DNA of 64,000 nucleotides, taken from assembly GCA_913060655.1 (NCBI GenBank), contig CAJXTG010000004.1, forward strand, positions 1-64,000, written 5' to 3'. Under the pieces are notes generated by a model that was not told the origin of the DNA, did not search any database, and saw nothing but the letters and a program-made list of their open reading frames with translations. This document shows, piece by piece, positions 1 through 64,000 of the stretch; position 1 is the first letter of the stretch, and the number at the start of each line of letters is the position of its first letter. Position numbers and translations under genes: made by a program. This DNA comes from an uncultured Nitriliruptoraceae bacterium. Lineage in GTDB: Bacteria > Actinomycetota > Nitriliruptoria > Nitriliruptorales > Nitriliruptoraceae.

Positions 1-3
1 CCC

Positions 4-360
4 ATGAGCGCGGACACCACGACCGCCGTCGACGGCATCACGCTGACCGAGAGCGCCGCCGAGAAGGTGCGCGGCTTCCTCGCCGACCAGCAGGACGTGG
101 AGGGCATCGCCCTGCGCGTCGCCGTGCAGGCCGGCGGCTGCGCCGGGTTCCGCTACGCCCTGTTCTTCGACGACCGTGACCTCGACGGCGACGTCGTCGA
201 CTCGCAGCACGGCGTCACCCTCCGCATCGACAAGATGTCCTCCGCCTACCTCTCCGGCGCGGTCATCGACTGGAAGGAGTCGCTCGAGGCGTCCGGCTTC
301 GCCATCGAGAACCCCAACTCCTCCGGCTCGTGCGCCTGCGGGGAGAGCGCGACCTTCTGA
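4..360 (+). CDS. erpA: Iron-sulfur cluster carrier/insertion protein ErpA (HesB/IscA family)
   Basis: A-type carrier that accepts an Fe-S cluster from the SUF/ISC machinery and passes it to apo-enzymes in the cytosol. The 118-residue product has the family's normal length and all three conserved cysteines: C46 in GGCAGFRY, and C110 and C112 in the C-terminal CAC motif. The ATG lies three bases from the left edge of the window, so its promoter and Shine-Dalgarno (SD) sequence are not visible. The next gene probably starts inside its last codons, suggesting co-transcription. The family call is firm; ErpA versus IscA is less certain because the two differ little in sequence. Confidence 0.92.
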   Translation: MSADTTTAVDGITLTESAAEKVRGFLADQQDVEGIALRVAVQAGGCAGFRYALFFDDRDLDGDVVDSQHGVTLRIDKMSSAYLSGAVIDWKESLEASGFAIENPNSSGSCACGESATF

Positions 361-1337
361 GCGGCACGCGCGGCCCCGGCCGCCCGACCCGCAGCGCCCT
401 GGCCGTCCTCGCCGGCGCGACCCTGTGGGGCACCGCCGGCGCGTCCCAGGCGCTGCTCGCCGACACGTTCCCCCCTGCGACCGTCGGGGCGCTGCGCACC
501 GCGGTCGGCGGCCTCGCCCTCGGTGCGCTCGCCGTCGTCCTGCGCCGGCCCACCACGGCCCCCGCCACCGCCGCGACGTCCGCGACGGCCGGGACGGTCC
601 CCGCGGCCGGCCGTGCCGCGCTGCTGCTCGCCGGTGTCGCCCTCGTCGGGTACCAGCTCGGCTTCTTCGTCGGCGTCGCCGCGCTCGGCATCGCCGTCGG
701 CACTCTGCTCGCCGTCGGGTCGGCACCGTTCTTCGCCGGCGTCGTCGCCGTCGCCACCGGGACGGAACGTCCGAGCCGACGGTGGACGGTGGCCACCGGC
801 GCGGCGGTCGTCGGCCTCGCCCTGCTGATCCGCCCCGACGGCGGCACCACCGTCGACGGCCCCGGGGTCGCCGCCGCGCTGCTCGCCGGCCTGTCGTTCG
901 GCACGTTCACCGTCGTGTCCAAGCGGCTGCTCGCCGGCGGACGACGGCACGTCGACACCGTCGCCGTCCCGTTCCTCCTCGCCGCCGTCGCGGTCCTGCC
1001 GCTGCTGGCCGCCACCCCCGCCGTGCGCGACGTCACCACCTGGTCCGACCCGACCACCGTCGCCGTCGTCGCGTGGCTCGGGCTCGGAGCGACCGCCGCC
1101 GGCTACCTGCTGTTCATCGTCGGGCTGCGGGGCGTCCCCGCTGTCGTCGGCGCCACCCTGGTGCTCATGGAGCCGCTGACCGCGACCCTGCTCGGGGTCG
1201 GCGCGTTCGGCGAGCGGCTGCCCACCACCGGCGCCGTCGGAGCGCTCCTCGTCGCCGCCGCACTCCTCGCGACGGCCGTCGGCGCCGGGACGTCGCCGGC
1301 CGGCACGACACCGACGGATCCGCAACCCGCGCGGTAG
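330..1337 (+). CDS. EamA/DMT-family transporter
   Basis: Integral membrane protein of about 335 residues made of alternating hydrophobic helices, about ten in two repeats. The first repeat begins ALAVLAGATLWGTAG, and the second contains GLSFGTFTVVSKRLL and a late GATLVLMEPLTATLLG segment, both typical of EamA (DMT superfamily) permeases. Substrate cannot be inferred; family members export metabolites or amino acids. The only upstream start giving a full first helix is GTG at 330, which overlaps the end of erpA by 31 nt in another frame. No clear SD is visible, so the start is uncertain. The stop codon TAG forms part of the presumed -10 element of the next gene. Confidence 0.85.
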   Translation: MRLRGERDLLSGTRGPGRPTRSALAVLAGATLWGTAGASQALLADTFPPATVGALRTAVGGLALGALAVVLRRPTTAPATAATSATAGTVPAAGRAALLLAGVALVGYQLGFFVGVAALGIAVGTLLAVGSAPFFAGVVAVATGTERPSRRWTVATGAAVVGLALLIRPDGGTTVDGPGVAAALLAGLSFGTFTVVSKRLLAGGRRHVDTVAVPFLLAAVAVLPLLAATPAVRDVTTWSDPTTVAVVAWLGLGATAAGYLLFIVGLRGVPAVVGATLVLMEPLTATLLGVGAFGERLPTTGAVGALLVAAALLATAVGAGTSPAGTTPTDPQPAR

Positions 1338-1340
1338 CGT
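1335..1340 (+). promoter_or_regulatory. Candidate -10 element TAGCGT
   Basis: TANNNT hexamer overlapping the stop codon of the EamA gene, about 85 nt before the receiver-like gene at 1426. It matches the -10 pattern repeated ahead of most transcription units here. No -35 is obvious. Confidence 0.35.
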
Positions 1341-1425
1341 CCACCCCCTCGGCCCGTCCGGACCCCATCGTCCGGACCCCTGCGCCCGGGCCCCTGCGCC
1401 CGGGCCCCACCGCTGGAGCACCGTC

Positions 1426-1866
1426 ATGCGCGTCCTCGTCGTCTCCGCCGACCCGTCCGAGCGCCTGCGGGCGACCTCCGGGCTCGACGCGGCCGTCGAC
1501 GTCGTCGAGTGCGACGGGGTCGACGAGGCGCGTCGCCGCACCCTCGACACCGACGCGCCCGTCGACGTGCTCATCGTCGACGGCGACCTCGACCCCCGCG
1601 GCGGGTACGCGTTCCTCTACGAGCTGCGCGCCCACGCGGCGCTGACCGGCTGGACGCCACCACCGTCCGTCGTCCTCGCGTCCCGCCCGTCGGACCGCTG
1701 GCTCGCCGGCTGGTCGGGCGCGTCGGAGCTGTTCCTCAAGCCGGTCGACCCCTTCGAGGTCGCCGCCGCCGTCACCGCCCTGCCCGGCACCGAGCTGCCC
1801 GCCTACGGCGACGCCGGGGCCGCCCGCGCGCAGCTCGGCACGGCCCTGCGGCGCACCGGCCGGTGA
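1426..1866 (+). CDS. Response-regulator receiver-like protein
   Basis: 146-residue single-domain protein with a CheY-like pattern: beta-1 MRVLVVSADPSER with an acidic residue, a central DVLIVDGDLD strand whose aspartate would be the phospho-acceptor, and a late FLKPVDPFEV strand holding the conserved lysine. There is no output domain, so it could act by protein-protein contact. It lies directly before trpD, whose GTG start overlaps its stop as GTGA, so the two are translationally coupled. I see no histidine kinase nearby. The first acidic pair is weaker than in classical receivers, so it may not be phosphorylated. A role in tryptophan synthesis is not implied by sequence. Confidence 0.7.
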   Translation: MRVLVVSADPSERLRATSGLDAAVDVVECDGVDEARRRTLDTDAPVDVLIVDGDLDPRGGYAFLYELRAHAALTGWTPPPSVVLASRPSDRWLAGWSGASELFLKPVDPFEVAAAVTALPGTELPAYGDAGAARAQLGTALRRTGR

Positions 1867-2903
1867 CCGCGCCGGCCGCCCTGCTCGAGCGGCTGCTCGC
1901 CGGGGACGACCTCGACGCGCCCGGCGCACGCGCCCTGCTCGACGCGCTCATCGGCGGCGAGCTCGACCCGACGGTCAGCGCCGCCCTGCTCGTCGCACTG
2001 CGCGGCAAGGGCGAGACGGCGACGGAGGTCGCCGCGTTCGTCGAGGCGATGCGCGCCGCCGCCGTGCCCCTCACCCTCGACGCCGACGTCCGTGCCCGCG
2101 CCGTGGACACCTGCGGGACCGGCGGGGACGGCGCCGGCACCATCAACGTGTCCACCGTCGCCGCCGTGGTCACCGCGGCCGCCGGCGTCCCCGTCGTCAA
2201 GCACGGCAACCGGGCCGCGTCCAGCCGGTCCGGCAGCGCCGACCTGCTCGAGGCGTGGGGCGTCGCGCTCGAGCTCGGCCCCGACGCCGCACGCCGCGTG
2301 CTCGACGCGACCGGCGTCACCTTCCTCTACGCCCGGCACTACCACCCCGCGATGCGGCACGTCGCCCCGGTGCGCAGCGCCCTCGGCGTGCGCACCGTGT
2401 TCAACCTGCTCGGCCCGCTGTCCAACCCCGCCGCCGTCGTCCGCCAGGTCGTCGGCGTGCCCGACCCGCACGTCGGTGAGCTCGTCGCCGGTGCGCTCGC
2501 CCGGCTCGGCCACACCCACGCGCTCGTCGTCCACGGCGACGACGGTCTCGACGAGCTCACCACCACCACGACGAGCCGCACCTGGGAGGTCCGCGACGGC
2601 CACGTCACGGCCGGCACCGTCGACCCCGCCGCGCTCGGGCTGCCGACCGCGTCCCGCGCCGACCTGCAGGGCGGGGACGTCGACGAGAACCGGCGGCACG
2701 CCGACGCGATCCTCGACGGTGCCCCCGGCGCGCACGCCGACCTCGTCGCGCTCAACGCCGCCGCGGCGCTGCTCGTCGGCGGCGCGGTCGACGACCTCGC
2801 CGGCGGGGTCGAGCTGGCCCGCGGGCTGCTCGCCGACGGGACGGCCCGTGCGGTGCGCGACGCATGGGTCGCCGCGTCGCAGCGGGCCGCCGCCGACGCC
2901 TGA
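1863..2903 (+). CDS. trpD: Anthranilate phosphoribosyltransferase
   Basis: Catalyses the second committed step of tryptophan synthesis, joining anthranilate to PRPP. The 346-residue protein shows the diagnostic PRPP loop CGTGGDG (residues 84-90) followed by INVST, and the anthranilate-site KHGNRAAS motif (113-120). Start chosen as GTG 1863, giving a GTGA overlap with the preceding gene; this yields the usual family length, whereas the open frame runs much further upstream only as a GC-rich shadow. It is a lone trp gene: no trpE, trpC, trpB or trpA is adjacent, so the pathway genes are dispersed in this genome. The stop overlaps the next ATG (TGATG). Confidence 0.95.
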   Translation: MTAPAALLERLLAGDDLDAPGARALLDALIGGELDPTVSAALLVALRGKGETATEVAAFVEAMRAAAVPLTLDADVRARAVDTCGTGGDGAGTINVSTVAAVVTAAAGVPVVKHGNRAASSRSGSADLLEAWGVALELGPDAARRVLDATGVTFLYARHYHPAMRHVAPVRSALGVRTVFNLLGPLSNPAAVVRQVVGVPDPHVGELVAGALARLGHTHALVVHGDDGLDELTTTTTSRTWEVRDGHVTAGTVDPAALGLPTASRADLQGGDVDENRRHADAILDGAPGAHADLVALNAAAALLVGGAVDDLAGGVELARGLLADGTARAVRDAWVAASQRAAADA

Positions 2904-3301
2904 TGGGCGGCGAGCACCGGGTGGAGGCGGGCAGCGGCCGCTACGACCCCGCGACGCTGCCGGCGAAGCCGCCCGTCGACGCCGCCGACTTCCACGCCCT
3001 CGACCTGCGCGTCGGCCGCGTCGTCGCCGCCGAACCGTTCCCCGCCGCCCGGCGGCCGTCGCTGCGGCTGCGCGTCGACTTCGGCCCGATCATCGGGGAG
3101 CTCGAGACCAGCGCGCAGATCACCCGCTACGACCCTGCGGCGCTCGTCGGCCGCCTCGTCGTCGGCGCGGTCAACCTCGGCACCCGCCGCATCGCCGGGC
3201 TCGACAGCGCGTTCCTCGTCGTCGGCGGGCTCCACGCCGACGGGGCCGTCGCCCTCCTCGCCCCCGACGAGGACCTGCCGCCCGGCGCACCCGTCGCCTG
3301 A
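2903..3301 (+). CDS. csaA: CsaA-type tRNA-binding/export chaperone protein
   Basis: 132-residue single OB-fold protein of the CsaA/EMAP tRNA-binding family. Family landmarks visible are LDLRVGRVVAAEPF, an FGPIIGELETSAQIT core, and the VGAVNLGTRRIAGLDSAFLVVGG stretch (read in two parts), all near-colinear with Bacillus CsaA as I recall it. CsaA has been linked to chaperone and protein-export functions and binds tRNA-like ligands. Start is ATG 2903, overlapping the trpD stop as TGATG, which argues for coupled translation. An alternative ATG 39 nt upstream would add a basic extension atypical of the family. Function in actinomycetes is not established. Confidence 0.85.
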   Translation: MGGEHRVEAGSGRYDPATLPAKPPVDAADFHALDLRVGRVVAAEPFPAARRPSLRLRVDFGPIIGELETSAQITRYDPAALVGRLVVGAVNLGTRRIAGLDSAFLVVGGLHADGAVALLAPDEDLPPGAPVA

Positions 3302-3318
3302 CGTCCCCCACCGGTCGG

Positions 3319-3324
3319 TACGGT
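3319..3324 (+). promoter_or_regulatory. Candidate -10 element TACGGT
   Basis: TANNNT hexamer in the short gap after csaA, about 47 nt before the thioredoxin-like ATG at 3372. It fits the window-wide -10 pattern. An SD-like GGAGCGACG lies just before the ATG. Confidence 0.4.
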
Positions 3325-3371
3325 CGCCGCATCCGACCGGGACCCACCCCGGACCGACGACCGGAGCGACG

Positions 3372-3941
3372 ATGGCGGTCTCCTCACCCGACGGCGCCCC
3401 GCTGGACGCCACGCTGCCCGACGTGACCCTCGACGCGCCCGACGGCACCGCCCACCGGCTGCACGACCTCGCCGGCGACGGCCCGACCCTCGTCGCGTTC
3501 GTGTGCAACCACTGCCCCTACGTCCAGCACGTCGAGGTGCTCCTCGGCGAGCTCGCGACCGCCTTCGCCGCCCGCGGCGTCACCACCGTCGGCGTCGTCT
3601 CCAACGACCTCGTCACCTACCCGCAGGACGGGCCGGACGGCATCCGCGAGCAGGCGGCACGCGCCGGCTGGACGTTCCCCGTGCTCCTCGACCGCGACCA
3701 CGCGCTGGCGCACGCGCTCGGCGCCGTGTGCACCCCCGACCTGTTCCTCTTCGACGCCGACGGGCGCCTCGCCCACCGCGGCGGGCTCGACACGTCCACG
3801 CCGGGCAACGGCGAGCCGCTCACCGGCGCGGACCTGCGGACCGCCCTCGACGCCGTGCTCACCGGCGCACCCGTCCCCGACGGGCTCGCCCCGTCACTCG
3901 GCTGCGGCATCAAGTGGGCGGAGGGTCACGAGCCGGCCTGA
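3372..3941 (+). CDS. Thioredoxin-fold (redoxin/AhpC-TSA-like) protein
   Basis: 189-residue cytosolic protein with a thioredoxin fold. The active site is CNHC (C45, C48) in FVCNHCPYVQHVE, the signature of a conserved redoxin family whose members carry CNHCPY instead of CGPC. A further cysteine sits in AVCTPDLFLFD, which precedes the cis-Pro-like strand, and another near the C-terminus (LGCGIKW). No signal peptide is seen, so it is not a secreted ResA type. Likely a thiol-disulfide reductase or thiol peroxidase; substrate unknown. The 3' end overlaps the end of the convergent exonuclease gene by 16 bp. Confidence 0.82.
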   Translation: MAVSSPDGAPLDATLPDVTLDAPDGTAHRLHDLAGDGPTLVAFVCNHCPYVQHVEVLLGELATAFAARGVTTVGVVSNDLVTYPQDGPDGIREQAARAGWTFPVLLDRDHALAHALGAVCTPDLFLFDADGRLAHRGGLDTSTPGNGEPLTGADLRTALDAVLTGAPVPDGLAPSLGCGIKWAEGHEPA

Positions 3942-5686
3942 GCCGACCCGGTCCGGCGGCGCACCTTCGCGCCCGCGAGGACGTGCGTGTCGCCCCGGCC
4001 CGACCGTTCCGCGTCGCGCAGCAGCGCCGCCGTCGCCGCCAGCGCCGCACCGCCCGCGACCGGCTCGGCGACCTGCCCCGTCGCGTGGCGGATCCGCACC
4101 TCCGCCGACGTGAGCCAGCGGCGCAGCAGGTCGGCCTCCTCCCGTCCGCCCGACGTCGCCACGTCAGGGTCGTCCGGCTCCGCGAGCAGCCGGGCCGGAC
4201 CCGGCGCCGCCGGCCCGCCCGGCCGCTCCCGCCAGGTCGCGACCAGCCGGCCGTCGGTCAGGTGCGCGACCTCCACGGCCGTGCCGGTGTGCCGCTCGAC
4301 GACCAGGTCGACGTCGCGGACGAGCTCGAGGTGCCGCCGGGCCAGCGCCGCCCGGACCACCGCGGCCAGCTGCTCACGGCACGCCGCCGCCCGTTCGAAC
4401 GCCCCCTCCGCCCCGAGCTCCCGCATCCTCGCCTCGAGCAGGTCGACGAGCCCCGTGGGGTCCGTGAGCAGGTCGACGGCCCGTGCGACCACCGCCGCGT
4501 ACCCGTCGGGGGTCTGGGTCCCGTCGCACACGGCGTCGCAGCGGTGCAGGTCCTTGAGCATGCAGGCCGGGTTGTCCTGCGCGCGCCGCAGCCGCGGCCG
4601 GCACGGCCGCAGCGGCACGACCGCCTCGACCCCCTCCACGACCCGCTCGGCGACGCTGCGGGGGACCGGTCCGAGCCCCGGTGTCGTCGCGTCCGGTGCC
4701 CCGCGCGTGATCGCCAGGCGGGGGAACGGCTCCCGCGTCAGCGTCACACTCACCCCCGGGTCCGGCCGGGTCGAGCGGCGGTTGTACGGCGGGCGGCGGG
4801 CCTGCAGCTCCCGCACCTCACGCACCGCCGCCTCCAGCTCCGTCTCCACCACCGTCCAGCTGACCCGCCGGGTCGCGGCGACCAGGTCGGCGGTGCGCCG
4901 CCGCGTGTCCTGCCCGAAGTAGCTGCGCAGGCGGCGCCGCAGGTCCGTCGCCTTCCCGACGTACAGCACCGCCCCGTCGTCCCCGTGGAAGCGGTAGACG
5001 CCCGGTGCGGACGGCGCGTCCGCGATCAGGGCGATGCGCCGGTGGCTGCGGTCGCCCGTCGGCCCGCACAGCCGCAGCAGGTCCTCCACCGTCGTCGCCC
5101 CGTGACCCGCCGCCCGCTCGATCAGCCCGTGCAGCACGTGCAGCGTCGCCCGCGCGTCGTGCAGCGCCCGATGGTCGGGCGCATCGGGCGCGTGCAGATG
5201 GCGGGCGAGCGTCCCCAGCCGCAGGTCACGCACCTCGTCGCGGATCAGACGCCGTGCGAGCACCGCCGTGTCGACCACCCGCGGGCGGGGTGCCGGCAGG
5301 CCCAGCCGCGCCGCCGCCGCCCGCAGGAAGCCGAGGTCGAAGCGGGCGTTGTGGGCGACGAACACGGCGTCGCCGACGAAGTCGAGCACCGTCGGCAGCA
5401 CGGTCGCCGCATCCGGCGCGTGCGCGACGTCGGCGTCGGTGATGCCGGTGATCGCCGTGACCGACGGGGGGATGGGCACGCCCGGATGGACGAACGTGCG
5501 CAGCTCCGCGACGACCTCGCCACCGCGGGCGCGGACCGCACCGACCTCGGTGATGCGGTCCCGGTCGGGGGACAGGCCCGTCGTCTCCAGGTCGAGGACC
5601 ACGAACGTCGTGTCGACCAGCGGCGTCTGATCCGCGAACGACGTCTGCTGCGCGCCGGAGCCGGCAGCACCTGCGGTGACGGCCAC
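3926..5686 (-). CDS. DEDD 3'-5' exonuclease fused to UvrC-like GIY-YIG endonuclease
   Basis: 586-residue two-domain DNA repair protein. The N-terminal DnaQ-like exonuclease has Exo I FVVLDLETTG (D32, E34), Exo II AHNARFDLGFL and an HRALHDA Exo III motif. A GIY-YIG nuclease domain follows at about residues 228-260 (APGVYRFHG, LYVGKATDLRRRL). The rest resembles the UvrC N-terminal half, including a Cys-rich stretch. The UvrC C-terminal endonuclease and HhH parts are absent, so it recalls Cho-type proteins with an added proofreading-like domain, a known actinobacterial architecture. Start set to GTG 5686 because GGAGGGAGGG lies just upstream; the longer frame would read through tandem repeats. 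Confidence 0.88.
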   Translation of the reverse strand: MAVTAGAAGSGAQQTSFADQTPLVDTTFVVLDLETTGLSPDRDRITEVGAVRARGGEVVAELRTFVHPGVPIPPSVTAITGITDADVAHAPDAATVLPTVLDFVGDAVFVAHNARFDLGFLRAAAARLGLPAPRPRVVDTAVLARRLIRDEVRDLRLGTLARHLHAPDAPDHRALHDARATLHVLHGLIERAAGHGATTVEDLLRLCGPTGDRSHRRIALIADAPSAPGVYRFHGDDGAVLYVGKATDLRRRLRSYFGQDTRRRTADLVAATRRVSWTVVETELEAAVREVRELQARRPPYNRRSTRPDPGVSVTLTREPFPRLAITRGAPDATTPGLGPVPRSVAERVVEGVEAVVPLRPCRPRLRRAQDNPACMLKDLHRCDAVCDGTQTPDGYAAVVARAVDLLTDPTGLVDLLEARMRELGAEGAFERAAACREQLAAVVRAALARRHLELVRDVDLVVERHTGTAVEVAHLTDGRLVATWRERPGGPAAPGPARLLAEPDDPDVATSGGREEADLLRRWLTSAEVRIRHATGQVAEPVAGGAALAATAALLRDAERSGRGDTHVLAGAKVRRRTGSAQAGS

Positions 5687-5701
5687 GTGCCCTCCCTCCG
5701 A

Positions 5702-5746
5702 GGTCCTGCGCGGTCCTGCACGGTGCTGCACGGTCCTGCACGGTGC
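5702..5746. repeat. 10-bp tandem repeat, about 4.5 copies, in the leader of the exonuclease gene
   Basis: Units read GGTCCTGCGC, GGTCCTGCAC, GGTGCTGCAC, GGTCCTGCAC and then GGTGCGACGG. The array lies between the minus-strand -10 (5755-5760) and the SD of the exonuclease gene. A 10-bp period places every unit on the same face of the helix, as expected of an operator array, but slippage in GC-rich DNA could also produce it. Confidence 0.8.
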
Positions 5747-5754
5747 GACGGCGC

Positions 5755-5760
5755 AGCGTA
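5755..5760 (-). promoter_or_regulatory. Candidate -10 element TACGCT for the exonuclease gene
   Basis: Minus-strand TACGCT about 70 nt before the GTG at 5686. Transcription would start just before the 10-bp repeat array. Confidence 0.45.
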
Positions 5761-5800
5761 ACGACGGCAGCGTGGCCGCCCGGTGTGACACGTCCGAGCG

Positions 5801-6643
5801 TCAGCGGCGCTGGCAGCGGGGGCAGAACGTCGTGCCCCGCTGCGCGACCGTCGTCGTGCGCAGCGGACCGTCACAGCGGCGGCACGGCAGGCCGCCACGC
5901 CCGTACGCGTCCAGCTCGGTCAGGTACCGGCCGCTCTGCCCGTTGACCAGCTGGTAGTCCCGGAACGTCGTGCCCTCCCGCTCCACGGCCGCGGCGAGGA
6001 CGTCACGGACCGCCGTGTGCAGCCGGGCCGCCCGCACCCGGCCGACGCGGCGCGCGTCCGGGTGGATGCCGGCGCGCCACAACGACTCGTCCGCGTAGAT
6101 GTTGCCGACACCGGCGACGAGCCGCTGGTCGAGCAGCCGCGCCTTCACCGGTGCGCTCGAGCGGGCCAGCCCCCGGGCGAGATGGTCGACGGTGAACGCC
6201 GGGCCGAGCGGCTCGGGGCCGAGCGCGGCCAGCGCGGGCGACGCGGCCCCGTGGTCGCCGGGGTCGACGACGGTGACCCGGCCGAAGCGGCGGGCGTCGC
6301 GCAGCACCAGCACCCGCCCGTCGTCGAGCGTGAGGCGCACCCGCACGTGGCCGCCACCACCGACCCGCCCCGCCGGGTCGTCGCCGTCGAGGACCCGCAG
6401 GATGCCGCTCATCCCCAGGTGCAGGACCAGCTCGGAGGGGTGGGCGGGGGCCGTCCCGGCGAGCGGCAGCAGCAGGAACTTGCCGCGGCGGGCCACGTCG
6501 GTGACCGTGCCACCGACCGCCCGCTCGACGTCCCCGAGACGGCGCGCCGGGTACGGATCGCGCGCGACGGCGACCACGGTCCGCCCGCGCACGTGCGGCG
6601 CCAGCTGGCGGCGGACGGACTCGACCTCGGGCAGCTCGGGCAC
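5801..6643 (-). CDS. mutM: Formamidopyrimidine-DNA glycosylase (Fpg/MutM)
   Basis: Base-excision repair enzyme removing oxidised purines such as 8-oxoguanine. The 280-residue protein begins PELPEVE after the initiator, giving the catalytic N-terminal proline and glutamate. It carries the conserved RRGKF lysine segment, the H2TH region with RLVAGVGNIYADE, and a C-terminal zinc finger with C254, C257, C274 and C277. The start codon is GTG at 6643, only 6 nt after a minus-strand TAGCCT hexamer, so the mRNA is probably leaderless. It sits next to the DEDD/GIY-YIG repair nuclease in the same orientation, separated by that gene's own promoter region. Confidence 0.96.
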   Translation of the reverse strand: MPELPEVESVRRQLAPHVRGRTVVAVARDPYPARRLGDVERAVGGTVTDVARRGKFLLLPLAGTAPAHPSELVLHLGMSGILRVLDGDDPAGRVGGGGHVRVRLTLDDGRVLVLRDARRFGRVTVVDPGDHGAASPALAALGPEPLGPAFTVDHLARGLARSSAPVKARLLDQRLVAGVGNIYADESLWRAGIHPDARRVGRVRAARLHTAVRDVLAAAVEREGTTFRDYQLVNGQSGRYLTELDAYGRGGLPCRRCDGPLRTTTVAQRGTTFCPRCQRR

Positions 6644-6649
6644 GCGCCG

Positions 6650-6655
6650 AGGCTA
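6650..6655 (-). promoter_or_regulatory. Candidate -10 TAGCCT giving a leaderless mutM transcript
   Basis: Minus-strand TAGCCT followed by six bases and then the mutM GTG. At normal -10 to +1 spacing the first transcribed base is the start codon, and no SD could be present. Confidence 0.55.
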
Positions 6656-6670
6656 GCGACGGCCCGTCGT

Positions 6671-6676
6671 TACCCT
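6671..6676 (+). promoter_or_regulatory. Candidate -10 element TACCCT
   Basis: TANNNT hexamer 24 nt before GTG 6701, with GAGGGAGG as SD in between. Divergent to the mutM promoter. Confidence 0.5.
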
Positions 6677-6700
6677 CGGCCCGACGCGAGGGAGGTCGAG

Positions 6701-7279
6701 GTGTCCGACGACGCACGCCCCCCGAGCGACGGGCCCGATCGGCGCGACGGGCCCGATGGGCGCGACCGGCGCGACGACGGCCGTCCCGAGCAGGCCCGCC
6801 CCCGCGACCGCACCGGACGCCCGCTGCCCTACGGCACCACCGGGGTCGCGCTGACCGAACCGGCCGACCCCGCCACCGTCGCCGAGGCGGTCGCCCTCGG
6901 CCTGACCCGGTGGGACGAGCAGCGCTACTTCGAGGCCCACGAGCTGCTCGAGCACGCCTGGAAGGCCGCGTCCGGCGTCGAGCGCGACCTGTGGAAGGGC
7001 GTCATCCAGGTCGCCGTCGCCGGCGTGCACCTGCAGCGCGACAACCGGCTCGGCGCGCACCGCCTGCTCGGCCGCGCCCTCGACCGGCTCGGCACGGCGC
7101 CCGACGAGCACGACGGCGTCGACGTCGCACGGCTGCGGACCACCGCCACCGCCGCCCGCGACCGGCTCGCCGCCGGCGACGCCCCCGCCGCCGACTGGGG
7201 ACCGTTCCCCACCGTCCCCGGCGCCCCCACACCGACCGGACCCCGCCCGGACACGTCCGGACACGGCGGTGGACCGTGA
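6701..7279 (+). CDS. DUF309 family protein
   Basis: 192-residue protein whose core (about residues 70-120) holds the DUF309 signature: WDEQRYFEAHELLEHAW followed by WKGVIQVAVAG and a short helical repeat. DUF309 proteins are small all-helical cytosolic proteins of unknown function. The first 45 residues are a low-complexity run of Arg, Asp, Gly and Pro, probably disordered. The C-terminal 30 residues are Pro/Thr-rich. GTG 6701 was chosen because it follows GAGGGAGG at good distance and a -10 hexamer; longer frames only cross the mutM promoter. The stop overlaps the next GTG as GTGA. Confidence 0.85.
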   Translation: MSDDARPPSDGPDRRDGPDGRDRRDDGRPEQARPRDRTGRPLPYGTTGVALTEPADPATVAEAVALGLTRWDEQRYFEAHELLEHAWKAASGVERDLWKGVIQVAVAGVHLQRDNRLGAHRLLGRALDRLGTAPDEHDGVDVARLRTTATAARDRLAAGDAPAADWGPFPTVPGAPTPTGPRPDTSGHGGGP

Positions 7280-8490
7280 GCGGCCCGGACGCCGCCGGCG
7301 ACCCCGCCACCGCCGGGGCGGCACTCGCGCTCCAGCTCGCCGCCCTCGACGCCCGCTCATGGGCCCAGCTGCTGCGCAGCCTGCGCCGCGCCAACCTGCC
7401 GGCCACCGCCGGCGACCTGCTCGCCCGCCCCAGCAGCGACCTCGTCGCCGGCCCACCCCGCCGGGACCTGTGCGCGCACGTCGCCGCCGACGCCGCCACG
7501 CTCGCCGCCCTGCGCGCCGACCTCACCCTGCCCGCGACGGTGCACGCGCTGCTCGGCACCGACGACACGGCCGCGGCCGACCCGCCTGCGGCCGGGGCGG
7601 CCGCCCAGCCTGCGGCCGCAGCGGCCGACGACGGCGACGGCGATGGCGGTGGGGAGGAGCGGGCCGCACGGCGGGCCCGGGACCTGCGGCGCAGCCGGGA
7701 CGAGGAGCGCCGGCGCCGCGAGGGGGCCGAGGCCCGCGCCGCCGCCGCCGAGGCCCGGGCGGAGGAGGCGCGCGCCGCCGCCGACCGTGACCGTGCCGCG
7801 CTCGCCGACCGTGACGCCGCCCTCGCCCGTGCCGAGGAGGCGACCGCCGACGCCGTCGCGCGCGCCGAACGTCGCGCCGCCGGCCGCCTCAGCACCCTCG
7901 AGGACGAGCTCGCGGCCGAACGGCGCACCGTCGAGGAGCTGCGCCGCACCGTCGAGCGGCTGCGCGCCGACGTCGCCGCGCTGCGCGCCGACCGCGACCG
8001 CGCACCGGCCCCGCCCACCACCGCACCGGCGGCCACCCCGGCCGGGTCGGCCACCCGGCGGCCGCTGCACCCGCCCGCCGAGCTCGACCCCGACTCGACG
8101 GCGGCGGCCCGCTGGCTCGCCGACCGCTGCGACCGGCTCGTCGTCGACGGCTACAACGTCGTGCTCACCCTCCGGCCCGGCCGGCCCCTCGAGGAGCAGC
8201 GCCGCTGGCTCGTCGAACGGCTGCGTCCGCTCGCCGCCCGCGGGCCCGCACGTCCGCTCGTCGTGTTCGACGGGGCGGGCCGCACCGGCGGACTGCGCGA
8301 CACCGGCGGGGTGGAGGTCCGCTTCACCGCCGGGGGTGCGAGCGCCGACGACGAGATCGTCTTCGAGGTCGCCGCGACCGACCGGCCGATGCTCGTCGTC
8401 ACCGACGACGTCGAGCTGCGCGCCCGGGTCCAGGCCGAGGGCGGCAACGTCGTCGGCATCGTCCACCTGCCCGGGATCGCGGACGGGTGA
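7276..8490 (+). CDS. NYN (YacP/PIN-like) ribonuclease-domain protein with central coiled coil
   Basis: 404-residue protein with three parts. The N-terminal ~110 residues are helical and of unknown type. Residues ~125-245 are an Arg/Glu/Ala-rich coiled coil. The C-terminal ~130 residues form a YacP-like NYN domain with LVVDGYNVVL (near 288), VVFDGAG, SADDEI and VVTDDVE, which supply the acidic metal-binding cluster. YacP relatives (Bacillus Rae1) cleave mRNA on ribosomes; the coiled coil could dimerise it or recruit a partner. Start GTG 7276 overlaps the DUF309 stop. The DUF309-NYN-glycosyltransferase genes form one coupled operon. Confidence 0.87.
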   Translation: MSGPDAAGDPATAGAALALQLAALDARSWAQLLRSLRRANLPATAGDLLARPSSDLVAGPPRRDLCAHVAADAATLAALRADLTLPATVHALLGTDDTAAADPPAAGAAAQPAAAAADDGDGDGGGEERAARRARDLRRSRDEERRRREGAEARAAAAEARAEEARAAADRDRAALADRDAALARAEEATADAVARAERRAAGRLSTLEDELAAERRTVEELRRTVERLRADVAALRADRDRAPAPPTTAPAATPAGSATRRPLHPPAELDPDSTAAARWLADRCDRLVVDGYNVVLTLRPGRPLEEQRRWLVERLRPLAARGPARPLVVFDGAGRTGGLRDTGGVEVRFTAGGASADDEIVFEVAATDRPMLVVTDDVELRARVQAEGGNVVGIVHLPGIADG

Positions 8491-9641
8491 GCGCCGGCCG
8501 GCCGCGGATCGCCTGGGTCACCAACGACCTCCCGCCGCACAGCGGCGGCATCCAGCAGTTCGTCGCCAACCTGCTCACCCGCACCGCCGACACGACCACC
8601 CTCGTGCTCGGCCCGGCCGCCCCCGCAGGACGGAGCGCGGACGCCGACCGGTTCGACGCGTCCCACCCGGGGCGCACCGTCCGCAGCACCGGCCGCATCC
8701 TCCCCACCGCCGCGACGCTGCGCCGGCTCGTCCCCGAGCTCACCGCCCACCGTCCCGACGTCGTCGTCCTCGGCTCCGTCTGGCCGCTCGGTCGCCTCGC
8801 CGGCCGCCTCCGCGCCGCCACCGGCGCCCCCGTGCTCGGCATCAGCCACGGCGCCGAGGCCGGCCTCGCCGCCGGCCCCGCCCGGCCGCTGCTGCGGGCC
8901 GTGGCCCGCGACGTCGACCTGCTCACCGTCATCAGCGACCACACGGCCGCGGCGATCGGCCCGGTGCTCGGGGACGCCGAGCCGCCGCGTCTCAGCCCCG
9001 GCGTCGACCCCGACCGTTTCGCCGCCGCGGCGCACCGGACCGCGGCCCGCGCGCTGCGGGAGCGGTGGGGCGTCCCCGCCGACGCGCCGGTCGTCGGCTG
9101 CGTCGCCCGGCTCGTCCCCCGGAAGGGTCAGGACGTCCTGCTGGACGTGTGGCCGCAGGTCCGCGCGACGCAGCCGGCGGCCCGGCTGGTCATCGTGGGG
9201 GAGGGGCCGCTGCGCCGACGGCTCACCCGCCGCGCCGCCACGGTCGAGGGGGCGCACGTCGTCGGGCCCGTCGCGTGGGAGGACCTGCCGGCCGCCTACG
9301 CCGCGCTCGACGTGTTCGCGATGCCGGTGCGGACACGGCTCGCCGGCCTCGACGTCGAGGGGCTGGGCATCAGCCTGCTCGAGGCGCAGGCCGCCGGCCT
9401 GCCGGTCCTCGCCGGCCGCTCCGGCGGTGCACCGGAGACGGTCACCGACCCGCGCGTCGGCCGCGTCGTCGACGGTCGCGACCGCACCGCCGTCGCCGCC
9501 GCGCTCGTCGACCTGCTCGCCGACGACGTGCGCGCCGCCGCGGCGACGCACGGCCCGCACGCGGCGCAGGCGTGGAGCTGGGACGCGATCGCCGCCCGCT
9601 TCGACGCGCTCACCGGCGCGCTGGCGGCACGTCCCCGCTGA
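8487..9641 (+). CDS. GT4-family glycosyltransferase, PimB'-like
   Basis: 384-residue GT-B fold enzyme. The N-terminus reads IAWVTNDLPPHSGGIQQFV, very close to PimB' (phosphatidylinositol monomannoside mannosyltransferase), which as recalled has VTNDFPPRxGGIQ. The sugar-nucleotide domain has RKGQDVLLD, VGEGPLRRRL and the GLGISLLEAQAAGLPV donor site with the conserved acidic residue. It likely acts on the cytosolic membrane face in lipid glycan synthesis. Start GTG 8487 overlaps the NYN gene stop as GTGA. Without neighbouring PIM genes the acceptor cannot be fixed, so I give no gene symbol. Confidence 0.85.
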   Translation: MSAGRPRIAWVTNDLPPHSGGIQQFVANLLTRTADTTTLVLGPAAPAGRSADADRFDASHPGRTVRSTGRILPTAATLRRLVPELTAHRPDVVVLGSVWPLGRLAGRLRAATGAPVLGISHGAEAGLAAGPARPLLRAVARDVDLLTVISDHTAAAIGPVLGDAEPPRLSPGVDPDRFAAAAHRTAARALRERWGVPADAPVVGCVARLVPRKGQDVLLDVWPQVRATQPAARLVIVGEGPLRRRLTRRAATVEGAHVVGPVAWEDLPAAYAALDVFAMPVRTRLAGLDVEGLGISLLEAQAAGLPVLAGRSGGAPETVTDPRVGRVVDGRDRTAVAAALVDLLADDVRAAAATHGPHAAQAWSWDAIAARFDALTGALAARPR

Positions 9642-9665
9642 GCCGTCCCGCCGCCCCGGCGCCGC

Positions 9666-11723
9666 TCAGCCCGCGCCGTCCTGTGCCGGGGTGTCCTCCT
9701 CGGCGGTCGTGACGGGCCGCCGGGCCAGATCGACGACGACGACGCGATGGTCGGACAGGCCGGTGGCGAGCACGTCGGTGGCCACCACGTCCCAGCCGGC
9801 GGGCACGAGGACATGGTCGATCTGCGCCCGGGCGGCCCGGTCGGGGAACGTGTCGACCCCCGGCGGCAGCGCCCGGCGCAGCCCGAGCTCCTCGAGCACC
9901 TGGACGGCCGGCGCGCCGGGCGTCGCGTTCAGGTCACCGGCCACGAGCGTCGGCACCCCCCGTTCGGCGAGCCGGGCGACCGCCGCCGCGACCGTCTGCG
10001 CCTGCGGCAGGCGCGTGTCGCCCTGCCGGTCCACGTTCGACAGGTGGGTGACGACCAGCCCGAGCGGTGCCCCGTCGACCTGCTCGACGACGACGGCGAG
10101 GGCCGCACGGGCCATCGGGTCGCGCCCCTGCGGCAGCGGGATGCGCTCCACCTCCACGACGGGCAGGCGGGTGAGCAGCCCGTTGCCCCACACCTCGTCG
10201 GCCGCCGGGCCGAACACCGTGTCGAGGCCGGTGCCGACCGCCATCGTCGTGAGCAGGTCGGGGGTGCCCGACACGAACCAGCCGCGGTCGACCTCGTTCA
10301 GCGCCACCAGGTCCGCGTCGAGGTCGGCGAGCAGGTCCGCGAGCTCCAGGGCCCGCTGCCGACCGTCCACGTCGAACCCGAAGTGGACGTTCGCGAGCAC
10401 CAGCCGCAGCGTGCCGTCCGCCGCGGGCGCGTCGACGGCCGGCACCGCCCGCAGCGACGCCGGCGCGGCGAGCAGCAGCGCCGTCGCCACGGTCACCGCC
10501 GCGACCCGGGTCAGCAGCGGCGGGGACGGCTCCCGGCCGATGCGAGCCCCCCGCAGCGTCGAGACGAGCACGGCGACGGCGACGGCCGCCGCCGACGTGA
10601 GCAGCACCGTCGACGTGCCGAACGGCAGCGGCAGCAGCGGCCCCGCGTAGGCGGCGAAGGTCAGCACGCCGAACGTCACCAGCGAACCGCCGGCGACCAC
10701 GCCGCGGCGACGTGCGCTCGTCCGCCCGCCGCGCGACCCGGTCACGACCCCGAGCCCCAGGCCGACGGCCAGCACGCCCTGCCCGACGACGGCGGCGACC
10801 CCCGCCGCGTCGATCGCCGCGGCCGCCCCCGTCAGCACCAGCGCCGCACCGGCCGTGCCCGCCAGCAGCGGCCCGGTGCGGGCGGCGAGCAGCCCGCCGA
10901 CGACCGTCAGCAGCAGCACCCCCACCGTCGTCACCGCGGTGCGGCCCGGCGCCCAGCCGGTCGCGACGGCGACCCGTCCGGACGGTGCGACCAGCGCCGC
11001 GAGCAGCAGCAGCGCCGGCCCGACCGTGCCCCACGGCCACGCGGCGGCGGACGGCCCGCCGTCCAGCGCCCGCGTCGCCCGCAGCAGCGGCGGCCCCGCG
11101 ACGACGATGACCGCGACGGTGCCCAGCACCCCCACGACCCCACCGCGCCACACCAGGTCGACCGACCCGAGCACCGCCAGCACCGCCGCCGACAGCGCCG
11201 CGCCGGCGAGCAGGCCGAGCCGGGCCACGTCCCCGCGGACCGCACCCCCCGCCAGGCCGGCGACCGCCAGCACACCGCCCGCCACCCCCACCGTGGTCAC
11301 GCTCACCTGCGGCGTCCCCCCGGCGACGAGCAGCAGGCCCAGCCGTGCGCCGAGCAGCAGCGTCGCCCCCAGCAGCCACACCAGGCGCGGTGGGACCGGG
11401 CCGAGGACGGCCCCGGCGAGCGGGGCGAGGGCGAGCGTCCCGAACGCGACGGCGACGAGGGTCGTGGGCGCACCCGTGCCGGACCCGGCGAGCACCACGA
11501 CGAGCGTCGGCAGCCACGCGCGCAGCAGCTCGGCCAGCAGGAACCCCGCGGCGGCCGCACCGGCGAGCGTCGCCCGGTCGCGCGCCACCGTCCGCTCCGC
11601 CGCCGCAGCGCCCGCAGGACCGGGTGCCGGAGCGGGTGCCGGCGCGCCCGCAGGACCGGGTGCCGGCGCGCCCCCGGCGGTCGGCCGGGGCGTGCCGGCG
11701 CCGCCGCTGTCCGCCCCCGACAT
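9666..11723 (-). CDS. Multi-spanning membrane protein with C-terminal endonuclease/exonuclease/phosphatase (EEP) domain
   Basis: 685-residue protein. After a Pro/Ala/Gly-rich N-terminal tail (residues ~1-45) come about a dozen hydrophobic helices to residue ~420. A soluble EEP domain follows (about 437-675) with LVLANVHFGFD, LVALNEVD, VVTHLSNVDRQG, LVAGDLNATPG and GLSDHRVVVVDL, i.e. the catalytic Asn, Glu, His, Asp-x-Asn and Asp-His of the DNase I/Mg-phosphodiesterase fold. The substrate could be a phospholipid, nucleic acid or other phosphodiester; topology would set which side. ATG 11723 chosen for the upstream GGGAGGG. Convergent with the glycosyltransferase gene. Confidence 0.85.
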   Translation of the reverse strand: MSGADSGGAGTPRPTAGGAPAPGPAGAPAPAPAPGPAGAAAAERTVARDRATLAGAAAAGFLLAELLRAWLPTLVVVLAGSGTGAPTTLVAVAFGTLALAPLAGAVLGPVPPRLVWLLGATLLLGARLGLLLVAGGTPQVSVTTVGVAGGVLAVAGLAGGAVRGDVARLGLLAGAALSAAVLAVLGSVDLVWRGGVVGVLGTVAVIVVAGPPLLRATRALDGGPSAAAWPWGTVGPALLLLAALVAPSGRVAVATGWAPGRTAVTTVGVLLLTVVGGLLAARTGPLLAGTAGAALVLTGAAAAIDAAGVAAVVGQGVLAVGLGLGVVTGSRGGRTSARRRGVVAGGSLVTFGVLTFAAYAGPLLPLPFGTSTVLLTSAAAVAVAVLVSTLRGARIGREPSPPLLTRVAAVTVATALLLAAPASLRAVPAVDAPAADGTLRLVLANVHFGFDVDGRQRALELADLLADLDADLVALNEVDRGWFVSGTPDLLTTMAVGTGLDTVFGPAADEVWGNGLLTRLPVVEVERIPLPQGRDPMARAALAVVVEQVDGAPLGLVVTHLSNVDRQGDTRLPQAQTVAAAVARLAERGVPTLVAGDLNATPGAPAVQVLEELGLRRALPPGVDTFPDRAARAQIDHVLVPAGWDVVATDVLATGLSDHRVVVVDLARRPVTTAEEDTPAQDGAG

Positions 11724-11766
11724 CACGTGTCCCTCCCGACGAGCCGTCGTGACGGCACGGCCGGGC

Positions 11767-11772
11767 AGCGTA
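11767..11772 (-). promoter_or_regulatory. Candidate -10 element TACGCT for the membrane EEP gene
   Basis: Minus-strand TACGCT about 43 nt before ATG 11723, back-to-back with the plus-strand promoter at 11783. Confidence 0.45.
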
Positions 11773-11782
11773 GGCGTCGCGC

Positions 11783-11788
11783 TACGGT
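11783..11788 (+). promoter_or_regulatory. Candidate -10 element TACGGT for the esterase operon
   Basis: Plus-strand TACGGT about 41 nt before GTG 11830. A GGAGGAGG SD lies between them. Confidence 0.45.
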
Positions 11789-11829
11789 TGACCGCGGAGC
11801 GGCGCGGGGGGCGTCGCGGAGGAGGCGGC

Positions 11830-12621
11830 GTGGACGCGAGGGTGACCGTCCCCGGCGCCGAACCGTTCTCCGCCCGCGGCAGCGGCCCGCGCGGCACCGT
11901 CGGCGTCGCCGTCATCCACGGGTTCACCGCCAACCCGCTCGGGACCCGGCCGCTGGGGATGCGCCTCGCCGCCGCCGGCTACAGCGTCGAGGTGCCCCGC
12001 CTGCCCGGCCACGGCACGACCGTGCGCGACCTCGCCCGCACCCGCTACGCCGACTGGCGGGGGACCGCCGAGCACGCCGTCGCGACGCTCGCCCGCGGCT
12101 GCGACCGGATCGTCGTCGTCGGCCACTCGATGGGCGGCACGATCGCGCTCGACCTCGCCGGTGCCGGACCGCACCCGCTCGCCGGCGTCGTCACGATCAA
12201 CGCGCTCGTGCTCGACCGCACCGAGGCGCTCGCACGCCTCGCCCCCGTGCTCCAGCACGTCGTGCCCTACGTCCCCCGGGAGGCGGCGGGGCTGCCGTCC
12301 GACGACCTCGCGAAGCCCGGCGTCGAGGAGCACGCCTACGCGTGGGTGTCCGCCCGGGCCGCCCAGTCCCTCGTCGCCGAGCTGCCCCGCATCCGTGCGG
12401 CGCTCCCCGCCGTCACCTGCCCCGCGCTCGTCGTCACCTCCCCCGAGGACCACACCGTCGACCCCCGCAACGGCGACGCGATCGCCGAGGCGCTCACCGG
12501 CGCGGCGCGGATCGAACGGCTCGCGACGCGCCGCAGCTACCACGTCCCGCAGCTCGACTACGACGCGGAGCTGCTCGAGGAGCGCGTCCTCGCCTTCGTC
12601 GCCGACGTGACCGGCACGTGA
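11830..12621 (+). CDS. Alpha/beta hydrolase, carboxylesterase/monoacylglycerol-lipase type
   Basis: 263-residue cytosolic hydrolase. HGFTANP (30-36) supplies the oxyanion hole and closely matches the HGFTGN motif of Est30-type carboxylesterases. The nucleophile is S100 in GHSMGG; the acid is likely D207 (SPEDHTVDP), and the base H238 (RSYHVPQLDYD). Substrates of this family are short to medium acyl esters or monoacylglycerols. GTG 11830 is preceded by a strong GGAGGAGG SD. It heads a tightly coupled operon (esterase, SRPBCC, ROK kinase, S9 peptidase), each joined by a 4-nt overlap; a shared pathway is not obvious. Confidence 0.9.
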   Translation: MDARVTVPGAEPFSARGSGPRGTVGVAVIHGFTANPLGTRPLGMRLAAAGYSVEVPRLPGHGTTVRDLARTRYADWRGTAEHAVATLARGCDRIVVVGHSMGGTIALDLAGAGPHPLAGVVTINALVLDRTEALARLAPVLQHVVPYVPREAAGLPSDDLAKPGVEEHAYAWVSARAAQSLVAELPRIRAALPAVTCPALVVTSPEDHTVDPRNGDAIAEALTGAARIERLATRRSYHVPQLDYDAELLEERVLAFVADVTGT

Positions 12622-13088
12622 CCGACACGGTCCTCGTGCGGGCGCCCGTCGGCGCCGTCTACCGCGCCCTCACCGACGTCGACGGGTGGCCGGACTGGCA
12701 CGCCCGGTGCCGCAGCGTCCGCCTGCCCGGCACCGACGGCGTCGACACCCACCGGCTCGTCCTGCCGGCCGGGCGCCGCCGCTGGCGGTGCGACGTCGAG
12801 GTGTCCGGCTGGCGGCACGACACCGGCGTGCGCTGGGACGTGCGCACCCCCGTGCCCCTCACCACCGAGTGGTGGCTCGAACCGTGCCGCGAGGGCACCC
12901 GTGTCCACCATCTCGTGCACGACGCCCCGCAGGGCGGGCGGGGCGTGCGAGCGCTGCGGCGCCACCGGCGGGCGGTCGTCGACGCCCTGCAGGCGCTGAA
13001 GGACCATCTGGAGGCCGCCGTCGCCACCGCCGTCACCGACACCGACACCGCCGTCGTCGACACCGCCGCGCAGGAGCCGGCCCGGTGA
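12618..13088 (+). CDS. SRPBCC (START-like) family protein
   Basis: 156-residue protein with the SRPBCC/polyketide-cyclase pattern: VLVRAPVGAVYRALTDVDGWPDWHA at the start, a DVEVSGW strand pair, WWLEPCREGTRVHHLVHD and a long C-terminal helix. These proteins form a hydrophobic pocket that binds lipids or aromatic ligands; no catalytic residue can be assigned. Start GTG 12618 overlaps the esterase stop (GTGA), and its own stop overlaps the ROK gene start, so it is translated as part of the operon. The last ~25 residues are Thr/Asp/Val-rich low complexity. Confidence 0.82.
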   Translation: MTDTVLVRAPVGAVYRALTDVDGWPDWHARCRSVRLPGTDGVDTHRLVLPAGRRRWRCDVEVSGWRHDTGVRWDVRTPVPLTTEWWLEPCREGTRVHHLVHDAPQGGRGVRALRRHRRAVVDALQALKDHLEAAVATAVTDTDTAVVDTAAQEPAR

Positions 13089-14020
13089 GCGGCCCGCTCG
13101 CCATCGGGGTCGACGTCGGCGGCACCCACCTGCGGGCCGGGCTCGTCGGGGCGGACGGGCGCATCGGCCCGCTCGTGCGCCGCCCCTCCGAGGTCGCCGC
13201 CGCCGGACCGCTCGTCGCCGCCGTCGCCGCCGCCGTCGCCGAGCTCGACGCGACCGCCGGGCGGCCCCTCCCCGTCGGCCTGGGGGTCGCCGGGCTCGTC
13301 GACCGCACCGGCACGCTGCGGTACGGCCCCAACGTCGGGGTGCGGGACGCGCCGCTCGGCGACCTCCTCACCACGGCGCTCGCCGGGCGGCGGGTGCGCG
13401 TCGTCAACGACGCGTCCGCCGCGGTCGTCGGCGAGCATCGCGCCGGTGCGGCCCGCGGGCACGACGACGTCGTCCTGCTGACCCTCGGCACCGGCGTGGG
13501 CGGCGGTGTCATCGTCGACGGCCGGCTGCTCACCGGCGCCCACGGGTTCGCCGGCGAGCTCGGCCACCTCGTGATCGCCGAGCACGGCCGCGACGCCCCC
13601 AGCGGCATCCCCGGCACCGTCGAGGCGTACACGTCGGGCACCGCCATCGCCCGTGAGGCCGACGAGGCCGTCGCGGCCGGCCGTGACGGTGCCCGGCGGG
13701 CCGACGCGCCGGCCGTCGTCGCCGCCGCGGCCGCCGGTGAGCAGTGGGCCGCCGACGTGCTCACCACCGTGGGGGAGCGGCTCGGCATCGCCGTCGCCTC
13801 CGTCGTCGCCGTCGTCGACCCGTCGATCGTCGTCATCGGCGGCGGTGCGGGCGACGCGGCCGCCCCGTTCCTGCTGCCCGCCGCGCGCCGGGCGTTCGCC
13901 GCCCACCTCCTCGGGGCCGACCACCGGCCGCAGGCGGCGCTCGTGCCCGCGCTGCTCGGTGACGACGCGGGGCTGATCGGCGCCGGACTGCTCGCCGCCG
14001 ACGTGGACCACCCGGCATGA
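13085..14020 (+). CDS. ROK-family sugar kinase, zinc-motif-less
   Basis: 311-residue ROK protein, probably a glucokinase or related hexokinase. The phosphate loop is GVDVGGTHLRAG (8-19), the catalytic base D109 lies in VNDASAA, and the sugar-binding GELGH is at 157-161. No DNA-binding domain is present, so it is an enzyme rather than a ROK repressor. The ROK zinc motif CxCGxxGCxE that normally follows GELGH is present in outline, but all three cysteines are replaced (A171, S173, T178; G174, G177 and E180 kept). Some ROK kinases do lack it. Coupled by GTGA and ATGA overlaps to its neighbours. Confidence 0.87.
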   Translation: MSGPLAIGVDVGGTHLRAGLVGADGRIGPLVRRPSEVAAAGPLVAAVAAAVAELDATAGRPLPVGLGVAGLVDRTGTLRYGPNVGVRDAPLGDLLTTALAGRRVRVVNDASAAVVGEHRAGAARGHDDVVLLTLGTGVGGGVIVDGRLLTGAHGFAGELGHLVIAEHGRDAPSGIPGTVEAYTSGTAIAREADEAVAAGRDGARRADAPAVVAAAAAGEQWAADVLTTVGERLGIAVASVVAVVDPSIVVIGGGAGDAAAPFLLPAARRAFAAHLLGADHRPQAALVPALLGDDAGLIGAGLLAADVDHPA

Positions 14021-16245
14021 CCGGCGCGACGCCGACCGGTCCCGCGACGACCGACCCGTTCCCGCTGCGGTCGGCCCGCACCCGCCGCTTCACCCTCGGC
14101 GCCCCCCGCGACGTCACCATCGCCGGCCCGCCCGGCGCCCGCGTCGTGCTCGCCCTGCGCAGCGACGGCCCCGAGGACCCGCAGACCCACCTGTGGCGCT
14201 TCGACCCGGCCACCGGCGACGCCGTCCGGCTCGTCGACGCCCGCACCCTGGGGGCGGCGACCGACGGTGACGGGCTGCCCGACGCGGAACGGGCGCGGCG
14301 CGAGCGGGTGCGGGAGCAGGCCGGCGGCGTGACCGCCTACACGGTCGACCGTGCCGGCACCCGCGCCGCCTGCGCCCTCGACGGGCGGCTCGTCGTCGTC
14401 GACGTGCCCGGCGGCACCGCCCGCGTCGTGCCCCTCGACGTGGCCGTGTTCGACCCGCGGATCTCCCCCGACGGCACCCGCGTCGCCCTGCACCACGACG
14501 ACGGGGTGTCCGTCGTCGCCCTCGACGGTGCCGCGCCGCTGCGCCGGCTCGTCGAGGAGGACGGCGTCGTGTGGGGGCGCGCCGAGTTCGTCGCCGCCGA
14601 GGAGATGGGCCGCCTGCAGGGCATGTGGTGGTCGCCGTGCTCGACCCGGCTGGCGGTCGCGCGCGTCGACGAGTCGGCGGTGCGGCGCGTCCACCTCGCG
14701 GACCTCGCCGTGCCCGAACGGGCACCGCGGACGCTCGCGTACCCGCTCGCCGGCACGCCCAACGCGACGGTCGGGCTCGCCGTGTTCGACGTCGACACCG
14801 GTGCCCGCACGATGCTCGACCTCGCCGCCGAGGCCGGCGACGACGCCGAGTACCTCGCACGGGTCCGCTGGGACGTCGAACCGCTGCTCGTCGGGGTGCA
14901 GCCCCGCGACCAGACGGCGCTGCGCCTGCTGACCTGGGACGGGACGGCGCTGCGCACCGTCCGCCGGGTCACCGGCCAGCCGTGGGTCGAGCTCGTCACC
15001 GGCGCGCCCGCCTGGCTGGACGGGCCGCTGACCGTCGAGGACGTCACCGGGGACGACGGTCGGCGGTGGCGGGCGCTGTGCCACGACGGGACGGCGCTGA
15101 CCCCGCCGGAGCTGCAGGTCCGCGCCGTCCTCGCCGTGCACCGGCACGGTGACGGCGCCGCGACGATCGTCCTGTCCGTCAGCGGGGCCGACCCGACCTG
15201 CGTCGACGTCGTCACCGTCGAGCGGACCGCCGCCGGCGACGTCGGCCCGCCCGAGCGCCGCTCCGACCCCGCCCCGGGCGTGCACCATGCGGTCCTCGCC
15301 CTCGATGGGGCAGGTGCGCTCGACGTCGCCGTCCACCGGCGCAGCGACCTCGACCACGACGGGGCGCGGGTGACGATGGTCACCCGGGGCGGCACGCCCC
15401 GCGTGCTGCCGTCGGTCGCCGCGACGTCCGGGCTCGACGTCGACGTCCGGCTGCTGACCCTCGGCGAGCGGCGGCTGCGGGCCGCCCTCGTCCTCCCCAC
15501 CGGTGCGGGGCACCACGACGGGCCGCTGCCCGTCGTCCTCGACCCCTACGGCGGGCCGCACGCGCAGCGGGTGCTCGCCGCCCGTGCCGCCCACCTCGGG
15601 TCGCAGTGGCTCGCCGACCACGGGTTCGCCGTGCTCGTCGTCGACGGGCGGGGCACCCCCGGGCGCGGCCCCGACTTCGAGCACGCGATCGACGGGGACC
15701 TCGCCGGCCCCGCGCTCGCCGACCAGCTCGCCGCGCTCGACGCCGCGGCGGAGCTCGAGCCGCGGCTGGACCTCTCGCGGGTCGGCATCCGCGGCTGGTC
15801 CTACGGCGGCACGCTCGCCGCGCTCGCCGCCCTGCGACGTCCCGACCGCATCCGCTGCGCCGTCGTCGGCGCGCCGGTGACCGACTGGCGGCTGTACGAC
15901 ACCCACTACACGGAGCGCTACCTCGGCGACCCCGACCGGCGGCCCGACGCGTACCGGCGCTCCGCCGTCGTCCTGCCCGACGGTGGGCTCGTCGGCCCGG
16001 ACCCGGAGGCGGCGGGGGCGCCGCCCGCCGAGCTGCTCGTCGTCCACGGCCTCGCCGACGACAACGTGCTCGCCGCCCACAGCCTGCGGCTCACCGAGGC
16101 GCTGCACGCCGCCGGCCACCCGTTCACGTTCCTGCCGCTGACCGCCGCGACCCACATGGCGTCGGACCCCGCCGTCGCCGCACGGCTGCTGACCACGCAG
16201 GTCGACTTCCTCCGCGCCCGCCTGCACGCCCGCCCGGCCGGCTGA
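14017..16245 (+). CDS. S9-family dipeptidyl peptidase IV-like serine peptidase
   Basis: 742-residue prolyl-oligopeptidase family enzyme. The first ~480 residues form the beta-propeller (DPPIV N-terminal type: FDPRISPDGTRVAL, the EFVAAEEMGRLQGMWWSP double-Glu region). The catalytic alpha/beta domain carries S595 in GWSYGG, D681 in HGLADDNV and H713 in ATHMAS. The EExxR-like element in the propeller (AEEMGR) is the residue pair that anchors the peptide N-terminus in DPPIV, supporting aminodipeptidase activity. No signal peptide, so likely cytosolic peptide turnover. ATG 14017 overlaps the kinase stop (ATGA). Confidence 0.93.
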   Translation: MTGATPTGPATTDPFPLRSARTRRFTLGAPRDVTIAGPPGARVVLALRSDGPEDPQTHLWRFDPATGDAVRLVDARTLGAATDGDGLPDAERARRERVREQAGGVTAYTVDRAGTRAACALDGRLVVVDVPGGTARVVPLDVAVFDPRISPDGTRVALHHDDGVSVVALDGAAPLRRLVEEDGVVWGRAEFVAAEEMGRLQGMWWSPCSTRLAVARVDESAVRRVHLADLAVPERAPRTLAYPLAGTPNATVGLAVFDVDTGARTMLDLAAEAGDDAEYLARVRWDVEPLLVGVQPRDQTALRLLTWDGTALRTVRRVTGQPWVELVTGAPAWLDGPLTVEDVTGDDGRRWRALCHDGTALTPPELQVRAVLAVHRHGDGAATIVLSVSGADPTCVDVVTVERTAAGDVGPPERRSDPAPGVHHAVLALDGAGALDVAVHRRSDLDHDGARVTMVTRGGTPRVLPSVAATSGLDVDVRLLTLGERRLRAALVLPTGAGHHDGPLPVVLDPYGGPHAQRVLAARAAHLGSQWLADHGFAVLVVDGRGTPGRGPDFEHAIDGDLAGPALADQLAALDAAAELEPRLDLSRVGIRGWSYGGTLAALAALRRPDRIRCAVVGAPVTDWRLYDTHYTERYLGDPDRRPDAYRRSAVVLPDGGLVGPDPEAAGAPPAELLVVHGLADDNVLAAHSLRLTEALHAAGHPFTFLPLTAATHMASDPAVAARLLTTQVDFLRARLHARPAG

Positions 16246-16263
16246 CCGCCGAGCGGCCCGCCG

Positions 16264-16740
16264 TCAGCGCGGCCGGCCGCCCAGACCCCCCAGCCCTCCG
16301 GGGCCGTCGCCGTCCTGCGTGCGCCGCCCCAGCAGGTAGATGCCGACACCGACGCCGACGAGGGCGAGGAACAGGTTGATGCGGGCGACCGCGCTGAGCA
16401 CGAGCAGCGCGATCAGCAGCAGCGCGATCGGCCGCGCCGCAGCGAGCAGCCGTTCCGTCGGCAGCCGGTCCGACGCCGGCCGCTCCGACCGCCGCGCACC
16501 ACCCGCACGCGCCCCGCGGTCGCGCCGCCGGCGCGCCTCCGCGCGGGAGCGGGCCGCGTCCGCGATCGCGTCCATGTTCTCCGCGAGCGCGCGGACCGCG
16601 ACGTCCGCCTGCGCGTCGGGCACCGTCACGACGATGCCGGCCCGCGTGCGCCGCGCGTCGGGGGTCAGGTCGGCGCGCTGCAGCACCTGCACGAGCACGG
16701 TCGCCTGCTCCGGCGGCCAGGTCCCGAGGTCCTTGGCCAC
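16264..16740 (-). CDS. Hypothetical protein with two C-terminal membrane helices
   Basis: 158-residue protein not assigned to a family with confidence. The N-terminal ~65 residues (TVLVQVLQRADLTPDARR, GIVVTVPDAQADVAVRAL) look like a small alpha/beta domain resembling DUF2007-type signal-transducing proteins. An Arg/Ala-rich linker follows, then two hydrophobic helices (PIALLLIALLVLSAVARI and LFLALVGVGVGIYLLG) and a Gly-rich tail. Probably a membrane-anchored cytosolic domain. Transcribed divergently from plsC, with overlapping -10 hexamers in the shared region. Confidence 0.6.
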   Translation of the reverse strand: MAKDLGTWPPEQATVLVQVLQRADLTPDARRTRAGIVVTVPDAQADVAVRALAENMDAIADAARSRAEARRRRDRGARAGGARRSERPASDRLPTERLLAAARPIALLLIALLVLSAVARINLFLALVGVGVGIYLLGRRTQDGDGPGGLGGLGGRPR

Positions 16741-16789
16741 GTCGTCCCGCCCCGTCCCGCTGGCACGCCGGCTCTCGACCTGCCTGCCC

Positions 16790-16795
16790 TAGGCT
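16790..16795 (+). promoter_or_regulatory. Candidate -10 element TAGGCT for plsC
   Basis: Plus-strand TAGGCT that shares five bases with a minus-strand TAGCCT (16791-16796). Only one polymerase could occupy this site at a time. The plsC start is 71 nt downstream. Confidence 0.45.
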
Positions 16796-16796
16796 A
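16791..16796 (-). promoter_or_regulatory. Candidate -10 element TAGCCT for the two-helix membrane protein
   Basis: Minus-strand hexamer overlapping the plsC -10; about 50 nt before the ATG at 16740. Confidence 0.45.
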
Positions 16797-16866
16797 CCGA
16801 CGGCCGTCCCCGACCACCGCCGCGGCGCGGTCCTGTGGACGGTCGCCAGCGGGCCGGGAGGCGTGT

Positions 16867-17625
16867 GTGGGACGGATGGCCGGAGCACCGGCGCTGTACC
16901 GGGTGCTGCGTGCGACGCTCCCGACGTTCGTGATGCCCTACTTCCGCGTCACCGTCGAGGGGCTGGAGCACGTCCCCGAGACGGGGGCGGCCGTCGTCGC
17001 CGGCAACCACCTGTCGTTCATCGACTCGTTCGTGCTCGCCCTGTGCCTCCCACGTCCCGTGTTCTACCTCGGCAAGTCCGACTACTGGGAGTCGGCACGG
17101 ACCCGCTGGCTCGTCGCCGGCGCCGGCGTCGTCCCCGTCTACCGCGACGGCGGCGACCGGGGGGAGGGCAGCCTGCGGGCGGGCGTGTCCCTGCTCGAGC
17201 GCGGCCAGCTGCTCGGCATCTACCCGGAGGGCACCCGCAGCCCCGACGGGCGGCTGTACCGGGGCAAGACCGGCCCGGTCCGCATGGCGCTGGAGGCGGG
17301 GGTGCCCGTCGTCCCCTTCGGCATCGTCGGCTCGGACGCGGCGATGCCCCAGGACCGGCGCATCATCCGTCGCGCGCCGATCACGCTGCGGTTCGGCCGG
17401 CCCATCGACCTGTCCCGCTACGCCGACCGGCGCACCGACCCGCTCGTGCTCCGCTCCGCCACCGACGAGGTCATGTACGAGATCATGCTGCTGTCGGGGC
17501 AGGAGTACGTCGACGAGTACGCGTCCCACGTGAAGTCCGGCGCCGTCGACCCCGACGGGGCGCTCGACCCGGTCACCGACGACGACGCCGCCGACGGGGA
17601 CGGGCCGGAGGCGTCAACCGGCTGA
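16867..17625 (+). CDS. plsC: 1-acyl-sn-glycerol-3-phosphate acyltransferase family (PlsC)
   Basis: 252-residue acyltransferase for phosphatidic acid synthesis at the inner membrane. Block I is NHLSFID (H48, D53 of HX4D), block [10 protein letters not shown] (E121-R124), and block [12 protein letters not shown]. Length is normal for PlsC. GTG 16867 is preceded by GGGAGG; an ATG three codons later is a possible alternative. The C-terminal ~35 residues are Asp-rich and outside the fold. Its last 12 bp overlap the convergent msrB gene. Whether it transfers to LPA or another lysolipid cannot be told; the gene symbol denotes the family. Confidence 0.9.
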
Positions 17626-18024
17626 GCCGTCCCGCTCCAGGTCGATCGCGAGCGAGTTGATGCAGTAGCGCAGGCCGGTCGGCTGGTCCGGCGCGTCGTC
17701 GAACACGTGGCCGAGATGTCCGTCGCAGGCGGCGCAGCGGACCTCGGTGCGCACCATCCCGTGGCTGCGGTCGACGTGCTCGACGACGGCGCCGTCGCTG
17801 AGCGGCGCGAAGAAGCTCGGCCAGCCGCAGTGCGCGTCGAACTTCGTCTCCGACCGGAACAGCGGCGTGTGGCAGCCGGCGCACCGGTAGGTGCCGTCGG
17901 CGGTCTCGTCCCAGTACGCGCCGGTGAACGGCCGCTCCGTGCCGGCCTCCCGCAGCACGTGGTAGGCCGCCGGGTCGAGCAGCGCGCGCCACTCCTCGTC
18001 GCTGCGTCCCGCCGGGTCCGTCAT
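17614..18024 (-). CDS. msrB: Peptide methionine (R)-S-oxide reductase
   Basis: 136-residue MsrB that repairs methionine-R-sulfoxide in oxidised proteins. Zinc-binding pairs are C48/C51 (CAGC) and C97/C100 (CAAC); the catalytic cysteine is C121 in RYCINS. The [11 protein letters not shown] motif is also present. ATG 18024 was chosen because an AGGAGGAGGG SD sits five bases upstream. An earlier ATG at 18048 overlaps the glpK stop as ATGA, but its first codons are the SD itself, so I regard it as spurious. It follows glpK in the same orientation and overlaps the plsC 3' end. Confidence 0.95.
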
Positions 18025-18044
18025 GGTGCCCTCCTCCTGCGTGC

Positions 18045-19553
18045 TCATCGGTCGACCACCTGGGCCCAGCCGCCGCTGCGGCGCACGGCCTCCCGCCAGC
18101 CGGCGAGCAGACGGTCCCGCTCGTCGGCCGCCATGCGCGGCTCGAAGCGCCGGTCGAGCTGCCACACGTCGGCCAGCTCATCGAGCGACGACCAGACGCC
18201 GGCGCCGAGCCCGGCGAGGAACGCCGCACCGAGCACCGTCGTCTCCGTCACCCGCGGCCGCACGACCGGCACGCCCAGCACGTCCGCCTGGAAGCGGCAC
18301 AGCAGATCGTTCGCGGCGGCCCCACCGTCGACGCGCAGCTCCGCGAGCTCCATGCCCGCGTCCGCGCTCATCGCCGCGACGACGTCGACCGTCTGGTAGG
18401 CCATCGCCTCGATCGCGGCGCGCGCCAGATGGCGGCGGTCGGTGCCGCGGGTCAGCCCGATGAGCAGACCGCGGGCGTGCGGGTCCCAGTGCGGTGCGCC
18501 GAGGCCGGTGAACGCCGGCACGAGGTACACGCCCTCGTTGCCGGCGGGCAGCTCGGCGGCCAGCGCCTCGGTGTCACCCGCCCGTTCGACGACGCCGACC
18601 TGGTCGCGCAGCCACTGGACGCTCGCGCCGGTGACGAAGATCGCCCCCTCCAGCACGTAGGTGTCCGCCCCGCCGATGCGCCAGCCGACGGAGGTGAGCA
18701 GGCCCGCCTCCGAACGGACCAGGTCCGTGCCGGTGTTGAACAGCAGGAACGACCCGGTGCCGTAGGTGTTCTTCGACGAGCCGGGCGTCCACGCCCCCTG
18801 GCCGAACAGCGCCGACTGCTGGTCCCCGGCGATGCCGGTGATCGGGGCGCGGATGCCGAGGAACGCGTCGGGGTCGGTGTCGCCGAAGTGCCCGCTGGAG
18901 TCGCGCACCTCCGGCAGCGTCGCCCGCGGCACGTCGAGCAGCGCGCACAGCTCGTCGGAGAAGTCGCCGGTCGCCAGGTCGTAGAGCATCGTGCGCGACG
19001 CGTTCGACGGCTCGGTGACGTGCGCCGCACCGGCGGTCAGCCGTGCGACCAGCCACGTGTCGATCGTCGCGAACGCCAGCTCACCCCGTTCGGCGCGCGC
19101 CCGCGCACCGTCGACGTGGTCGAGCAGCCACGCCGCCTTCGTGCCCGAGAAGTACGCGTCGAGGACCAGGCCGGTGCGTTCGCGGATGACGGGCTCGTGC
19201 CCGGCGGTCCGCAGGGCCTCGCACGTGTCCGCGGTGCGCCGGTCCTGCCACACGATCGCGTGATGGAGGGGACGCAGCGTCGCCCGCTCGTACAGCAGCG
19301 TCGTCTCCCGCTGGTTCGTGATGCCGATGCAGGCGACGTCCTCCGGGGCCGTCTCGCTGACCTTCAGCGCCTCCGCGCACGCCGCGAGCGTCGCCTCCCA
19401 GATCTCGTCCGCGTCGTGCTCGACCCAGCCCGGCCGGGGGAAGTGCTGGGTGAACTCGCGGTAGCCGCTGCCGAGGATGCGCCCCGTCGCGTCCACGAGG
19501 AAGCCGCGCACCCCCGTCGTGCCGGCGTCGATGGCGAGGATGCGTCCCGTCAT
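18045..19553 (-). CDS. glpK: Glycerol kinase
   Basis: 502-residue FGGY kinase making glycerol-3-phosphate from glycerol and ATP. Start [17 protein letters not shown] gives the first phosphate motif; substrate-binding elements include [10 protein letters not shown] and the near-invariant [21 protein letters not shown] and [10 protein letters not shown]. Length equals that of GlpK orthologues. ATG 19553 is preceded by GGGAGGG. No glpF or glpD is adjacent, and the downstream msrB is unrelated in function. Divergent from pfkA across a 138-bp region with a -10 candidate for each direction. Confidence 0.96.
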
Positions 19554-19629
19554 GTCCGGTTCCCTCCCTGTGGCCCCCGGCCGGCGCCGCTTTCCACCTG
19601 TCCCTGCCGCGCGCCCGCGCGAGACGCCC

Positions 19630-19635
19630 ACGGTA
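19630..19635 (-). promoter_or_regulatory. Candidate -10 element TACCGT for glpK
   Basis: Minus-strand TANNNT hexamer 76 nt before the glpK ATG. Confidence 0.35.
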
Positions 19636-19652
19636 GGTGACGCCGCGGTCGT

Positions 19653-19658
19653 TAGCAT
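19653..19658 (+). promoter_or_regulatory. Candidate -10 element TAGCAT for pfkA
   Basis: Plus-strand hexamer 33 nt before the pfkA ATG at 19692, within the glpK-pfkA divergent region. Confidence 0.45.
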
Positions 19659-19691
19659 GCTCGGCGTCACGTCGACGACGTCGAGGGCACC

Positions 19692-20726
19692 ATGGTCAGG
19701 CGCATCGGACTGCTCACCGGCGGGGGCGACTGCTCGGGGCTGAACGCCGCCATCCGGGCGGTCGTGCGCCGCGCCGAGCAGGAGGGCGTCGACGTCTTCG
19801 GGTTCCGCAACGGCTGGAAGGGCGTCCTCGAGCAGGAGGCCGAGGCCCTCGACCTGCGGGCGACCCGCGGCCTGCTGCACCGCGGCGGCACCGCGCTCGG
19901 CACCTCCCGCGTGAGCCCGTTCTACGAACCCGACGGGGTCCGGCGCGTGCAGGAGGCGATGGAGGTGCACCGCCTCGACGGCCTCGTCGTCATCGGCGGG
20001 GAGGGCACGCTGTCCGCCTCGCTGCGCCTGCACGAGGAGGCGGGCGTGCCGCTCGTCGGCATCCCCAAGACGATCGACAACGACGTCGCCGGCACCGACC
20101 TCAGCATCGGGTTCCTCACCGCCGTGCGGGTCGCGAGCGAGGCGGCCGACCGGCTGCACTCCACCGCCGAGTCGCACGACCGCGTCCAGGTCCTCGAGGT
20201 CATGGGCCGGCACGCCGGCTGGATCGCCACGTACGCGGGGCTCGCCGGCGGCGCCGACGCGATCCTCATCCCCGAGGTCCCCTTCGACATCGACGCGGTC
20301 GCCCGCCACCTGCGCCACCGTGCCGGCACCGGCCGGGACTTCTCCGTCGTCGTCGTCGCCGAGGGCGCGCAGCCGGTCCCCGGGACGCTGGAGCTGCCGG
20401 AGCCACCGACCGACGAGTTCGGACGGCCCCGGCTCGGCGGGCTCGGCCACACCGTCGCCCACGCCCTCGAGGCGCGCACCGGCTTCGAGTCGCGGGTCAC
20501 CATCCTCGGGCACGTGCAGCGGGGTGGGACCCCCACGCCCGTCGACCGCATCATCGCCAGCCAGATGGGCGTGGGCGCGATCGACGCGGTCCTCGAGGCG
20601 GACTGGGGCATGATGCTCGGCGTCGACGGCCCCCGCACGCTGCGCGTGCCGCTCGCCGACGCGACCCGCGAGCTCAAGCGGGTGCCCGAGGCGCTGTACC
20701 GCGTCAGCGAGGTGTTCTTCGGCTGA
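19692..20726 (+). CDS. pfkA: 6-phosphofructokinase, probably ATP-dependent, group III type
   Basis: 344-residue phosphofructokinase of glycolysis. Family motifs are LTGGGDCSGLNAAIR (8-22), the donor-site GGEGT (102-106), PKTIDND (125-131), MGRHAGW and GHVQRGG. The donor specificity residue is Gly (G105 of GGEGT), as in ATP enzymes; pyrophosphate enzymes have Asp there. K126 in PKTIDND is the residue found in PPi-type and in some actinobacterial ATP enzymes, so the pair G/K resembles the Streptomyces ATP-PFK as recalled. ATG 19692 follows the -10 by 33 nt. Convergent with aroF. Confidence 0.93.
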   Translation: MVRRIGLLTGGGDCSGLNAAIRAVVRRAEQEGVDVFGFRNGWKGVLEQEAEALDLRATRGLLHRGGTALGTSRVSPFYEPDGVRRVQEAMEVHRLDGLVVIGGEGTLSASLRLHEEAGVPLVGIPKTIDNDVAGTDLSIGFLTAVRVASEAADRLHSTAESHDRVQVLEVMGRHAGWIATYAGLAGGADAILIPEVPFDIDAVARHLRHRAGTGRDFSVVVVAEGAQPVPGTLELPEPPTDEFGRPRLGGLGHTVAHALEARTGFESRVTILGHVQRGGTPTPVDRIIASQMGVGAIDAVLEADWGMMLGVDGPRTLRVPLADATRELKRVPEALYRVSEVFFG

Positions 20727-20736
20727 CCCGGCGCCG

Positions 20737-21810
20737 TCAGGCGCCCAGCCCCCAGCCGGGGGAGCGGCCCGCCCGGTCGGTGGCCACACCGTCGGACTCG
20801 ACGGTGCGCCCCACGGCCGCGGTGAAGCGGGTGAGCGTGTCGCGCAGCGCCGGCATGTCCTCGCGCACCAGCGCCTGCGGCCCGTCGACGAGCGCATGCT
20901 CGGGGTCGGGGTGGACGTCGACGATGACCCCGTCGGCACCGACCGCGATCGCCGAGCGGATCAGCGGCAGCACGAGGTCGCGCCGGCCGCCCGAGTGCGA
21001 CGGGTCGATGATGACGGGCAGGTGGGTGAGCGACTGCACGACGGGGACGGCGGACACGTCCAGCGTGTTGCGCGTCATCGGCTCGAACGTCCGCACCCCG
21101 CGTTCGCACAGCACGATGTCGAGGTTGCCGGTGTGCGCGATGTACTCGGCGGCCATCACCCACTCCTCGATCGTCGCGGTCATGCCACGCTTGAGCAGCA
21201 CCGGCTTGCCGGCGAGGCCGACCTCCTTGAGCAGCTGGAAGTTCTGCATGTTGCGGGTCCCGACCTGCAGCATGTCCGCCCGTCGCGCCACCGTCTCCAC
21301 GTCGGCGGGGGTGACGACCTCGGTGACGAACGGCAGGTCGAGGTCACGGGAGACCTCCTGGAGGATCTCGAGCCCCGACTCGCCCAGCCCCTGGAACGCG
21401 TAGGGCGACGTGCGCGGCTTGTACGCGCCGCCCCGCAGGATGCTCGCCCCCGCCTCCTTCGCCATCTCGCACGCGCGCCGGGTCTGCTCCGGCGTCTCGA
21501 CCGCACACGGTCCGGCCAGCAGCGTCACCGTGTCGCGACCGACGGCCCGGCCGGCGACCTCCACCGTCGACGGCCGCGGCTGCGCGTCGTTGCTGACCAG
21601 CTTGAACGCCCGGCTGACGCGGATGACGTCCTCGACGTTGGGGAACGCGTGCAGGGGCAGCTCGGCGAACTGCGTCAGGTCCCCCACGAGCCCGATGATG
21701 GTCTGGTGGCGCCCGCGGGACACGAAGCACTCCCCGCCGACGTTGGTGACGGCGTCGACGACACGGTCGATGTCGCCGTCGCTCGCCGCGGTCCGCATGA
21801 CGACGACCAT
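20737..21810 (-). CDS. aroF: 3-deoxy-7-phosphoheptulonate (DAHP) synthase, type I-beta
   Basis: First enzyme of the shikimate pathway: condenses PEP and erythrose-4-phosphate. The 357-residue protein has an N-terminal ferredoxin-like domain (~1-75, MVVVMRTAAS onwards), the part that binds Tyr/Phe for feedback in Thermotoga-type enzymes. The TIM barrel has LAGPCAVET (metal ligand C102), RGGAYKPRTSPYAFQG (PEP/E4P site) and DPSHSGGRRD. ATG 21810 is chosen: AGAGAGGA lies upstream, and homologues start MVVVM. A GTG seven codons earlier is the alternative. Upstream are a leader peptide and hairpins (21853-21975), so both allosteric and transcriptional feedback are likely. Confidence 0.96.
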   Translation of the reverse strand: MVVVMRTAASDGDIDRVVDAVTNVGGECFVSRGRHQTIIGLVGDLTQFAELPLHAFPNVEDVIRVSRAFKLVSNDAQPRPSTVEVAGRAVGRDTVTLLAGPCAVETPEQTRRACEMAKEAGASILRGGAYKPRTSPYAFQGLGESGLEILQEVSRDLDLPFVTEVVTPADVETVARRADMLQVGTRNMQNFQLLKEVGLAGKPVLLKRGMTATIEEWVMAAEYIAHTGNLDIVLCERGVRTFEPMTRNTLDVSAVPVVQSLTHLPVIIDPSHSGGRRDLVLPLIRSAIAVGADGVIVDVHPDPEHALVDGPQALVREDMPALRDTLTRFTAAVGRTVESDGVATDRAGRSPGWGLGA

Positions 21811-21852
21811 GGATGCGTCCTCTCTCGTCACGTCACTGCTCCCGACGTCGAA

Positions 21853-21877
21853 GGCCCCGGGGTGCGTCCCCGGGGCC
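21853..21877 (-). terminator. Terminator-like hairpin (3:4) of the aroF attenuator
   Basis: Perfect 10-bp GC stem, GGCCCCGGGG / CCCCGGGGCC, with a 5-nt loop. It lies 43 nt before the aroF ATG and after the leader peptide stop. It is followed by TTCGACG rather than a long U run, as is common for GC-rich actinobacterial terminators. Its upstream arm can instead pair with 21918-21930. Confidence 0.65.
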
Positions 21878-21930
21878 TCGGCTGCTGCGGTGCGCGATCA
21901 GCGCGCTCGACCGGCACGACCCCGGGGACG
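21865..21930 (-). promoter_or_regulatory. Antiterminator pairing (2:3) of the aroF attenuator
   Basis: RNA segment from 21930-21918 (CGUCCCCGGGGUC) can pair over 13 bp, one of them G-U, with segment 21877-21865 (GGCCCCGGGGACG). This uses the upstream arm of the terminator and so excludes it. The core CCCCGGGG is self-complementary, so folding energies should be computed before this is taken as proven. Confidence 0.6.
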
Positions 21931-21975
21931 GCGGAAGCCGTCCCCGAACCAGAAGAAGCCGTAGTGGTCACGCAT
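21898..21975 (-). CDS. Aromatic leader peptide of aroF (25 aa)
   Basis: Short ORF upstream of the DAHP synthase gene, too short for ordinary gene callers. The product begins MRDHYGFFWFGDGFRR and ends RPRGRAGRAR. Residues 5-14 contain Tyr5, Phe7, Phe8, Trp9, Phe10 and Phe14: all three aromatic amino acids, the end products of the pathway the gene initiates. No SD precedes the ATG; a -10 hexamer TATGGT ends 7 nt upstream, so it is probably the first codon of a leaderless transcript. A stem-loop (21924-21945) begins just after the aromatic codons. A ribosome stalled there for lack of charged tRNA would free segment 2 to form the antiterminator. This is inference from layout, with no experimental support here. 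Confidence 0.75.
   Translation of the reverse strand: MRDHYGFFWFGDGFRRPRGRAGRAR
21924..21945 (-). promoter_or_regulatory. Pause hairpin (1:2) of the aroF attenuator
   Basis: Perfect 9-bp stem GGGGACGGC / GCCGTCCCC with a 4-nt loop, lying within the leader ORF directly after the Phe-Phe-Trp-Phe codons. A ribosome stalled on those codons would cover its first arm. Confidence 0.65.
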
Positions 21976-21982
21976 GGGGAGG

Positions 21983-21988
21983 ACCATA
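21983..21988 (-). promoter_or_regulatory. Candidate -10 TATGGT for a leaderless aroF leader transcript
   Basis: Minus-strand TATGGT followed by seven bases and the leader peptide ATG, the spacing expected when transcription starts at the A of ATG. A -35 is not evident. Confidence 0.55.
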
Positions 21989-22042
21989 GCAGGGCGGGCG
22001 GGGGAGCGGTCGGCCGACCGCGGTCCGCCGACCCCGCACGGT

Positions 22043-22048
22043 TACGCT
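22043..22048 (+). promoter_or_regulatory. Candidate -10 element TACGCT
   Basis: Plus-strand hexamer 54 nt before ATG 22103; divergent from the aroF leader promoter. Confidence 0.45.
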
Positions 22049-22102
22049 CCCCGCTGGCCGCCCGCACCGTCCGCGGACGGTGCGTCGCCCGGAGGGCTCC
22101 CC

Positions 22103-22960
22103 ATGGCTGCGGAGGACGTCGCACGGCGGGGCACCGTCGTGCCGCTGCGGCCCACCGCCGACGGGCCCCGCCGGGCCGCCGAGGCGCGCCGGTGCGCCGG
22201 CTGCGGGCGCGACAACGACGTCCGCCGTGAGCTGTGCGCCGTCTGCGGCGCCGACCTCGACACGGGCCTGCCCCTCGAGACCGGCACGGCCCGCCCGGCG
22301 GCGCGCCGGGTCGCCGCCAACCGCGAACGGCTGGTCCTCCTCGGGGTCGGTGGCGTCGTCGTCGTGGCGGCGACCGTCGCCCTGCTCGCCGTGCTCGGCA
22401 TCGGACCGTTCGCGCCGTCGCAGCGGCTGGACGCGGCGCTGCTGCTGCGCGCCGCCTACCCGCAGGACGCCGCCGCGCTGACCGTCGCCACCGTCGCGAC
22501 GACGACGACGGCGAGCGCACCCGACCGCGACCTCGGCCCGCTCAACCTCATCGACGGGAACGGCGAGACCGCCTGGGTCGGGCTGCCGGCGGCCGGCGAC
22601 GACGCCGGTGAGGTCATCCAGCTCGTGCTCGAGGAACCCGCGTGGGTGGCGCGCATCCAGTTCCGCAACGGCGACCACCGCTCGTCCGAGGCGTACGAGC
22701 GCAGCGGCCGGCTGCAGCGCGGGCTGCTCCGGTTCGACGGCGGCCGCGACCACCGCATCGACCTGCTCGACATCGGCCGGCAGGCGCAGATCGCCGAGCT
22801 CGCCGAGCCGGAGCTGACCACCCGCGTCACCGTCCGGGTCGACCGCATCTTCCCCGGCACCGCCTCCCAGGGCGTCGCCCTGTCGGAGGTGTCGCTGATC
22901 GGCTGGCCGGCCGACGCCGCGGACGCGGCGCTCGCCCGCCAGCGGGCGCAGTGGCCGTGA
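22103..22960 (+). CDS. Zinc-ribbon, single-TM protein with C-terminal galactose-binding-like domain
   Basis: 285-residue membrane protein. A cytosolic zinc ribbon (C31, C34, C45, C48) is followed by one hydrophobic helix (~77-100) and an exterior domain (~130-285). The exterior domain has NLIDGNGETAWVG, GEVIQLVLEEPAWVARIQFRNG (read in parts) and a closing SQGVALSEVSLIG strand. That pattern matches discoidin/F5-8C-like modules described as NADase-type glycan-binding domains. It may bind cell-surface glycans, with the ribbon contacting a cytosolic partner. ATG 22103 follows GGAGGG by six bases. First of three coupled genes of unknown role. Confidence 0.72.
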   Translation: MAAEDVARRGTVVPLRPTADGPRRAAEARRCAGCGRDNDVRRELCAVCGADLDTGLPLETGTARPAARRVAANRERLVLLGVGGVVVVAATVALLAVLGIGPFAPSQRLDAALLLRAAYPQDAAALTVATVATTTTASAPDRDLGPLNLIDGNGETAWVGLPAAGDDAGEVIQLVLEEPAWVARIQFRNGDHRSSEAYERSGRLQRGLLRFDGGRDHRIDLLDIGRQAQIAELAEPELTTRVTVRVDRIFPGTASQGVALSEVSLIGWPADAADAALARQRAQWP

Positions 22961-23301
22961 GCGACCCGACCGTCCCCACCTTCGACGATCAGCTCGAGGC
23001 GCTCGGCTTCCGCGCCCGTTCGCTGTCACGGCGCGGCGGTCGCCGCTGGGACCTGACGTTCAACCGGGTGCTCACGTTCATGCTGCACGACTACGAGGAC
23101 CATGTGGTCCTGACCTGGACGTGCGCGGTCGGCCAGGTGCTCGCGGACCGCGGCTGGCGGGCCAGCTCGGGCGAGCCCGGCGAGATGGAGCTGTTCCCCG
23201 AGCATGACGTGCGGCTGCCGCTGGACATCGAGGCGGTGTCCGCCGAGCTCACCCGTGTGCTCACCACCCTGCGGCTCGACCTCGGTGCCCCCGACCTGTG
23301 A
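22957..23301 (+). CDS. Small conserved-looking hypothetical protein
   Basis: 114-residue soluble protein I cannot place. It shows an amphipathic alpha/beta pattern with FDDQLEALGFRARSLSRRGG, RRWDLTFNRVLTFMLHDYED and HVVLTWTCAVGQVLADRGW, and an acidic middle (PGEMELFPEHDVRLPLD). No signal peptide, membrane segment or metal motif stands out beyond a single cysteine. GTG 22957 overlaps the stop of the zinc-ribbon gene (GTGA), and its own stop overlaps the next gene, so the three are made together. Codon use matches neighbours, arguing for a real gene. Confidence 0.6.
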   Translation: MSDPTVPTFDDQLEALGFRARSLSRRGGRRWDLTFNRVLTFMLHDYEDHVVLTWTCAVGQVLADRGWRASSGEPGEMELFPEHDVRLPLDIEAVSAELTRVLTTLRLDLGAPDL

Positions 23302-23618
23302 GCGGGCTCGTCGACCACGCCCGCATCGCACGCCGGCTGCGCCGCTGGCTCGTCCTGCTCGCGGCCGCGACGCTCACCGCCTGGCTGGTCGGCGGGCTGC
23401 TCACCGACGGGCCGACGCTGCGCGACCTCGCCGGGCTCGTCGGCGTCGCCGTCCTGCTCGCGCTGCTCGTCGAGGTCGTCGTCGTCGGCGGGGCGGCGGT
23501 CGCCGCCGCACTGCGGGCGGGGGAGCGCGGCGACCGGCTGGCCTCCGACGACGTGACGCTGCTGCCGCCGCAGGTCCGCGGTCGGCTCAGGCGGGGTCGA
23601 GGACCGGCAGCGCGCTGA
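23298..23618 (+). CDS. Small two-helix membrane protein, hypothetical
   Basis: 106-residue protein with two predicted membrane helices, WLVLLAAATLTAWLVGGLL and LVGVAVLLALLVEVVVVGGAA, a short loop and a basic C-terminal tail. No family recognised. GTG 23298 overlaps the preceding stop as GTGA, making it the third gene of the zinc-ribbon operon. Its last 32 bp overlap the end of the convergent thioredoxin-like lipoprotein gene, an unusually long 3' overlap. A partner or subunit of the zinc-ribbon membrane protein is plausible but only inferred from position. Confidence 0.55.
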   Translation: MSGLVDHARIARRLRRWLVLLAAATLTAWLVGGLLTDGPTLRDLAGLVGVAVLLALLVEVVVVGGAAVAAALRAGERGDRLASDDVTLLPPQVRGRLRRGRGPAAR

Positions 23619-24603
23619 GCGCCGCGACGAGCTCGTCGGGCTCGACGACGTTGTCCCACCGGGCCGTCACCGTGCCGTCGGGGCCGATGAGGAACACCCA
23701 CGGCTCGTTCCCGCCCGTCTCCGTCTGGATCCACGCGGCCGCGGCGGGGCTGAGCCGCTGCGCCTCGAAGTCCTCCCACACCTCGACGTGGACGAAGTCC
23801 GCCCGGTCGGCGTAGTCGGCGGCGACGTCGACGAGGTAGTCGGTCAGCGGGCCGCAGACGAGGCTCTGGCAGTACACCGGCGTCGCGACCGCCAGCACGA
23901 CGGGCCGGCCCGCCGCGACCGCCTCGTCGACCCGGGTCGTGTGCAGCACCGCCGCCCGGTCGGGGTCGTCGGGGTCGGTGAGCCGCGAGTCGAGGGCCGA
24001 CGCCGGTGCACGGCCGGCGTCGACGTCGGCGCGGACGACGTTGGGGGTCGGTGGTGCCGGGTCGCCCACGGCGACGGCCGCCGCCTCCGGCAGCACCTGG
24101 ACGATCGTGCGCCCCACGGTCGGTCCCCGGTCGACGAGGTCGGCGGTGACGGCCACACCCCAGAAGCCGGGGCGGTCCAGGTCGACGTCCAGCCGGTACA
24201 CGCCGGTGAGCACGTCGGTGCCCACCACCGCCGGGCCGACGTCCGGTGCGGGGACGTCCAGACCGGGGATCGGCAGGAACGTCGCGGTGTGCGGGTCCCC
24301 GAGCGCCGCCTCGCCGCCGGGCTCGTCGCCCAGGTGGGCGAGGCGCACGGTGACCTCCCCACCGGCGACGCGCTCGCGCTGGTCGGTGAACACGGCGAGG
24401 AGCAGCCGGCGGTCCGCCCCGACCGCGAGGTCGAAGCTGGCCGGGGCGATCGCGAGCCCCGCCGCCGCGTCCGCCCCGTCACCGGGGCCCGCCGGCGCGG
24501 CCGGCTCGGACGCCGTGCCGCAGGCGCCCGCGAGCAGCGCGACGGTGAGGAGGAGGGCGCCCGCCCCGCTCCGACGGTTCCGACGGTTCCAGCGGTTCCG
24601 CAT
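23587..24603 (-). CDS. Lipoprotein with C-terminal thioredoxin-like domain
   Basis: 338-residue secreted lipoprotein. A basic start (MRNRWNRRNRR), hydrophobic stretch and lipobox LLAGAC place the lipidated cysteine at C28. The middle (~45-190) is a beta-rich domain (VTVRLAHLGD, GVYRLDVDLDRPGFWGVAV), resembling domains of copper/redox envelope proteins. The C-terminal ~130 residues form a thioredoxin-like fold with VVLAVATPVYCQSLVCGP, i.e. Cys-x4-Cys instead of CxxC, and a closing WVFLIGPDGTVTARWDN. Possible roles are thiol-redox chemistry or metal delivery outside the membrane. ATG 24603 follows GGAGGG. Confidence 0.75.
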   Translation of the reverse strand: MRNRWNRRNRRSGAGALLLTVALLAGACGTASEPAAPAGPGDGADAAAGLAIAPASFDLAVGADRRLLLAVFTDQRERVAGGEVTVRLAHLGDEPGGEAALGDPHTATFLPIPGLDVPAPDVGPAVVGTDVLTGVYRLDVDLDRPGFWGVAVTADLVDRGPTVGRTIVQVLPEAAAVAVGDPAPPTPNVVRADVDAGRAPASALDSRLTDPDDPDRAAVLHTTRVDEAVAAGRPVVLAVATPVYCQSLVCGPLTDYLVDVAADYADRADFVHVEVWEDFEAQRLSPAAAAWIQTETGGNEPWVFLIGPDGTVTARWDNVVEPDELVAALSALPVLDPA

Positions 24604-24711
24604 CGTCGTCCCTCCGGTGCCACCGCTCGGGGTCACCCCTCGGGGTCGCGCGCGGCGCGGTGGGGAGCGCGGTGGCGGACGTGCTGCCGGCGCGGGTCGG
24701 CACGGCCCCCG

Positions 24712-24717
24712 AGGGTA
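24712..24717 (-). promoter_or_regulatory. Candidate -10 element TACCCT for the thioredoxin-like lipoprotein
   Basis: Minus-strand hexamer 108 nt before ATG 24603. It overlaps a weaker plus-strand TATGGC (24716-24721) before the substrate-binding lipoprotein. Confidence 0.35.
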
Positions 24718-24732
24718 TGGCAGCCTGTCGGG

Positions 24733-25731
24733 GTGACCGGCTCCTCGCAGGGACGTCCCCGCCGCGCGTCCGCGCCGGTGGTCCTCGCCGCCGCGCTCAC
24801 GGCCGTCGCGCTCACCCTCGCGGCGTGCACGCCGGCGGAGCCGGCGGCGAGCGGCCCCGAACCGCTGCGCATCGCGACGGGGCCGGAGGCGGAGGCGCGG
24901 CTGCTCAGCCGCACGATGCTGCTGCTGCTCGCGGAGCGCAGCATCCCCGCGGAGGTCGTGGCGTTCGCCGACGCGCGCAGCGCACGGCAGGCCGTCGACC
25001 TCGGCGACGCCGAGCTGACCGTCGCCTACTCGGGGGAGGAGTGGCTCACACGGCTCGGCCGCGCCGACCCGCCGGCCGACCCGGAGCGGGCGTTCGAGGC
25101 GCTGGAGCGCAGCGACCGGGCGCGGGGGCTGACCTGGCTCGTGCCGACGGTCGGCCGCGGGGTGGAGGAGCCGCCGGCGAACGCGACGTTCGCGCTGTTC
25201 GTCGCCGGCCCGCCGTCGGTCCACGCCGACCTGCGATCCCTGTCCGACCTGTCGCTGCGGCTCGCGGAGCGGCCCGACCTGTCGCTGTGCATCGACACGG
25301 AGTTCGGGGGGCGGCCCGACGGGCTCGCGGCGCTGCTCAGCACCTACAGCGTCCGCCGGGACCGGCCGTTCCTCGCGTCGGGACCGGCGGAGGCGGTCCG
25401 CCGGGTCCGCGCCGGCGACTGCGTCGCCGGGCTGAGCCACGCCACCGACGGGCGCGCCTGGCGCGCCGGGCTGCGGCCGCTCGTCGACGACCTGCGGTTC
25501 TTCCCCGCGTTCGTCCCCGCCCCCGTCGTCCGGACCGAGGTGCTGGAGGCGGCACCGGCGCTCGGTCCGGCGCTCGCGCCGCTGGTCGAGCGGCTGTCCA
25601 CCGGGATGCTCGGGCGGGCGAACGCCGCGGTCGCCGGCGGCGGGGACGTGGGGGCGGTCGCGGCGGACCTCGCCGCACGCCTGCGTGCGGCCACCGGGGC
25701 AGCGTTGGCGGGTGTCACCCCCGGCGCGTAG
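24733..25731 (+). CDS. Substrate-binding lipoprotein, glycine betaine/choline (OpuAC) type
   Basis: 332-residue periplasmic-type binding protein. Signal sequence VVLAAALTAVALTLAAC gives a lipidated C32. The mature part follows the OpuAC/ProX-like plan: LRIATGPEAEARLLSRTMLLLL at the start of lobe 1, AELTVAYSGEEWLTRLG, a hinge GLTWLVPT, and SLCIDTEFGGRPDG. Compatible-solute binding is suggested by the fold, but the aromatic box residues cannot be assigned by eye. No permease or ATPase gene is adjacent, so it is an orphan binding protein. Start GTG 24733; the stop codon TAG is part of the next promoter. Confidence 0.7.
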   Translation: MTGSSQGRPRRASAPVVLAAALTAVALTLAACTPAEPAASGPEPLRIATGPEAEARLLSRTMLLLLAERSIPAEVVAFADARSARQAVDLGDAELTVAYSGEEWLTRLGRADPPADPERAFEALERSDRARGLTWLVPTVGRGVEEPPANATFALFVAGPPSVHADLRSLSDLSLRLAERPDLSLCIDTEFGGRPDGLAALLSTYSVRRDRPFLASGPAEAVRRVRAGDCVAGLSHATDGRAWRAGLRPLVDDLRFFPAFVPAPVVRTEVLEAAPALGPALAPLVERLSTGMLGRANAAVAGGGDVGAVAADLAARLRAATGAALAGVTPGA

Positions 25732-25734
25732 CAT
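25729..25734 (+). promoter_or_regulatory. Candidate -10 element TAGCAT of the DUF6504-dnaE2-dinB operon
   Basis: TANNNT hexamer formed by the preceding stop codon, directly abutting the LexA box at 25735. LexA bound there would block promoter opening. Confidence 0.55.
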
Positions 25735-25750
25735 CCGAACATCTGTTCGA
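25735..25750 (+). promoter_or_regulatory. LexA (SOS) box
   Basis: CCGAAC-ATCT-GTTCGA: a GAAC-N4-GTTC inverted repeat matching the actinobacterial/Gram-positive SOS consensus TCGAAC-RNNY-GTTCGA at 15 of 16 positions. It lies immediately after the -10 hexamer and 70 nt before the first gene of the translesion polymerase operon, which is the expected regulon member. Confidence 0.85.
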
Positions 25751-25819
25751 TTCGTCGCCCGGTCGGGTCCGGTCCGCCCGTCCCCGGCCCCGCGACGTGC
25801 TGCGCGATCCGGAGGCGGG

Positions 25820-26089
25820 ATGAAGCGGTACCGGGAGGTGCTCGACGAGGTCGAGGTCGACGGGGACGCCCCCGTCGCGTTCCGATGGCGGGGGCTGCGC
25901 CACGAGGTGGTGCAGGTGCTCGGCCACTGGCATGAGGACGCCGGCTGGTGGCGCCGCTCCGGTGGCGCCGTGCTCACGGTGGAGCGCTCCGACCTGTGGC
26001 GCGTCGAGGTGCGCGCCCCGTCGGGCGGTGGCATCCATGAGCTCGTCCGGCGCGGTGACGGCTGGCGGCTCGACCGCGTCTGGGACTGA
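25820..26089 (+). CDS. DUF6504 family protein
   Basis: 89-residue cytosolic protein. Pattern: VAFRWRGLRHEVVQVLGHWHEDAGWW, a variable strand, WRVEVRAPSGGGIHELVRRGDGWRLDRVWD (read in parts). This matches DUF6504 as I recall it, a small family found beside translesion polymerases in actinomycetes. ATG 25820 follows GGAGGCGG. It is the first gene behind the LexA box, and its stop overlaps the dnaE2 start (TGATG), so it is co-induced with the polymerases. The abundance of Trp and Arg suggests a compact beta fold able to contact protein or DNA; its function is unknown. Confidence 0.75.
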   Translation: MKRYREVLDEVEVDGDAPVAFRWRGLRHEVVQVLGHWHEDAGWWRRSGGAVLTVERSDLWRVEVRAPSGGGIHELVRRGDGWRLDRVWD

Positions 26090-29000
26090 TGGGCGCCGGG
26101 GAGGTGCCGCCCCGCTTCGCCCACCTGCGGGTCGGATCGACCTTCTCGTTGCGCGACGCGACGATCCCGCCGGAGCGGCTGCCCGAGCTCGCCGCCGCGG
26201 CGGGGATGGACCACGTCGCGCTGACCGACCGGGACGGGCTCGCCGGGACGGTCCGCTTCGTCCGCGCCGCCGCCCGGGCCGGCGTCGCACCGGTCGTCGG
26301 CGTCGACCTCGCGGTCGACCGCGAGCGGCGCACCCCGTCCGCGGCGGGCGGTGACGGTGCCGAGCCGGCCCGGGCCACCCTCCTCGCCCGCGACGCGCGC
26401 GGCTACGCGGCCCTGTGCCGTGCCGTCACGCGCGCCCACGGCGGACCGCGCGGCGCGGCCGTGCTCGACCCCGACGGGCTCGACGAGCTCGCCGGGGCCG
26501 GAGGGGTCGTCGCGCTGCTCGGGGCCGACTCCGCCGTCGGGCGGCTGCTCGCGCACGGACGGCTCGACGCGGCCGCCGTCGAGCTGGACCACTGGCGGGG
26601 ACGGTTCGGCGGCGACACGGTGCTCGGCGTGCGCAACCATCGGGTCGCACCCGGGGGGCGTCGCGTCCACGGCCGCGCCGACCCGCACGAGCCGGGCGAC
26701 GACGTCCGCATCGCGCGCACCCTCGCGCTCGCACGGCGCAGCGGGACGACGGCCGTCGCGGTCAACGACGTGCGGTACGCGACCGCGGAGGACGTCGTCG
26801 TCGCCGACGTGCTGCGCTGCATGCGCCTCGGCGTGCCCCTCGGTCCCCGGCACGTCGGCCGGACGACCTCGGCCGCATGGTTCACCGACCCCGCGGCGCA
26901 GGCGCGCCGCTTCCGGGAACGTCCGGACCTGCTCACCGCGGCCGCGGACCTGGCGGAACGCTGCGCCCTGCCGTTCACCCTCGGGGAGGTCCACGCCCCG
27001 CGGCTCACCGGCCGCAGCCCGTCGCAGGCGGCCGCGGCGCTCACCGCACGGACCCGGGCCGGACTGGTGCGTCGCCTGGGCGACCCGGCCGACCCCGTCC
27101 TCGCACGGCTCGACCACGAGCTCGCCGCGATCGACACCGAGGGGCTGCACGACCTCTTCCTCGCCGTCGCCGACGTCGTCGCCGACGTGCGGGCGGCGGG
27201 GATCCTCGTCGCCTGCCGCGGCTCGGCCGCCGGCTCGCTCGTCTGCTTCGCGCTGGGCATCAGCGACGTCGACCCGGTCGCGAACGGGCTCGCGTTCGAA
27301 CGCTTCATGAACCCCTACCGCGACGAGCTGCCCGACATCGACCTCGACGTCGAGTCGCACCGGCGCGAGGACGTCTACGACCTGGTGATCGCCCGCTACG
27401 GGGAGCACCGGGTCGCCACCGTCGGCATGTACGAGACGCTGCAGGCCCGCTCGGCGGTCCGCGGTGTCGGCGCCGCGCTCGGCCTCCCGCCCGAGGAGGT
27501 CGATCACGTGGCGCGCCAGCTGCCGCACCTGCGTGCCCGGGACGTCCGTCGGGCGCTCGACCGGCTCCCCGAGCTCGCCGGCAGCCGCCTCGACACGGAC
27601 CGGCTCGGGACGCTGCTCGACCTCGTCGCCCGGGTCGACGGGATGCCGCGGCATCTCGCGATGCACCCGTGCGGGATCCTGCTCGGGGACGACACGCTGC
27701 TGGGCCGCACGCCCGTGCAGCGCAGCGCGCACGGCTACCCCGTCAGCCAGTTCGACAAGGACGACGTGGCCGCGCTCGGGCTGCTCAAGCTCGACGTCCT
27801 CGGCGTCCGCATGCTGTCGGCGATGCGGCACTGCCTCGACCTGGTCAACGGGGTCACCCGTCAGCCCGACGAGCCGCGCACGCCGACGCGCCGCGCCGCC
27901 GACGCGGCGGTGCCCGGCTGGCAGGACGGTCCGTTCACCCTCGACCTGGTCGCGCACGACGACCCGGCGACCTACGACCTGATCCGCTCGACGCACTCCG
28001 TCGGCATGTTCCAGATCGAGTCGCCCGGCCAGCGGGAGCTGCTCGGCCGGCTGCAGCCGGACCGCTTCGGGGACCTGATCGCCGAGATCTCCCTGTTCCG
28101 TCCCGGGCCGATGCGGGCGGACATGATCACGCCCTACGTCGCCCGCCGGCACGGTGAGGACGAGGTCCGGGTCGCCCACCCGTCGCTCGCGCCGGTCCTC
28201 GCCGAGACGTTCGGCGTCATCGTCTACCACGAGCAGGTGATGGGGGTCCTGTCGGCGCTGACCGGCTGCGACGCGTCCGAGGCGGACCTGCTGCGCCGGC
28301 GGCTGGGGGATGCGGACGGGCAGCGGCTCGTCCACCGTCTCGTGCGCGAGCGTGCCGCGGAGCGGGGGCTCGACCGGGACGTCGTCGAGGAGGTGTTCGC
28401 CGACGTCGCGTCGTTCGCCGCGTTCGGGTTCTGCAAGGCGCACGCGGCCGCGTTCGCGGTGCCGACCGAACGCTCCGCGTTCCTCAAGGCCCACCTGCTC
28501 CCCGAGTTCATGGCCGGGCTGATCGCCCACGACCCGGGGATGTACCCGCGGCGCCTGCTCGTGGAGGAGTGCCGGCTGTTCGGCGTGCCCGTCCTCGCGC
28601 CGGACGTCGAGCGCTCCGGACGGGACCCGGACGTGACCGTCGTCACCGCCGACGAGGGGGACGCGCGGCTCGGGCTGGTCGCCGCCCGGGCCGCGCACCT
28701 CCGCGGGGAGGACCCGCACCCGCACCTGCCGGCCGGCTGGTCCTGGCCGGACGGGGCCGACGACCCGCTGCCCCCGACCGGGCGGGACGCGGGACGTCGG
28801 CCGGACGGCACCCGGTGGGCGGTCCGGCTCGGGCTGGGCGTCGTCGCCGAGCTCGGCGCCCAGGACGTCGCCCGGCTGCTCGCCGAGCGCCCCTTCGCCG
28901 ACCTGTTCGCGCTGCGCGACCGCGGGGGCGTCGCCCGCGACGGTGCGCTCGCCCTGGTCGATGCGGGCGCGCTGGACGGGCTCGCCGGCGTCGGCCGACC

Positions 29001-29721
29001 GGACGGTCCGCCCGACCGGCGCACGCTGCGCCTGCTCGTGGAGGAGCACTGGTCGTCGTCGCGGCGTCGTCCCACCGTCGGGACGGCGCAGGTGGCGCTG
29101 CCGCTCCCGCTGGGCTCCTCGGAGGTGGGGCTGCCGCCGCAGCCGTCGGCCGCCCGTGTCCGGGCGGAGCTGCGCGCGACCGGGGTCGACCTGAGCGCGC
29201 ACGTCGTCGGCTTCTACGCCCCGCTGCTCGCTGCGCTCGGCGTGGTGGACGCGTCGCGGCTGCGGGAGGTGCCGAGCGGTCGACGGGTCCGGGTCGCCGG
29301 CATCCGCGTGGCGTTGCAGTCGCCGCCGCAGCGGTCGGGGGAGCGGGTGCTGTTCCTCACGCTCGACGACCGGACCGGGCAGAGCCAGGTCACCTTCTTC
29401 ACCCGTGCGCTCGCGGACTGTGCGTGGGTGGTGCGCACCGCCGAGCTCGTCGTCGCCGAGGGGGTGGTCGCCCGGCGCGGCCGGCGCGGAGCGACCGTCG
29501 TCGGACGCCGCGCCTGGGACCTCACCCGGCTGTGGCGTGCATGGCAGGACGGGGCGCTCCCCGCCGCGCTGGCCGAACGTGGGACACCCGCACCGCACGT
29601 CGTCGCCGACCGGTCCTCCCCGGGCCGGTGGCGCGACGTACGGTCCGACCCGACCAGGAGCCCGAACGGCGGCCCGGTCAGGGGCCCGAGCGGGGGCCCG
29701 AGCGGGGGGAGGGGACGGTGA
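26089..29721 (+). CDS. dnaE2: Error-prone DNA polymerase III alpha (DnaE2/ImuC)
   Basis: 1210-residue C-family polymerase for damage-induced translesion synthesis. Catalytic aspartates D416 and D418 lie in LPDIDLD; CRGSAAGSLVCF and FAAFGFCKAHAAAFA are family landmarks, and a C-terminal OB domain (RRVRVAGIRVALQS) is present. It lacks the clamp-binding tail region of replicative DnaE1, which is encoded separately at 55.8 kb. The N-terminal PHP domain is degenerate: metal-binding His positions are R14, G16, R48 and R229. Length is somewhat above typical DnaE2. Second gene of the LexA-controlled operon; stop and dinB GTG overlap (GTGA). Confidence 0.93.
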   Translation: MGAGEVPPRFAHLRVGSTFSLRDATIPPERLPELAAAAGMDHVALTDRDGLAGTVRFVRAAARAGVAPVVGVDLAVDRERRTPSAAGGDGAEPARATLLARDARGYAALCRAVTRAHGGPRGAAVLDPDGLDELAGAGGVVALLGADSAVGRLLAHGRLDAAAVELDHWRGRFGGDTVLGVRNHRVAPGGRRVHGRADPHEPGDDVRIARTLALARRSGTTAVAVNDVRYATAEDVVVADVLRCMRLGVPLGPRHVGRTTSAAWFTDPAAQARRFRERPDLLTAAADLAERCALPFTLGEVHAPRLTGRSPSQAAAALTARTRAGLVRRLGDPADPVLARLDHELAAIDTEGLHDLFLAVADVVADVRAAGILVACRGSAAGSLVCFALGISDVDPVANGLAFERFMNPYRDELPDIDLDVESHRREDVYDLVIARYGEHRVATVGMYETLQARSAVRGVGAALGLPPEEVDHVARQLPHLRARDVRRALDRLPELAGSRLDTDRLGTLLDLVARVDGMPRHLAMHPCGILLGDDTLLGRTPVQRSAHGYPVSQFDKDDVAALGLLKLDVLGVRMLSAMRHCLDLVNGVTRQPDEPRTPTRRAADAAVPGWQDGPFTLDLVAHDDPATYDLIRSTHSVGMFQIESPGQRELLGRLQPDRFGDLIAEISLFRPGPMRADMITPYVARRHGEDEVRVAHPSLAPVLAETFGVIVYHEQVMGVLSALTGCDASEADLLRRRLGDADGQRLVHRLVRERAAERGLDRDVVEEVFADVASFAAFGFCKAHAAAFAVPTERSAFLKAHLLPEFMAGLIAHDPGMYPRRLLVEECRLFGVPVLAPDVERSGRDPDVTVVTADEGDARLGLVAARAAHLRGEDPHPHLPAGWSWPDGADDPLPPTGRDAGRRPDGTRWAVRLGLGVVAELGAQDVARLLAERPFADLFALRDRGGVARDGALALVDAGALDGLAGVGRPDGPPDRRTLRLLVEEHWSSSRRRPTVGTAQVALPLPLGSSEVGLPPQPSAARVRAELRATGVDLSAHVVGFYAPLLAALGVVDASRLREVPSGRRVRVAGIRVALQSPPQRSGERVLFLTLDDRTGQSQVTFFTRALADCAWVVRTAELVVAEGVVARRGRRGATVVGRRAWDLTRLWRAWQDGALPAALAERGTPAPHVVADRSSPGRWRDVRSDPTRSPNGGPVRGPSGGPSGGRGR

Positions 29722-30959
29722 GCACCGCGGTGGCGCGTCCTCCCGAGCCGATCCTCCACGTCGACATGGACGCGTTCTACGCGTCGGTGGAGCAGCGGGA
29801 CGACCCGGACCTGCGCGGGCGTCCGGTCGCGGTGGGGTCGCCGACCGGCCGTGGCGTCGTCGCGGCCGCGTCCTACGAGGCGCGGGCGTCGGGGGTGCGC
29901 AGCGCGATGCCGATGGTGCGTGCCCGTCGGCTGTGCCCCGACCTCGTCGTCGTCCCGCCACGCTTCGACCGTTACCGCGACGTCTCCCACCGGCTGATGG
30001 CCCTGCTGCGGGACGTCACCCCGCTGGTCGAGCCCCTGTCGTTGGACGAGGCGTTCCTCGACGTGGCCGGTGCGGTCCGGCTGTTCGGGGATCCGCCGAC
30101 GATCGGGCACCACCTGCGCGGGCGCGTCCGCGACGAGCTGTCGCTGCCGTGCTCGGTCGGGGTCGGTCCGACGAAGTCGGTCGCGAAGCTGCTGTCGGGC
30201 CTGGCGAAGCCGGACGGGCTGCTGCACTGGCCGGCGGCCGAGGTCGTCGAACGGCTGCGCCCGCTGCCGGTGCGGCTGCTGTGGGGGGCGGGGCCGCGCA
30301 CGTCGGAGCGTCTGGTCGAGCACGGGCTGGCGACGGTCGGCGACGTCGCGGACACGGACGTGCGGGTCCTGCGCCGGCTGGTGGGCGACGCCCTGGGCGG
30401 GCGGCTGCACGACCTCGCCCACGGGCGTGACGACCGGCGCGTCGAGCCCGTCCAGGACGCCCGTTCCGTCTCGGCGGAGACGACGTTCGACGACGACGTG
30501 GACGATCCGGTCGTCCTCGAGCGCCGGCTGCAGCGGCTCGCCACCGGGGTCACCCGCCGCCTGCGTGCGCAGGGGCTGGCCGCGCGGACGGTCACGGTGA
30601 AGGTCCGCTTCGCCGACCATCGTGACGTCACCCGGTCGCACACGCTGCCCCGACCGACCGACCGGACCCACGACCTCGTCGCGGCGGGGCGTGAGCTGCT
30701 CGCCGCGCTGCGGCTCGGACGGACGCGGGTGCGGCTGATCGGCTTCCGCCTCAGCGGGCTCGGGGCGCCGGAGGGCGCCGCCCAGCTGGCGCTGCTCGAC
30801 GACGGGGGCACGACCGTGCTGCCCGAGGGGCAGGAGCCGGGGGAGCGCTGGTCGGCGCTGGACCGCGCCGCCGACGCGATCGCCGACCGCTACGGGCAGC
30901 CGGCGGTGTCGTTCGCCTCGCTGCTCGACGACGAGGAGCGGGACGGGTCCGGCGGCTGA
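29718..30959 (+). CDS. dinB: Y-family DNA polymerase IV (DinB)
   Basis: 413-residue translesion polymerase. Catalytic residues are intact: D16 (with D18) in HVDMDAFYASVE and D110-E111 in SLDEAFLDV. The steric-gate region FYASVE and the palm/finger motif CSVGVGPTKSVAKLLSG are clear. The little-finger domain ends with QLALLDD, a likely beta-clamp-binding QLxLF-type peptide. This is a true polymerase, unlike ImuB, which lacks catalytic acids. GTG 29718 overlaps the dnaE2 stop, so the two polymerases are translated together. With DUF6504 they make a LexA-controlled cassette. Confidence 0.95.
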   Translation: MSTAVARPPEPILHVDMDAFYASVEQRDDPDLRGRPVAVGSPTGRGVVAAASYEARASGVRSAMPMVRARRLCPDLVVVPPRFDRYRDVSHRLMALLRDVTPLVEPLSLDEAFLDVAGAVRLFGDPPTIGHHLRGRVRDELSLPCSVGVGPTKSVAKLLSGLAKPDGLLHWPAAEVVERLRPLPVRLLWGAGPRTSERLVEHGLATVGDVADTDVRVLRRLVGDALGGRLHDLAHGRDDRRVEPVQDARSVSAETTFDDDVDDPVVLERRLQRLATGVTRRLRAQGLAARTVTVKVRFADHRDVTRSHTLPRPTDRTHDLVAAGRELLAALRLGRTRVRLIGFRLSGLGAPEGAAQLALLDDGGTTVLPEGQEPGERWSALDRAADAIADRYGQPAVSFASLLDDEERDGSGG

Positions 30960-30963
30960 CGGG

Positions 30964-31698
30964 TCAGACGATGGGGAGGAACGGGATGCGGGGCGCGGCG
31001 TCGATGCGCTCCTCGAGGTAGCCGGCGAGCTCGTCGTAGACCTCGTCGCCGACCATCAGGCGCAGCTCCCGCTCCATGGTCCGGAACAGCGGCTGCTCGC
31101 CCACGAACGCGGTGGCGTCGTCGAAGCACCACCAGCGGAAGTCCGCGCCGCCGTCCCCCCAGTCGCCCCGTTCGAAGGCGGCGATCGCGTGCACCTCGAC
31201 GGTGCGGCCGTCGTTGCCGACCTTCTCGTCGATGGTGCGGTGCAGCGGGACCTGCCAGCAGACCGTCGGCTTGTAGGTCATCGGGTCCTCGCCGCGGCGG
31301 ACGGCGAGGTGGTGCAGGGCGCAGCCCTCGCCGGCCGCGAACCCCTCACGGTTGGCGAACAGGCAGCCGCCCTCGACGACGCGCGTGTGGACGTCGCCCT
31401 CGTCGTCCTCCTCGAACAGCCCCTTGCGGAGCGCGCTGCGGTGGAACTGCATCGTGTCCGGGTCGAGGTCCTCGCGGACGATGCGCTCGAGCTCCGCCGC
31501 GTCGTCGTCCTCGTTGAGGTACGCGCCGTGCGCGCAGCAGCCGATCACCGGACGGCCGGTGATGCCCTTGCACCCGCGGCCGTAGACGCACGTGTAGTCG
31601 GACAGCAGGAACGACACGTCGAACGTGTAGCGGCGCAGGTCGTCGTTCGGGTCGGTCAACGTGACCCACTCGCGGTCGATCACCGCAGCTCCGTCCAT
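30964..31698 (-). CDS. Cysteine-rich protein of unknown function
   Basis: 244-residue soluble protein. Cysteines cluster in YTCVYGRGCKGITGRPVIGCCAHG, then in EGGCLFANREG, AGEGCALHH and YKPTVCWQVPLHR, resembling metal-binding patterns of YkgJ/DUF3109-type proteins. Several His residues accompany them. It may bind iron or zinc; no enzyme family is recognised. Start is ambiguous: ATG 31698 lacks an SD, while GTG 31683 has GGAG six bases upstream and would shorten the protein by five residues. Convergent with dinB, 4 bp apart, and divergent from the enoyl-CoA hydratase gene. Confidence 0.65.
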   Translation of the reverse strand: MDGAAVIDREWVTLTDPNDDLRRYTFDVSFLLSDYTCVYGRGCKGITGRPVIGCCAHGAYLNEDDDAAELERIVREDLDPDTMQFHRSALRKGLFEEDDEGDVHTRVVEGGCLFANREGFAAGEGCALHHLAVRRGEDPMTYKPTVCWQVPLHRTIDEKVGNDGRTVEVHAIAAFERGDWGDGGADFRWWCFDDATAFVGEQPLFRTMERELRLMVGDEVYDELAGYLEERIDAAPRIPFLPIV

Positions 31699-31711
31699 CG
31701 GCGGGACGCGG

Positions 31712-31717
31712 AGCGTA
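31712..31717 (-). promoter_or_regulatory. Candidate -10 element TACGCT for the Cys-rich protein
   Basis: Minus-strand hexamer 13 nt before ATG 31698 and 28 nt before GTG 31683; the second spacing leaves room for the GGAG SD. Confidence 0.45.
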
Positions 31718-31734
31718 ACGGCGGGGTCCGGGCG

Positions 31735-31740
31735 TAGGCT
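31735..31740 (+). promoter_or_regulatory. Candidate -10 element TAGGCT
   Basis: Plus-strand hexamer 21 nt before ATG 31762 of the enoyl-CoA hydratase gene. Confidence 0.5.
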
Positions 31741-31761
31741 GCACGCCGCACGGGGGTGGAC

Positions 31762-32580
31762 ATGTCCGACGACGCGCAGGGGCCGGCGGCGGGGCCGCCG
31801 ACGAGCCTGACGGTCGTGGACCGGGTCGCGCACGTCGTCATCGAGCGGCCGGCGAAGCGCAACGCCCTCACCATGGCGATGCTCGAGCGGCTCCGCGACC
31901 ATGCCGGTGCCGTCGCCGACGCGATCGCCGCGGGGGACGTGCGGGCGGTCGTGGTGAGCGGCAGCGGCACGCACTTCTCCGCCGGGCTCGACCTCACCGA
32001 CCTCGCGGCGCTCGCGACGTCGGTGCCGGACGAGGACGCCATCGCCCGGGTGCAGGAGGTGTTCACCGCCTTCGAGGAGCTCGACGCCCCGGTGCTCGCG
32101 GCGATCGACGGGGTCTGCCTCGGGGGCGGGCTGCAGCTCGCCCTCGCCTGCCACCTGCGCGCGGTGACGTCGCGGGCGAGCCTCGGGGTGCTGGAACCGC
32201 GCTGGGGGCTCGTCCCCGACCTGGGGGCGAGCTGGCGTCTGCCGCGCCTGGTCGGTCAGGGACGCGCGACGGAGCTGCTCGTGTCGGCACGCCGGGTGGA
32301 CGCGGCCGAGGCCCTGCACCTCGGGCTGGCGGAGCTCACCCTCGACGGCGACGACGCGCGGACGGCCGCGCACGCGGTCGCGGCCCGCTGGGCGGCCGGG
32401 CCGGAGGTCCTGCGGGCACTGCCGCGCCTGGTGCGCGACGCCGCCGGGAGCGGGCGGGCCGCGGCGCTCGCGGCGGAGGCACGGCTGCAGCGGCGCATCC
32501 TCGCCGGTGACGACGTCGGCGAGGCGTTCCGGGCGGCGATGGAGGGACGGGAGCCGCACTTCGGCGGGGCCGGCGGCTGA
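31762..32580 (+). CDS. Enoyl-CoA hydratase/isomerase family protein
   Basis: 272-residue crotonase-fold protein of fatty or branched acyl-CoA metabolism. The CoA-binding/oxyanion elements are VVVSGSGTHFSAGLDLTDL and DGVCLGGGLQLALACHLR. A first catalytic Glu (E164-type) is plausibly in VLEPRWGLVPDLG, where Asp and Glu occur near the dienoyl-CoA isomerase position, so hydratase versus isomerase is undecided. ATG 31762 chosen with GGGGG upstream; a GTG two codons earlier is possible. No other beta-oxidation gene is close. A 7-bp hairpin follows the stop. Confidence 0.85.
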   Translation: MSDDAQGPAAGPPTSLTVVDRVAHVVIERPAKRNALTMAMLERLRDHAGAVADAIAAGDVRAVVVSGSGTHFSAGLDLTDLAALATSVPDEDAIARVQEVFTAFEELDAPVLAAIDGVCLGGGLQLALACHLRAVTSRASLGVLEPRWGLVPDLGASWRLPRLVGQGRATELLVSARRVDAAEALHLGLAELTLDGDDARTAAHAVAARWAAGPEVLRALPRLVRDAAGSGRAAALAAEARLQRRILAGDDVGEAFRAAMEGREPHFGGAGG

Positions 32581-32633
32581 GCCGGGGGCGGATCGGGCCG
32601 TCCGGTCGCGGTGCGGGTCCGAACCTTCGCCAC

Positions 32634-32651
32634 CAGGGTCCTCGGACCCTG
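32634..32651 (+). terminator. Terminator-like hairpin after the enoyl-CoA hydratase gene
   Basis: Perfect stem CAGGGTC / GACCCTG with a 4-nt CTCG loop, 53 nt after the stop. No U run follows, so termination strength is uncertain. Confidence 0.5.
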
Positions 32652-32670
32652 CACGTGTCGGGCACGTCGG

Positions 32671-32676
32671 TACAGT
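32671..32676 (+). promoter_or_regulatory. Candidate -10 element TACAGT for the DUF3040 gene
   Basis: Plus-strand hexamer 28 nt before ATG 32705. Confidence 0.5.
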
Positions 32677-32704
32677 GGCCGACCCGCACGAGAGGATGGG
32701 GTCG

Positions 32705-33001
32705 ATGGCGCTCTCCGAGCACGAGCAGCGCATGTTCGCCGAGATCGAACGGCAGCTGGTCGAGGACGACCCGCGGTTCGTGGCGCGGACGCGGCGGCGG
32801 CTGCGGGCCTGGTCGCCCGAGGTGCGGCTGCGCGCCGCCATCGTGCTCGCCGTCATCGGCGTGGTCAGCGTGTTCTCCCTGACCTTCGACATCCTGTTCG
32901 GCGTGCTGGGCATGGCCCTGCTCCTCGCCGCGATCCTGCTCGGCGCCGGTGCGGCGAACGACCGCTCCCGCCAGCAGCAGGGGCCGCCCGAGGGGCACTG
33001 A
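32705..33001 (+). CDS. DUF3040 family membrane protein
   Basis: 98-residue protein starting MALSEHEQRMFAEIERQL, the hallmark of actinobacterial DUF3040 proteins, followed by a basic stretch and two hydrophobic segments (AAIVLAVIGVVSVFSL and LFGVLGMALLLAAILLGAG). Function unknown; a gene of this family often stands next to the dcw cluster in actinomycetes, as here before mraZ. ATG 32705 follows an AGAGGATGGGG stretch. The stop codon lies inside the first copy of a 14-bp tandem repeat that continues into the intergenic region. Confidence 0.88.
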   Translation: MALSEHEQRMFAEIERQLVEDDPRFVARTRRRLRAWSPEVRLRAAIVLAVIGVVSVFSLTFDILFGVLGMALLLAAILLGAGAANDRSRQQQGPPEGH

Positions 33002-33048
33002 CCCGAGGGGCACGGGCCCGGGGGCACTGACTCGGGGGCACTGACCCG
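32992..33048. repeat. 14-bp tandem repeat, four copies, at the end of the DUF3040 gene
   Basis: Copies start at 32992, 33007, 33021 and 33035 and follow GGGGCACTGACYCG, the second copy being diverged. The array begins in the last codons of DUF3040 and crosses its stop. Confidence 0.75.
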
Positions 33049-33070
33049 GGTCCGCCCCCTCCGCCCCTCG

Positions 33071-33151
33071 TTCCACCCTTCGCTCCACCGGTGCTCCATC
33101 GATGCTCCACCGGTGGGCCCGTCGCGGCCCGAACCCCACCACTCCACTCCA
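33071..33151 (-). repeat. TGGAG motif array on the minus strand, possible MraZ-binding region
   Basis: On the plus strand CTCCA occurs at 33083, 33094 and 33105 (exactly 11 bp apart), with a variant TTCCA at 33071, and again at 33142 and 33147. Read on the minus strand these are TGGAG. Two further TGGAG copies lie on the plus strand at 33245 and 33255 across the mraZ promoter. MraZ proteins bind short direct repeats of this kind (TGGGA-type repeats with 5-nt spacers in E. coli, AAAGTG-type in Mycoplasma, as recalled). Confidence 0.5.
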
Positions 33152-33186
33152 CCCCGTAGAACCGCCTGAACGGGCGTTCTGCGGGG
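33152..33186 (+). terminator. Strong Rho-independent-type terminator before mraZ
   Basis: Stem CCCCGTAGAAC / GTTCTGCGGGG, 11 bp with one G-U pair, a 13-nt loop, followed by TTCTTC. Part of the 325-bp non-coding region between DUF3040 and mraZ, which otherwise holds repeats and the mraZ promoter and no gene. Confidence 0.75.
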
Positions 33187-33215
33187 TTCTTCATGGCATC
33201 GCCCGGTCGACGCGG

Positions 33216-33245
33216 TTGACGCGTGGGGTCGGTTCCCCCTAAAGT
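33216..33245 (+). promoter_or_regulatory. Promoter of the dcw cluster (TTGACG-N18-TAAAGT)
   Basis: A -35 TTGACG at 33216-33221 and -10 TAAAGT at 33240-33245, 18 bp apart: one of only two sites in the window with both boxes recognisable. The -10 overlaps the first of two plus-strand TGGAG motifs. Confidence 0.7.
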
Positions 33246-33259
33246 GGAGCGAAGTGGAG
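33241..33259 (+). promoter_or_regulatory. Candidate MraZ operator (two TGGAG direct repeats, 5-bp spacer)
   Basis: AAAGTGGAG and GAAGTGGAG repeat with a 10-bp period (TGGAG-N5-TGGAG) over the -10 and the predicted start point. This fits autoregulation by the MraZ protein encoded 70 bp downstream. Confidence 0.55.
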
Positions 33260-33326
33260 TACGCTCCCACGCGGTCGCCGGACGGTCCGGGTCGGCCCCG
33301 GAGCACGACGGGCGGAGGGGGGTGCG

Positions 33327-33742
33327 ATGTTCCTCGGTGAGCACCAGCACACCCTCGACGGGAAGGGCCGGATCATCCTGCCGGCCCGGTTCCGCGACCG
33401 GCTCGCGAGCGGCCTCGTCCTCACGCCGTCCCAGGACCGCTGCGTCGACGTGTGGCCGCTCACCGGCTTCGAACGCCGGGTGGAGGAGCTGCGGGCGCTG
33501 CCGCGCACCGACGAGCGCGCCCGCACCTACCTGCGCGTGTTCCTCGCCGGTGCGCACGAGGAGAAGCCCGACGCCCAGGGGCGCGTCACCGTCCCCGCGC
33601 GCCTGCGCGACTACGCCGGCCTCGACCGCGACCTCACCATCAACGGTGCGGACGAGCGCCTCGAGATCTGGGACCGGCCCACCTGGGAGCGCTACCGCGA
33701 GCGCGCCGAGGAGGCCTTCGCGACGCTCGACGGGGGGCTCTC

Positions 33743-33746
<4 letters not shown>
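33327..33746 (+). CDS. mraZ: Transcriptional regulator MraZ
   Basis: 139-residue protein with two AbrB-like half domains: MFLGEHQHTLDGKGRIILPARFRD at the start and EEKPDAQGRVTVPARLRDYAGL in the second half, each holding the DxKGR/P-type loop of the family. MraZ forms rings that bind repeated operators and regulates the dcw operon it heads. ATG 33327 follows GGAGGGGGG. Its upstream region carries matching direct repeats. The stop overlaps the rsmH GTG by four bases, tying regulator and first enzyme in translation. Confidence 0.96.
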
Positions 33747-34701
<955 letters not shown>

Positions 34702-34705
<4 letters not shown>

Positions 34706-35148
34706 GCGCCGTCGCGATCGAGGAGGTCCGCCACCTGCGTGCCGTCACCGCGTCGGCCGCGACCCCGCGAGCGGATGCGGCCCCGGAGGTGCGGTCCGGA
34801 CGACGCACGCTCGTGCTGCTGCTGGCGACCGCGAGCATCATCGTCGCCGCCGTGTTCGGCATCGTCGGCCTCAACGCCCTCGCGGCGAACGCGGCGGTGG
34901 AGGCCCGCGCGCTCGAACGCGAGGTCGGGGCGGCCGAACGGCGCTACGCCGAGCTCGTCGCGGCCGTCGCCGCCAAGGAGGACCCCGCGCGGATCCGCGC
35001 CGAGGCGTTCGAGCTCGGCATGGTGCCCTCCGTCGCCGCCCGGCACCTCGTCCTCTCGCGCACGCTCGACGCCGACGGCCGACGCGCCGCGGAGGCCGAC
35101 CGGGTCGTCGCCGACCCGCTCAAGCCCGTCCTGACGCAGGAGCGCTGA
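34702..35148 (+). CDS. ftsL: Cell division protein FtsL-like
   Basis: 148-residue bitopic protein: ~34 cytosolic residues, one membrane helix (LVLLLATASIIVAAVFGIV), then a short coiled coil (AAVEARALEREVGAAERRYAELVAAV) that fits FtsL/DivIC. FtsL joins FtsQ and FtsB/DivIC to activate FtsWI at the septum. Sequence identity among FtsL proteins is low, so the call rests on topology and position between rsmH and ftsI. The post-helix KEDPARIRAEAFELGM segment is the usual conserved tail. ATG 34702 overlaps the rsmH stop. Confidence 0.85.
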
Positions 35149-37035
35149 GTGGGTCGCTGGCGGACCGACGACCAGGCACGCCTGTCGCGCCGACGGGTCC
35201 GGCTCGCGGCCGTCCTGTTCGGCCTGCTCACCGTCGCGACCGTCGCGCAGCTCGTCGACATCCAGGTCCTCAGCGCCGAGGAGCACGCCGAGCGGGGCGT
35301 CCGCCAGCGCATGCGCACCATCGACCTGCCCGCCTCCCGCGGGCGCATCTACGACCGTGAGGGTGACGTGCTCGCCACGTCGGTCACCAGCGCCACCCTC
35401 TACGCCGACCCCCGCAGCTTCCGGCCCCAGCAGCGACCCGACGGTCGGCTCGTGCCCGCCGCAGGGGACCCGGTGCGGGTCGCCCGCACCCTCGCCCCGC
35501 TGCTCGACGTGCCGGCGGACGAGCTCGAGGACCGGCTGCGCCGCGACGCGCACTTCGTCTACCTCGCCCGGCAGCTCGACCTCGCGCGCGGCGAGGAGAT
35601 CATGGCGCTGCGGCTGCCCGGCATCGGCATGCTGACCGAGCCGCGACGCGTCTACCCGGGCGGCGGACTCGCCGCCCAGGTCATCGGGTTCACCGGCATC
35701 GACGGGGACGCCCTGCAGGGGCTCGAGGCGCGGCACGACGACCTGCTGCGCGGCACCCCCGGCACGCTGCACTTCGAGCAGGCCATCGGCGGGCTCGCCA
35801 TCACCTCCGGTCCGCGTGAGGTCGAGGCCGCCACGCCCGGCCGTGACCTCGTCCTCACCCTCGACCGCGACATCCAGTACGCCGCTGAGCGGGCCGCCGC
35901 CGACGCGCTGGAGCGTCACGACGCCGCCGGCGCGACCGTCGTCGTGCTCGAGGTCGGCACCGGCGAGGTCCTCGGCATGGCGTCCGCCCCCACCTTCGAC
36001 CCGGCCGAGCTCCGACGTGACGAGCAGCAGTTCTGGCGCAACCGGGCCGTCACCGACCTCCTCGAGCCCGGCTCCGTCCAGAAGCCGCTCGCCGTCGCGG
36101 CGGCGCTCGAGTCCGGCGCGATCACCCCGGCGACCGTCCTCGAGGTCCCCGACCGCCTGACCGTCGGCGGCCACACCTTCACCGACGTCAGCAAGCACGG
36201 GGTCGAGCGGTGGACCGCCGGCGACGTGCTCGCGCGCTCCAGCAACGTCGGGGCGATCCGCATCGCCCAGCGGACCGGCGAGGAGGCGCTGCGGTCCCAG
36301 CTGCTCGCCTTCGGCTACGGCCGTCCGACCGGCCTGCGGTTCCCCGGCGAGGTCGGCGGGTACGTGCCGCCGGCCGACGAGTGGTGGGCGACCACCCTGC
36401 CGACGGCCGCGATCGGCTACGGCACGTCCAGCACGCTGCTGCAGCTCGCCACCGCCTACGCCGCGCTCGCCAACGACGGGACGCTGGTCGACCCGGTGCT
36501 CGTCCGCGGCACCCTCGGCACCGACGGCACGCTGGTGGCCGCGACCCCGCCGGAGCGACGACGCGTCGTGTCCACCGCCACGGCCCGCCAGGTCCTCGAC
36601 ATGCTCGAGCAGGCGGTCGCCGGCCCGGGGGCCACGGGCACGCGGGCACGCATCCCCGGCTACCGGGTCGGTGGGAAGACGGGCACCGCCATCAAGGTCG
36701 CCGCCGAGGGCGGCTACACCGAGGACGAGTACGTCAGCACCTTCGTCGGCGTCGCCCCGCTGGACGACCCGCGCATCGTCGTCGCCGTCATGGTCGACGA
36801 CCCCACCGGCGCCTACTACGGCGGCGCGGTCGCCGCCCCGGTGTTCCAGGAGGTCATGCACGCCAGCCTGCTCGCCCGGCGCATCGTCCCCGACGGTGAG
36901 GGGCGCACGCTCGACGAGCTGGTGCAGGAGACGCGGCGCATCGCCGAGGAGGCCGCCGAGGAGGCCGCGGAGGAGGCCGCCGAGGAGGCCGCGCCGGCCG
37001 CCGCCGAGGACCCGTCCGAGGCCCGGGACCGCTGA
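35149..37035 (+). CDS. ftsI: Septal penicillin-binding protein, transpeptidase FtsI (PBP3)
   Basis: 628-residue class B PBP. An N-terminal helix (VRLAAVLFGLLTVATVAQLVDI) is followed by the dimerisation domain with ASRGRIYDREGDVLA, then the transpeptidase with S309-V-Q-K312, S364-S-N366 and K510-T-G-T. No PASTA repeats are seen. The last ~30 residues are an odd Glu/Ala run (EEAAEEAAEEAAEEAA) that may be disordered or coiled. It forms septal crosslinks with FtsW. GTG 35149 begins directly after the ftsL stop. Confidence 0.95.
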   Translation: MGRWRTDDQARLSRRRVRLAAVLFGLLTVATVAQLVDIQVLSAEEHAERGVRQRMRTIDLPASRGRIYDREGDVLATSVTSATLYADPRSFRPQQRPDGRLVPAAGDPVRVARTLAPLLDVPADELEDRLRRDAHFVYLARQLDLARGEEIMALRLPGIGMLTEPRRVYPGGGLAAQVIGFTGIDGDALQGLEARHDDLLRGTPGTLHFEQAIGGLAITSGPREVEAATPGRDLVLTLDRDIQYAAERAAADALERHDAAGATVVVLEVGTGEVLGMASAPTFDPAELRRDEQQFWRNRAVTDLLEPGSVQKPLAVAAALESGAITPATVLEVPDRLTVGGHTFTDVSKHGVERWTAGDVLARSSNVGAIRIAQRTGEEALRSQLLAFGYGRPTGLRFPGEVGGYVPPADEWWATTLPTAAIGYGTSSTLLQLATAYAALANDGTLVDPVLVRGTLGTDGTLVAATPPERRRVVSTATARQVLDMLEQAVAGPGATGTRARIPGYRVGGKTGTAIKVAAEGGYTEDEYVSTFVGVAPLDDPRIVVAVMVDDPTGAYYGGAVAAPVFQEVMHASLLARRIVPDGEGRTLDELVQETRRIAEEAAEEAAEEAAEEAAPAAAEDPSEARDR

Positions 37036-37088
37036 CGTGCCGGGCGTCGGGGTGGCCGGACGTCCACGGGCCGTGCAGGCGCCACCGT

Positions 37089-37094
37089 TAGGCT
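37089..37094 (+). promoter_or_regulatory. Candidate internal dcw promoter, -10 TAGGCT
   Basis: Hexamer in the 112-bp gap between ftsI and murE, the largest gap within the cluster before ftsZ. It is followed 53 nt later by the murE GTG, and suggests a second transcription start inside the cluster. Confidence 0.45.
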
Positions 37095-37147
37095 CCGTCG
37101 GCGCGAGCACCGGGTTCGGCCGGGCCACCGAGCGTGCGAGGAGCACC

Positions 37148-38614
37148 GTGTCCGCGCGACTCTCCACCCTCGCCGAACGCCTCCCCGGCGCCGTGCTCCA
37201 TGGGCCCGACGTCACCGTCGGCGACGCCACCCACGACAGCCGGGACGTGCGGCCCGGCGCCCTGTTCTGCGCCGTCCGCGGCGCCACCCACGACGGGCAC
37301 GACCACGTCGCGGAGGCCGTCGCGGCCGGTGCCGCCGCCCTCCTCGTCGAACGGCCCGTCCCCGGCGGGACGCCCCAGCTCGTCGTGCCGTCGGTCCGTG
37401 CCGCACTGGGACCCGCCGCGGCGGCCGTGCACGCCGACCCCGCCACCGAGCTGCGCATGCTCGGCGTCACCGGCACGAACGGCAAGACGACCGTCACCTT
37501 CCTCCTCGAGGCGGCGATGGCGGCGGCCGGCTGGGGCAGCGGTCGCATCGGCACGCTCGGGGCGCGGCTGCACGGCCGCCCCGAGCCGGGCGTGCGCACC
37601 ACCCCCGAGGCGACGGACCTGCAGCGGCTCCTGCGCAGCCTGCGCACCCGAGGCGCCGACGGCGTCGCGATGGAGGTGTCCTCCCACGGGTTGGACCTGC
37701 AGCGCGTCGACGGGACCGTGTTCGACGTGGCCGCGTTCACCAACCTCACGCGCGACCATCTCGACTGGCACGGCACGATGGACGCCTACCTGGCGGCGAA
37801 GGCGCGCCTGTTCACCCCGGCCCTCGCCCGCCACGCCGTCGTCCACGTCGACGCGCCCGGTGCGGACGCGCTGCTCGCACGGGTCGAGGTGCCCGTGACG
37901 ACGATCGGGACCGGGCCAGGCGTCGACGTCGCCGTCGCGCGGCGCACGTCCGGCCCGGACGGTTCCACCGCCGTCGTCAGCCTCGACGGGTCCGAGCTCG
38001 AGGTCGGGACCGTCATGCGCGGCGCCCACAACCTCGACAACGTGCTCGTCGCCCTCGTCACCGCCGTCCGCGCCGGCATCGCACCGTCCGTCGTCCGCGA
38101 CGCCCTCGCGACCGTGCCCGCACCGCCCGGCCGGCTCGAACCGTTCGGCGGCGGTGGCGACCCGCTCGTGCTCGTCGACTACGCCCACACGCCCGACGCC
38201 GTCGCGCGCATCGTCGGCCTCGGTCGCACCCTCGTCGGTGCCGGGGCGGCCCTCCACGTCGTCCTCGGCGCGGGCGGTGACCGCGACCGTGACAAGCGCG
38301 GCCCGATGGGTCGGGCGGCCGGCGACGCCGACCGTGTGCTCGTCACCGACGACAACCCCCGGGGCGAGGACCCCGCCGTCATCCGGGCCGCCGTCGCCGC
38401 CGGCGCGCGGGAGGGGAGCGCCAGCGTCGAGGACGTGGCCGGACGGGCCGACGCGATCGAGCGGGCCGTCCTCGCCGCCGGCCCCGGCGACGTCGTCCTC
38501 GTCCTCGGGCGCGGGCACGAGGCCGAGCAGGAGGTCGCCGGCCGGCGGTCCCCGCTCGACGACCGCGACCTCGTCCGCGCCGCCCTCGCCCGCCGCACCG
38601 GGGCCGTCGCATGA
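37148..38614 (+). CDS. murE: UDP-MurNAc-tripeptide synthetase (meso-diaminopimelate adding)
   Basis: 488-residue Mur ligase adding the third stem residue. P-loop GVTGTNGKTTVTF, the carbamoyl-Lys region and the substrate-specificity motif DNPR in TDDNPRGEDP. DNPR marks the meso-DAP type as opposed to L-Lys enzymes, so the wall is predicted to be DAP-type. The MEVSSHGLDLQRVDG segment is also family typical. GTG 37148 is preceded by GAGGAG and lies behind its own -10, suggesting a sub-operon start. Stop overlaps the murF ATG. Confidence 0.96.
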   Translation: MSARLSTLAERLPGAVLHGPDVTVGDATHDSRDVRPGALFCAVRGATHDGHDHVAEAVAAGAAALLVERPVPGGTPQLVVPSVRAALGPAAAAVHADPATELRMLGVTGTNGKTTVTFLLEAAMAAAGWGSGRIGTLGARLHGRPEPGVRTTPEATDLQRLLRSLRTRGADGVAMEVSSHGLDLQRVDGTVFDVAAFTNLTRDHLDWHGTMDAYLAAKARLFTPALARHAVVHVDAPGADALLARVEVPVTTIGTGPGVDVAVARRTSGPDGSTAVVSLDGSELEVGTVMRGAHNLDNVLVALVTAVRAGIAPSVVRDALATVPAPPGRLEPFGGGGDPLVLVDYAHTPDAVARIVGLGRTLVGAGAALHVVLGAGGDRDRDKRGPMGRAAGDADRVLVTDDNPRGEDPAVIRAAVAAGAREGSASVEDVAGRADAIERAVLAAGPGDVVLVLGRGHEAEQEVAGRRSPLDDRDLVRAALARRTGAVA

Positions 38615-40008
38615 TCCCGCTGCCCATCGAGCGGCTCGCCGACGTCCTCGCCGCCCGGGTGGTCGGCGACCACGACGCGACGCCGGTGGAACGCGTCATG
38701 ACCGACAGCCGGATCGAGAGCGACCACCCCGCCGTGTTCTTCGCCCTGCGCACCGACCGCGCCGACGGGCACGCGCACGTCGCCGCTGCGGCGGAGGCCG
38801 GGGCGACGTGTGCCGTCGTCGCCCACACCACCCCCGACCCCGGGCTGGTGCAGCTGCAGGTCGACGACCCGTGGCGTGCGCTCGAGCGGCTGGCCCGCCA
38901 CGTCGTGGACACCGTCGCACCGCGCGTCGTCGCCATCACCGGCTCCTACGGCAAGACGACGGTGAAGGACCTGACCGCCGCGGCGCTCGCGCCGACGCGG
39001 CGCGTCGTCGCCGCGCGCGGCTCGTTCAACAACGAGCTCGGTGTCCCCCTGACGATGCTCGAGGTCACCACCGGCGTCGAGGTGCTCGTCGCCGAGGCCG
39101 GCGCCCGCAACGCGGGCGACCTCGCCGACCTCGGCCGGCTCCTCGCCCCCGACGTCGCGGTGGTCACCGCCGTCGGGCCGGTCCATCTCGCCACGTTCGG
39201 GGACGAGGACGGGGTGGCCGCGGAGAAGTCGCGGCTGGTGACCGCCCTCGGCGACGGCGGGACGGCCGTGCTCAACGCCGACGACCCGCGTGTCGCCGCG
39301 ATGGCCGCCGTGGCCCCATCGGTGGTCACCGTCAGCGCCACCGGTGCGGCCGCCGACGTGCGCGCCCACGACGTCCGCGTCGACCCGACCGGTCGGGTCC
39401 GGGCCCGCGCGGCGACGCCATGGGGCGACGTCGAGCTCGCCCTGCCGCTGCCGGGCGTGCACCACCTCACCAACGGGCTGCTGGCCCTCGCCGTCGCCGG
39501 CCTCGAGGGCACACCGGTGGCGACGGCCGCGGCCGCGCTGGCCGACGCCCCCACCAGCCCGCACCGGGCGGTGCTGGCGCGGGCCGGCGGGCTCACCGTC
39601 CTCGACGACTCCTACAACGCGAGCCCGCCGACGGTGCGGGGCGCCCTGCGCACCCTCGCGGACCTGCCGTGCGACGGACGCCGCTGGGCGGTGCTGGGGG
39701 AGATGGCCGAGCTCGGCGTGGACGCGGCGGCGCAGCACCGGACGGTCGGTGCGGCGTGCGACGCCGTCGACGTGCTCGTCACCGTCGGCCCGGCGACCGG
39801 ACCGCTGGCGGAGGCGGCCGCCGCCCTGCCCGGCGCCCCCGAGGTCCACCGCGTGGCGGACCATCGGGCGGCCGCGGACCTCGTCGTCGCCGGCGCACGC
39901 CCCGGCGACGTCGTGCTGTTCAAGGCGTCCCGCGTGGCGACGCTGGACCGTGCGGTCGCCGCCGTCCTCGCCGCGCTCGGCGGTGCGGAGGAGGGGGACG
40001 CCGCATGA
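38611..40008 (+). CDS. murF: UDP-MurNAc-tripeptide--D-Ala-D-Ala ligase
   Basis: 465-residue Mur ligase completing the pentapeptide. P-loop is ITGSYGKTTVKD; further landmarks are RGSFNNELGVPLTML (SFNNxxGxPLT), VAEAGARNAGDLADL, and DDSYNASPPTVRGAL, all specific for MurF. ATG 38611 overlaps the murE stop (ATGA), and its stop overlaps the mraY ATG. The P-loop Tyr (GSYGKTT) replaces the common Val or Asn but keeps the GKTT core. Confidence 0.96.
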   Translation: MIPLPIERLADVLAARVVGDHDATPVERVMTDSRIESDHPAVFFALRTDRADGHAHVAAAAEAGATCAVVAHTTPDPGLVQLQVDDPWRALERLARHVVDTVAPRVVAITGSYGKTTVKDLTAAALAPTRRVVAARGSFNNELGVPLTMLEVTTGVEVLVAEAGARNAGDLADLGRLLAPDVAVVTAVGPVHLATFGDEDGVAAEKSRLVTALGDGGTAVLNADDPRVAAMAAVAPSVVTVSATGAAADVRAHDVRVDPTGRVRARAATPWGDVELALPLPGVHHLTNGLLALAVAGLEGTPVATAAAALADAPTSPHRAVLARAGGLTVLDDSYNASPPTVRGALRTLADLPCDGRRWAVLGEMAELGVDAAAQHRTVGAACDAVDVLVTVGPATGPLAEAAAALPGAPEVHRVADHRAAADLVVAGARPGDVVLFKASRVATLDRAVAAVLAALGGAEEGDAA

Positions 40009-41036
40009 TCGCCATCCTGCTCGCCGCGACCGTCGCCTTCCTCCTCGCGCTCGTCGGCACCCCCCTCATCATCGCCTTCTTCCGCCGGCGCGGGTTCGGG
40101 CAGCCGATCCGCGACGAGGGGCCGACGTCGCACCGGACGAAGGCGGGGACGCCGACGATGGGCGGCACCGCCATCGTCCTCGCCACCGTCGTCGCCTACG
40201 CCGTCGCGCAGGTCGGACGGCCGACGTGGACCGCGTCCGGCCTGCTGCTCGTGCTCACGTTCGTCGCGATGGCGCTCGTCGGCGCGGCCGACGACCTCAT
40301 CAAGCTGCGCATGCGCCGCAACCTCGGGCTGAACAAGACGACGAAGCTCGTCGGGCAGGTCCTCATCGCGGTCGCCTTCGCCTGGCTCGCGCCCGCCTGG
40401 GCAGGGGTGTCGCGCAGCATCACCGTCGTCGGTGCGATCGAGCTGCCCGTCGGCCCGGCCGTGTTCACGCTGTGGGTGTTCCTGCTCATCGTCGGCGCGT
40501 CGAACGCCGTGAACCTCACCGACGGGCTCGACGGGCTCGCGGCCGGCGCCTCCGCCCTCGTCCTCGGCGCGTTCACCCTCATCGCGTTCTGGCAGTTCCG
40601 CAACAGCGGCGAGTACGCCATCGACGCCGCGTCCGCCCTCGACGTCGCCGTCGTCGCCGCGTCGGTCACCGCCGCGGCCGCCGGGTTCCTGTGGCACAAC
40701 GCCCCGCCCGCCCGCATCTTCATGGGGGACACCGGCTCGCTCGCCCTCGGGGGGCTGCTCGCCGCCGCGTCGGTCGTCACCGGGACGCAGGTGCTCCTCG
40801 TCGTGCTCGGCGGGCTGTTCGTCATCGAGACGCTGTCGGTCGTCATCCAGGTCGCCGTGTTCCGCACGACCGGACGGCGCGTGTTCCGCATGGCGCCCTT
40901 CCACCACCACTTCGAGCTGCTCGGCTGGCAGGAGGCCACGATCATCGTGCGCTTCTGGATCCTCGCCGGCATCGGCATCGCCCTCGGACTCGGCCTGTTC
41001 TACGCCGAGTTCCTCACCCGGGTGGCGCTGCTGTGA
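40005..41036 (+). CDS. mraY: Phospho-MurNAc-pentapeptide-transferase
   Basis: 343-residue membrane enzyme making lipid I on the inner leaflet. Ten hydrophobic helices carry the MraY motifs: GPTSHRTKAGTPTMGG, GAADDLIKLRMRRNLGL (Asp-Asp), SNAVNLTDGLDGLAAG, and MAPFHHHFELLGW. ATG 40005 overlaps the murF stop. Its own stop overlaps the ftsW GTG, so murD, which normally stands here, is absent. Length matches actinobacterial MraY. Confidence 0.97.
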   Translation: MIAILLAATVAFLLALVGTPLIIAFFRRRGFGQPIRDEGPTSHRTKAGTPTMGGTAIVLATVVAYAVAQVGRPTWTASGLLLVLTFVAMALVGAADDLIKLRMRRNLGLNKTTKLVGQVLIAVAFAWLAPAWAGVSRSITVVGAIELPVGPAVFTLWVFLLIVGASNAVNLTDGLDGLAAGASALVLGAFTLIAFWQFRNSGEYAIDAASALDVAVVAASVTAAAAGFLWHNAPPARIFMGDTGSLALGGLLAAASVVTGTQVLLVVLGGLFVIETLSVVIQVAVFRTTGRRVFRMAPFHHHFELLGWQEATIIVRFWILAGIGIALGLGLFYAEFLTRVALL

Positions 41037-42205
41037 GCGCCGACGTGCGCAGCGCCCGCGACGCGCCGCCCCGCTGGCCCGGCGTCGCCATCACGCTCAC
41101 CCTCGTCACCGTCCTGCTGCTGCTGCTCGGCCTGCTGATGAGCTTCTCCGCCTCGATCGTCGACGCGGCGCAGGCCGGCGACGCCTTCGGCACGTTCCGC
41201 CGCCAGGCGATGTGGGCGGCGCTGGCGGTGCCGACGTTCTTCCTCGCCGCCCGCATCCCGCTCGCGCGGCTGCGCACCGCCAGCTGGCCGTTCCTCGGTG
41301 GCGTGACCGTGCTGCTCGCCCTCGTCCTCGTCCCCGGCGTCGGCCTGACCCGCTTCGGCGCGACCCGCTGGCTCGGCGTGGGGGGGCTGAGCTTCCAGCC
41401 GTCCGAGCTCGCGAAGCTCGCCCTGCTGCTGTGGCTCGCCGACGTGCTGCAGCGCAAACGCCCCACCGACGGGACGCTGCACACGACGCCCCACCTGCTC
41501 GTGCCCGCCGTGCCCGTGCTGCTCGTGCTGGCCCTGCTCGTGATGCTGCAGCCGGACCTGGGCACGACCATCCTCCTCGCGCTCATCGTCGGGGCGATCC
41601 TGTTCGTCGAGGGGCTGCGGCTGCGCCTGCTCGCCGGCGCCGTCGCCCTCGGCGCCGCCGCGGTCACCGCGCTGGTGCTGGCCGCGCCCTACCGGGTGGC
41701 ACGCATCCGCGGCTGGCTGTTCGCGGAGCAGTACCCGCAGGCCGAGGGGTTCCAGCTGATGCAGTCGTGGGTCGCGCTGGGCAGCGGCGGCTGGTTCGGC
41801 CTCGGGCTCGGCTCGTCCCGCGCCAAGTGGAACTTCGTCCCCAACCCCGAGACCGACTTCGTGTTCGCGATCGTGGGGGAGGAGCTCGGGTTCGTCGGCG
41901 CCGTCGGCCTCCTCCTCCTGTTCCTCGTGCTGCTGTTCCTCGGCCTGCACGCGGCCGTCAACGCACGACCCGGGCTCGAGCGGACCGTCGCGTTCACCGT
42001 GACCGTCTGGGTCGTCGGCCAGGCGTTCGTCAACGTCGGCACCGTCATCGGCCTGCTGCCCATCACCGGCGTCACCCTGCCGCTCGTGTCCGCCGGCGGG
42101 ACGTCGCTGCTGGTGACCATGGCCGCGCTCGGCCTGCTCGTCAACGTCGCCCGGCGGCCGGCCGGCGACGCCGGCACCGTCCCGGCCGAGGGGGCGCGCC
42201 GATGA
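41033..42205 (+). CDS. ftsW: Septal peptidoglycan polymerase FtsW (SEDS family)
   Basis: 390-residue SEDS glycosyltransferase that builds septal glycan strands with FtsI. Ten-helix topology with LLGLLMSFSASI, GATRWLGVGGLSFQPSELAKLALLLW (QPSELAK), MLQPDLGTT, FVPNPETDFVFAIVGEELGF and GVTLPLVSAGGTS. The NPETDFVFAIVGEE element includes the catalytic-region acidic residues. GTG 41033 overlaps the mraY stop as GTGA, and the stop overlaps murG ATG. The RodA alternative is unlikely given the dcw position. Confidence 0.95.
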   Translation: MSADVRSARDAPPRWPGVAITLTLVTVLLLLLGLLMSFSASIVDAAQAGDAFGTFRRQAMWAALAVPTFFLAARIPLARLRTASWPFLGGVTVLLALVLVPGVGLTRFGATRWLGVGGLSFQPSELAKLALLLWLADVLQRKRPTDGTLHTTPHLLVPAVPVLLVLALLVMLQPDLGTTILLALIVGAILFVEGLRLRLLAGAVALGAAAVTALVLAAPYRVARIRGWLFAEQYPQAEGFQLMQSWVALGSGGWFGLGLGSSRAKWNFVPNPETDFVFAIVGEELGFVGAVGLLLLFLVLLFLGLHAAVNARPGLERTVAFTVTVWVVGQAFVNVGTVIGLLPITGVTLPLVSAGGTSLLVTMAALGLLVNVARRPAGDAGTVPAEGARR

Positions 42206-43353
42206 TCGACGTCCTCCTCGTCGGCGGCGGGACCGCCGGGCACGTCCTCCCCGCGGTCGCGACCGCGGAGGCGCTGCGCCGGCTGCGTCCCGACCTCCGC
42301 ATCGCCTTCGCCGGACGTGCCGACAGCCTCGAGGAGCGCCTGTTCGCCGCGACGGGCGAGCGGTTCCTCCCCCTCGCCGCGGTCGCGCTGCCACGCCGCC
42401 CCTCGCCGGCGCTGCTGACGGTCGGACCGCGCCTGCAGCGGGCGGTCCGCCACGCGCGCCGCATCCTCGTCCAGGAGCAGGTGCGGACGGTCGCGTCGTT
42501 CGGCGGCTACGTCGCCCTGCCCGTCGCCCTCGCCGCCCGGCGCCGGGTCCCCCTGCTGCTCCACGAGCAGAACAGCCGGCCGGGGGTCGCCAACCGGCTC
42601 GCGGCCCGCTTCGCCGACCGCATCGCCCTCACCTTCCCGTCGAGCGTCGACGGCCTCGGCGGCGCGGCGCGGGACCCGTCGGCGCGGCGCGTGCGCATCA
42701 CCGGCAACCCGGTGCGCAGCGGGCTCGTCGCCACCGCGGGCGTCGGCCCCCGCGCGGCCGCCCGCGGCCGGCTGGACCTCGCGCCGGACCGGCGCACCGT
42801 GCTCGTGTTCGGGGGCAGCCAGGGGGCCCGCAGCATCAACCGTGCCGTCGCCGCGGCCGCCGCCGACTGGCGCGCGGCCGACCTGCAGGTGCTGCACGTC
42901 ACCGGGCCGCACGGCCACGACCAGGCGGCGGCCTGGTGGCGGGAGGCCGGCGTCGACCTCGACGCGTCCGAGCCGACCGTCCGCATCGTGCCCTACCTCG
43001 ACGACATGGCCGACGCCTACGCGGCCGCCGACGTCGTCGTCGCCCGTGCGGGTGCGACGACGATCGCGGAGCTGAGCGTCGTCGGGCTCCCCGCCGTCCT
43101 CGTCCCGTACCCGCACGCGACGGGCGACCATCAGCGCACCAACGCGGAGGCGCTCGTGCGCGTCGGGGCCGCCCGCATGCTCGACGACGCGGCGCTCGCC
43201 CCCGCGGTCGTCGTCGAGGCCGTGCGCGCCATCGTCGCCGACCCGGCCCGGCACGCGGCGATGGCCACCGCCGCCCGCGCCTGGGCACGTCCCGACGCGG
43301 CCGCCGCGGTCGCCGCCCTGCTGCTCGAGCTGCGGGAGGCCCACGATGGGTGA
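42202..43353 (+). CDS. murG: UDP-GlcNAc:lipid I GlcNAc transferase MurG
   Basis: 383-residue GT28 enzyme forming lipid II. N-terminal GGGTAGHVLPA (8-18), ASFGGYVALPVALAAR, HEQNSRPGVANR, and C-terminal GGSQGARSINRAV and VVARAGATTIAELSVVGLPAVLVPYP (read in parts). ATG 42202 overlaps the ftsW stop, and its last 8 bp overlap the murC start. Length slightly above typical because of a Leu/Arg-rich C-terminus. Confidence 0.96.
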   Translation: MIDVLLVGGGTAGHVLPAVATAEALRRLRPDLRIAFAGRADSLEERLFAATGERFLPLAAVALPRRPSPALLTVGPRLQRAVRHARRILVQEQVRTVASFGGYVALPVALAARRRVPLLLHEQNSRPGVANRLAARFADRIALTFPSSVDGLGGAARDPSARRVRITGNPVRSGLVATAGVGPRAAARGRLDLAPDRRTVLVFGGSQGARSINRAVAAAAADWRAADLQVLHVTGPHGHDQAAAWWREAGVDLDASEPTVRIVPYLDDMADAYAAADVVVARAGATTIAELSVVGLPAVLVPYPHATGDHQRTNAEALVRVGAARMLDDAALAPAVVVEAVRAIVADPARHAAMATAARAWARPDAAAAVAALLLELREAHDG

Positions 43354-44737
43354 GCGGACCGCCCGGCCCGCCGGGCTCGACACCCGCACGCCGGTGCCGC
43401 CACGGGTCCACCTCGTCGGCGTCGGCGGCGCCGGCATGTCCGCGATCGCCCGCATCCTCGTCCAGCGCGGCCACACGGTCAGCGGGTCGGACCTCCACGA
43501 GAGCCGGGCGGTCGCCGGCCTGCGGGCGCTCGGCGTCGACGTCACCATCGGCCACGCCGCGGCGAACGTCGCCGACGCGGACGTCGTCGTCTCCTCCACC
43601 GCGGTCCCGGCGGACAACCCCGAGCTCGCCGCCGCCGAGGAGCGACGCATCCGGGTCGTGCCGCGGGCGCGGATGCTCGCCGACGTGCTCGGCGACGACC
43701 GCACCGTCCTCGTCGCCGGCACCCACGGCAAGACGACGACGACGTCGATGACGGTCGTGGCGCTGCACGCCGCCGGGCTCGATCCGACGTTCGCGATCGG
43801 CGGGGAGCTCAACGAGGCGGGCACGAACGCCCACGCCGGTTCCGACCCGATCGCCGTCGCCGAGGCGGACGAGTCGGACCGGTCGTTCCTCGCGTTCGAA
43901 CCGGACGTCGCCGTCGTCACCAACCTCGAGCTCGACCATCCCGAGGTCTACGCCGACCTCGACGACGTCGTCGCGACGTTCGCCGCGTTCCTCGACCGGC
44001 GTCGCCCGGGCGGGACGGCCGTGCTGTGCATCGACGACCCGGGGGTCGCGCGGCTGCGGGACCGCGTCGCCGGCCCCGTCGTCACCTACGGCCGCGCGCC
44101 GGACGCCGACGTCCGGCTGCTCACCGGGGCGGACGGGCCGACGGTCCGCCTCGACGGCACCGGCGTCCCCCTCACGCTCGCCGTGCCCGGGGACCACAAC
44201 CTCCTCAACGCCACCGCCGCCCTCACCGTCGGCCACCTGCTCGGCGCGTCCAGCGCGGACCTGCGCACCGGGCTCGGCCGGTTCCGCGGTGCCGCACGCC
44301 GGTTCCAGCGCATCGGCACGCGCGGCGGCGTCGAGGTCGTCGACGACTACGCCCACCATCCGACCGAGCTGCGGGCGACGCTCGCGGCCGCCCGCAGCAC
44401 CGGACCGGGCCGTGTCGTGTGCGTCGTGCAGCCCCACCGGTACTCGCGCACCGCGGTGCTGGGGGAGGAGCTCGGACGTGCGGCCGCCGGCGCGGACCTC
44501 GTCGTCGTCACCGACGTGTACGGCGCGGGCGAGCCGCCCGTCCCCGGGGTCAACGGGCTGCTGGTCGCCGAGGCGGCCCGTGCCGCCGGCGCCCGCGTGC
44601 ACTTCGCACCGCACCTCGGCGCGGTGCCCGCCCTGCTCGCGGAGGAGACGCGCGCCGGCGACCTCGTCCTCGTCACCGGGGCGGGTGACGTCACCCAGGT
44701 CGGCCCCGCCCTGCTGACGCTGCTCGAGGCCCGCTGA
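43346..44737 (+). CDS. murC: UDP-N-acetylmuramate--L-alanine ligase
   Basis: 463-residue first Mur ligase. N-terminal VHLVGVGGAGMSAIARIL, P-loop VAGTHGKTTTTSM, IAVAEADESDRSFL, NLELDHPEVY and VDDYAHHPTELRATL, the last being characteristic of MurC. In most dcw clusters it follows murG as here. ATG 43346 overlaps the end of murG by 8 bp; its stop TGA shares the A of the murB ATG (TGATG). Confidence 0.96.
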   Translation: MGERTARPAGLDTRTPVPPRVHLVGVGGAGMSAIARILVQRGHTVSGSDLHESRAVAGLRALGVDVTIGHAAANVADADVVVSSTAVPADNPELAAAEERRIRVVPRARMLADVLGDDRTVLVAGTHGKTTTTSMTVVALHAAGLDPTFAIGGELNEAGTNAHAGSDPIAVAEADESDRSFLAFEPDVAVVTNLELDHPEVYADLDDVVATFAAFLDRRRPGGTAVLCIDDPGVARLRDRVAGPVVTYGRAPDADVRLLTGADGPTVRLDGTGVPLTLAVPGDHNLLNATAALTVGHLLGASSADLRTGLGRFRGAARRFQRIGTRGGVEVVDDYAHHPTELRATLAAARSTGPGRVVCVVQPHRYSRTAVLGEELGRAAAGADLVVVTDVYGAGEPPVPGVNGLLVAEAARAAGARVHFAPHLGAVPALLAEETRAGDLVLVTGAGDVTQVGPALLTLLEAR

Positions 44738-45663
44738 TGGGCAGCGGCGTCGAGGCCTTCCGTGCCGAGGTCGCCGGCGCGTCGGCGCACGTCACGGTCG
44801 GCACCCCCCTCGCCCGGCTGACGACGTTGCGGGTCGGCGGGCCGGCCGCCGCCGTCGTCACCGTCGACGATGAGGCGGCCCTGCAGCGCACCGTCGTCGC
44901 CGCGCACACCCACGGCCTGCCGCTGCTCGTCGTCGGTCGCGGCTCGAACCTGCTCGTCGGTGACGACGGCTGGCCCGGCGTCGTCCTCCGGCTCGGGGAG
45001 GGGTTCCGCGGCCTGCGCCTCGACGGCACGACGGTGCGTGCCGGCGCGGCCGAACCGATGCCGAGCGTCGCCGTGACCACCGCACGTGCCGGGCTCGGCG
45101 GCTTCGCGTGGGGTGCCGCGGTGCCGGGCAGCATGGGCGGCGGGGTGCGGATGAACGCCGGCGCCCACGGCGCCGACATGGCGGACACGCTGGTCACCGC
45201 CACGGTGCTCGACGTCCGCACCGGGGAGCTCACGGACTGGGGGCCGGACCGGCTCGCCCTCGGCTACCGCACCAGCGCCCTCGACGCGGCGCACGTCGTC
45301 ACCGCGGTCACCCTCACGCTCACCCCGGCGGACGCGGGGGAGGTGCTCGCCGAGATCGATCGCATCCGCACGTGGCGCCGCACCCACCAGCCGCTGGAGC
45401 GGCCCAGCTGCGGGTCGGTGTTCACCAACCCGCCGGGCACGTCCGCCGGTGCGCTCATCGAGGAGGCCGGGCTGAAGGGGCAGCGCATCGGCGGAGCGGA
45501 GGTGTCCACCCGCCATGCGAACTTCATCGTGACCGACACCGACGCGCGCGCCGCCGACGTCGCAGCGCTGATCGACCACGTCGTGCGCACCGTCGCCGAG
45601 CGGACCGGCACCGTCCTGCGTCCCGAGGTCGTCCGCCCCGACGTCGCCGACCCCACCCGCTGA
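44737..45663 (+). CDS. murB: UDP-N-acetylenolpyruvoylglucosamine reductase
   Basis: 308-residue FAD enzyme that makes UDP-MurNAc. FAD-binding part: TTLRVGGPAAAVV and LLVVGRGSNLLVGDDGW; catalytic region FAWGAAVPGSMGGGVRMNAGAHG, the proton-donor segment RPSCGSVFTNPPG (Ser), and a closing ARHANF-like STRHANFIV. It is type I/II-like in length. ATG 44737 overlaps the murC stop; the stop overlaps the ftsQ ATG in the same TGATG manner. Confidence 0.96.
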   Translation: MGSGVEAFRAEVAGASAHVTVGTPLARLTTLRVGGPAAAVVTVDDEAALQRTVVAAHTHGLPLLVVGRGSNLLVGDDGWPGVVLRLGEGFRGLRLDGTTVRAGAAEPMPSVAVTTARAGLGGFAWGAAVPGSMGGGVRMNAGAHGADMADTLVTATVLDVRTGELTDWGPDRLALGYRTSALDAAHVVTAVTLTLTPADAGEVLAEIDRIRTWRRTHQPLERPSCGSVFTNPPGTSAGALIEEAGLKGQRIGGAEVSTRHANFIVTDTDARAADVAALIDHVVRTVAERTGTVLRPEVVRPDVADPTR

Positions 45664-46412
45664 TGGTCGACGGTCGCATCGCCGCCCGCCGGGCCGAGGT
45701 CCGGGCCGCGCGCCGGCGCGCCCGGCTGCGACGGACCCTCCTGGTCGCGACGCTGCTGGCCGGCCTCGGCGCGGGCGGATGGTTCCTGCAGAGCGAGCAC
45801 GCGCGCGTACGTGACGTCACCGTCACCGGGACCGTCCGCCTCGCGCCCGACGAGGTCGTGGCCGCCAGCGGGGTGCGGCGTGGCGCGCCGACGGTGTGGC
45901 TGTGGCCACCGCGGATCGCACGGGCCGTCGAGGCGCTGCCGCTCGTCGCGACGGCGGAGGTGCGCCGGCGATCGCTCGTGGAGGTGGCGGTGGTCGTCGA
46001 GGAGCGGCGCGCCGTCTACGCGGCGACCCACGCGGGCACCACCGTCCTCGTCGACCGCACCGGGCTCGTCATCGACGCGGGGACGGACCCGCGCCTGCCG
46101 ACGGTGCGGCTCGCGACGCCACCGCCCGACCCCGGCGGGCTCGTCGCCGCCCATGCCGCCCTGGCGAACGCACATCGCGTCTGGACGGGCCTGTCGGGCC
46201 CGCTGCGCAGCCGGGTGGTCGCCCTGCGGGCCCCGGACGAGGACGGGCTGGCGCTGGAGCTGGCCGACGGCCCGGTGGTCCTGTTCGGCCGTGCCGAGCA
46301 GCTCGAGCAGAAGGTCCGCGCGGCCGGGGCGGTCCTCGCCGACGTCGCCGGCAGCCCCGTCACGCTCGTCGACGTCCGCGTGCCGGACGTGCCCGTGGTG
46401 CGCATCGACTGA
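45663..46412 (+). CDS. ftsQ: Cell division protein FtsQ (POTRA)
   Basis: 249-residue bitopic protein. A very basic cytosolic start (RRAEVRAARRRARLRR) precedes one helix (TLLVATLLAGLGAGGWFL) and a POTRA domain beginning RVRDVTVTGTVRLAPDEVVAASGV. The FtsQ beta domain follows with EERRAVYAATHAGTTVLVDRTG and ends at LVDVRVPDVPVVR. It links FtsL/FtsB to the divisome. ATG 45663 overlaps the murB stop. It is the last gene before the ftsZ promoter. Confidence 0.92.
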   Translation: MVDGRIAARRAEVRAARRRARLRRTLLVATLLAGLGAGGWFLQSEHARVRDVTVTGTVRLAPDEVVAASGVRRGAPTVWLWPPRIARAVEALPLVATAEVRRRSLVEVAVVVEERRAVYAATHAGTTVLVDRTGLVIDAGTDPRLPTVRLATPPPDPGGLVAAHAALANAHRVWTGLSGPLRSRVVALRAPDEDGLALELADGPVVLFGRAEQLEQKVRAAGAVLADVAGSPVTLVDVRVPDVPVVRID

Positions 46413-46425
46413 CCGCCGGGCCTCC

Positions 46426-46455
46426 TTGACCCTCTCGTCGGCGTGCGTCTACCTT
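46426..46455 (+). promoter_or_regulatory. ftsZ promoter (TTGACC-N18-TACCTT)
   Basis: A -35 TTGACC at 46426-46431 and -10 TACCTT at 46450-46455, spacing 18. The 5' leader to ATG 46536 is about 75 nt and contains a CAAGTGGAGG-type motif on the minus strand (46489-46498) like those before mraZ. Confidence 0.65.
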
Positions 46456-46535
46456 CAGTCGAACGTGAGGTGGCGTTCCCTGACCCTCGACCTCCACTTG
46501 AGGGTTCCTCGTGGCGAACCGACGAAGGACCGAGC

Positions 46536-47663
46536 ATGAGTAGGGCACCCACCAACTACCTGGCCGTCATCAAGGTCGTCGGCGTCGGGGGCGGTGGGGT
46601 CAACGCGATCAACCGCATGATCGACGCGGGGCTGCGCGGCGTCGAGTTCGTCGCCGTGAACACCGACGCCCAGGCCCTGCTGATGTCCGACGCGGACGTC
46701 AAGCTCGACATCGGTCGGGACCTGACCCGTGGGCTCGGCGCGGGGGCCGACCCGGAGGTCGGACGGCAGGCGGCCGAGGACCACCGTGACGAGCTCGAGG
46801 CGGCCCTCGCCGGGGCCGACATGGTGTTCGTCACCGCCGGCGAGGGGGGCGGCACCGGCACGGGCGCGTCCCCGCTGATCGCCCGGATCGCCCGCGAGCA
46901 GGGGGCGCTGACCATCGGCGTGGTCACCCGACCGTTCGCGTTCGAGGGTCGCCGCCGTGCCTCGCAGGCCGAGAGCGGCGTCGACGCGCTCAAGGACGAG
47001 GTCGACACGCTCATCGTCATCCCCAACGACCGGCTGCTGCAGGTCGCCGAGCAGGGCACCTCGGTGCTCGAGGCGTTCCGGCTCGCCGACGACGTGCTGC
47101 TGCAGGGCGTGCAGGGCATCACCGACCTGATCATGACGCCGGGGCTGATCAACCTCGACTTCGCCGACGTGCGGTCCGTCATGCAGGACGCGGGCAACGC
47201 GCTGATGGGCATCGGGCGTGCCCGCGGCGACGACCGCGCGATCGAGGCGGCCCGGCTCGCGATGTCGTCCCCGCTGCTCGAGGCGTCGCTCGACGGTGCG
47301 CGCGGCGTGCTCCTCCTCATCGCCGGCGGCAGCGACCTCGGGCTCCTCGAGGCGAACGGCGCGGCCGACCTCGTCGGCGCGAGCGCCCACCCCGAGGCCA
47401 ACATCATCTTCGGTGCGGTCATCGACGACACCCTCGGCGACGAGGTCAAGGTCACCGTCATCGCCGCCGGCTTCGACGCGCAGCGTCCCGTCGAGCAGCG
47501 CGGCGCGATCCTGCGCACCGCCCCCGCCCCGGCCGCCGCCCCCGACGGCCCGCCGGCCGACGACGAGGACGACGCCGAGATCTTCCGGCCCGCCCCCACC
47601 GTCGTCATCGACGAGGACGACGACCTCGACGACGGCCTGGACGTGCCCACGTTCCTGCGCTGA
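46536..47663 (+). CDS. ftsZ: Cell division GTPase FtsZ
   Basis: 375-residue tubulin homologue forming the Z ring. [17 protein letters not shown], the GTP signature [15 protein letters not shown] (near 104-118) and T7-loop INLDFADVR are present. The linker is short and acidic ([20 protein letters not shown]), ending in the conserved C-terminal peptide DVPTFLR that binds SepF. ATG 46536 follows AAGGA by eight bases; longer frames run into the promoter. pgeF follows one base after the stop. Confidence 0.98.
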
Positions 47664-47664
47664 G

Positions 47665-48426
47665 GTGGCCGCCGCCGACGGCGTCCACGCGGTCGACCTC
47701 GGCGCCGACGTCGGCGCCTGGTTCACCGGCTCCACGCTCCACGGGGTGGACGACGCGAACCTCGCCCACCATCGCCCCCACGTGCCGGCACGTCTCGCCG
47801 CCGCCCGCGACGCCGTCGGGCGGCGCACCGGCACCGACCCGGCGGCCTGGCACCTGCTGCGGCAGGTCCACGGCGCGGCCGTCGCCACGGTCGACGGCGA
47901 GGTCCCCCGCGGCGCTGAGCTGCGTGACGTCGACGCGGCGGTCACCGTCGAGCATGACCGTCCCCTCGTCGTGCTCGCCGCGGACTGCCTGCCCCTGCTC
48001 GTCGCGGGCCGACGTGCCGTCGGCGTGGCCCACGCCGGCTGGCGCGGCGTCGTCGCCGACGTCGCCGGGGCCGTCGTCACCGCGCTCACCAGCCTCGGCG
48101 AGTCCGTCGCCGACCTCACCGTCGTGCTCGGACCCACCATCGGCGCGTGCTGCTACGCCGTCGGTGCGGACGTCGCCGACGCCGTCGCCGACGCGGCCCC
48201 TGGCGCGCCCGTGCGCACCCGTACCCGCGACGGACGATCGTCGGTCGACCTGCGCCTCGCGGTCCGCACCCGCCTCGCCACGCTCGGGGTCACCCGCGTG
48301 ACCGACGGCCCCGGTACGACCGCCCACTGCACCGCCTGCGGGTCGGGCTGGTTCAGCCACCGTCGCGACCCCGCCGCCGGCCGTCACGCCGGGCTGGTCG
48401 TCCGCACCACCACGGCGGACCGATGA
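47665..48426 (+). CDS. pgeF: YfiH/laccase-domain (DUF152) protein, PgeF type
   Basis: 253-residue single-domain protein. Landmarks: LLRQVHGAAVAT, VVLAADCLPLLVAG, VGVAHAGWRGVVADV and LGPTIGACCY, giving the His/Cys/His metal site of the family. Homologues remove wrongly built UDP-MurNAc-dipeptides (PgeF, E. coli) or act on purine nucleosides (human FAMIN-like), so a proofreading role in wall synthesis fits the dcw location. GTG 47665 begins one base after the ftsZ stop; the stop overlaps the next ATG. Confidence 0.9.
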   Translation: MAAADGVHAVDLGADVGAWFTGSTLHGVDDANLAHHRPHVPARLAAARDAVGRRTGTDPAAWHLLRQVHGAAVATVDGEVPRGAELRDVDAAVTVEHDRPLVVLAADCLPLLVAGRRAVGVAHAGWRGVVADVAGAVVTALTSLGESVADLTVVLGPTIGACCYAVGADVADAVADAAPGAPVRTRTRDGRSSVDLRLAVRTRLATLGVTRVTDGPGTTAHCTACGSGWFSHRRDPAAGRHAGLVVRTTTADR

Positions 48427-49151
48427 GCGCCGCCGCGGACCCGCAGGGACCGGCCGACGGGCTCGACGCGCGGCTCGCGACGGTGCGCGCCCGGATCGAC
48501 ACGGCCGCCCGCGCGGCGGGCCGTGACCCGGCGACGGTCCGGCTGATCGGGGTGACCAAGACCCATCCGATCGCCACCGCCGAGGCGGCGCTCGCCGCGG
48601 GACTCAGCGACCTCGCGGAGAACCGGGTCGACGCGCTCGTCACCAAGGCGGCGGTCGTCCCCGCCCGCTGGCACCTCGTCGGCCGGCTGCAGCGCAACAA
48701 GGTCCGTGACGTCGTCGGCCGGGCCGCGCTCGTCCACTCGGTCGACCGGCGCTCGCTCGTCGACGTGCTCGACCAGCGGGCCCGGGCGCAGGGGTGCGTG
48801 CAGGACGTGCTGGTCCAGGTCAACGTGGGGGAGGACCCGGCGAAGGGCGGGTGCGACCTCGCCGACGTCGCCGACCTCGTCACCTACGCTGCCGGGGCAG
48901 CCGGGGTGCGGGTCGTCGGCCTGATGACCGTCCCGCCGCTCCCCGGCGACGGCGTCACCCACGGGGACGCCGCCCGGCCGCACTTCCGTGCGCTCCGGGA
49001 GGCACGGGACACGCTCCGCGGGACGTTCCCGGAGGTGGAGGAGCTGTCGATGGGGATGTCCGCCGACCTCGAGGCCGCCGTCGCCGAGGGCGCCACCATG
49101 GTCAGGATCGGCTCGGCGCTGTTCGGGCCCCGTGAGGAGGGAGCACGATGA
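48423..49151 (+). CDS. PLP homeostasis protein (YggS/PLPBP family)
   Basis: 242-residue TIM-barrel protein without known catalysis that binds pyridoxal phosphate and balances B6 and amino-acid pools. The PLP lysine is K46 in LIGVTKTHP; other family motifs are LAENRVDALVTK (ENxxQ equivalent), WHLVGRLQRNK, QVNVGEDPAKGG and SMGMSADLEAAVAEGATMVRIGSALFG (read in parts). It stands in the usual ftsZ-pgeF-yggS-sepF order. ATG 48423 overlaps the pgeF stop, and its stop overlaps sepF. Confidence 0.93.
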   Translation: MSAAADPQGPADGLDARLATVRARIDTAARAAGRDPATVRLIGVTKTHPIATAEAALAAGLSDLAENRVDALVTKAAVVPARWHLVGRLQRNKVRDVVGRAALVHSVDRRSLVDVLDQRARAQGCVQDVLVQVNVGEDPAKGGCDLADVADLVTYAAGAAGVRVVGLMTVPPLPGDGVTHGDAARPHFRALREARDTLRGTFPEVEELSMGMSADLEAAVAEGATMVRIGSALFGPREEGAR

Positions 49152-49672
49152 GCGTGTGGTCGCGGACCCTCGTCTACCTCGGACTCCGTGAGGAGCCCGA
49201 CGACGCCGCCCAGTGGGCGGTCATCGAGGACGAGCTGGACGAGGACGTCGTCGTCACCCCACCCTCGGGCAGCCCGGCGCCCGCGGCGCCCGCTGCGCCC
49301 GCCGCGGCCGACGCGCCCCGTGCGGCCGCCGGCGGGAGCAACGTCCGGCCCCTCCACGGCGGTGCCGAGCCGGCGTCGGGGCGGGTCAGCGTCGTGCAGG
49401 TCCGCGTGTTCGAGGACGTCGAGGCGGTCGGGTCCCGCTTCCGCCACCGGCACCCCGTGCTGTTCGACGTGAGCGCCTGCACGCAGGAGGTGGCCCGCCG
49501 GACCGTCGACTTCGTCTCCGGGCTCACCTACGCCAGCGAGGGTGCGCTGCGTCGTGTCGCGCCGCGTGTCTTCCTGCTGACCCCCGCCGGTGTCGACGTC
49601 CCGCTCGAGGAGCGGCGACGGCTCGCGCAGCTCGGCTACGACCTCGACGGGCGCACGGAGGGCACGTCGTGA
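49148..49672 (+). CDS. sepF: Cell division protein SepF
   Basis: 174-residue protein anchoring FtsZ to the membrane, the main such anchor in actinobacteria, which lack FtsA. The N-terminal amphipathic helix region is MSVWSRTLVYLGLRE; a Pro/Ala linker (~38-70) leads to the SepF core (~80-165) with VQVRVFEDVEAVG, HPVLFDVSAC, VDFVSGLTYASEGALRRVAPRVFLLTP (read in parts) and VDVPLEERRRLAQLGYDL. ATG 49148 overlaps the PLPBP gene stop (ATGA); the stop overlaps yggT. Confidence 0.94.
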   Translation: MSVWSRTLVYLGLREEPDDAAQWAVIEDELDEDVVVTPPSGSPAPAAPAAPAAADAPRAAAGGSNVRPLHGGAEPASGRVSVVQVRVFEDVEAVGSRFRHRHPVLFDVSACTQEVARRTVDFVSGLTYASEGALRRVAPRVFLLTPAGVDVPLEERRRLAQLGYDLDGRTEGTS

Positions 49673-49935
49673 TCGGTGGGCCGCTGACCATCGCGCTGCA
49701 GCTGTACACGTACGTGCTGCTCGCCTACGTGATCTTCTCGTGGGTGCCCAGGCCGCCCGACGCGCTGCGGCCGTTCATCATCGGTGTCGCCCGGCTGGTC
49801 GAACCGGTCGCCGCGCCGCTGCGCCGTGTCATCCCGCCGCTGCGCATCGGGATGGTCGCGCTCGACCTGTCGATCATCCTGCTGTTCTTCGGCATCCAGA
49901 TCCTGCGCAACATCACCTTCAGCCTGGGGCTGTGA
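49669..49935 (+). CDS. YggT family membrane protein
   Basis: 88-residue protein with two membrane helices, LTIALQLYTYVLLAYVIFSW and VALDLSIILLFFGIQIL, separated by the family motif PDALRPFIIGVARLVEPVAAPLRRVIPPL (RPF and EP-L-RRxxP). YggT proteins sit beside sepF in many bacteria and may take part in membrane organisation or osmotic response. GTG 49669 overlaps the sepF stop. The divIVA gene that often comes next in actinobacteria is replaced here by a convergent gene whose 3' end overlaps by 17 bp. Confidence 0.9.
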   Translation: MIGGPLTIALQLYTYVLLAYVIFSWVPRPPDALRPFIIGVARLVEPVAAPLRRVIPPLRIGMVALDLSIILLFFGIQILRNITFSLGL

Positions 49936-50506
49936 GCCCCTCCGCCGCCCCGCGACGGGCGGCGTGCTCGAGCGGGTTGTCGCGGTAGCCGAACAGCGCG
50001 TTCGCCCACAGGTAGACGGGTACGAGCGCCGGTCCGAGCCGCTCCGCCTGCCGCACGTGCACCGCCTCGTGGTCGAGCAGCGTCGACGACGGGTCGTCCG
50101 CCCGGCACAGCACGACCTGCCCGACGGTGTTCGCGCCGGCACCGACCGTGCGCAGCGCCACCGCCGACGGCCCGGCGACCCCGGTGGCGACGAGGCAGCG
50201 GCGGCGGGCGTCCCACCGCGGCCGGGCGCCGGACGCCAGCGCGACCGCCATGCCGAGGGTGGTGAGCGGGGCGGCCCAGAGGGCCGCGGCGACCCGTCCG
50301 AGGGGGGTGCGAGGCGCCGCCGGCACCCAGCGGGCGAGCCGGCGTGCGGGTGCCGGCAGCGAGGCGGGCGGCGGACGGCGACCGGCCGGCCCGTCGGCGG
50401 GGAGCGCCCCGCGCCGCACCGCGAGCGCCTGACGGCGCTGGCGGACGACCCCGACCGCTCCGGCGAGCAGCGTCGCTCGGACGGCCGCCCGCCACAGGCC
50501 CCTCAC
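49919..50506 (-). CDS. Small membrane-associated HExxH protein, putative metallopeptidase-like
   Basis: 195-residue protein. After a basic N-terminus with a weak hydrophobic segment and an Arg/Pro-rich stretch come a second hydrophobic region (AAPLTTLGMAVALASG) and a C-terminal part with LLDHEAVHVRQAERLGPAL, i.e. H146-E-A-V-H150, and a following NPLEHAAR where E180 could be a third ligand. This recalls DUF4157/M56-type zinc motifs, but the fold is too short for a full peptidase. GTG 50506 overlaps the ileS stop as GTGA, so it is made with ileS. Function unknown. Confidence 0.6.
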   Translation of the reverse strand: MRGLWRAAVRATLLAGAVGVVRQRRQALAVRRGALPADGPAGRRPPPASLPAPARRLARWVPAAPRTPLGRVAAALWAAPLTTLGMAVALASGARPRWDARRRCLVATGVAGPSAVALRTVGAGANTVGQVVLCRADDPSSTLLDHEAVHVRQAERLGPALVPVYLWANALFGYRDNPLEHAARRGAAEGLTAPG

Positions 50507-53500
50507 GTCCGCACGACCCGCAGCCGTGCGCTGCCCGCCGTCCCGAGCGGGACGGTGACGGCCGTCGGATCGTCCGCCGCCAGCGTCGCCTCGAGGTCGA
50601 CGTCGGTCGCGAGGACCTCCCGGGCGATGGTGGGACGGTGGCCCGCGTCCACGAGGCGTGCCGCCAGCTCGGCCGGCTCGAGGGCGACCTCCAGCCGGAT
50701 GCGGTCGGTCAGCGCGAGCCCGACGGCCTTGCGCTGCTCGTTCACGGCGCGGACGAGCTCACGGGCCGCGCCCTCCACCTCGAGCTCGGGGGTCAGCGTC
50801 GTGTCGAGGGCGACCGCGTAGGAGCCGTCACGGGCGACGCTCCACCCGGTGCGGGGCAGCTCGACGACCTCGAACATCTCGGCGGTCAGCGGGAACGGGG
50901 CGCCGTCGACGTCGACGGTCGGCGGTGACGTCGCGAGCAGCGCGCCGACCGCGTCGCTGTCCAGCGCGGACAGCGCCGCCGCGACCCGAGGGGCGTCGGG
51001 CCCGAACGCCGGCCCGAGCGCCCGGAAGTTCGGACGCAGCGAACGGTCGACCACCCCCGCGTCCGCATCCGCGAGCTCCACGGCATGCAGGTTGAGCTCG
51101 TCGGCGATCTCGCCGGTGACCAGCGCCAGGCCGGCGGCCTCGCGGGCCGGGACGCCCACGAGCGCCCGTGCCAGCGGCTGCCGGACACGCCGGCCGCTGT
51201 CGGTGCGGGCCTGCCGGCCCAGCTCGACCAGCCGGCGCGCCGAGCGCATCGCGGCGACGACGTCCGCGTCGCGCCAGTCGGCCGCCGCGACGGGGAAGTC
51301 GGTCAGGTGGACCGAGTCGGGCGCGGCCGCGTCGACGCTCACGACGAGGTCCTGCCACAGCCGCTCGGCGAGGAACGGGACGAACGGCGCGAGCAGCTGC
51401 GCCAGCGTCGTGAGCACCGTGTGCAGCGTGTGGTAGGCGGCCGCCTTGTCGTCGGGGTCCTCGTCCGTGCCCCGCCAGAACCGACGCCGGCTGCGCCGCA
51501 CGTACCAGTTCGACAGGTCGTCGACGAACGTCTCCAGGCGGCGGGTGGCACTGGAGACGTCGTAGCCGTCGAGGCCCGCGTCGACGACGTCGATGGTGTC
51601 GGCGAGCTCGGCGAGGATCCACCGGTCCGTCACCGGCCGTGCGGCCACCGGCGGCGCGGCGCCCGCCGGGTCGAACCCGTCGATGCGCGCGTACCCGGTG
51701 AAGAACACGTGCGTGTTCCAGATGGTCAGGAGGAACCGGCGGACGACGTCGTCGAGCTGCTGCGTCCCGACCCGGCGCGACACCCACGGGTTGCCGTCGG
51801 CGAACATCAGCCAGCGCAGCGCATCGGCCCCGTGCACCTCCGTGACCGTCCACGGGTCGACGACGTTGCCGGCCGACTTCGACATCTTGCGGCCGTCCTC
51901 GTCGACGATGTGGCCGAGGCAGACGCAGTTGCGGAACGACGAGTCGCCGAACAGCAGCGTCGACTCCGCGAGCAGCGAGTAGAACCAGCCGCGCGTCTGG
52001 TCGATCGCCTCGCAGATGTAGTCGGCGGGGTAGTGGCGGGCGAACTCGTCGTGCCCGCGGTGCGGGTAGCCCCACTGGGCGAACGGCATGCCGCCGGAGT
52101 CGAACCACGCGTCGGCGACGGCCGTCACGCGGTGCGCCGTGCCGGCGCACTCCGGGCAGGGGAACGTGATGCGGTCGACGAACGGCCGGTGCGGGTCGAG
52201 GTCGGTGTGGTCCTCCCCGGTCCGCTCGCTCAGCTCGGCGCGGGAGCGGACGACGGTGACGTGGTCGCACGCCTCGCAGCGCCAGAACGGCAGCGGCGTG
52301 CCCCAGTAGCGGTCGCGGGACAGGGCCCAGTCGACGTTGTTCTCCAGCCAGTTGCCGAACCGGCCGTCGCGGATGTGTTCGGGCGACCAGCCGATGCCGG
52401 CGTTGTTCGCCAGCAGGTCGTCGCGGCGTGCGGTCGTGCGGATGTACCAGGACGGCTTCGCCCAGTAGATGAGCGGCTGCTTGCAGCGCCAGCAGAACGG
52501 GTAGGTGTGCGTGTAGGGGCGGCTCGCGACGAGCAGCCCGGCGGCGTCGAGCGCCGCGGTGATGTCGGCGTCGGCGTCCTTGACGAACCGGTTCGCCCAC
52601 GGCCCGGACGTGAAGCGCGCGTCGGGCCCGACCGGGTTGACCACCGGCAGCCCCTCGCGACGGCCGACCTGCATGTCGTCCGCCCCGAACGCCGGCGCGA
52701 GGTGCACGATGCCGGTGCCGTCGGTCGTCGTGACGAAGTCGGCGGCGACGACCCGGTGCGCGTCCCCCTCGACCGGGTGATGGTCGAAGGGGGGGCGGTA
52801 GCGGAGCCCGACGAGGTCCGCGCCTCGCAGCGTCGCGACGGTCGTCACGTCCTCGCCGAGCACGTCGGGCACGAGCTCGGCGGCCAGCACCAGCCGCTCG
52901 GTCCCCTCCGCCGTCGCCCGCTCGACGACCGCGTAGGGCAGGTCCTCGCCGACCGCGACGGCGACGTTCGACGGCAGCGTCCATGGCGTGGTCGTCCACG
53001 CGACGAGCGCGGCGTCGGTGAGCGGGTCGGGGAGCGGGTCGGGACCCGCCACGAGGGGCAGCCGCACGGTCACCGACGGGTCGGTGACCTCGTCGTAGCC
53101 GAGGGCGACCTCGGCGTCGCTCAGCGCCGTGCCGCAGCGCCCGCAGTAGGGGGCGACCCGGAAGTCCTCGAACAGCAGGTCACGGTCCCACAGCTCACCG
53201 AGCGCCCACCACAGGCTCTCGACGTACTCCGCGTCCATGGTCCGGTAGGCGTCGTCGGTGTCGATCCAGAAGCCGATGCGTTCGGTGAGCTCCTCGAACG
53301 CACCGACGTAGCGCTGCACGGACTCCCGGCAGCGGGCGTTGAACGCCTCGATGCCGTAGGCCTCGATGTCCGCCTTCGAGTCGAGCCCGAGCTCCTTCTC
53401 GACCTCCAGCTCGACCGGCAGGCCGTGGCAGTCCCAGCCGCCCTTGCGGCGCACGGAACGGCCCTTCATCGTCCGGTAGCGGGGGAACACGTCCTTGAAC

Positions 53501-53703
53501 ACGCGCGACTCGACGTGATGCACGCCGGGACGGCCGTTCGCCGTCGGCGGCCCCTCGTAGAAGGTCCACACCGGGGCGTCGGCGCGCTGCGCGACGCTGC
53601 GGCGGAACACGTCGTCGCGTGCCCAGCGCTCCAGCACCGCCCGCTCGAGCGCCGGCAGGTCGGGGCGGGCGGGCACCTCCGGCCAGCGGGTCGCGTCGCC
53701 CAC
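50503..53703 (-). CDS. ileS: Isoleucyl-tRNA synthetase
   Basis: 1066-residue class I synthetase. The HIGH-equivalent region reads PPTANGRPGVHH, the form seen in the eukaryote-like type (IleRS2, often less sensitive to mupirocin, as recalled). KMSKSAGNVV is the second signature; the editing domain (CP1) includes WTTTPWTLPSNVAVAVG. C-terminal anticodon domain present; length fits type 2. GTG 53703 chosen because AGGAGG lies five bases upstream; an in-frame GTG five codons earlier would encode the SD. Only ~65 nt separate the -10 and the start, too short for a T-box. Confidence 0.95.
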   Translation of the reverse strand: MGDATRWPEVPARPDLPALERAVLERWARDDVFRRSVAQRADAPVWTFYEGPPTANGRPGVHHVESRVFKDVFPRYRTMKGRSVRRKGGWDCHGLPVELEVEKELGLDSKADIEAYGIEAFNARCRESVQRYVGAFEELTERIGFWIDTDDAYRTMDAEYVESLWWALGELWDRDLLFEDFRVAPYCGRCGTALSDAEVALGYDEVTDPSVTVRLPLVAGPDPLPDPLTDAALVAWTTTPWTLPSNVAVAVGEDLPYAVVERATAEGTERLVLAAELVPDVLGEDVTTVATLRGADLVGLRYRPPFDHHPVEGDAHRVVAADFVTTTDGTGIVHLAPAFGADDMQVGRREGLPVVNPVGPDARFTSGPWANRFVKDADADITAALDAAGLLVASRPYTHTYPFCWRCKQPLIYWAKPSWYIRTTARRDDLLANNAGIGWSPEHIRDGRFGNWLENNVDWALSRDRYWGTPLPFWRCEACDHVTVVRSRAELSERTGEDHTDLDPHRPFVDRITFPCPECAGTAHRVTAVADAWFDSGGMPFAQWGYPHRGHDEFARHYPADYICEAIDQTRGWFYSLLAESTLLFGDSSFRNCVCLGHIVDEDGRKMSKSAGNVVDPWTVTEVHGADALRWLMFADGNPWVSRRVGTQQLDDVVRRFLLTIWNTHVFFTGYARIDGFDPAGAAPPVAARPVTDRWILAELADTIDVVDAGLDGYDVSSATRRLETFVDDLSNWYVRRSRRRFWRGTDEDPDDKAAAYHTLHTVLTTLAQLLAPFVPFLAERLWQDLVVSVDAAAPDSVHLTDFPVAAADWRDADVVAAMRSARRLVELGRQARTDSGRRVRQPLARALVGVPAREAAGLALVTGEIADELNLHAVELADADAGVVDRSLRPNFRALGPAFGPDAPRVAAALSALDSDAVGALLATSPPTVDVDGAPFPLTAEMFEVVELPRTGWSVARDGSYAVALDTTLTPELEVEGAARELVRAVNEQRKAVGLALTDRIRLEVALEPAELAARLVDAGHRPTIAREVLATDVDLEATLAADDPTAVTVPLGTAGSARLRVVRT

Positions 53704-53719
53704 GACGTCCTCCTGCACC

Positions 53720-53745
53720 GGGGTCCCGGCCGTCCGACGGACCCC
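53720..53745 (-). promoter_or_regulatory. Hairpin in the ileS 5' leader
   Basis: Minus-strand GGGGTCC / GGACCCC, 7 bp, with an inner CCGTC/GACGG pairing, ending six bases before the AGGAGG SD. It could influence ribosome access; it does not resemble a T-box. Confidence 0.4.
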
Positions 53746-53772
53746 GCTGCGGGGGGACGACCACGGTCGTCG

Positions 53773-53778
53773 AGCCTA
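53773..53778 (-). promoter_or_regulatory. Candidate -10 element TAGGCT for ileS
   Basis: Minus-strand hexamer 69 nt before the ileS GTG, in the divergent ileS-traR region. Confidence 0.5.
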
Positions 53779-53810
53779 ACCGCCTCCTCCGGGCCGTCCG
53801 GTCCCACTGC

Positions 53811-53816
53811 TACCCT
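53811..53816 (+). promoter_or_regulatory. Candidate -10 element TACCCT for the traR/dksA-lspA-rlu operon
   Basis: Plus-strand hexamer ending 10 nt before ATG 53827. The transcript would have only a 3-4 nt leader, without an SD. Confidence 0.5.
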
Positions 53817-53826
53817 CCGCCGCCCT

Positions 53827-54207
53827 ATGGCCCGTCAACGTCGCCCCCTCTCCGCCACACGGTTGCGCACCTTCCGTGAGGGCCTGCTCAGTGAGCGCGC
53901 ACAGCTGCTGGGGCAGGTCGAGGGGCTCGACGCCGAGGCCGACGTGAAGAACTGGCGGGAGAGCGGGTTCGACGACGACCCCGCCGACGCCGGCTCCGCC
54001 AGCTTCGAGCGGGAGACGGCCCAGTCGCTGTCGCTGCACGCCCGCAACCTCCTCAGCCAGATCGACGACGCGCTGCGCCGTCTCGACGAGGACACGTTCG
54101 GCGAGTGCGTCACCTGCGGCCGTCGCATCGAGCTGGAGCGGCTCGAGGCGCTGCCCTACACGACCCAGTGCATGGAGTGCCGGCGTCGTGAGGAGACGGG
54201 CCGCTGA
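53827..54207 (+). CDS. TraR/DksA-family zinc-finger protein
   Basis: 126-residue protein with an N-terminal helical hairpin ([21 protein letters not shown]) and a C4 zinc finger, C94-x2-C97 and C115-x2-C118, in [27 protein letters not shown] (read in parts). The [20 protein letters not shown] helix is typical. These proteins enter the RNA polymerase secondary channel or relate to that fold; here the coiled-coil tip lacks a clear DxxDxA acid pair, so DksA-like activity is uncertain. Commonly located before lspA in actinomycetes, as here. Near-leaderless ATG. Confidence 0.88.
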
Positions 54208-54743
54208 GCGCCCCTGCGGGGCCGCCGGGGCGGCGCGCCCGTCTCGGGCTGCTCGTCGCCGTCGCCGCGGTCGTCGTCGTCCTCGACCTGTTCACCAAGG
54301 AGCTCGTCCTCGACGTGCTCGAGCCGGGCCGGTTCGTCCCGCTGCTCGGACCCGACGTCGGCTGGCAGCTGGTGTTCAACCCGGGTGCGGCGTTCGGCCT
54401 GCCGCTGCCCCCGCTGGTGTTCCCGGTGGTGACCCTGCTGCTCATCGTCGTCGTCGTGCGCGCGCTCGCCGAGCCCGCGCCGATGTCCGCCGTCGCGGCG
54501 CAGGGGCTGGTCCTCGGTGGCGCGGTCGGCAACGTGGTCGACCGGCTGGTGCGGCCCGGTGACGGCTCGCCGATCGGCGGGTACGTCGTCGACTTCGTCG
54601 CGTGGGGCAGCTTCCCCCGCTTCAACGTCGCCGACGCCTCGATCACCGTCGGGGTCGCGCTGTTCGTGCTGGTGACCATCGTCAGCGAGCGGCGCGAGCA
54701 CGCCGCGGGCCGCACCGCCGACGACCCGTCGACGTCGGGATGA
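54204..54743 (+). CDS. lspA: Lipoprotein signal peptidase II, apparent CTG start
   Basis: 179-residue aspartyl membrane protease that removes lipoprotein signal peptides. Catalytic D113 (GNVVDRLV) and D144 (FNVADAS); other motifs are LDLFTKELV (D28, TK) and NPGAAFGL. The only ATG/GTG/TTG start is GTG 54315, which would delete the first membrane helix and the conserved D28/K32. An in-frame stop at 54189 limits the frame. CTG 54204 restores the full N-terminus, overlaps the preceding stop as CTGA, and has GAGGAG eight bases upstream. I therefore annotate CTG as the start. The two lipoproteins in this window are likely clients. Confidence 0.88.
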
Positions 54744-55717
54744 CCGGCACCGGCGACGGGCCCGTCCGGATCGTCGTCACCGCCGACGGCGCCGGCCGCC
54801 GCGTCGACGTGCTGCTGGCCGCCGAGCTCGACCTGTCCCGCAGCGCCGCCGCGCAGCACGTCGACGCCGGGCGGGTGCGCGTCGACGGGCGTCCGGTGCG
54901 GCGCAGCCGCCTCGTCGAGGTCGGCGAGACGGTCGAGGTCCTCCCCGCCGCCACCGCGGCGGCGGCCACCGCGCCGCCCGTCCCGCCCGTGCGCTACCGC
55001 GACGAGCATCTGCTCGTGCTCGCCAAACCGCCGGGGCTCGTCGTCCACCCCGGTGCCGGCCACCACGGGGACACGCTGGTCGACGCGCTCGTCGCGGCCG
55101 ACGTGCCCCTCGCCGAGGCCGCCGACCCGGCCCGGCCGGGGGTCGTGCACCGGCTCGACCGCGACACGTCCGGCCTGCTCGTCGTCGCCTCCACCCCTGC
55201 GGCCCTCGAGGGACTCGTGGCGCTGCTCGCCCAGCGGCGCATCGTCCGCCGCTACCTCACCCTCGTCGCCGGGGTCCCCGCCGAGGCCAGGGGCGTGATC
55301 GACGCGCCGATCGGCCGCCACCCCGACCGGCGCACCCGCTTCGCGGTCGTCGAGGGCGCCCGGGTCGCGCGCACCCGCTACCGCACGCTCGCCACCGGGG
55401 AGGTCACGACCGCCGACGGCGCCCGTCGGGCCGTCTCCACGCTCGTCTGCGGGCTGGAGACGGGGCGCACCCACCAGATCCGGGTCCATCTCGACGCCGT
55501 GGGCACGCCGGTGGCCGGCGACCCGGTGTACGGCGCCGACGGGGCGCTCGCCGCCGCGCTGGGCATCGACCGGCCCGCGCTGCACGCGGCCCACCTCGCG
55601 TTCCCCCACCCCGTCACCGGCGCGCAGGTCGCGATCGATGAGCCGCTGCCCGACGACCTCGTCGCGGCGTGCGCCCGTGCGGGCCTCGCCGTGCCCGCGG
55701 TGGGCGCGGCGCCGTGA
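54740..55717 (+). CDS. RluA/RluD-family pseudouridine synthase
   Basis: 325-residue RNA-modifying enzyme. An S4 domain ([31 protein letters not shown], read in parts) precedes the catalytic domain with [16 protein letters not shown], the active-site [14 protein letters not shown] (Asp in RLDRDTSG), and RTHQIRVHL. This architecture is RluD-like, so 23S rRNA helix 69 is the likely target. ATG 54740 overlaps the lspA stop. The lspA-rlu order is very common in bacteria. Ends shortly before the dnaE1 promoter. Confidence 0.93.
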
Positions 55718-55770
55718 GCGCCATGAGCGCCGAGCGACCTCGCCCCCCGGGTCCCGTCGGGTGCCGCTGC

Positions 55771-55776
55771 TAGGTT
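55771..55776 (+). promoter_or_regulatory. Candidate -10 element TAGGTT for dnaE1
   Basis: Plus-strand hexamer 34 nt before ATG 55811; GGAGG at 55794-55798 may be the SD. Confidence 0.5.
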
Positions 55777-55810
55777 CGCCGACCCACCCGGCCGGAGGTC
55801 GTCACGCAGC

Positions 55811-58800
55811 ATGTCCGACGGCACCACGAGCGGGGGAGGGGGGCGCGGCTTCGTCCACCTGCACGTCCACTCCGAGTACTCGATGCTCGACGGCGCGTCG
55901 CGGGTCGGTGACCTGCTCGACGCGGTGGAGCGGGACGGCCAGCCGGGCGTCGCGATCACCGACCACGGGGTGCTGTTCGGCCTTGTCGAGTTCCACCGGG
56001 CCGCCACGAAGCGCGGGCTGAACCCCATCCTCGGCTCCGAGCTCTACCAGGCGATCGGCTCCCGGCACGACCAGGAGAGCGGCGGCGCCGACGGCAAGCA
56101 GCGGGCCCACCACCTGACCGTCCTCGCGCAGGACGACGTCGGCTACCGCAACCTCGTCGCGCTCTCCAGCCGCGCCTACCTCGAGGGCTACTGGTACAAG
56201 CCGCGCATCGACCGCGAGCTGCTCGCCGAGCATCACGAGGGACTCATCGTCCTCTCCGGCTGCCTCGGCTCCGAGGTCAACCAGCACCTGCTGCGCGACG
56301 ACGTGGATGCCGCCCGCCGGGTCATGGGCGAGCTGCGCGACCTGCTCGGCCCCGACCGGTACTTCGTCGAGCTGCAGGACCATGGCATCCCCGACCAGCG
56401 GCGCGTGTGGCCGCAGCTCGAGCGGCTCGCGGCGGAGCTCGGGCTGCGCACCGTCATCACCAACGACACGCACTACACGGCGGCCGACGACGTCGCCGCC
56501 CACGACGCGCTGCTGTGCATCCAGACCGGTTCGAAGCTCACCGACCCGGGGCGCTTCCGCTTCGAGTCGGACCAGTTCTTCGTCAAGACGGCGGCACAGA
56601 TGCGCGCCGCCTTCCCCGACCACGGGCACGCGCTCGACATGACCCTGGAGATCGCGGAGCGGTGCGACGCGCGCATCGAGTTCGACCTCGACCTGCTCCC
56701 GCGCTTCCCGGTGCCGGAGGGGCGCACCGAGGCCGAGCACCTGCGCGCGATGGTCCTCGAGGGCGCCCGCGAACGCTACGGCAGCCCGTTGCCGACGGCG
56801 GTGGAGGAGCGGGTCGAGTACGAGCTGCGCGTCATCGAGCAGATGGGCTTCCCCGCCTACTTCCTGATCGTCGCCGACCTGTGCCGCCACGCGCGTTCGG
56901 TCGGCATCCGTGTGGGGCCGGGGCGCGGCTCCGCCGGCGGGTCGCTCGTCGCCTACTGCACCGACATCACCCGGGTCGACCCGATCCGCCACGGGCTCAT
57001 CTTCGAACGTTTCCTCAACCCGGCCCGCCAGCAGATGCCCGACATCGACATCGACTTCGACGACCGTCGGCGCGGCGAGATGATCCGCTACGCCGCGGAG
57101 CGGTACGGCAACGACCACGTCGCCCAGATCGTCACCTTCGGCACCATCAAGGCGAAGTCCGGCATCCGTGACGCGGCACGCGTGCTCGACGAGCCGTTCA
57201 AGGTCGGTGACGACCTCGCGAAGATGATGCCCCCGGCCGTGCAGGGCATCGAGTCGACGCTGGAGGAGGCGTTCAGCAAGTCGGCGGAGCTGCGGGCCGC
57301 CCGCGAGCGGCCCGAGTACCGGGAGGTGCTGGAGGTCGCCGGCCGGCTCGAGGGGCTGAAGCGCCATCACGGCATCCATGCGGCCGCCGTCATCATCGGC
57401 GCCCGACCGCTGATGGAGGTCGTGCCCCTGATGCGCGCCGAGGGCGGGGAGGTCCTCACCCAGTACGAGATGGGTGCGGCGGAGGCCATCGGCCTGCTGA
57501 AGATGGACTTCCTCGGGCTGCGCAACCTCACCGTCCTCTCCGACGCCGAACGGCACGTGCGCGCGAACCGCGGCGTCGACCTCGACATGGACGACCCGAC
57601 GCTGCTGGGCGACATGGACGACGCGGCGACGTTCGCGATGCTCGCCACCGGCGACACGCTCGGCGTCTTCCAGCTCGACTCGGCGGGGATGCAGGCGCTG
57701 GTGCGCCGGCTGAAGCCGACCCGGTTCGAGGACATCTCGGCCCTGCTCGCGCTGTACCGGCCGGGACCGCTCGGCATGAACATGCACACGGCGTTCGCGG
57801 ACCGCAAGAACGGGCTGGAGGACGTCGTCCACGACCACCCGGACCTCGAGGCGGTCCTGGGGGAGACGCACGGGGTCATCGTCTACCAGGAACAGGTCAT
57901 GCAGATCGCGACCGACCTGTGCGGCTTCACGATGGCCGAGGCGGACGCCCTGCGCAAGGCCGTCGGCAAGAAGCAGCGCGACCTGATGGAGGCGCAGCGC
58001 GACAAGTTCCTCTCCGGTGGCGTCGCGCAGGGGTACGAGCAGCGGTTCGTGAAGCGCCTGTGGGACCTCATCGAGAAGTTCGCCGAGTACGGCTTCAACA
58101 AGGCCCACACCGTCGCCTACGGCGTCGTCAGCTACCAGACCGCCTACCTCAAGGCGCACTACCCGGTGGAGTACATGGCGGCGCTGCTCACCAGCGTGCG
58201 CAACAACAAGGACAACAAGCCGCTCTACCTCAACGAGTGCCGGCGGCTCGGTATCCCCGTGCGGCTGCCCGACGTGAACGCGTCGGAGGCGGACTTCACC
58301 CCCCGTGGCGACGAGATCGTCTTCGGGCTCGCCGCGGTGCGCGGGGTCGGGGAGGGCGTCGTCGAGCGGATCGTGGCGGCACGGACCGAGCAGGGCGCGT
58401 TCACCGACTTCGCCGACTTCTGCGCGAAGGTCGACGCGAGCGTGCTCAACCGCACGGTCCTGGAGAACCTGATCCGTGCCGGCGCGTTCTCGTCCCTCGG
58501 GCATCCCCGTCGTGGGCTGCTCGCCGTGTACGAGGGGGTCGTCGCCGACGCGCTCGCCCGCAAGCGCGCCGAGGCCGCCGGGCAGTTCAGCCTGTTCGAC
58601 GAACCGGCCGGCGGTGACGGGCCGGTCGACACGCCTGCGGTGGAGGTCCCCGACGACGAGTTCCCCGCACGCGAGCTGCTGCGGCTCGAACGTGAGCTGC
58701 TCGGCCTGTACGTGTCCGCCCATCCGCTCGACGGCACCGAGGCGGTGCTCGCGACGCTGGTCGACACGCAGGTCGTCGAGCTGGGCGAGCGTGCTGACGG

Positions 58801-59353
58801 GGCGACGGTCGCGGTCGGTGGGGTGCTGACGTCGGTGACGAAGAAGTTCACGCGGAAGGGCGACACCTACCTGACGGCGGTGCTGGAGGACCTCACCGGC
58901 CAGGTCGAGGTCGTCTTCTGGCCGTCGACCTACCGCGTCGCCCACGAGGTGCTCGTCGAGGACGCCGTGCTCGTGCTGCGCGGCCGCGTCGAACGGCGCG
59001 ACGACGCCGTGAAGCTCACCGCCGACGCCGTCACCCCGCCGGACCTGTCCGAGGCGCTCGGGCAGCCGCTCATCATCCGCTTCGCCGCCGGGCAGCTCAC
59101 CCCCGACGCCATCGCCCGGCTGGAGGGGGTGCTCGCGGGCCACCCCGGGGCCGCACCCGTCGCCGTGGAGGTCGCGACCCCCGACGGCGCGTCGCAGCGG
59201 TTCCGACTGGGCGACCGCTTCCGCGTGGAGCGCCGGCCCGGCCTGTTCGGCGAGCTCAAGGCCACCTTCGGCCCCGACGCCGTCGCCGACGCGCCGGTGC
59301 GCACCCTCGCCGCCCCGCCGGAGGACGTCCCCGCCTGGCGGCGTGCCGGCTGA
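55811..59353 (+). CDS. dnaE: Replicative DNA polymerase III alpha subunit
   Basis: 1180-residue C-family replicative polymerase. Its PHP domain is intact: H18-x-H20 in HLHVHSEYSMLDG, D51-H52 in ITDHGVLFG, and TNDTHYT later, so it may retain proofreading-type activity as described for mycobacterial DnaE1. Catalytic D411 and D413 are in MPDIDIDFDDRRR. PGRGSAGGSLVAY, ALYRPGPLGMNM and FAEYGFNKAHTVAY are present; an OB domain (ATVAVGGVLTSVTKKFTRKG) and C-terminal region finish it. ATG 55811. Contrast with DnaE2 at 26 kb, whose PHP is degenerate. Confidence 0.97.
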   Translation: MSDGTTSGGGGRGFVHLHVHSEYSMLDGASRVGDLLDAVERDGQPGVAITDHGVLFGLVEFHRAATKRGLNPILGSELYQAIGSRHDQESGGADGKQRAHHLTVLAQDDVGYRNLVALSSRAYLEGYWYKPRIDRELLAEHHEGLIVLSGCLGSEVNQHLLRDDVDAARRVMGELRDLLGPDRYFVELQDHGIPDQRRVWPQLERLAAELGLRTVITNDTHYTAADDVAAHDALLCIQTGSKLTDPGRFRFESDQFFVKTAAQMRAAFPDHGHALDMTLEIAERCDARIEFDLDLLPRFPVPEGRTEAEHLRAMVLEGARERYGSPLPTAVEERVEYELRVIEQMGFPAYFLIVADLCRHARSVGIRVGPGRGSAGGSLVAYCTDITRVDPIRHGLIFERFLNPARQQMPDIDIDFDDRRRGEMIRYAAERYGNDHVAQIVTFGTIKAKSGIRDAARVLDEPFKVGDDLAKMMPPAVQGIESTLEEAFSKSAELRAARERPEYREVLEVAGRLEGLKRHHGIHAAAVIIGARPLMEVVPLMRAEGGEVLTQYEMGAAEAIGLLKMDFLGLRNLTVLSDAERHVRANRGVDLDMDDPTLLGDMDDAATFAMLATGDTLGVFQLDSAGMQALVRRLKPTRFEDISALLALYRPGPLGMNMHTAFADRKNGLEDVVHDHPDLEAVLGETHGVIVYQEQVMQIATDLCGFTMAEADALRKAVGKKQRDLMEAQRDKFLSGGVAQGYEQRFVKRLWDLIEKFAEYGFNKAHTVAYGVVSYQTAYLKAHYPVEYMAALLTSVRNNKDNKPLYLNECRRLGIPVRLPDVNASEADFTPRGDEIVFGLAAVRGVGEGVVERIVAARTEQGAFTDFADFCAKVDASVLNRTVLENLIRAGAFSSLGHPRRGLLAVYEGVVADALARKRAEAAGQFSLFDEPAGGDGPVDTPAVEVPDDEFPARELLRLERELLGLYVSAHPLDGTEAVLATLVDTQVVELGERADGATVAVGGVLTSVTKKFTRKGDTYLTAVLEDLTGQVEVVFWPSTYRVAHEVLVEDAVLVLRGRVERRDDAVKLTADAVTPPDLSEALGQPLIIRFAAGQLTPDAIARLEGVLAGHPGAAPVAVEVATPDGASQRFRLGDRFRVERRPGLFGELKATFGPDAVADAPVRTLAAPPEDVPAWRRAG

Positions 59354-59362
59354 ACGACCCGC

Positions 59363-59400
59363 CCGTGCGGTCCCGTGCGGTCCCGTGCAGGCTCGTGCGG
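59363..59400. repeat. 10-bp tandem repeat before hisD
   Basis: Units of CCGTGCGGTC type, about four copies, the last two diverged, just after the dnaE1 stop and 58 nt before the hisD -10. It has the same period as the array before the exonuclease gene. Confidence 0.7.
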
Positions 59401-59457
59401 CGCGGCGGGTGCGGCGGCGGGACGGGTGCGGCGCCCCGGCGGCCCGCACGCCACCGG

Positions 59458-59463
59458 TAGCCT
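59458..59463 (+). promoter_or_regulatory. Candidate -10 element TAGCCT of the his operon
   Basis: Plus-strand hexamer 57 nt before the hisD ATG. No histidine-rich leader ORF is visible between them. Confidence 0.5.
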
Positions 59464-59520
59464 GCCCCCGGGTCGCCGTCCCCGGCCCTGTCCGTCGCAA
59501 CCGCCCCGGTCGGAGCACGC

Positions 59521-60846
59521 ATGTCACGTCTGCGGGTCCTCGACCTCCGAGGCGACCGGAGCGACCCCCGCGACCGGATGCCGCGCCCACGCATCGACCT
59601 CGAGGCGGCCCGTGCGGGCGTGCTCGACAGCATCGCGGCCGTCGCCGCCGACGGTGACGACGCGCTCGTGCGGCTGACCGCCCGCTTCGACGGCGTGGAC
59701 GTCGCCGACGGGCTCGTCGTCCCCGACGCGGTGCTCGACGCGGCGCTCGACGACCTGGACCCGGGGCTGCGCGGGGCGATCGAACGCGCGGCGGACCAGG
59801 TGCGTTGGTTCCACGAGCGGGCCCGTCCCGCCGACTGGGAGGACGTCCGTGACGGCGCCCGGATGGGGGTGTGGCACCGTCCCGTCACCCGCGCCGGCGT
59901 GTACGTGCCCGGCGGCAAGGCCGTGTACCCCTCGACGGTCATCATGACCGTCGTCCCCGCCCGCGTCGCCGGCGTCGAGGAGCTCGTGCTCTGCACCCCG
60001 CCGACCGGGGTCGGCCCTAACGGGTCGCCCGACGGCTGGCCCGACCGGACCATCCTCGCCGCCGCACGCCTGCTCGGGGTCGACCGGGTCGTGCGTGTCG
60101 GTGGGGCGCAGGCGGTCGCGGCGATGGCCCACGGCACCGCCAGCGTGCCCCGCTGCGACGTCGTCGTCGGTCCGGGCAACCTGTACGTGTCGCTCGCGAA
60201 GCAGCTCCTCGCCGCGGAGGGTCGCATCGGGACCGACGGCTACGCCGGACCGACCGAGATCGGCATCGTCGCCGACGACACCGCCGACCCGGCCGTGCTC
60301 GCCGCCGACCTCGTCGCCCAGGCCGAGCACGACGAGCTCGCGACCGCGCTGCTCATCACCACCGACGCCGACGGTGTCGCGGCCGTCGAACGTGCGCTCG
60401 AGCAGGAGGTCGCCCGCGCCCACCACCGGGAACGCGTCGAGGCGGCCCTCGCCGGCCAGGGGACCGTCGCCCTCGTCGACGACATCGACCACGCCGTCGC
60501 CGTCGCCGAGGCGTTCGCCGCCGAGCACCTCGAGGTGCACACGCGTGCGGCCCGGGAGGTCGCCGCCCGCATCCGCTACGCGGGGACGACGTTCATCGGT
60601 CGGGACACGCCCGTCAGCCTCGGCGACTACGCGGCCGGTCCGAACCACACCCTCCCGACGTCCGGCACGGCGCGCTTCCAGGGCGGGCTGACGACGGCGT
60701 CGTTCCTCGTCCCCGTCAACTTCGTCGAGTACGACCGGCCGGCGCTGGAGGACCTCGCCGACAGCGTCCGGATGCTGTCCGACGCCGAGCAGCTCCCGGC
60801 GCACTGGCGTGCCGTCGAGGTGCGGCTCGACGGGCCGTCCCGATGA
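59521..60846 (+). CDS. hisD: Histidinol dehydrogenase
   Basis: 441-residue NAD- and zinc-dependent enzyme performing the last two steps of histidine synthesis. Landmarks: RPADWEDVRDGARMGVWHRPV, GVYVPGGKAVYPSTVIM, VGPGNLYVSLAKQLL, DGYAGPTEIGIVAD, and GPNHTLPTSGTARFQGGL with the zinc/catalytic His. ATG 59521 is preceded by a GGAGCACGC sequence. First gene of a tight his operon in the order D-C-B-H-A-F; the hisC ATG overlaps its stop. Confidence 0.97.
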   Translation: MSRLRVLDLRGDRSDPRDRMPRPRIDLEAARAGVLDSIAAVAADGDDALVRLTARFDGVDVADGLVVPDAVLDAALDDLDPGLRGAIERAADQVRWFHERARPADWEDVRDGARMGVWHRPVTRAGVYVPGGKAVYPSTVIMTVVPARVAGVEELVLCTPPTGVGPNGSPDGWPDRTILAAARLLGVDRVVRVGGAQAVAAMAHGTASVPRCDVVVGPGNLYVSLAKQLLAAEGRIGTDGYAGPTEIGIVADDTADPAVLAADLVAQAEHDELATALLITTDADGVAAVERALEQEVARAHHRERVEAALAGQGTVALVDDIDHAVAVAEAFAAEHLEVHTRAAREVAARIRYAGTTFIGRDTPVSLGDYAAGPNHTLPTSGTARFQGGLTTASFLVPVNFVEYDRPALEDLADSVRMLSDAEQLPAHWRAVEVRLDGPSR

Positions 60847-61964
60847 GCGGCGCCGGCGACCCGGAGCTCGGGCCGCCGCCGGTCCGCGACGACCTGGCGG
60901 ACGTCGAGCCCTACGGCGCGCCGCAGCTGGACGTGCCGGTCCGGCTCAACACCAACGAGACGCCCGAGCCGCCCCCGGCGGCGTTCGTCGCCGAGCTCGC
61001 CCGACGCCTGCCCGAGCTGCGCCTGAACCGCTACCCGGACCGTGAGGCGCTCGCGCTGCGCACCGCCCTCGCCGCGCGCGAGGGGCTGCCGGTCGCCCGG
61101 GTGTGGGCCGCGAACGGCTCCAACGAGGTCCTGCTCCAGGTCCTCCAGGCCTACGGCGGTCCCGGACGGACGGCCCTGCTGTTCCGCCCGGGCTACTCGA
61201 TGTACCCGGAGCTGTGCCGCACGACCGGCACCGCGACCCGGACGGTGACGCTCGCGGAGGACGGTCGGCTCCCGCTCGCCACCGTCACCGCCGACGTCGC
61301 CGCGATCGTCGCCGAGGACGACCCGGTCGTCACCCTGCTCGCCAACCCGAACAACCCCACCGGTGCGCTCGTCGACCACGACGTCGTGCGGGCCCTGCAC
61401 GACACGGTGCGCGGCCTCGTCGTCGTCGACGAGGCCTACGTCGAGTTCGCGCCCGACGGGGCGAGCGTGCGCGACCTGCTCGACGAGCTGCCGCGGCTCG
61501 TCGTCAGCCGGACGTTCTCCAAGGCGTTCCGGCTCGCCGGCCTGCGACTCGGCTACCTCCTCGGGCCGGCGCAGGTCATGGCCGACCTGCGCCGCGTCCG
61601 GCTGCCCTACCACCTCGACGCCATCACCCAGCTCGCCGGCATCATCGCGCTCGAGCAGGAGGACGGCTTCCTCGCCCACCGCGGGCGGACCGCCGACGAG
61701 CGGGAGCGCCTCGCGGCGCTGCTCGGACGGCTCGCCGGCGTCGACGTCCTGCCGTCCGCGGCGAACTTCCTGCTCGTGCGCACCGCGCGGACCGACGTGT
61801 TCGACCGGCTGCTCGAGCACGGGGTGCTCGTCCGTGACCTATCGTCCGCGGTGGGTCGACCCGGGACGTGGCGGGTGACCGTCGGGACCCCCGAGGAGAA
61901 CGACCGCCTCGTCGCCGCCCTCGCGGCGGTGACCGCACCGGACGACGCAGGACAGGAGCGCTGA
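60843..61964 (+). CDS. hisC: Histidinol-phosphate aminotransferase
   Basis: 373-residue PLP fold-type I aminotransferase. VRLNTNETPEPPP at the substrate entrance, LNRYPDREALALR, NPNNPTGALV, VVVDEAYVEF (Asp to the pyridine nitrogen) and SRTFSKAFRLAGLRLGY with the Schiff-base lysine. ATG 60843 overlaps the hisD stop (ATGA), and its stop overlaps the hisB ATG (TGATG). Paralogous aromatic aminotransferases exist in this family, but the operon position fixes the role. Confidence 0.95.
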   Translation: MSGAGDPELGPPPVRDDLADVEPYGAPQLDVPVRLNTNETPEPPPAAFVAELARRLPELRLNRYPDREALALRTALAAREGLPVARVWAANGSNEVLLQVLQAYGGPGRTALLFRPGYSMYPELCRTTGTATRTVTLAEDGRLPLATVTADVAAIVAEDDPVVTLLANPNNPTGALVDHDVVRALHDTVRGLVVVDEAYVEFAPDGASVRDLLDELPRLVVSRTFSKAFRLAGLRLGYLLGPAQVMADLRRVRLPYHLDAITQLAGIIALEQEDGFLAHRGRTADERERLAALLGRLAGVDVLPSAANFLLVRTARTDVFDRLLEHGVLVRDLSSAVGRPGTWRVTVGTPEENDRLVAALAAVTAPDDAGQER

Positions 61965-62548
61965 TGGCCCGCACCGCCCACGTGCAGCGTGGCACGCAGG
62001 AGACCGGCGTCGAGGTCACCCTCGACCTCGACGGGGAGGGCACGAGCGACGTCACCACCGGCGTGCCGTTCTTCGACCACATGCTCGACCAGCTGGGCCG
62101 GCACGGTCGGCTCGCGCTGCAGATCCGGACCGAGGGCGACCTCGCCATCGACGCGCACCACACCGTCGAGGACACCGGCATCGCCCTCGGCCAGGCCCTC
62201 GCGGAGGCGTGGGGGGACCGCAGCGGCGTCGAGCGGTTCGGGGACGCGACCGTGCCGATCGACGAGGCGCTCACCCGCGTCGCGATCGACCTGTCCGGCC
62301 GCCCCTACCTCGTGTGGGAGGTCGACACCCCCGTCGAGGTGGTCGGCACGTTCGAGACGACGCTCGTCAAGCACTTCTTCGAGGCGCTCGTCGCGAACGC
62401 ACGGATCACGCTGCACGTGACCAACCTCGCGGGGGACAACACGCACCACATCTTCGAGTCGGTGTTCAAGGCGGTCGCGGTCGCGCTACGCCGTGCGGTG
62501 GCCGTGACCTCCACGGGCGTCCCGTCGACCAAGGGTGTCCTGCAGTGA
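61964..62548 (+). CDS. hisB: Imidazoleglycerol-phosphate dehydratase
   Basis: 194-residue monofunctional HisB, without the phosphatase domain of the E. coli protein. Manganese-binding motifs: FFDHMLDQLGRHG, IDAHHTVEDTGIALG, KHFFEALVANARITLHV and GDNTHHIFESVFKAVAVALRRAV (read in parts). It converts IGP to imidazole acetol phosphate. ATG 61964 shares a base with the hisC stop, and the hisH GTG overlaps its stop. A separate histidinol phosphatase must be encoded elsewhere. Confidence 0.97.
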   Translation: MARTAHVQRGTQETGVEVTLDLDGEGTSDVTTGVPFFDHMLDQLGRHGRLALQIRTEGDLAIDAHHTVEDTGIALGQALAEAWGDRSGVERFGDATVPIDEALTRVAIDLSGRPYLVWEVDTPVEVVGTFETTLVKHFFEALVANARITLHVTNLAGDNTHHIFESVFKAVAVALRRAVAVTSTGVPSTKGVLQ

Positions 62549-63177
62549 CGCGGCCCCTCCGGGCCGCCGTCCTCGACTACGACGCCGGCAACGTCCGTTC
62601 GGCGCGCCGTGGCGTCGAGGCCGCCGGAGCCGTCGCGACCATCACCGACGACCCCGAGGTCGCCGACGCGGCCGACGCGCTCGTCATCCCCGGCGTCGGC
62701 CACTTCGGCACCTGCAGCCGCCGGCTCCGTGACCGCGGCCTCGAGGACGTCGTGCGCGCGTTCGTCGCCGACGGCCGGCCCGTCCTCGGCATCTGCGTCG
62801 GGATGCAGCTGCTGTACGCCGGCTCCGAGGAGTCCGACGAGCCGGGGCTCGGGCTGCTGCCGGGTCGGGTCGTGCGCTTCGCCGACGCGGGCGTCGTGCC
62901 GCACATGGGCTGGGACGTCGTCGACGTGGTGCGACCCGATCCGGTCCTCACCGCGGTCGACGGGCACCGCTGCTACTTCGCGCACTCCTACTACGCGGTG
63001 CCCGAGGACGAGGGGCACGTCCTCGCCCGCTGCACCTACGGCGGGGAGACGTTCCCCTGCGCCGTGCGGGAGGGCAGCGTCGTCGGCACCCAGTTCCACC
63101 CGGAGAAGTCCGGGACGGTCGGTGCACGCGTGCTCGCCGACTGGGTCGCCGCCGCGGCGGGCGAGGTCGTGCGATGA
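62545..63177 (+). CDS. hisH: Imidazole glycerol phosphate synthase, glutaminase subunit
   Basis: 210-residue class I glutamine amidotransferase supplying ammonia to HisF. The nucleophile is the Cys in VLGICVGMQLLYAGS; the catalytic His-x-Glu lies in GTQFHPEKSG. The oxyanion strand PGVGHFGTC and PHMGWD are family typical. GTG 62545 overlaps the hisB stop (GTGA), and its stop overlaps the hisA ATG (ATGA). Its partner HisF begins just before the window ends. Confidence 0.96.
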   Translation: MTRPLRAAVLDYDAGNVRSARRGVEAAGAVATITDDPEVADAADALVIPGVGHFGTCSRRLRDRGLEDVVRAFVADGRPVLGICVGMQLLYAGSEESDEPGLGLLPGRVVRFADAGVVPHMGWDVVDVVRPDPVLTAVDGHRCYFAHSYYAVPEDEGHVLARCTYGGETFPCAVREGSVVGTQFHPEKSGTVGARVLADWVAAAAGEVVR

Positions 63178-63914
63178 GCGACGCACCCTTCACGCTGTAC
63201 CCGGCGGTCGACATCCGTGACGGGCGGGCGGTGCGCCTCACGCAGGGCCGGGCCGACGCGGCGACCGAGTACGACGACCCCGTCGAGGCGGCGCTGCGCT
63301 TCGCGGCGACGGGGACGCGCTGGCTGCACGTCGTCGACCTCGACGCGGCGTTCACCGGCGAGCCCCGCAACCGCCGGCTCATCGAACGGATCGTCGCCGC
63401 GACCGGCTGCGACGTGCAGGCGTCGGGAGGGGTGCGCACCGTCGACGACGTGCGCGGCGCCCTCGACCTCGGCGCGGCGCGGGTCGTCGTCGGGACGATG
63501 GCGCTGACCGACCCGGCGTTCGTCCCCGCCGCGCTCGACGTCGCGGGGGACCGTCTCGCCGTCGGGCTCGACGCGCGCGGCGGCACGCTGCGGGCACGGG
63601 GGTGGACCGAGGACGCCGGCGACCTGTTCGAGGTGCTCGCCCGCCTCGACGCGCTGGGCGTCGCCCGGTTCGTCTTCACCGACATCGAGACGGACGGGAT
63701 GCTCAGCGGCCCCAACCTGGCGATGCTCCGCAGGGTCGCGGACGCGACGTCCGCGGCGGTGACCGCGTCCGGTGGTGTCGCGTCGGTCGCCGACCTCGTC
63801 ACCCTCGCGACGCTCCACCCGCGCGTGGACGGCGCCATCGTCGGACGGGCCCTGTACAGCGGGGACGTCGACCTCGCGGAGGCGCTGGCCGCCGTGGCCG
63901 CGGTCGCCGGATGA
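63174..63914 (+). CDS. hisA: Phosphoribosylformimino-AICAR-P isomerase (HisA; possibly PriA)
   Basis: 246-residue TIM barrel. LYPAVDIRDGRAVRLTQG with the first catalytic Asp, LHVVDLDAAFTGEPRN, VQASGGVRTVDDV, VVGTMAL, FVFTDIETDGMLSGPNL with the second Asp, and GGVASVADL. In actinobacteria lacking trpF this enzyme can also act in tryptophan synthesis (PriA); this window has no trpF, but the rest of the genome is unseen. ATG 63174 overlaps the hisH stop, and its stop overlaps the hisF ATG. Confidence 0.94.
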   Translation: MSDAPFTLYPAVDIRDGRAVRLTQGRADAATEYDDPVEAALRFAATGTRWLHVVDLDAAFTGEPRNRRLIERIVAATGCDVQASGGVRTVDDVRGALDLGAARVVVGTMALTDPAFVPAALDVAGDRLAVGLDARGGTLRARGWTEDAGDLFEVLARLDALGVARFVFTDIETDGMLSGPNLAMLRRVADATSAAVTASGGVASVADLVTLATLHPRVDGAIVGRALYSGDVDLAEALAAVAAVAG

Positions 63915-64000
63915 CCCCGGCGGTGGCAGGGTCGGACGCGGGACGGTCGGCGCGCACGGACCGGCTCGCCGCACGGGTCATCCCGTGCCTCGACGTGGAG
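63911..64000 (+). CDS. hisF: Imidazole glycerol phosphate synthase cyclase subunit HisF, 5' fragment
   Basis: Only the first 30 codons are in the window. After a 20-residue Ala/Gly/Arg extension the sequence reads LAARVIPCLDVE, the start of HisF (usually LAKRIIPCLDV), including the conserved Cys and the first catalytic Asp. The N-terminal extension is longer than usual, and a later start is possible but no ATG/GTG follows close to the domain. ATG 63911 overlaps the hisA stop (ATGA), continuing the operon coupling. Confidence 0.88.
   Translation, partial: MTPAVAGSDAGRSARTDRLAARVIPCLDVE

Follow-up and report, generated by a model that had tools for sequence, protein, structure and literature searches.

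A predicted attenuator with an aromatic leader peptide before the type I-beta DAHP synthase gene of a Nitriliruptoraceae bacterium, and its counterparts in Actinomycetota

The gene aroF of an uncultured Nitriliruptoraceae bacterium, encoding the only DAHP synthase detected in its genome, is very probably controlled by a ribosome-mediated transcription attenuator of the classical trp/phe type. The parts of this device—a short leader ORF, aromatic codons conserved in relatives, the architecture of the leader start, and mutually exclusive helices exhibiting covariation in relatives—are found upstream of aroF in the window, i.e. the whole stretch of 64,000 nucleotides analysed here, and their positions are collected in Table 1.

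Table 1 Positions of the leader, the RNA helices and aroF in the window
Feature	Position	Strand	Basis
Leader peptide ORF MRDHYGFFWFGDGFRRPRGRAGRAR, 25 aa + TGA (ATG 21975 to TGA 21898)	21898..21975	-	sequence; kept in relatives
Sensor codons Y5 (G6) F7 F8 W9 F10	21946..21963	-	sequence
Extended -10 element TGC-TATGGT; last base 7 nt 5' of leader ATG	21983..21991	-	consensus only
Hairpin 1:2, GGGGACGGC-ttcc-GCCGTCCCC (RNA: GGGGACGGC-uucc-GCCGUCCCC), putative pause/anti-antiterminator	21924..21945	-	sequence
Antiterminator strand 2, CGUCCCCGGGGUC	21918..21930	-	13-bp complementarity with 21865-21877
Antiterminator strand 3, GGCCCCGGGGACG; overlaps terminator 5' arm	21865..21877	-	pairing with strand 2
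Terminator-like hairpin 3:4, AGGCCCCGGGG-acgca-CCCCGGGGCCT (3' arm also given as CCCCGGGGCCU)	21852..21878	-	sequence; covaries in relatives
aroF Shine-Dalgarno GGGAG, outside hairpin 3:4	21839..21843	-	sequence
aroF, type I-beta DAHP synthase with ferredoxin-like regulatory domain	20737..21831	-	PF00793 258 bits, PF18152 64 bits, TIGR01361 above cut-off

Concerning the structural gene, the sequence-only reading of the window had taken it for a type I-beta DAHP synthase, and the profile matches listed in Table 1 bear this out. Its start, placed at ATG 21810 in that reading, has been moved: aroF most likely begins at GTG 21831, since an MTREDTT-like N-terminus before MVVVMR—as a whole, M(T)REDTTMVVVMR—is conserved in relatives. 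The host genome (1.67-Mb, 96.6% complete), the nearest named relatives of which are Nitriliruptorales, yielded neither a second PF00793 protein nor a type II DAHP synthase, so that all three aromatic amino acids probably depend on this enzyme alone. The element is unique in this genome as well, scoring 94 bits against 23 for the next match. The divergent neighbour (window 21974-22960, plus strand) carries a C-terminal F5/8-type C domain (PF25302), and with its start codon near 22100 the two promoters would have to share about 120 bp.

The 25-codon ORF with aromatic residues clustered at positions 5-14 is confirmed on the minus strand. It holds the stretch MRDHYGFFWFGDGF..., at least six F/W/Y in a run of 10 residues being reached nowhere else in any frame of the 64-kb window (all six considered), and an additional Phe codon, F14 (21934-21936), located inside the loop of hairpin 1:2. 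The small ORF with its aromatic codons, the loss of which in relatives had been named as ground for abandoning the idea, proved to be kept throughout the order and in many Actinomycetes. Among genomes of the order with a sufficiently long upstream region, 21 of 28 have an aromatic leader in front of the orthologous aroF; among more distant loci with a region of sufficient length, the figure for the same gene is 57 of 73. Examples are MGTGYRFFWFGDGF and MPHATYYFWFQGRFF, as well as MQRNFWRFYGYRP from Nocardiopsis, MRTAFLFWYGDGP from Nonomuraea and YFFWFDQPGR from Actinomadura. All three aromatic amino acids are present in 15/21 Nitriliruptorales leaders and 47/57 of the distant ones. When at least four aromatics per 10 residues and a leaderless -10 box were required, leaders were found in 59 of 99 real sequences, none of 99 on the reverse strand and none of 1980 dinucleotide shuffles, the null sets being subjected to the same TANNNT rule as the leader picking.

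The leader is dispensable in the sense that some relatives keep aroF without it: in one clade within the family (L006, L007, L010, L011, L014, L016) both leader and terminator have been lost, and L013 also lacks the leader. It should be mentioned that in L013 the place of the leader, some 25-230 nt before the aroF ATG, is taken by tandem units of ~40 bp (GTGCTCAAGTAGCCCGGAGGGCGGTAGCACAGGAGTACC). Loci of I-beta DAHP synthases with no aromatic leader comprise L043, L047, L054, L055, L060, L062, L070, L071, L076, L095, L098, L099, L104, L108 and L110; some of them may be paralogues of secondary metabolism, because the family is close to NCBIfam BagF/FevY. The leaders also differ from the genes they precede in codon usage: those from Actinomycetes (L036-L109) use UUU for 69 of 110 Phe codons and UAU for 54 of 78 Tyr codons, against 0/302 and 5/270, respectively, in the aroF bodies of the same loci. 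This bias could reflect slower decoding at the stalling sites or the avoidance of RNA structure. The Phe and Tyr codons of the window leader all end in C.

With regard to the leader start, the extended -10 element in the window implies that transcription would begin with the A of the start codon, i.e. that the mRNA is leaderless. A second in-frame ATG at 21987 is unlikely to serve as the start since it overlaps the -10 box. A sigma-70 consensus scan of the window gave no match. In the relatives, the last base of TANNNT is placed 6-8 nt upstream of the start codon of the leader in 20/21 Nitriliruptorales and 55/57 more distant cases, figures that describe leaders picked by requiring such a box 4-9 nt upstream; the extended form, TG-N-TANNNT, occurs in 20 of the 21 Nitriliruptorales. 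No TTGA-type -35 element was seen at 15-19 nt in either set. A Shine-Dalgarno-like match precedes one of the 21 Nitriliruptorales leaders and none of the 57 distant ones, the corresponding numbers for the structural gene being 21/21 and 46/57. The position of the -10 box and the lack of a Shine-Dalgarno sequence together point to a leaderless mini-gene.

All three helices proposed for the window are present, namely the 9-bp hairpin right after the aromatic codons, the terminator-like hairpin (10-11 bp) and the 13-bp alternative helix, which includes one G-U pair and overlaps both hairpins. The antiterminator duplex can extend far past 13 bp via the 3' half of the leader, and hairpin 3:4 is strong (-27 kcal/mol). 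Folding of the leader as a whole, which had been suggested as a check, is not decisive: the gain over shuffles is modest (z -2.1), as expected for a GC-rich leader.

Comparison of the loci is more informative. By statistics that, like the permutation and shuffle figures in this article, ignore kinship among the loci, the antiterminator of Actinomycetes (n=47) exhibits two-sided changes in 10 of 15 pairs and a covariation of 0.248 versus 0.121 in shuffles (0/500), and it is far better than slid versions; for the terminator of the same group the values are 0.313 and 0.162 (0/500). The clearest swap leads from GGACCCG/CGGGUCC in Streptosporangiales to CGGCCCG/CGGGCCG elsewhere, the terminator changing in step. 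Within Nitriliruptorales the terminator covaries, too, and no covariation was found for the antiterminator, because its core, CCCCGGGG, is almost invariant. Compensatory changes, which the sequence-only reading proposed to look for in all three stems, are thus seen in part: the Actinomycetes antiterminator and the terminators of both groups exhibit them, the Nitriliruptorales antiterminator does not, and the comparative support for hairpin 1:2 is weak to marginal in Nitriliruptorales and better in Actinomycetes. In both groups, pairing weakens when a leader is given the terminator arm of another species in place of its own (z -4.0 and -9.5; 0/5000 permutations). The mutual exclusion of antiterminator and terminator is therefore backed by covariation in Actinomycetes and by the swap test in both groups.

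These data bear on the reading that everything described arises by chance in GC-rich DNA, the hairpin being a plain intergenic terminator or a protection against read-through. GC-rich sequence does fold readily, as the above z of the whole leader illustrates, and the Nitriliruptorales antiterminator core is palindromic; the comparative data nevertheless contradict this reading, which we regard as highly improbable, through leader conservation far above that of shuffles, the fixed spacing between promoter and start, the covariation, the codon bias and a leader Trp content that tracks the downstream enzyme (see below). Moreover, with a divergently oriented neighbour on the upstream side, the strand carries no preceding gene that would need a terminator. 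Just as improbable is a ligand-binding riboswitch or a T-box in place of a leader-peptide attenuator. A conserved structured RNA before a biosynthetic gene would suit it, yet what is conserved is a translated-looking aromatic ORF and complementary strands that vary in sequence, with no conserved unpaired core seen. The Rfam covariance models, including Trp_leader and Phe_leader, gave nothing above noise in the window—one spurious snoRNA match at E up to 10—and no match at gathering scores in 14 related loci.

The tail of hairpin 3:4 in the window, UCGACGUCGGG, is a poor U-tract, in the window and its genus the hairpin being followed by UCGACGUCGG and not by a U-run; a simple terminator consensus scan of the window found no match. 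As the hairpin, moreover, ends just ~20 nt before GTG 21831, a translational mechanism may be envisaged, in which stalling alters the access to the aroF ribosome-binding site or couples the translation of leader and aroF, with no termination involved. We consider it unlikely, because the Shine-Dalgarno sequence lies outside the hairpin, the distance from the hairpin to the conserved ATG ranges between 13 and 107 nt in relatives—too variable for occlusion of a ribosome-binding site—and the tails in Actinomycetes are richer in U than that of the window. Transcription termination, the preferred reading, would in the window itself be suggested mainly by the relatives and by the strong conservation of the hairpin.

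For modelling the switch, the RNA downstream of the ribosome footprint was folded codon by codon, at equilibrium and then as nascent RNA in which strand 4 has yet to be synthesized. The equilibrium partition function favours the terminator at almost every ribosome position, so any switching would have to be co-transcriptional; equilibrium folding was accordingly dropped as a proof of the switch and nascent-RNA folding was used instead. In the nascent window RNA, the sequestration of the terminator 5' arm amounts to 0.99 for a ribosome at F8-D12, to 0.66 at Tyr5 and to 0.33-0.57 for positions between F14 and the leader stop; a similar picture is obtained for L002 and L004, both close relatives, in which the contrast at Tyr5 is smaller. 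A ribosome stalled at F8-D12 would mask strand 1 and spare strand 2, Tyr5 being poorly placed for this. Given the difference in arm sequestration, Phe8, Trp9 and Phe10 come out of the model as the best-placed sensors in the window, Tyr5 not being among them, and Phe and Trp as likelier signals than Tyr in this genus.

The predicted course of events is as follows. RNA polymerase would start at or beside the leader ATG, and a 70S ribosome would initiate on the leaderless RNA, as the promoter suggests. With aromatic aminoacyl-tRNAs plentiful, the ribosome would reach the leader stop codon and mask strand 2, whereupon hairpin 3:4 could form before aroF and transcription would end. If charged tRNA-Phe or tRNA-Trp were scarce—tRNA-Tyr being presumably less effective here—the ribosome would stall at F8-W9-F10 and cover strand 1; strand 2 would then pair with strand 3 ahead of the completion of strand 4, the terminator would be pre-empted and aroF transcribed. 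We infer stalling, termination and the response to each amino acid; the original proposal that stalling favours the antiterminator and switches aroF on gains support from the conservation, the covariation in relatives and the nascent folding.

The further claim that one leader senses all three aromatic amino acids fares better for the family at large, where leaders with Tyr, Phe and Trp recur, than for this species, in which Phe8, Trp9 and Phe10 are favoured over Tyr5. That the attenuator responds here to Phe and Trp alone, or even to Phe alone, is only slightly short of an even chance in our estimation: a ribosome stalled at codon 5 leaves strand 1 free, as the sequestration values indicate, and the aroR leader of Corynebacterium glutamicum contains Tyr yet responds to Phe only, Tyr availability being without effect (PMC11802643). 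On the other hand, Tyr has been retained in 16/21 Nitriliruptorales and 56/57 Actinomycetes leaders, where it often adjoins the hairpin.

Further evidence that the codons act as signals may come from a different enzyme. A covariance model built from the Actinomycetes leaders was searched over 397 genomes of the phylum, the R1/R2 matches below about 36 bits being excluded as mostly generic CCCCGGG terminators. Its best matches, MLTQTTFLFTYGNRPTGCHGRAA for example, are leaders in large genomes taken to be Streptomyces-like from their size and their type II DAHP synthase; of the proteins encoded behind them, the three representatives checked were all chorismate mutases (PF01817). The type II DAHP synthases of these genomes were rejected as leader-controlled candidates, as no leader was found and the genes themselves appear directly leaderless. 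Chorismate mutase feeds only the Phe/Tyr branch. Trp is present in 68 of 78 DAHP synthase leaders versus 1 of 18 chorismate mutase leaders, the p = 4e-11 overstating the independent evidence because within clades the leaders share descent. Both kinds are carried by G229 and G377, two genomes from another family: VTRSYRWFRQPA in front of a DAHP synthase of the TIGR00034 type (L196 and L197, upstream of the PF00793 match), where the hairpin differs in sequence and the terminator is rich in U, and VFDQRFFYYGTG or VSDRRSYFYYGTG, without Trp, before chorismate mutase. Such a pattern is difficult to account for if the codons are not themselves read out as signals. On balance, we favour with some reserve the wider view that Actinomycetota harbour widespread, uncatalogued leaderless aromatic attenuators whose codons match the place of the enzyme in the pathway—Phe, Tyr and Trp for DAHP synthases of the I-beta and I-alpha types, Phe and Tyr for chorismate mutase—each of them a putative OR-type sensor of any end product that its enzyme feeds.

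The leaders at L121-L137 and L139, for which MLTQTTFLFTYGNRPTGCHGRAA is an example, are leaderless Phe/Tyr peptides with terminator hairpins before small genes, apparently undescribed in Streptomyces-like genomes. At L129, the 3' half of the leader is frameshifted with respect to its relatives and the RNA sequence is still conserved, which suggests that just the sensor codons matter as protein.

Similar switches appear to be widespread in Actinomycetota and mostly undescribed in the literature searched. In a survey of 2005, no RNA regulatory element was found before the Phe or Tyr genes of Actinobacteria (PMC1262725), and the RNA-seq table for S. lividans contains no Phe/Tyr leader (PMC8079986). 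For I-beta DAHP synthases or chorismate mutases, no leader description was found in the open literature searched, most subscription journals lying outside it. The idea of the sequence-only reading, in which a leader for all three aromatics was set apart from the classic single-amino-acid ones, has a precedent in aroR-aroF of C. glutamicum. The class of mechanism is classical; what is new here is the leader composition tracking the pathway branch. The entry step of aromatic biosynthesis would thereby gain control at the RNA level in a group where surveys listed none for Phe and Tyr, the match between leader codons and branch would serve as a natural experiment on the signals perceived by an attenuator, making the integration of three amino acids testable, and aromatic leaders would suggest themselves as targets when Actinomycetes are engineered to make aromatic products, a purpose for which the C. 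glutamicum aroR has been replaced (PMC7356990).

As far as known systems are concerned, the window shares with pheL-pheA and trpL-trpEDCBA of E. coli stalling, in our case predicted, at Phe or Trp codons and the alternative 1:2, 2:3 and 3:4 helices. The E. coli leaders pheL-pheA and trpL each sense one amino acid, are initiated from a Shine-Dalgarno sequence, end in a U-tract terminator and control branch enzymes, the DAHP synthase genes of E. coli being under repressors. Several end products are sensed by one leader in ilvGMEDA and thrABC of E. coli, which differ in their branched-chain or Thr/Ile codons and are unrelated in sequence. Leaderless attenuators are represented by trpL, leuL and ilvL of S. 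lividans (PMC8079986) and by the polycysteine leaderless ORFs of mycobacteria (cited in PMC13236596). With these the window has in common the mini-ORF, predicted to be leaderless, and a U-tract that is often weak or absent, and it differs from them in the amino acids concerned. The closest counterpart is aroR-aroF of C. glutamicum, the attenuator of which was reportedly described by Neshat et al. in 2014 (cited in PMC11802643) and detected in PMC4046766, and the aroF of which is presumably of the I-alpha type. It is known as an aromatic leader attenuator responsive to Phe (PMC11802643, PMC4046766). Both are actinobacterial DAHP synthases preceded by a short leader, with Phe-Tyr-Phe in C. glutamicum, where ribosome-mediated attenuation is held responsible; aroR is reported to respond to Phe and not to Tyr, with no mention of Trp, whereas the leader in the window precedes an I-beta enzyme and contains Tyr, Phe and Trp codons.

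Follow-up and report, generated by a model that had tools for sequence, protein, structure and literature searches.

A predicted LexA-controlled DUF6504-dnaE2-dinB operon of the Nitriliruptoria pairs a standalone ImuB-C protein with DnaE2 and an intact Y-family polymerase

ImuB-C was described by Aravind et al. 2013 (PMC3765255) as the tail of ImuB, and also as a standalone protein encoded beside DinB or DnaE2. A set designated DnaE2B-PolY-[ImuB-C]-RecA is known from Actinobacteria, with Tessaracoccus lapidicaptus as an example (Timinskas & Venclovas, NAR 2026, PMC12926913); the main text of that paper does not mention LexA or use the name DUF6504. In AlphaFold models of ImuB-DnaE2, ImuB-C sits against the PHP domain of DnaE2 (PMC12926913). 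The dnaE2-dinP genes of Streptomyces venezuelae are bound by LexA and induced by mitomycin C (PMC9380542).

The window, the whole stretch of 64,000 nucleotides analysed here, carries three overlapping genes behind one near-consensus LexA box. The features are as follows.

25735..25750, no strand assigned: predicted LexA-binding SOS box, CCGAACATCTGTTCGA, 85 bases 5' of the first start codon.
25820..26089, plus strand: DUF6504 (PF20114), assigned as a standalone ImuB-C protein of 89 aa with an all-beta fold, from Pfam, homology to ImuB tails and AlphaFold.
26089..29721, plus strand: DnaE2, an error-prone C-family polymerase of the DnaE2B type, 1210 aa, from Pfam domains including PHP, the tree and motifs.
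29718..30959, plus strand: DinB/Pol IV, 413 aa, from Pfam IMS/IMS_C, with residues checked.

The box CCGAACATCTGTTCGA departs from TCGAAC-N4-GTTCGA at one of the 12 fixed positions, and three congeners have an SOS box in the same place. DUF6504 starts with ATG at 25820, and its TGA stop (26087-26089) shares one base with the dnaE2 ATG at 26089 (TGATG); dinB in turn begins with a GTG at 29718 that overlaps the dnaE2 stop codon, 29719-29721 (GTGA). Pfam confirms all three genes, and both the LexA box and the overlapping stops and starts agree with a sequence-only reading of this DNA. Across the whole genome the SOS-box pattern, with at most one mismatch, occurs at 22 places, against 1 for a reversed control pattern. 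These matches include the recA box (C3:37206) and three boxes before lexA (C3:48908-49021); the genome has a single RecA and a single LexA, and SOS boxes precede both. The predicted box in the promoter region, together with the LexA in the genome, makes the operon a predicted member of the LexA regulon. The same reading had set a -10 element against the box, and this part was not confirmed: a sigma-70 scan at 25735-25750 found no promoter, and the TAGCAT at 25729 matches a -10 only weakly and overlaps the stop codon of the upstream gene. That gene, for an OpuAC-type substrate-binding protein (24745-25731), ends four bases 5' of the SOS box, with its stop overlapping the proposed -10. Another SOS-like box with one mismatch, TCGAACGTGCGCTCGA, lies at 60386-60401, downstream of dnaE1, and may be a chance occurrence.

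The window's DUF6504 protein matches PF20114 in Pfam (E 4.6e-8). In a Sphingomonas ImuB encoded in an imuA-imuB-dnaE2 operon, the same family matches residues 515-593 (E 3.8e-5, barely above the curated cut-off), and it also matches the C-termini of an Agrobacterium ImuB (at the cut-off) and a Rhizobium ImuB (barely below it); E values for the three alphaproteobacterial C-termini range from 4e-5 to 7e-5. Among the control genomes PF20114 has a match in Caulobacter only, an organism with an imuAB-dnaE2 operon (PMC8072749). The tails of Burkholderia ImuB and of the ImuB2 proteins found within the class itself gave no PF20114 match. Profile comparison with hhalign of 18 DUF6504 proteins of the class against six ImuB tails gives a probability of 92.8% and E 4e-7. 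The AlphaFold model has nine beta strands (pLDDT 92.9). Conserved residues are the C-terminal Trp, W88, and R5, R24, R61 and R86, the Trp and Arg residues being invariant; a small beta-rich domain with a conserved C-terminal Trp and basic residues fits the ImuB-C family. A PDB fold search with the model returned no match at E <0.2; the best fold match (Z 6.7, cystatin-like scaffolds) is within the range of common arrangements, and ImuB-C is likewise described by Timinskas & Venclovas as having no convincing PDB relative (PMC12926913). NCBIfam gave no match to DUF6504 and PHROGs only a chance-like match of 11 residues, and the name DUF6504 was not found in the literature searched. Because of the matches of PF20114 to ImuB tails, the profile comparison, the fold and the definition of Aravind et al. 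2013, DUF6504 is identified here, by homology, as the C-terminal domain of ImuB made as a separate protein and not as a new factor. One ImuB module is therefore present in the genome.

The window's DnaE2 retains the catalytic PDIDLD at 415-420 (PDxDxD). Its PHP motif reads HLRVGS, as against HLHVHS in DnaE1, so the metal-binding histidines are lost. In a tree of 75 rows all seven ImuB-linked DnaE2 proteins fall on one side of a branch with support 100, and the window's DnaE2 clusters with a Streptomyces plasmid DnaE2 and DUF6504-linked DnaE2s in a group of 63 rows (support 100). By sequence, this split matches DnaE2A versus DnaE2B of PMC12926913, the one labelled DnaE2B reference being the Streptomyces-type case.

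DinB has D16, D110 and E111 intact and a clamp peptide, QLALL, at 356-360, as the sequence-only reading had it, and the catalytic D, D and E are kept in 61 of 61 aligned PolYs. It is the one Y-family gene of the genome, which is 1.67 Mb and 96.6% complete; C-family genes number two, with dnaE1 at 55.7-59.4 kb of the window. A query with ImuA of the class and a search for Y-family genes located no ImuA or ImuB elsewhere in this 96.6% complete genome, in line with the earlier expectation. The two genes are likely truly missing, with some uncertainty left by the completeness. The locus is thus not of the ImuA-ImuB-DnaE2 type: ImuA is not found, and the PolY is intact and not a fused, dead ImuB. 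A small genome of 1.67 Mb without ImuA or ImuB could suggest that the operon is a degenerate remnant, left by erosion of an imuA-imuB-dnaE2 cassette in a reduced genome. This is highly improbable: relatives with genomes of 3-6 Mb carry the same set and the catalytic residues are all retained. The eroded cassette was rejected on the position of the window's DnaE2 outside the ImuB-linked clade of the tree and on the survey.

DUF6504 is present in 52 of the 66 genomes of the class Nitriliruptoria. In all 29 class genomes that have DUF6504 and DnaE2 on one contig, DnaE2 follows DUF6504 on the same strand, and PolY lies beyond DnaE2, again on the same strand, in all 23 with a shared contig. The spacing of the three ranges from overlapping genes in the window's genus to more than 20 kb elsewhere in the class. 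Of 26 class loci, 22 have an SOS box with one mismatch or none between -300 and +75 of DUF6504, and 25 have one when two mismatches are allowed; the same DNA gives a background of 0.04 per interval and a Markov model one of <0.001. When DUF6504 is distant DnaE2 has its own SOS box at 14 of 17 loci, and when it is adjacent at none of 10 (P = 3e-5, kinship ignored). At locus L056 (class genome G014, 1711-1995) the DUF6504 copy enters a stretch of N and its reading is incomplete.

ImuA occurs in five of the 66 class genomes, four of one family and one of another. All five are without DUF6504, and each has a weak-scoring Y-family gene resembling ImuB. In G007 (L064, L065) and G027-G030 (L058, L061), ImuA-ImuB-DnaE2A stands in place of the DUF6504 set, a pattern which suggests that one mutasome type was replaced by the other.

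PolY is commonly followed by DUF3040, in the class and in the phylum, and mraZ also follows in the two cases seen; the set therefore occupies an old chromosomal place before the division gene cluster. This neighbourhood is open to a different reading, in which two units share one LexA promoter: ImuB-C and DnaE2 would form the mutagenic enzyme, and DinB would be an ordinary Pol IV in its ancestral place beside DUF3040/mraZ. The PolY-DUF3040 neighbourhood is a conserved place across class and phylum, the three genes are kilobases apart with separate boxes in many relatives, and a DnaE2-[ImuB-C] type without PolY has been published (PMC12926913). Because the genes often separate, such a lone DinB is a real, if doubtful, possibility. 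Against it, order and co-orientation are unbroken throughout the class, DinB is the sole Y-family gene in the genome, and in the window's genus all three genes share one overlapping operon.

In a phylum sample of 149 genomes PF20114 is found in 58. Outside the class there are 47 DUF6504 loci: the neighbour is a C-family polymerase at 35, a PolY alone at 7, and neither of these at 5; the expectation that DUF6504 keeps mostly to polymerases was borne out. Among the first 33 loci outside the class (L097-L129), 30 have an SOS box when two mismatches are allowed. The labels E1 and E2 used in the phylum survey are score comparisons of two single sequences, and four polymerases labelled E1 beside DUF6504 form a separate DnaE2-like branch in the 75-row tree. 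Some copies without polymerase neighbours or SOS box lie beside a GalT-like gene (L133, L135), and others adjoin a gene for myo-inositol-1-phosphate synthase (L137, L140); these four may represent another branch of the family. In Nonomuraea gerenzanensis (L036, 5213-6010) an unannotated DUF6504-like frame lies directly 5' of DnaE2, and position 5666 carries an SOS-like box.

The 7 loci with DUF6504 beside PolY alone speak for the proposal of Aravind et al. 2013 (PMC3765255) by which ImuB-C/DUF6504 would be a sensor of DNA damage, binding the damaged DNA and so recruiting either polymerase, with no protein bridge. The invariant Trp and Arg residues would suit such a sensor. The published AlphaFold models, in which ImuB-C contacts DnaE2 at the PHP domain (PMC12926913), argue against it, and we consider it unlikely.

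The operon very probably encodes a translesion polymerase set under LexA control, belonging to the type that combines DnaE2B, an active PolY, standalone ImuB-C and RecA. For this set we infer a protein complex, with binding among its members, hand-off and mutagenesis. On DNA damage RecA would trigger LexA cleavage, and the three proteins would be produced together. QLALL would let DinB anchor the set to the sliding clamp, and the C-terminal motif of DinB may contact RecA. PolY tails have a conserved C-terminal motif (ERWSALDRAADAIADRYGQPAVSFASLL in DinB) resembling an N-terminal motif of RecA; within the RecA of this genome it matches best at residues 37-58 (numbering of the sequence used), the N-terminal oligomerisation segment, with weak statistics (310 of 5000 single-sequence shuffles; column permutation mildly positive, 85 of 3000). 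An HMM of the PolY tails gave no significant match to RecA. The small beta-barrel of ImuB-C would bind DnaE2 at its PHP domain, which is inactive, and so link DnaE2 to DinB. Active DinB and active DnaE2 could then divide insertion opposite the lesion and extension past it, and this shared bypass would lead to damage-induced mutagenesis. That both polymerases are active simultaneously, joined by ImuB-C and anchored by RecA, and hand over the primer end, is put forward tentatively.

The sequence-only reading saw in DUF6504 an accessory factor of an alternative mutasome. The linkage to polymerases stands; the factor, as ImuB-C, is not new, and neither is the mutasome type, since sets of DnaE2, PolY and ImuB-C without ImuA were described in 2013, 2019 and 2026. 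DUF6504 of actinobacteria is now identified with the ImuB-C subunit, and the survey adds that, across the class and in a large part of the phylum, its gene comes with an SOS box of its own. With all three parts in one operon and no second Y-family gene, the genome of 1.67 Mb is a simple natural test bed for whether DnaE2 depends on ImuB-C and on an active PolY. The separate ImuB-C is also relevant to the origin of ImuB by fusion.

Among known systems, the mycobacterial ImuA'-ImuB-DnaE2 mutasome is like the window in having a LexA-controlled DnaE2 and an ImuB-C domain; unlike the window, it has ImuA', a dead PolY fused to ImuB-C, and DnaE2A. Streptomyces dnaE2-dinP/dinB2 shares the DnaE2B clade, an adjoining PolY and LexA control, but its PolY is predicted inactive and ImuB-C is not reported there. 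The ImuY system, in which UV mutagenesis requires ImuY and DnaE2, also combines a standalone ImuB-C, DnaE2 and PolY under LexA control without ImuA; it differs in that ImuY is predicted inactive and lexA lies inside the operon. The DnaE2B-PolY-[ImuB-C]-RecA set agrees with the window in its active Y-family polymerase, its standalone ImuB-C, its occurrence in Actinobacteria, and a DnaE2 of the non-ImuA clade without ImuA or ImuB, whereas the window has its three genes overlapping in one operon with one LexA box. The DUF6504-DnaE2-DinB set is real and widespread, and belongs to a type of polymerase set already described between 2013 and 2026.
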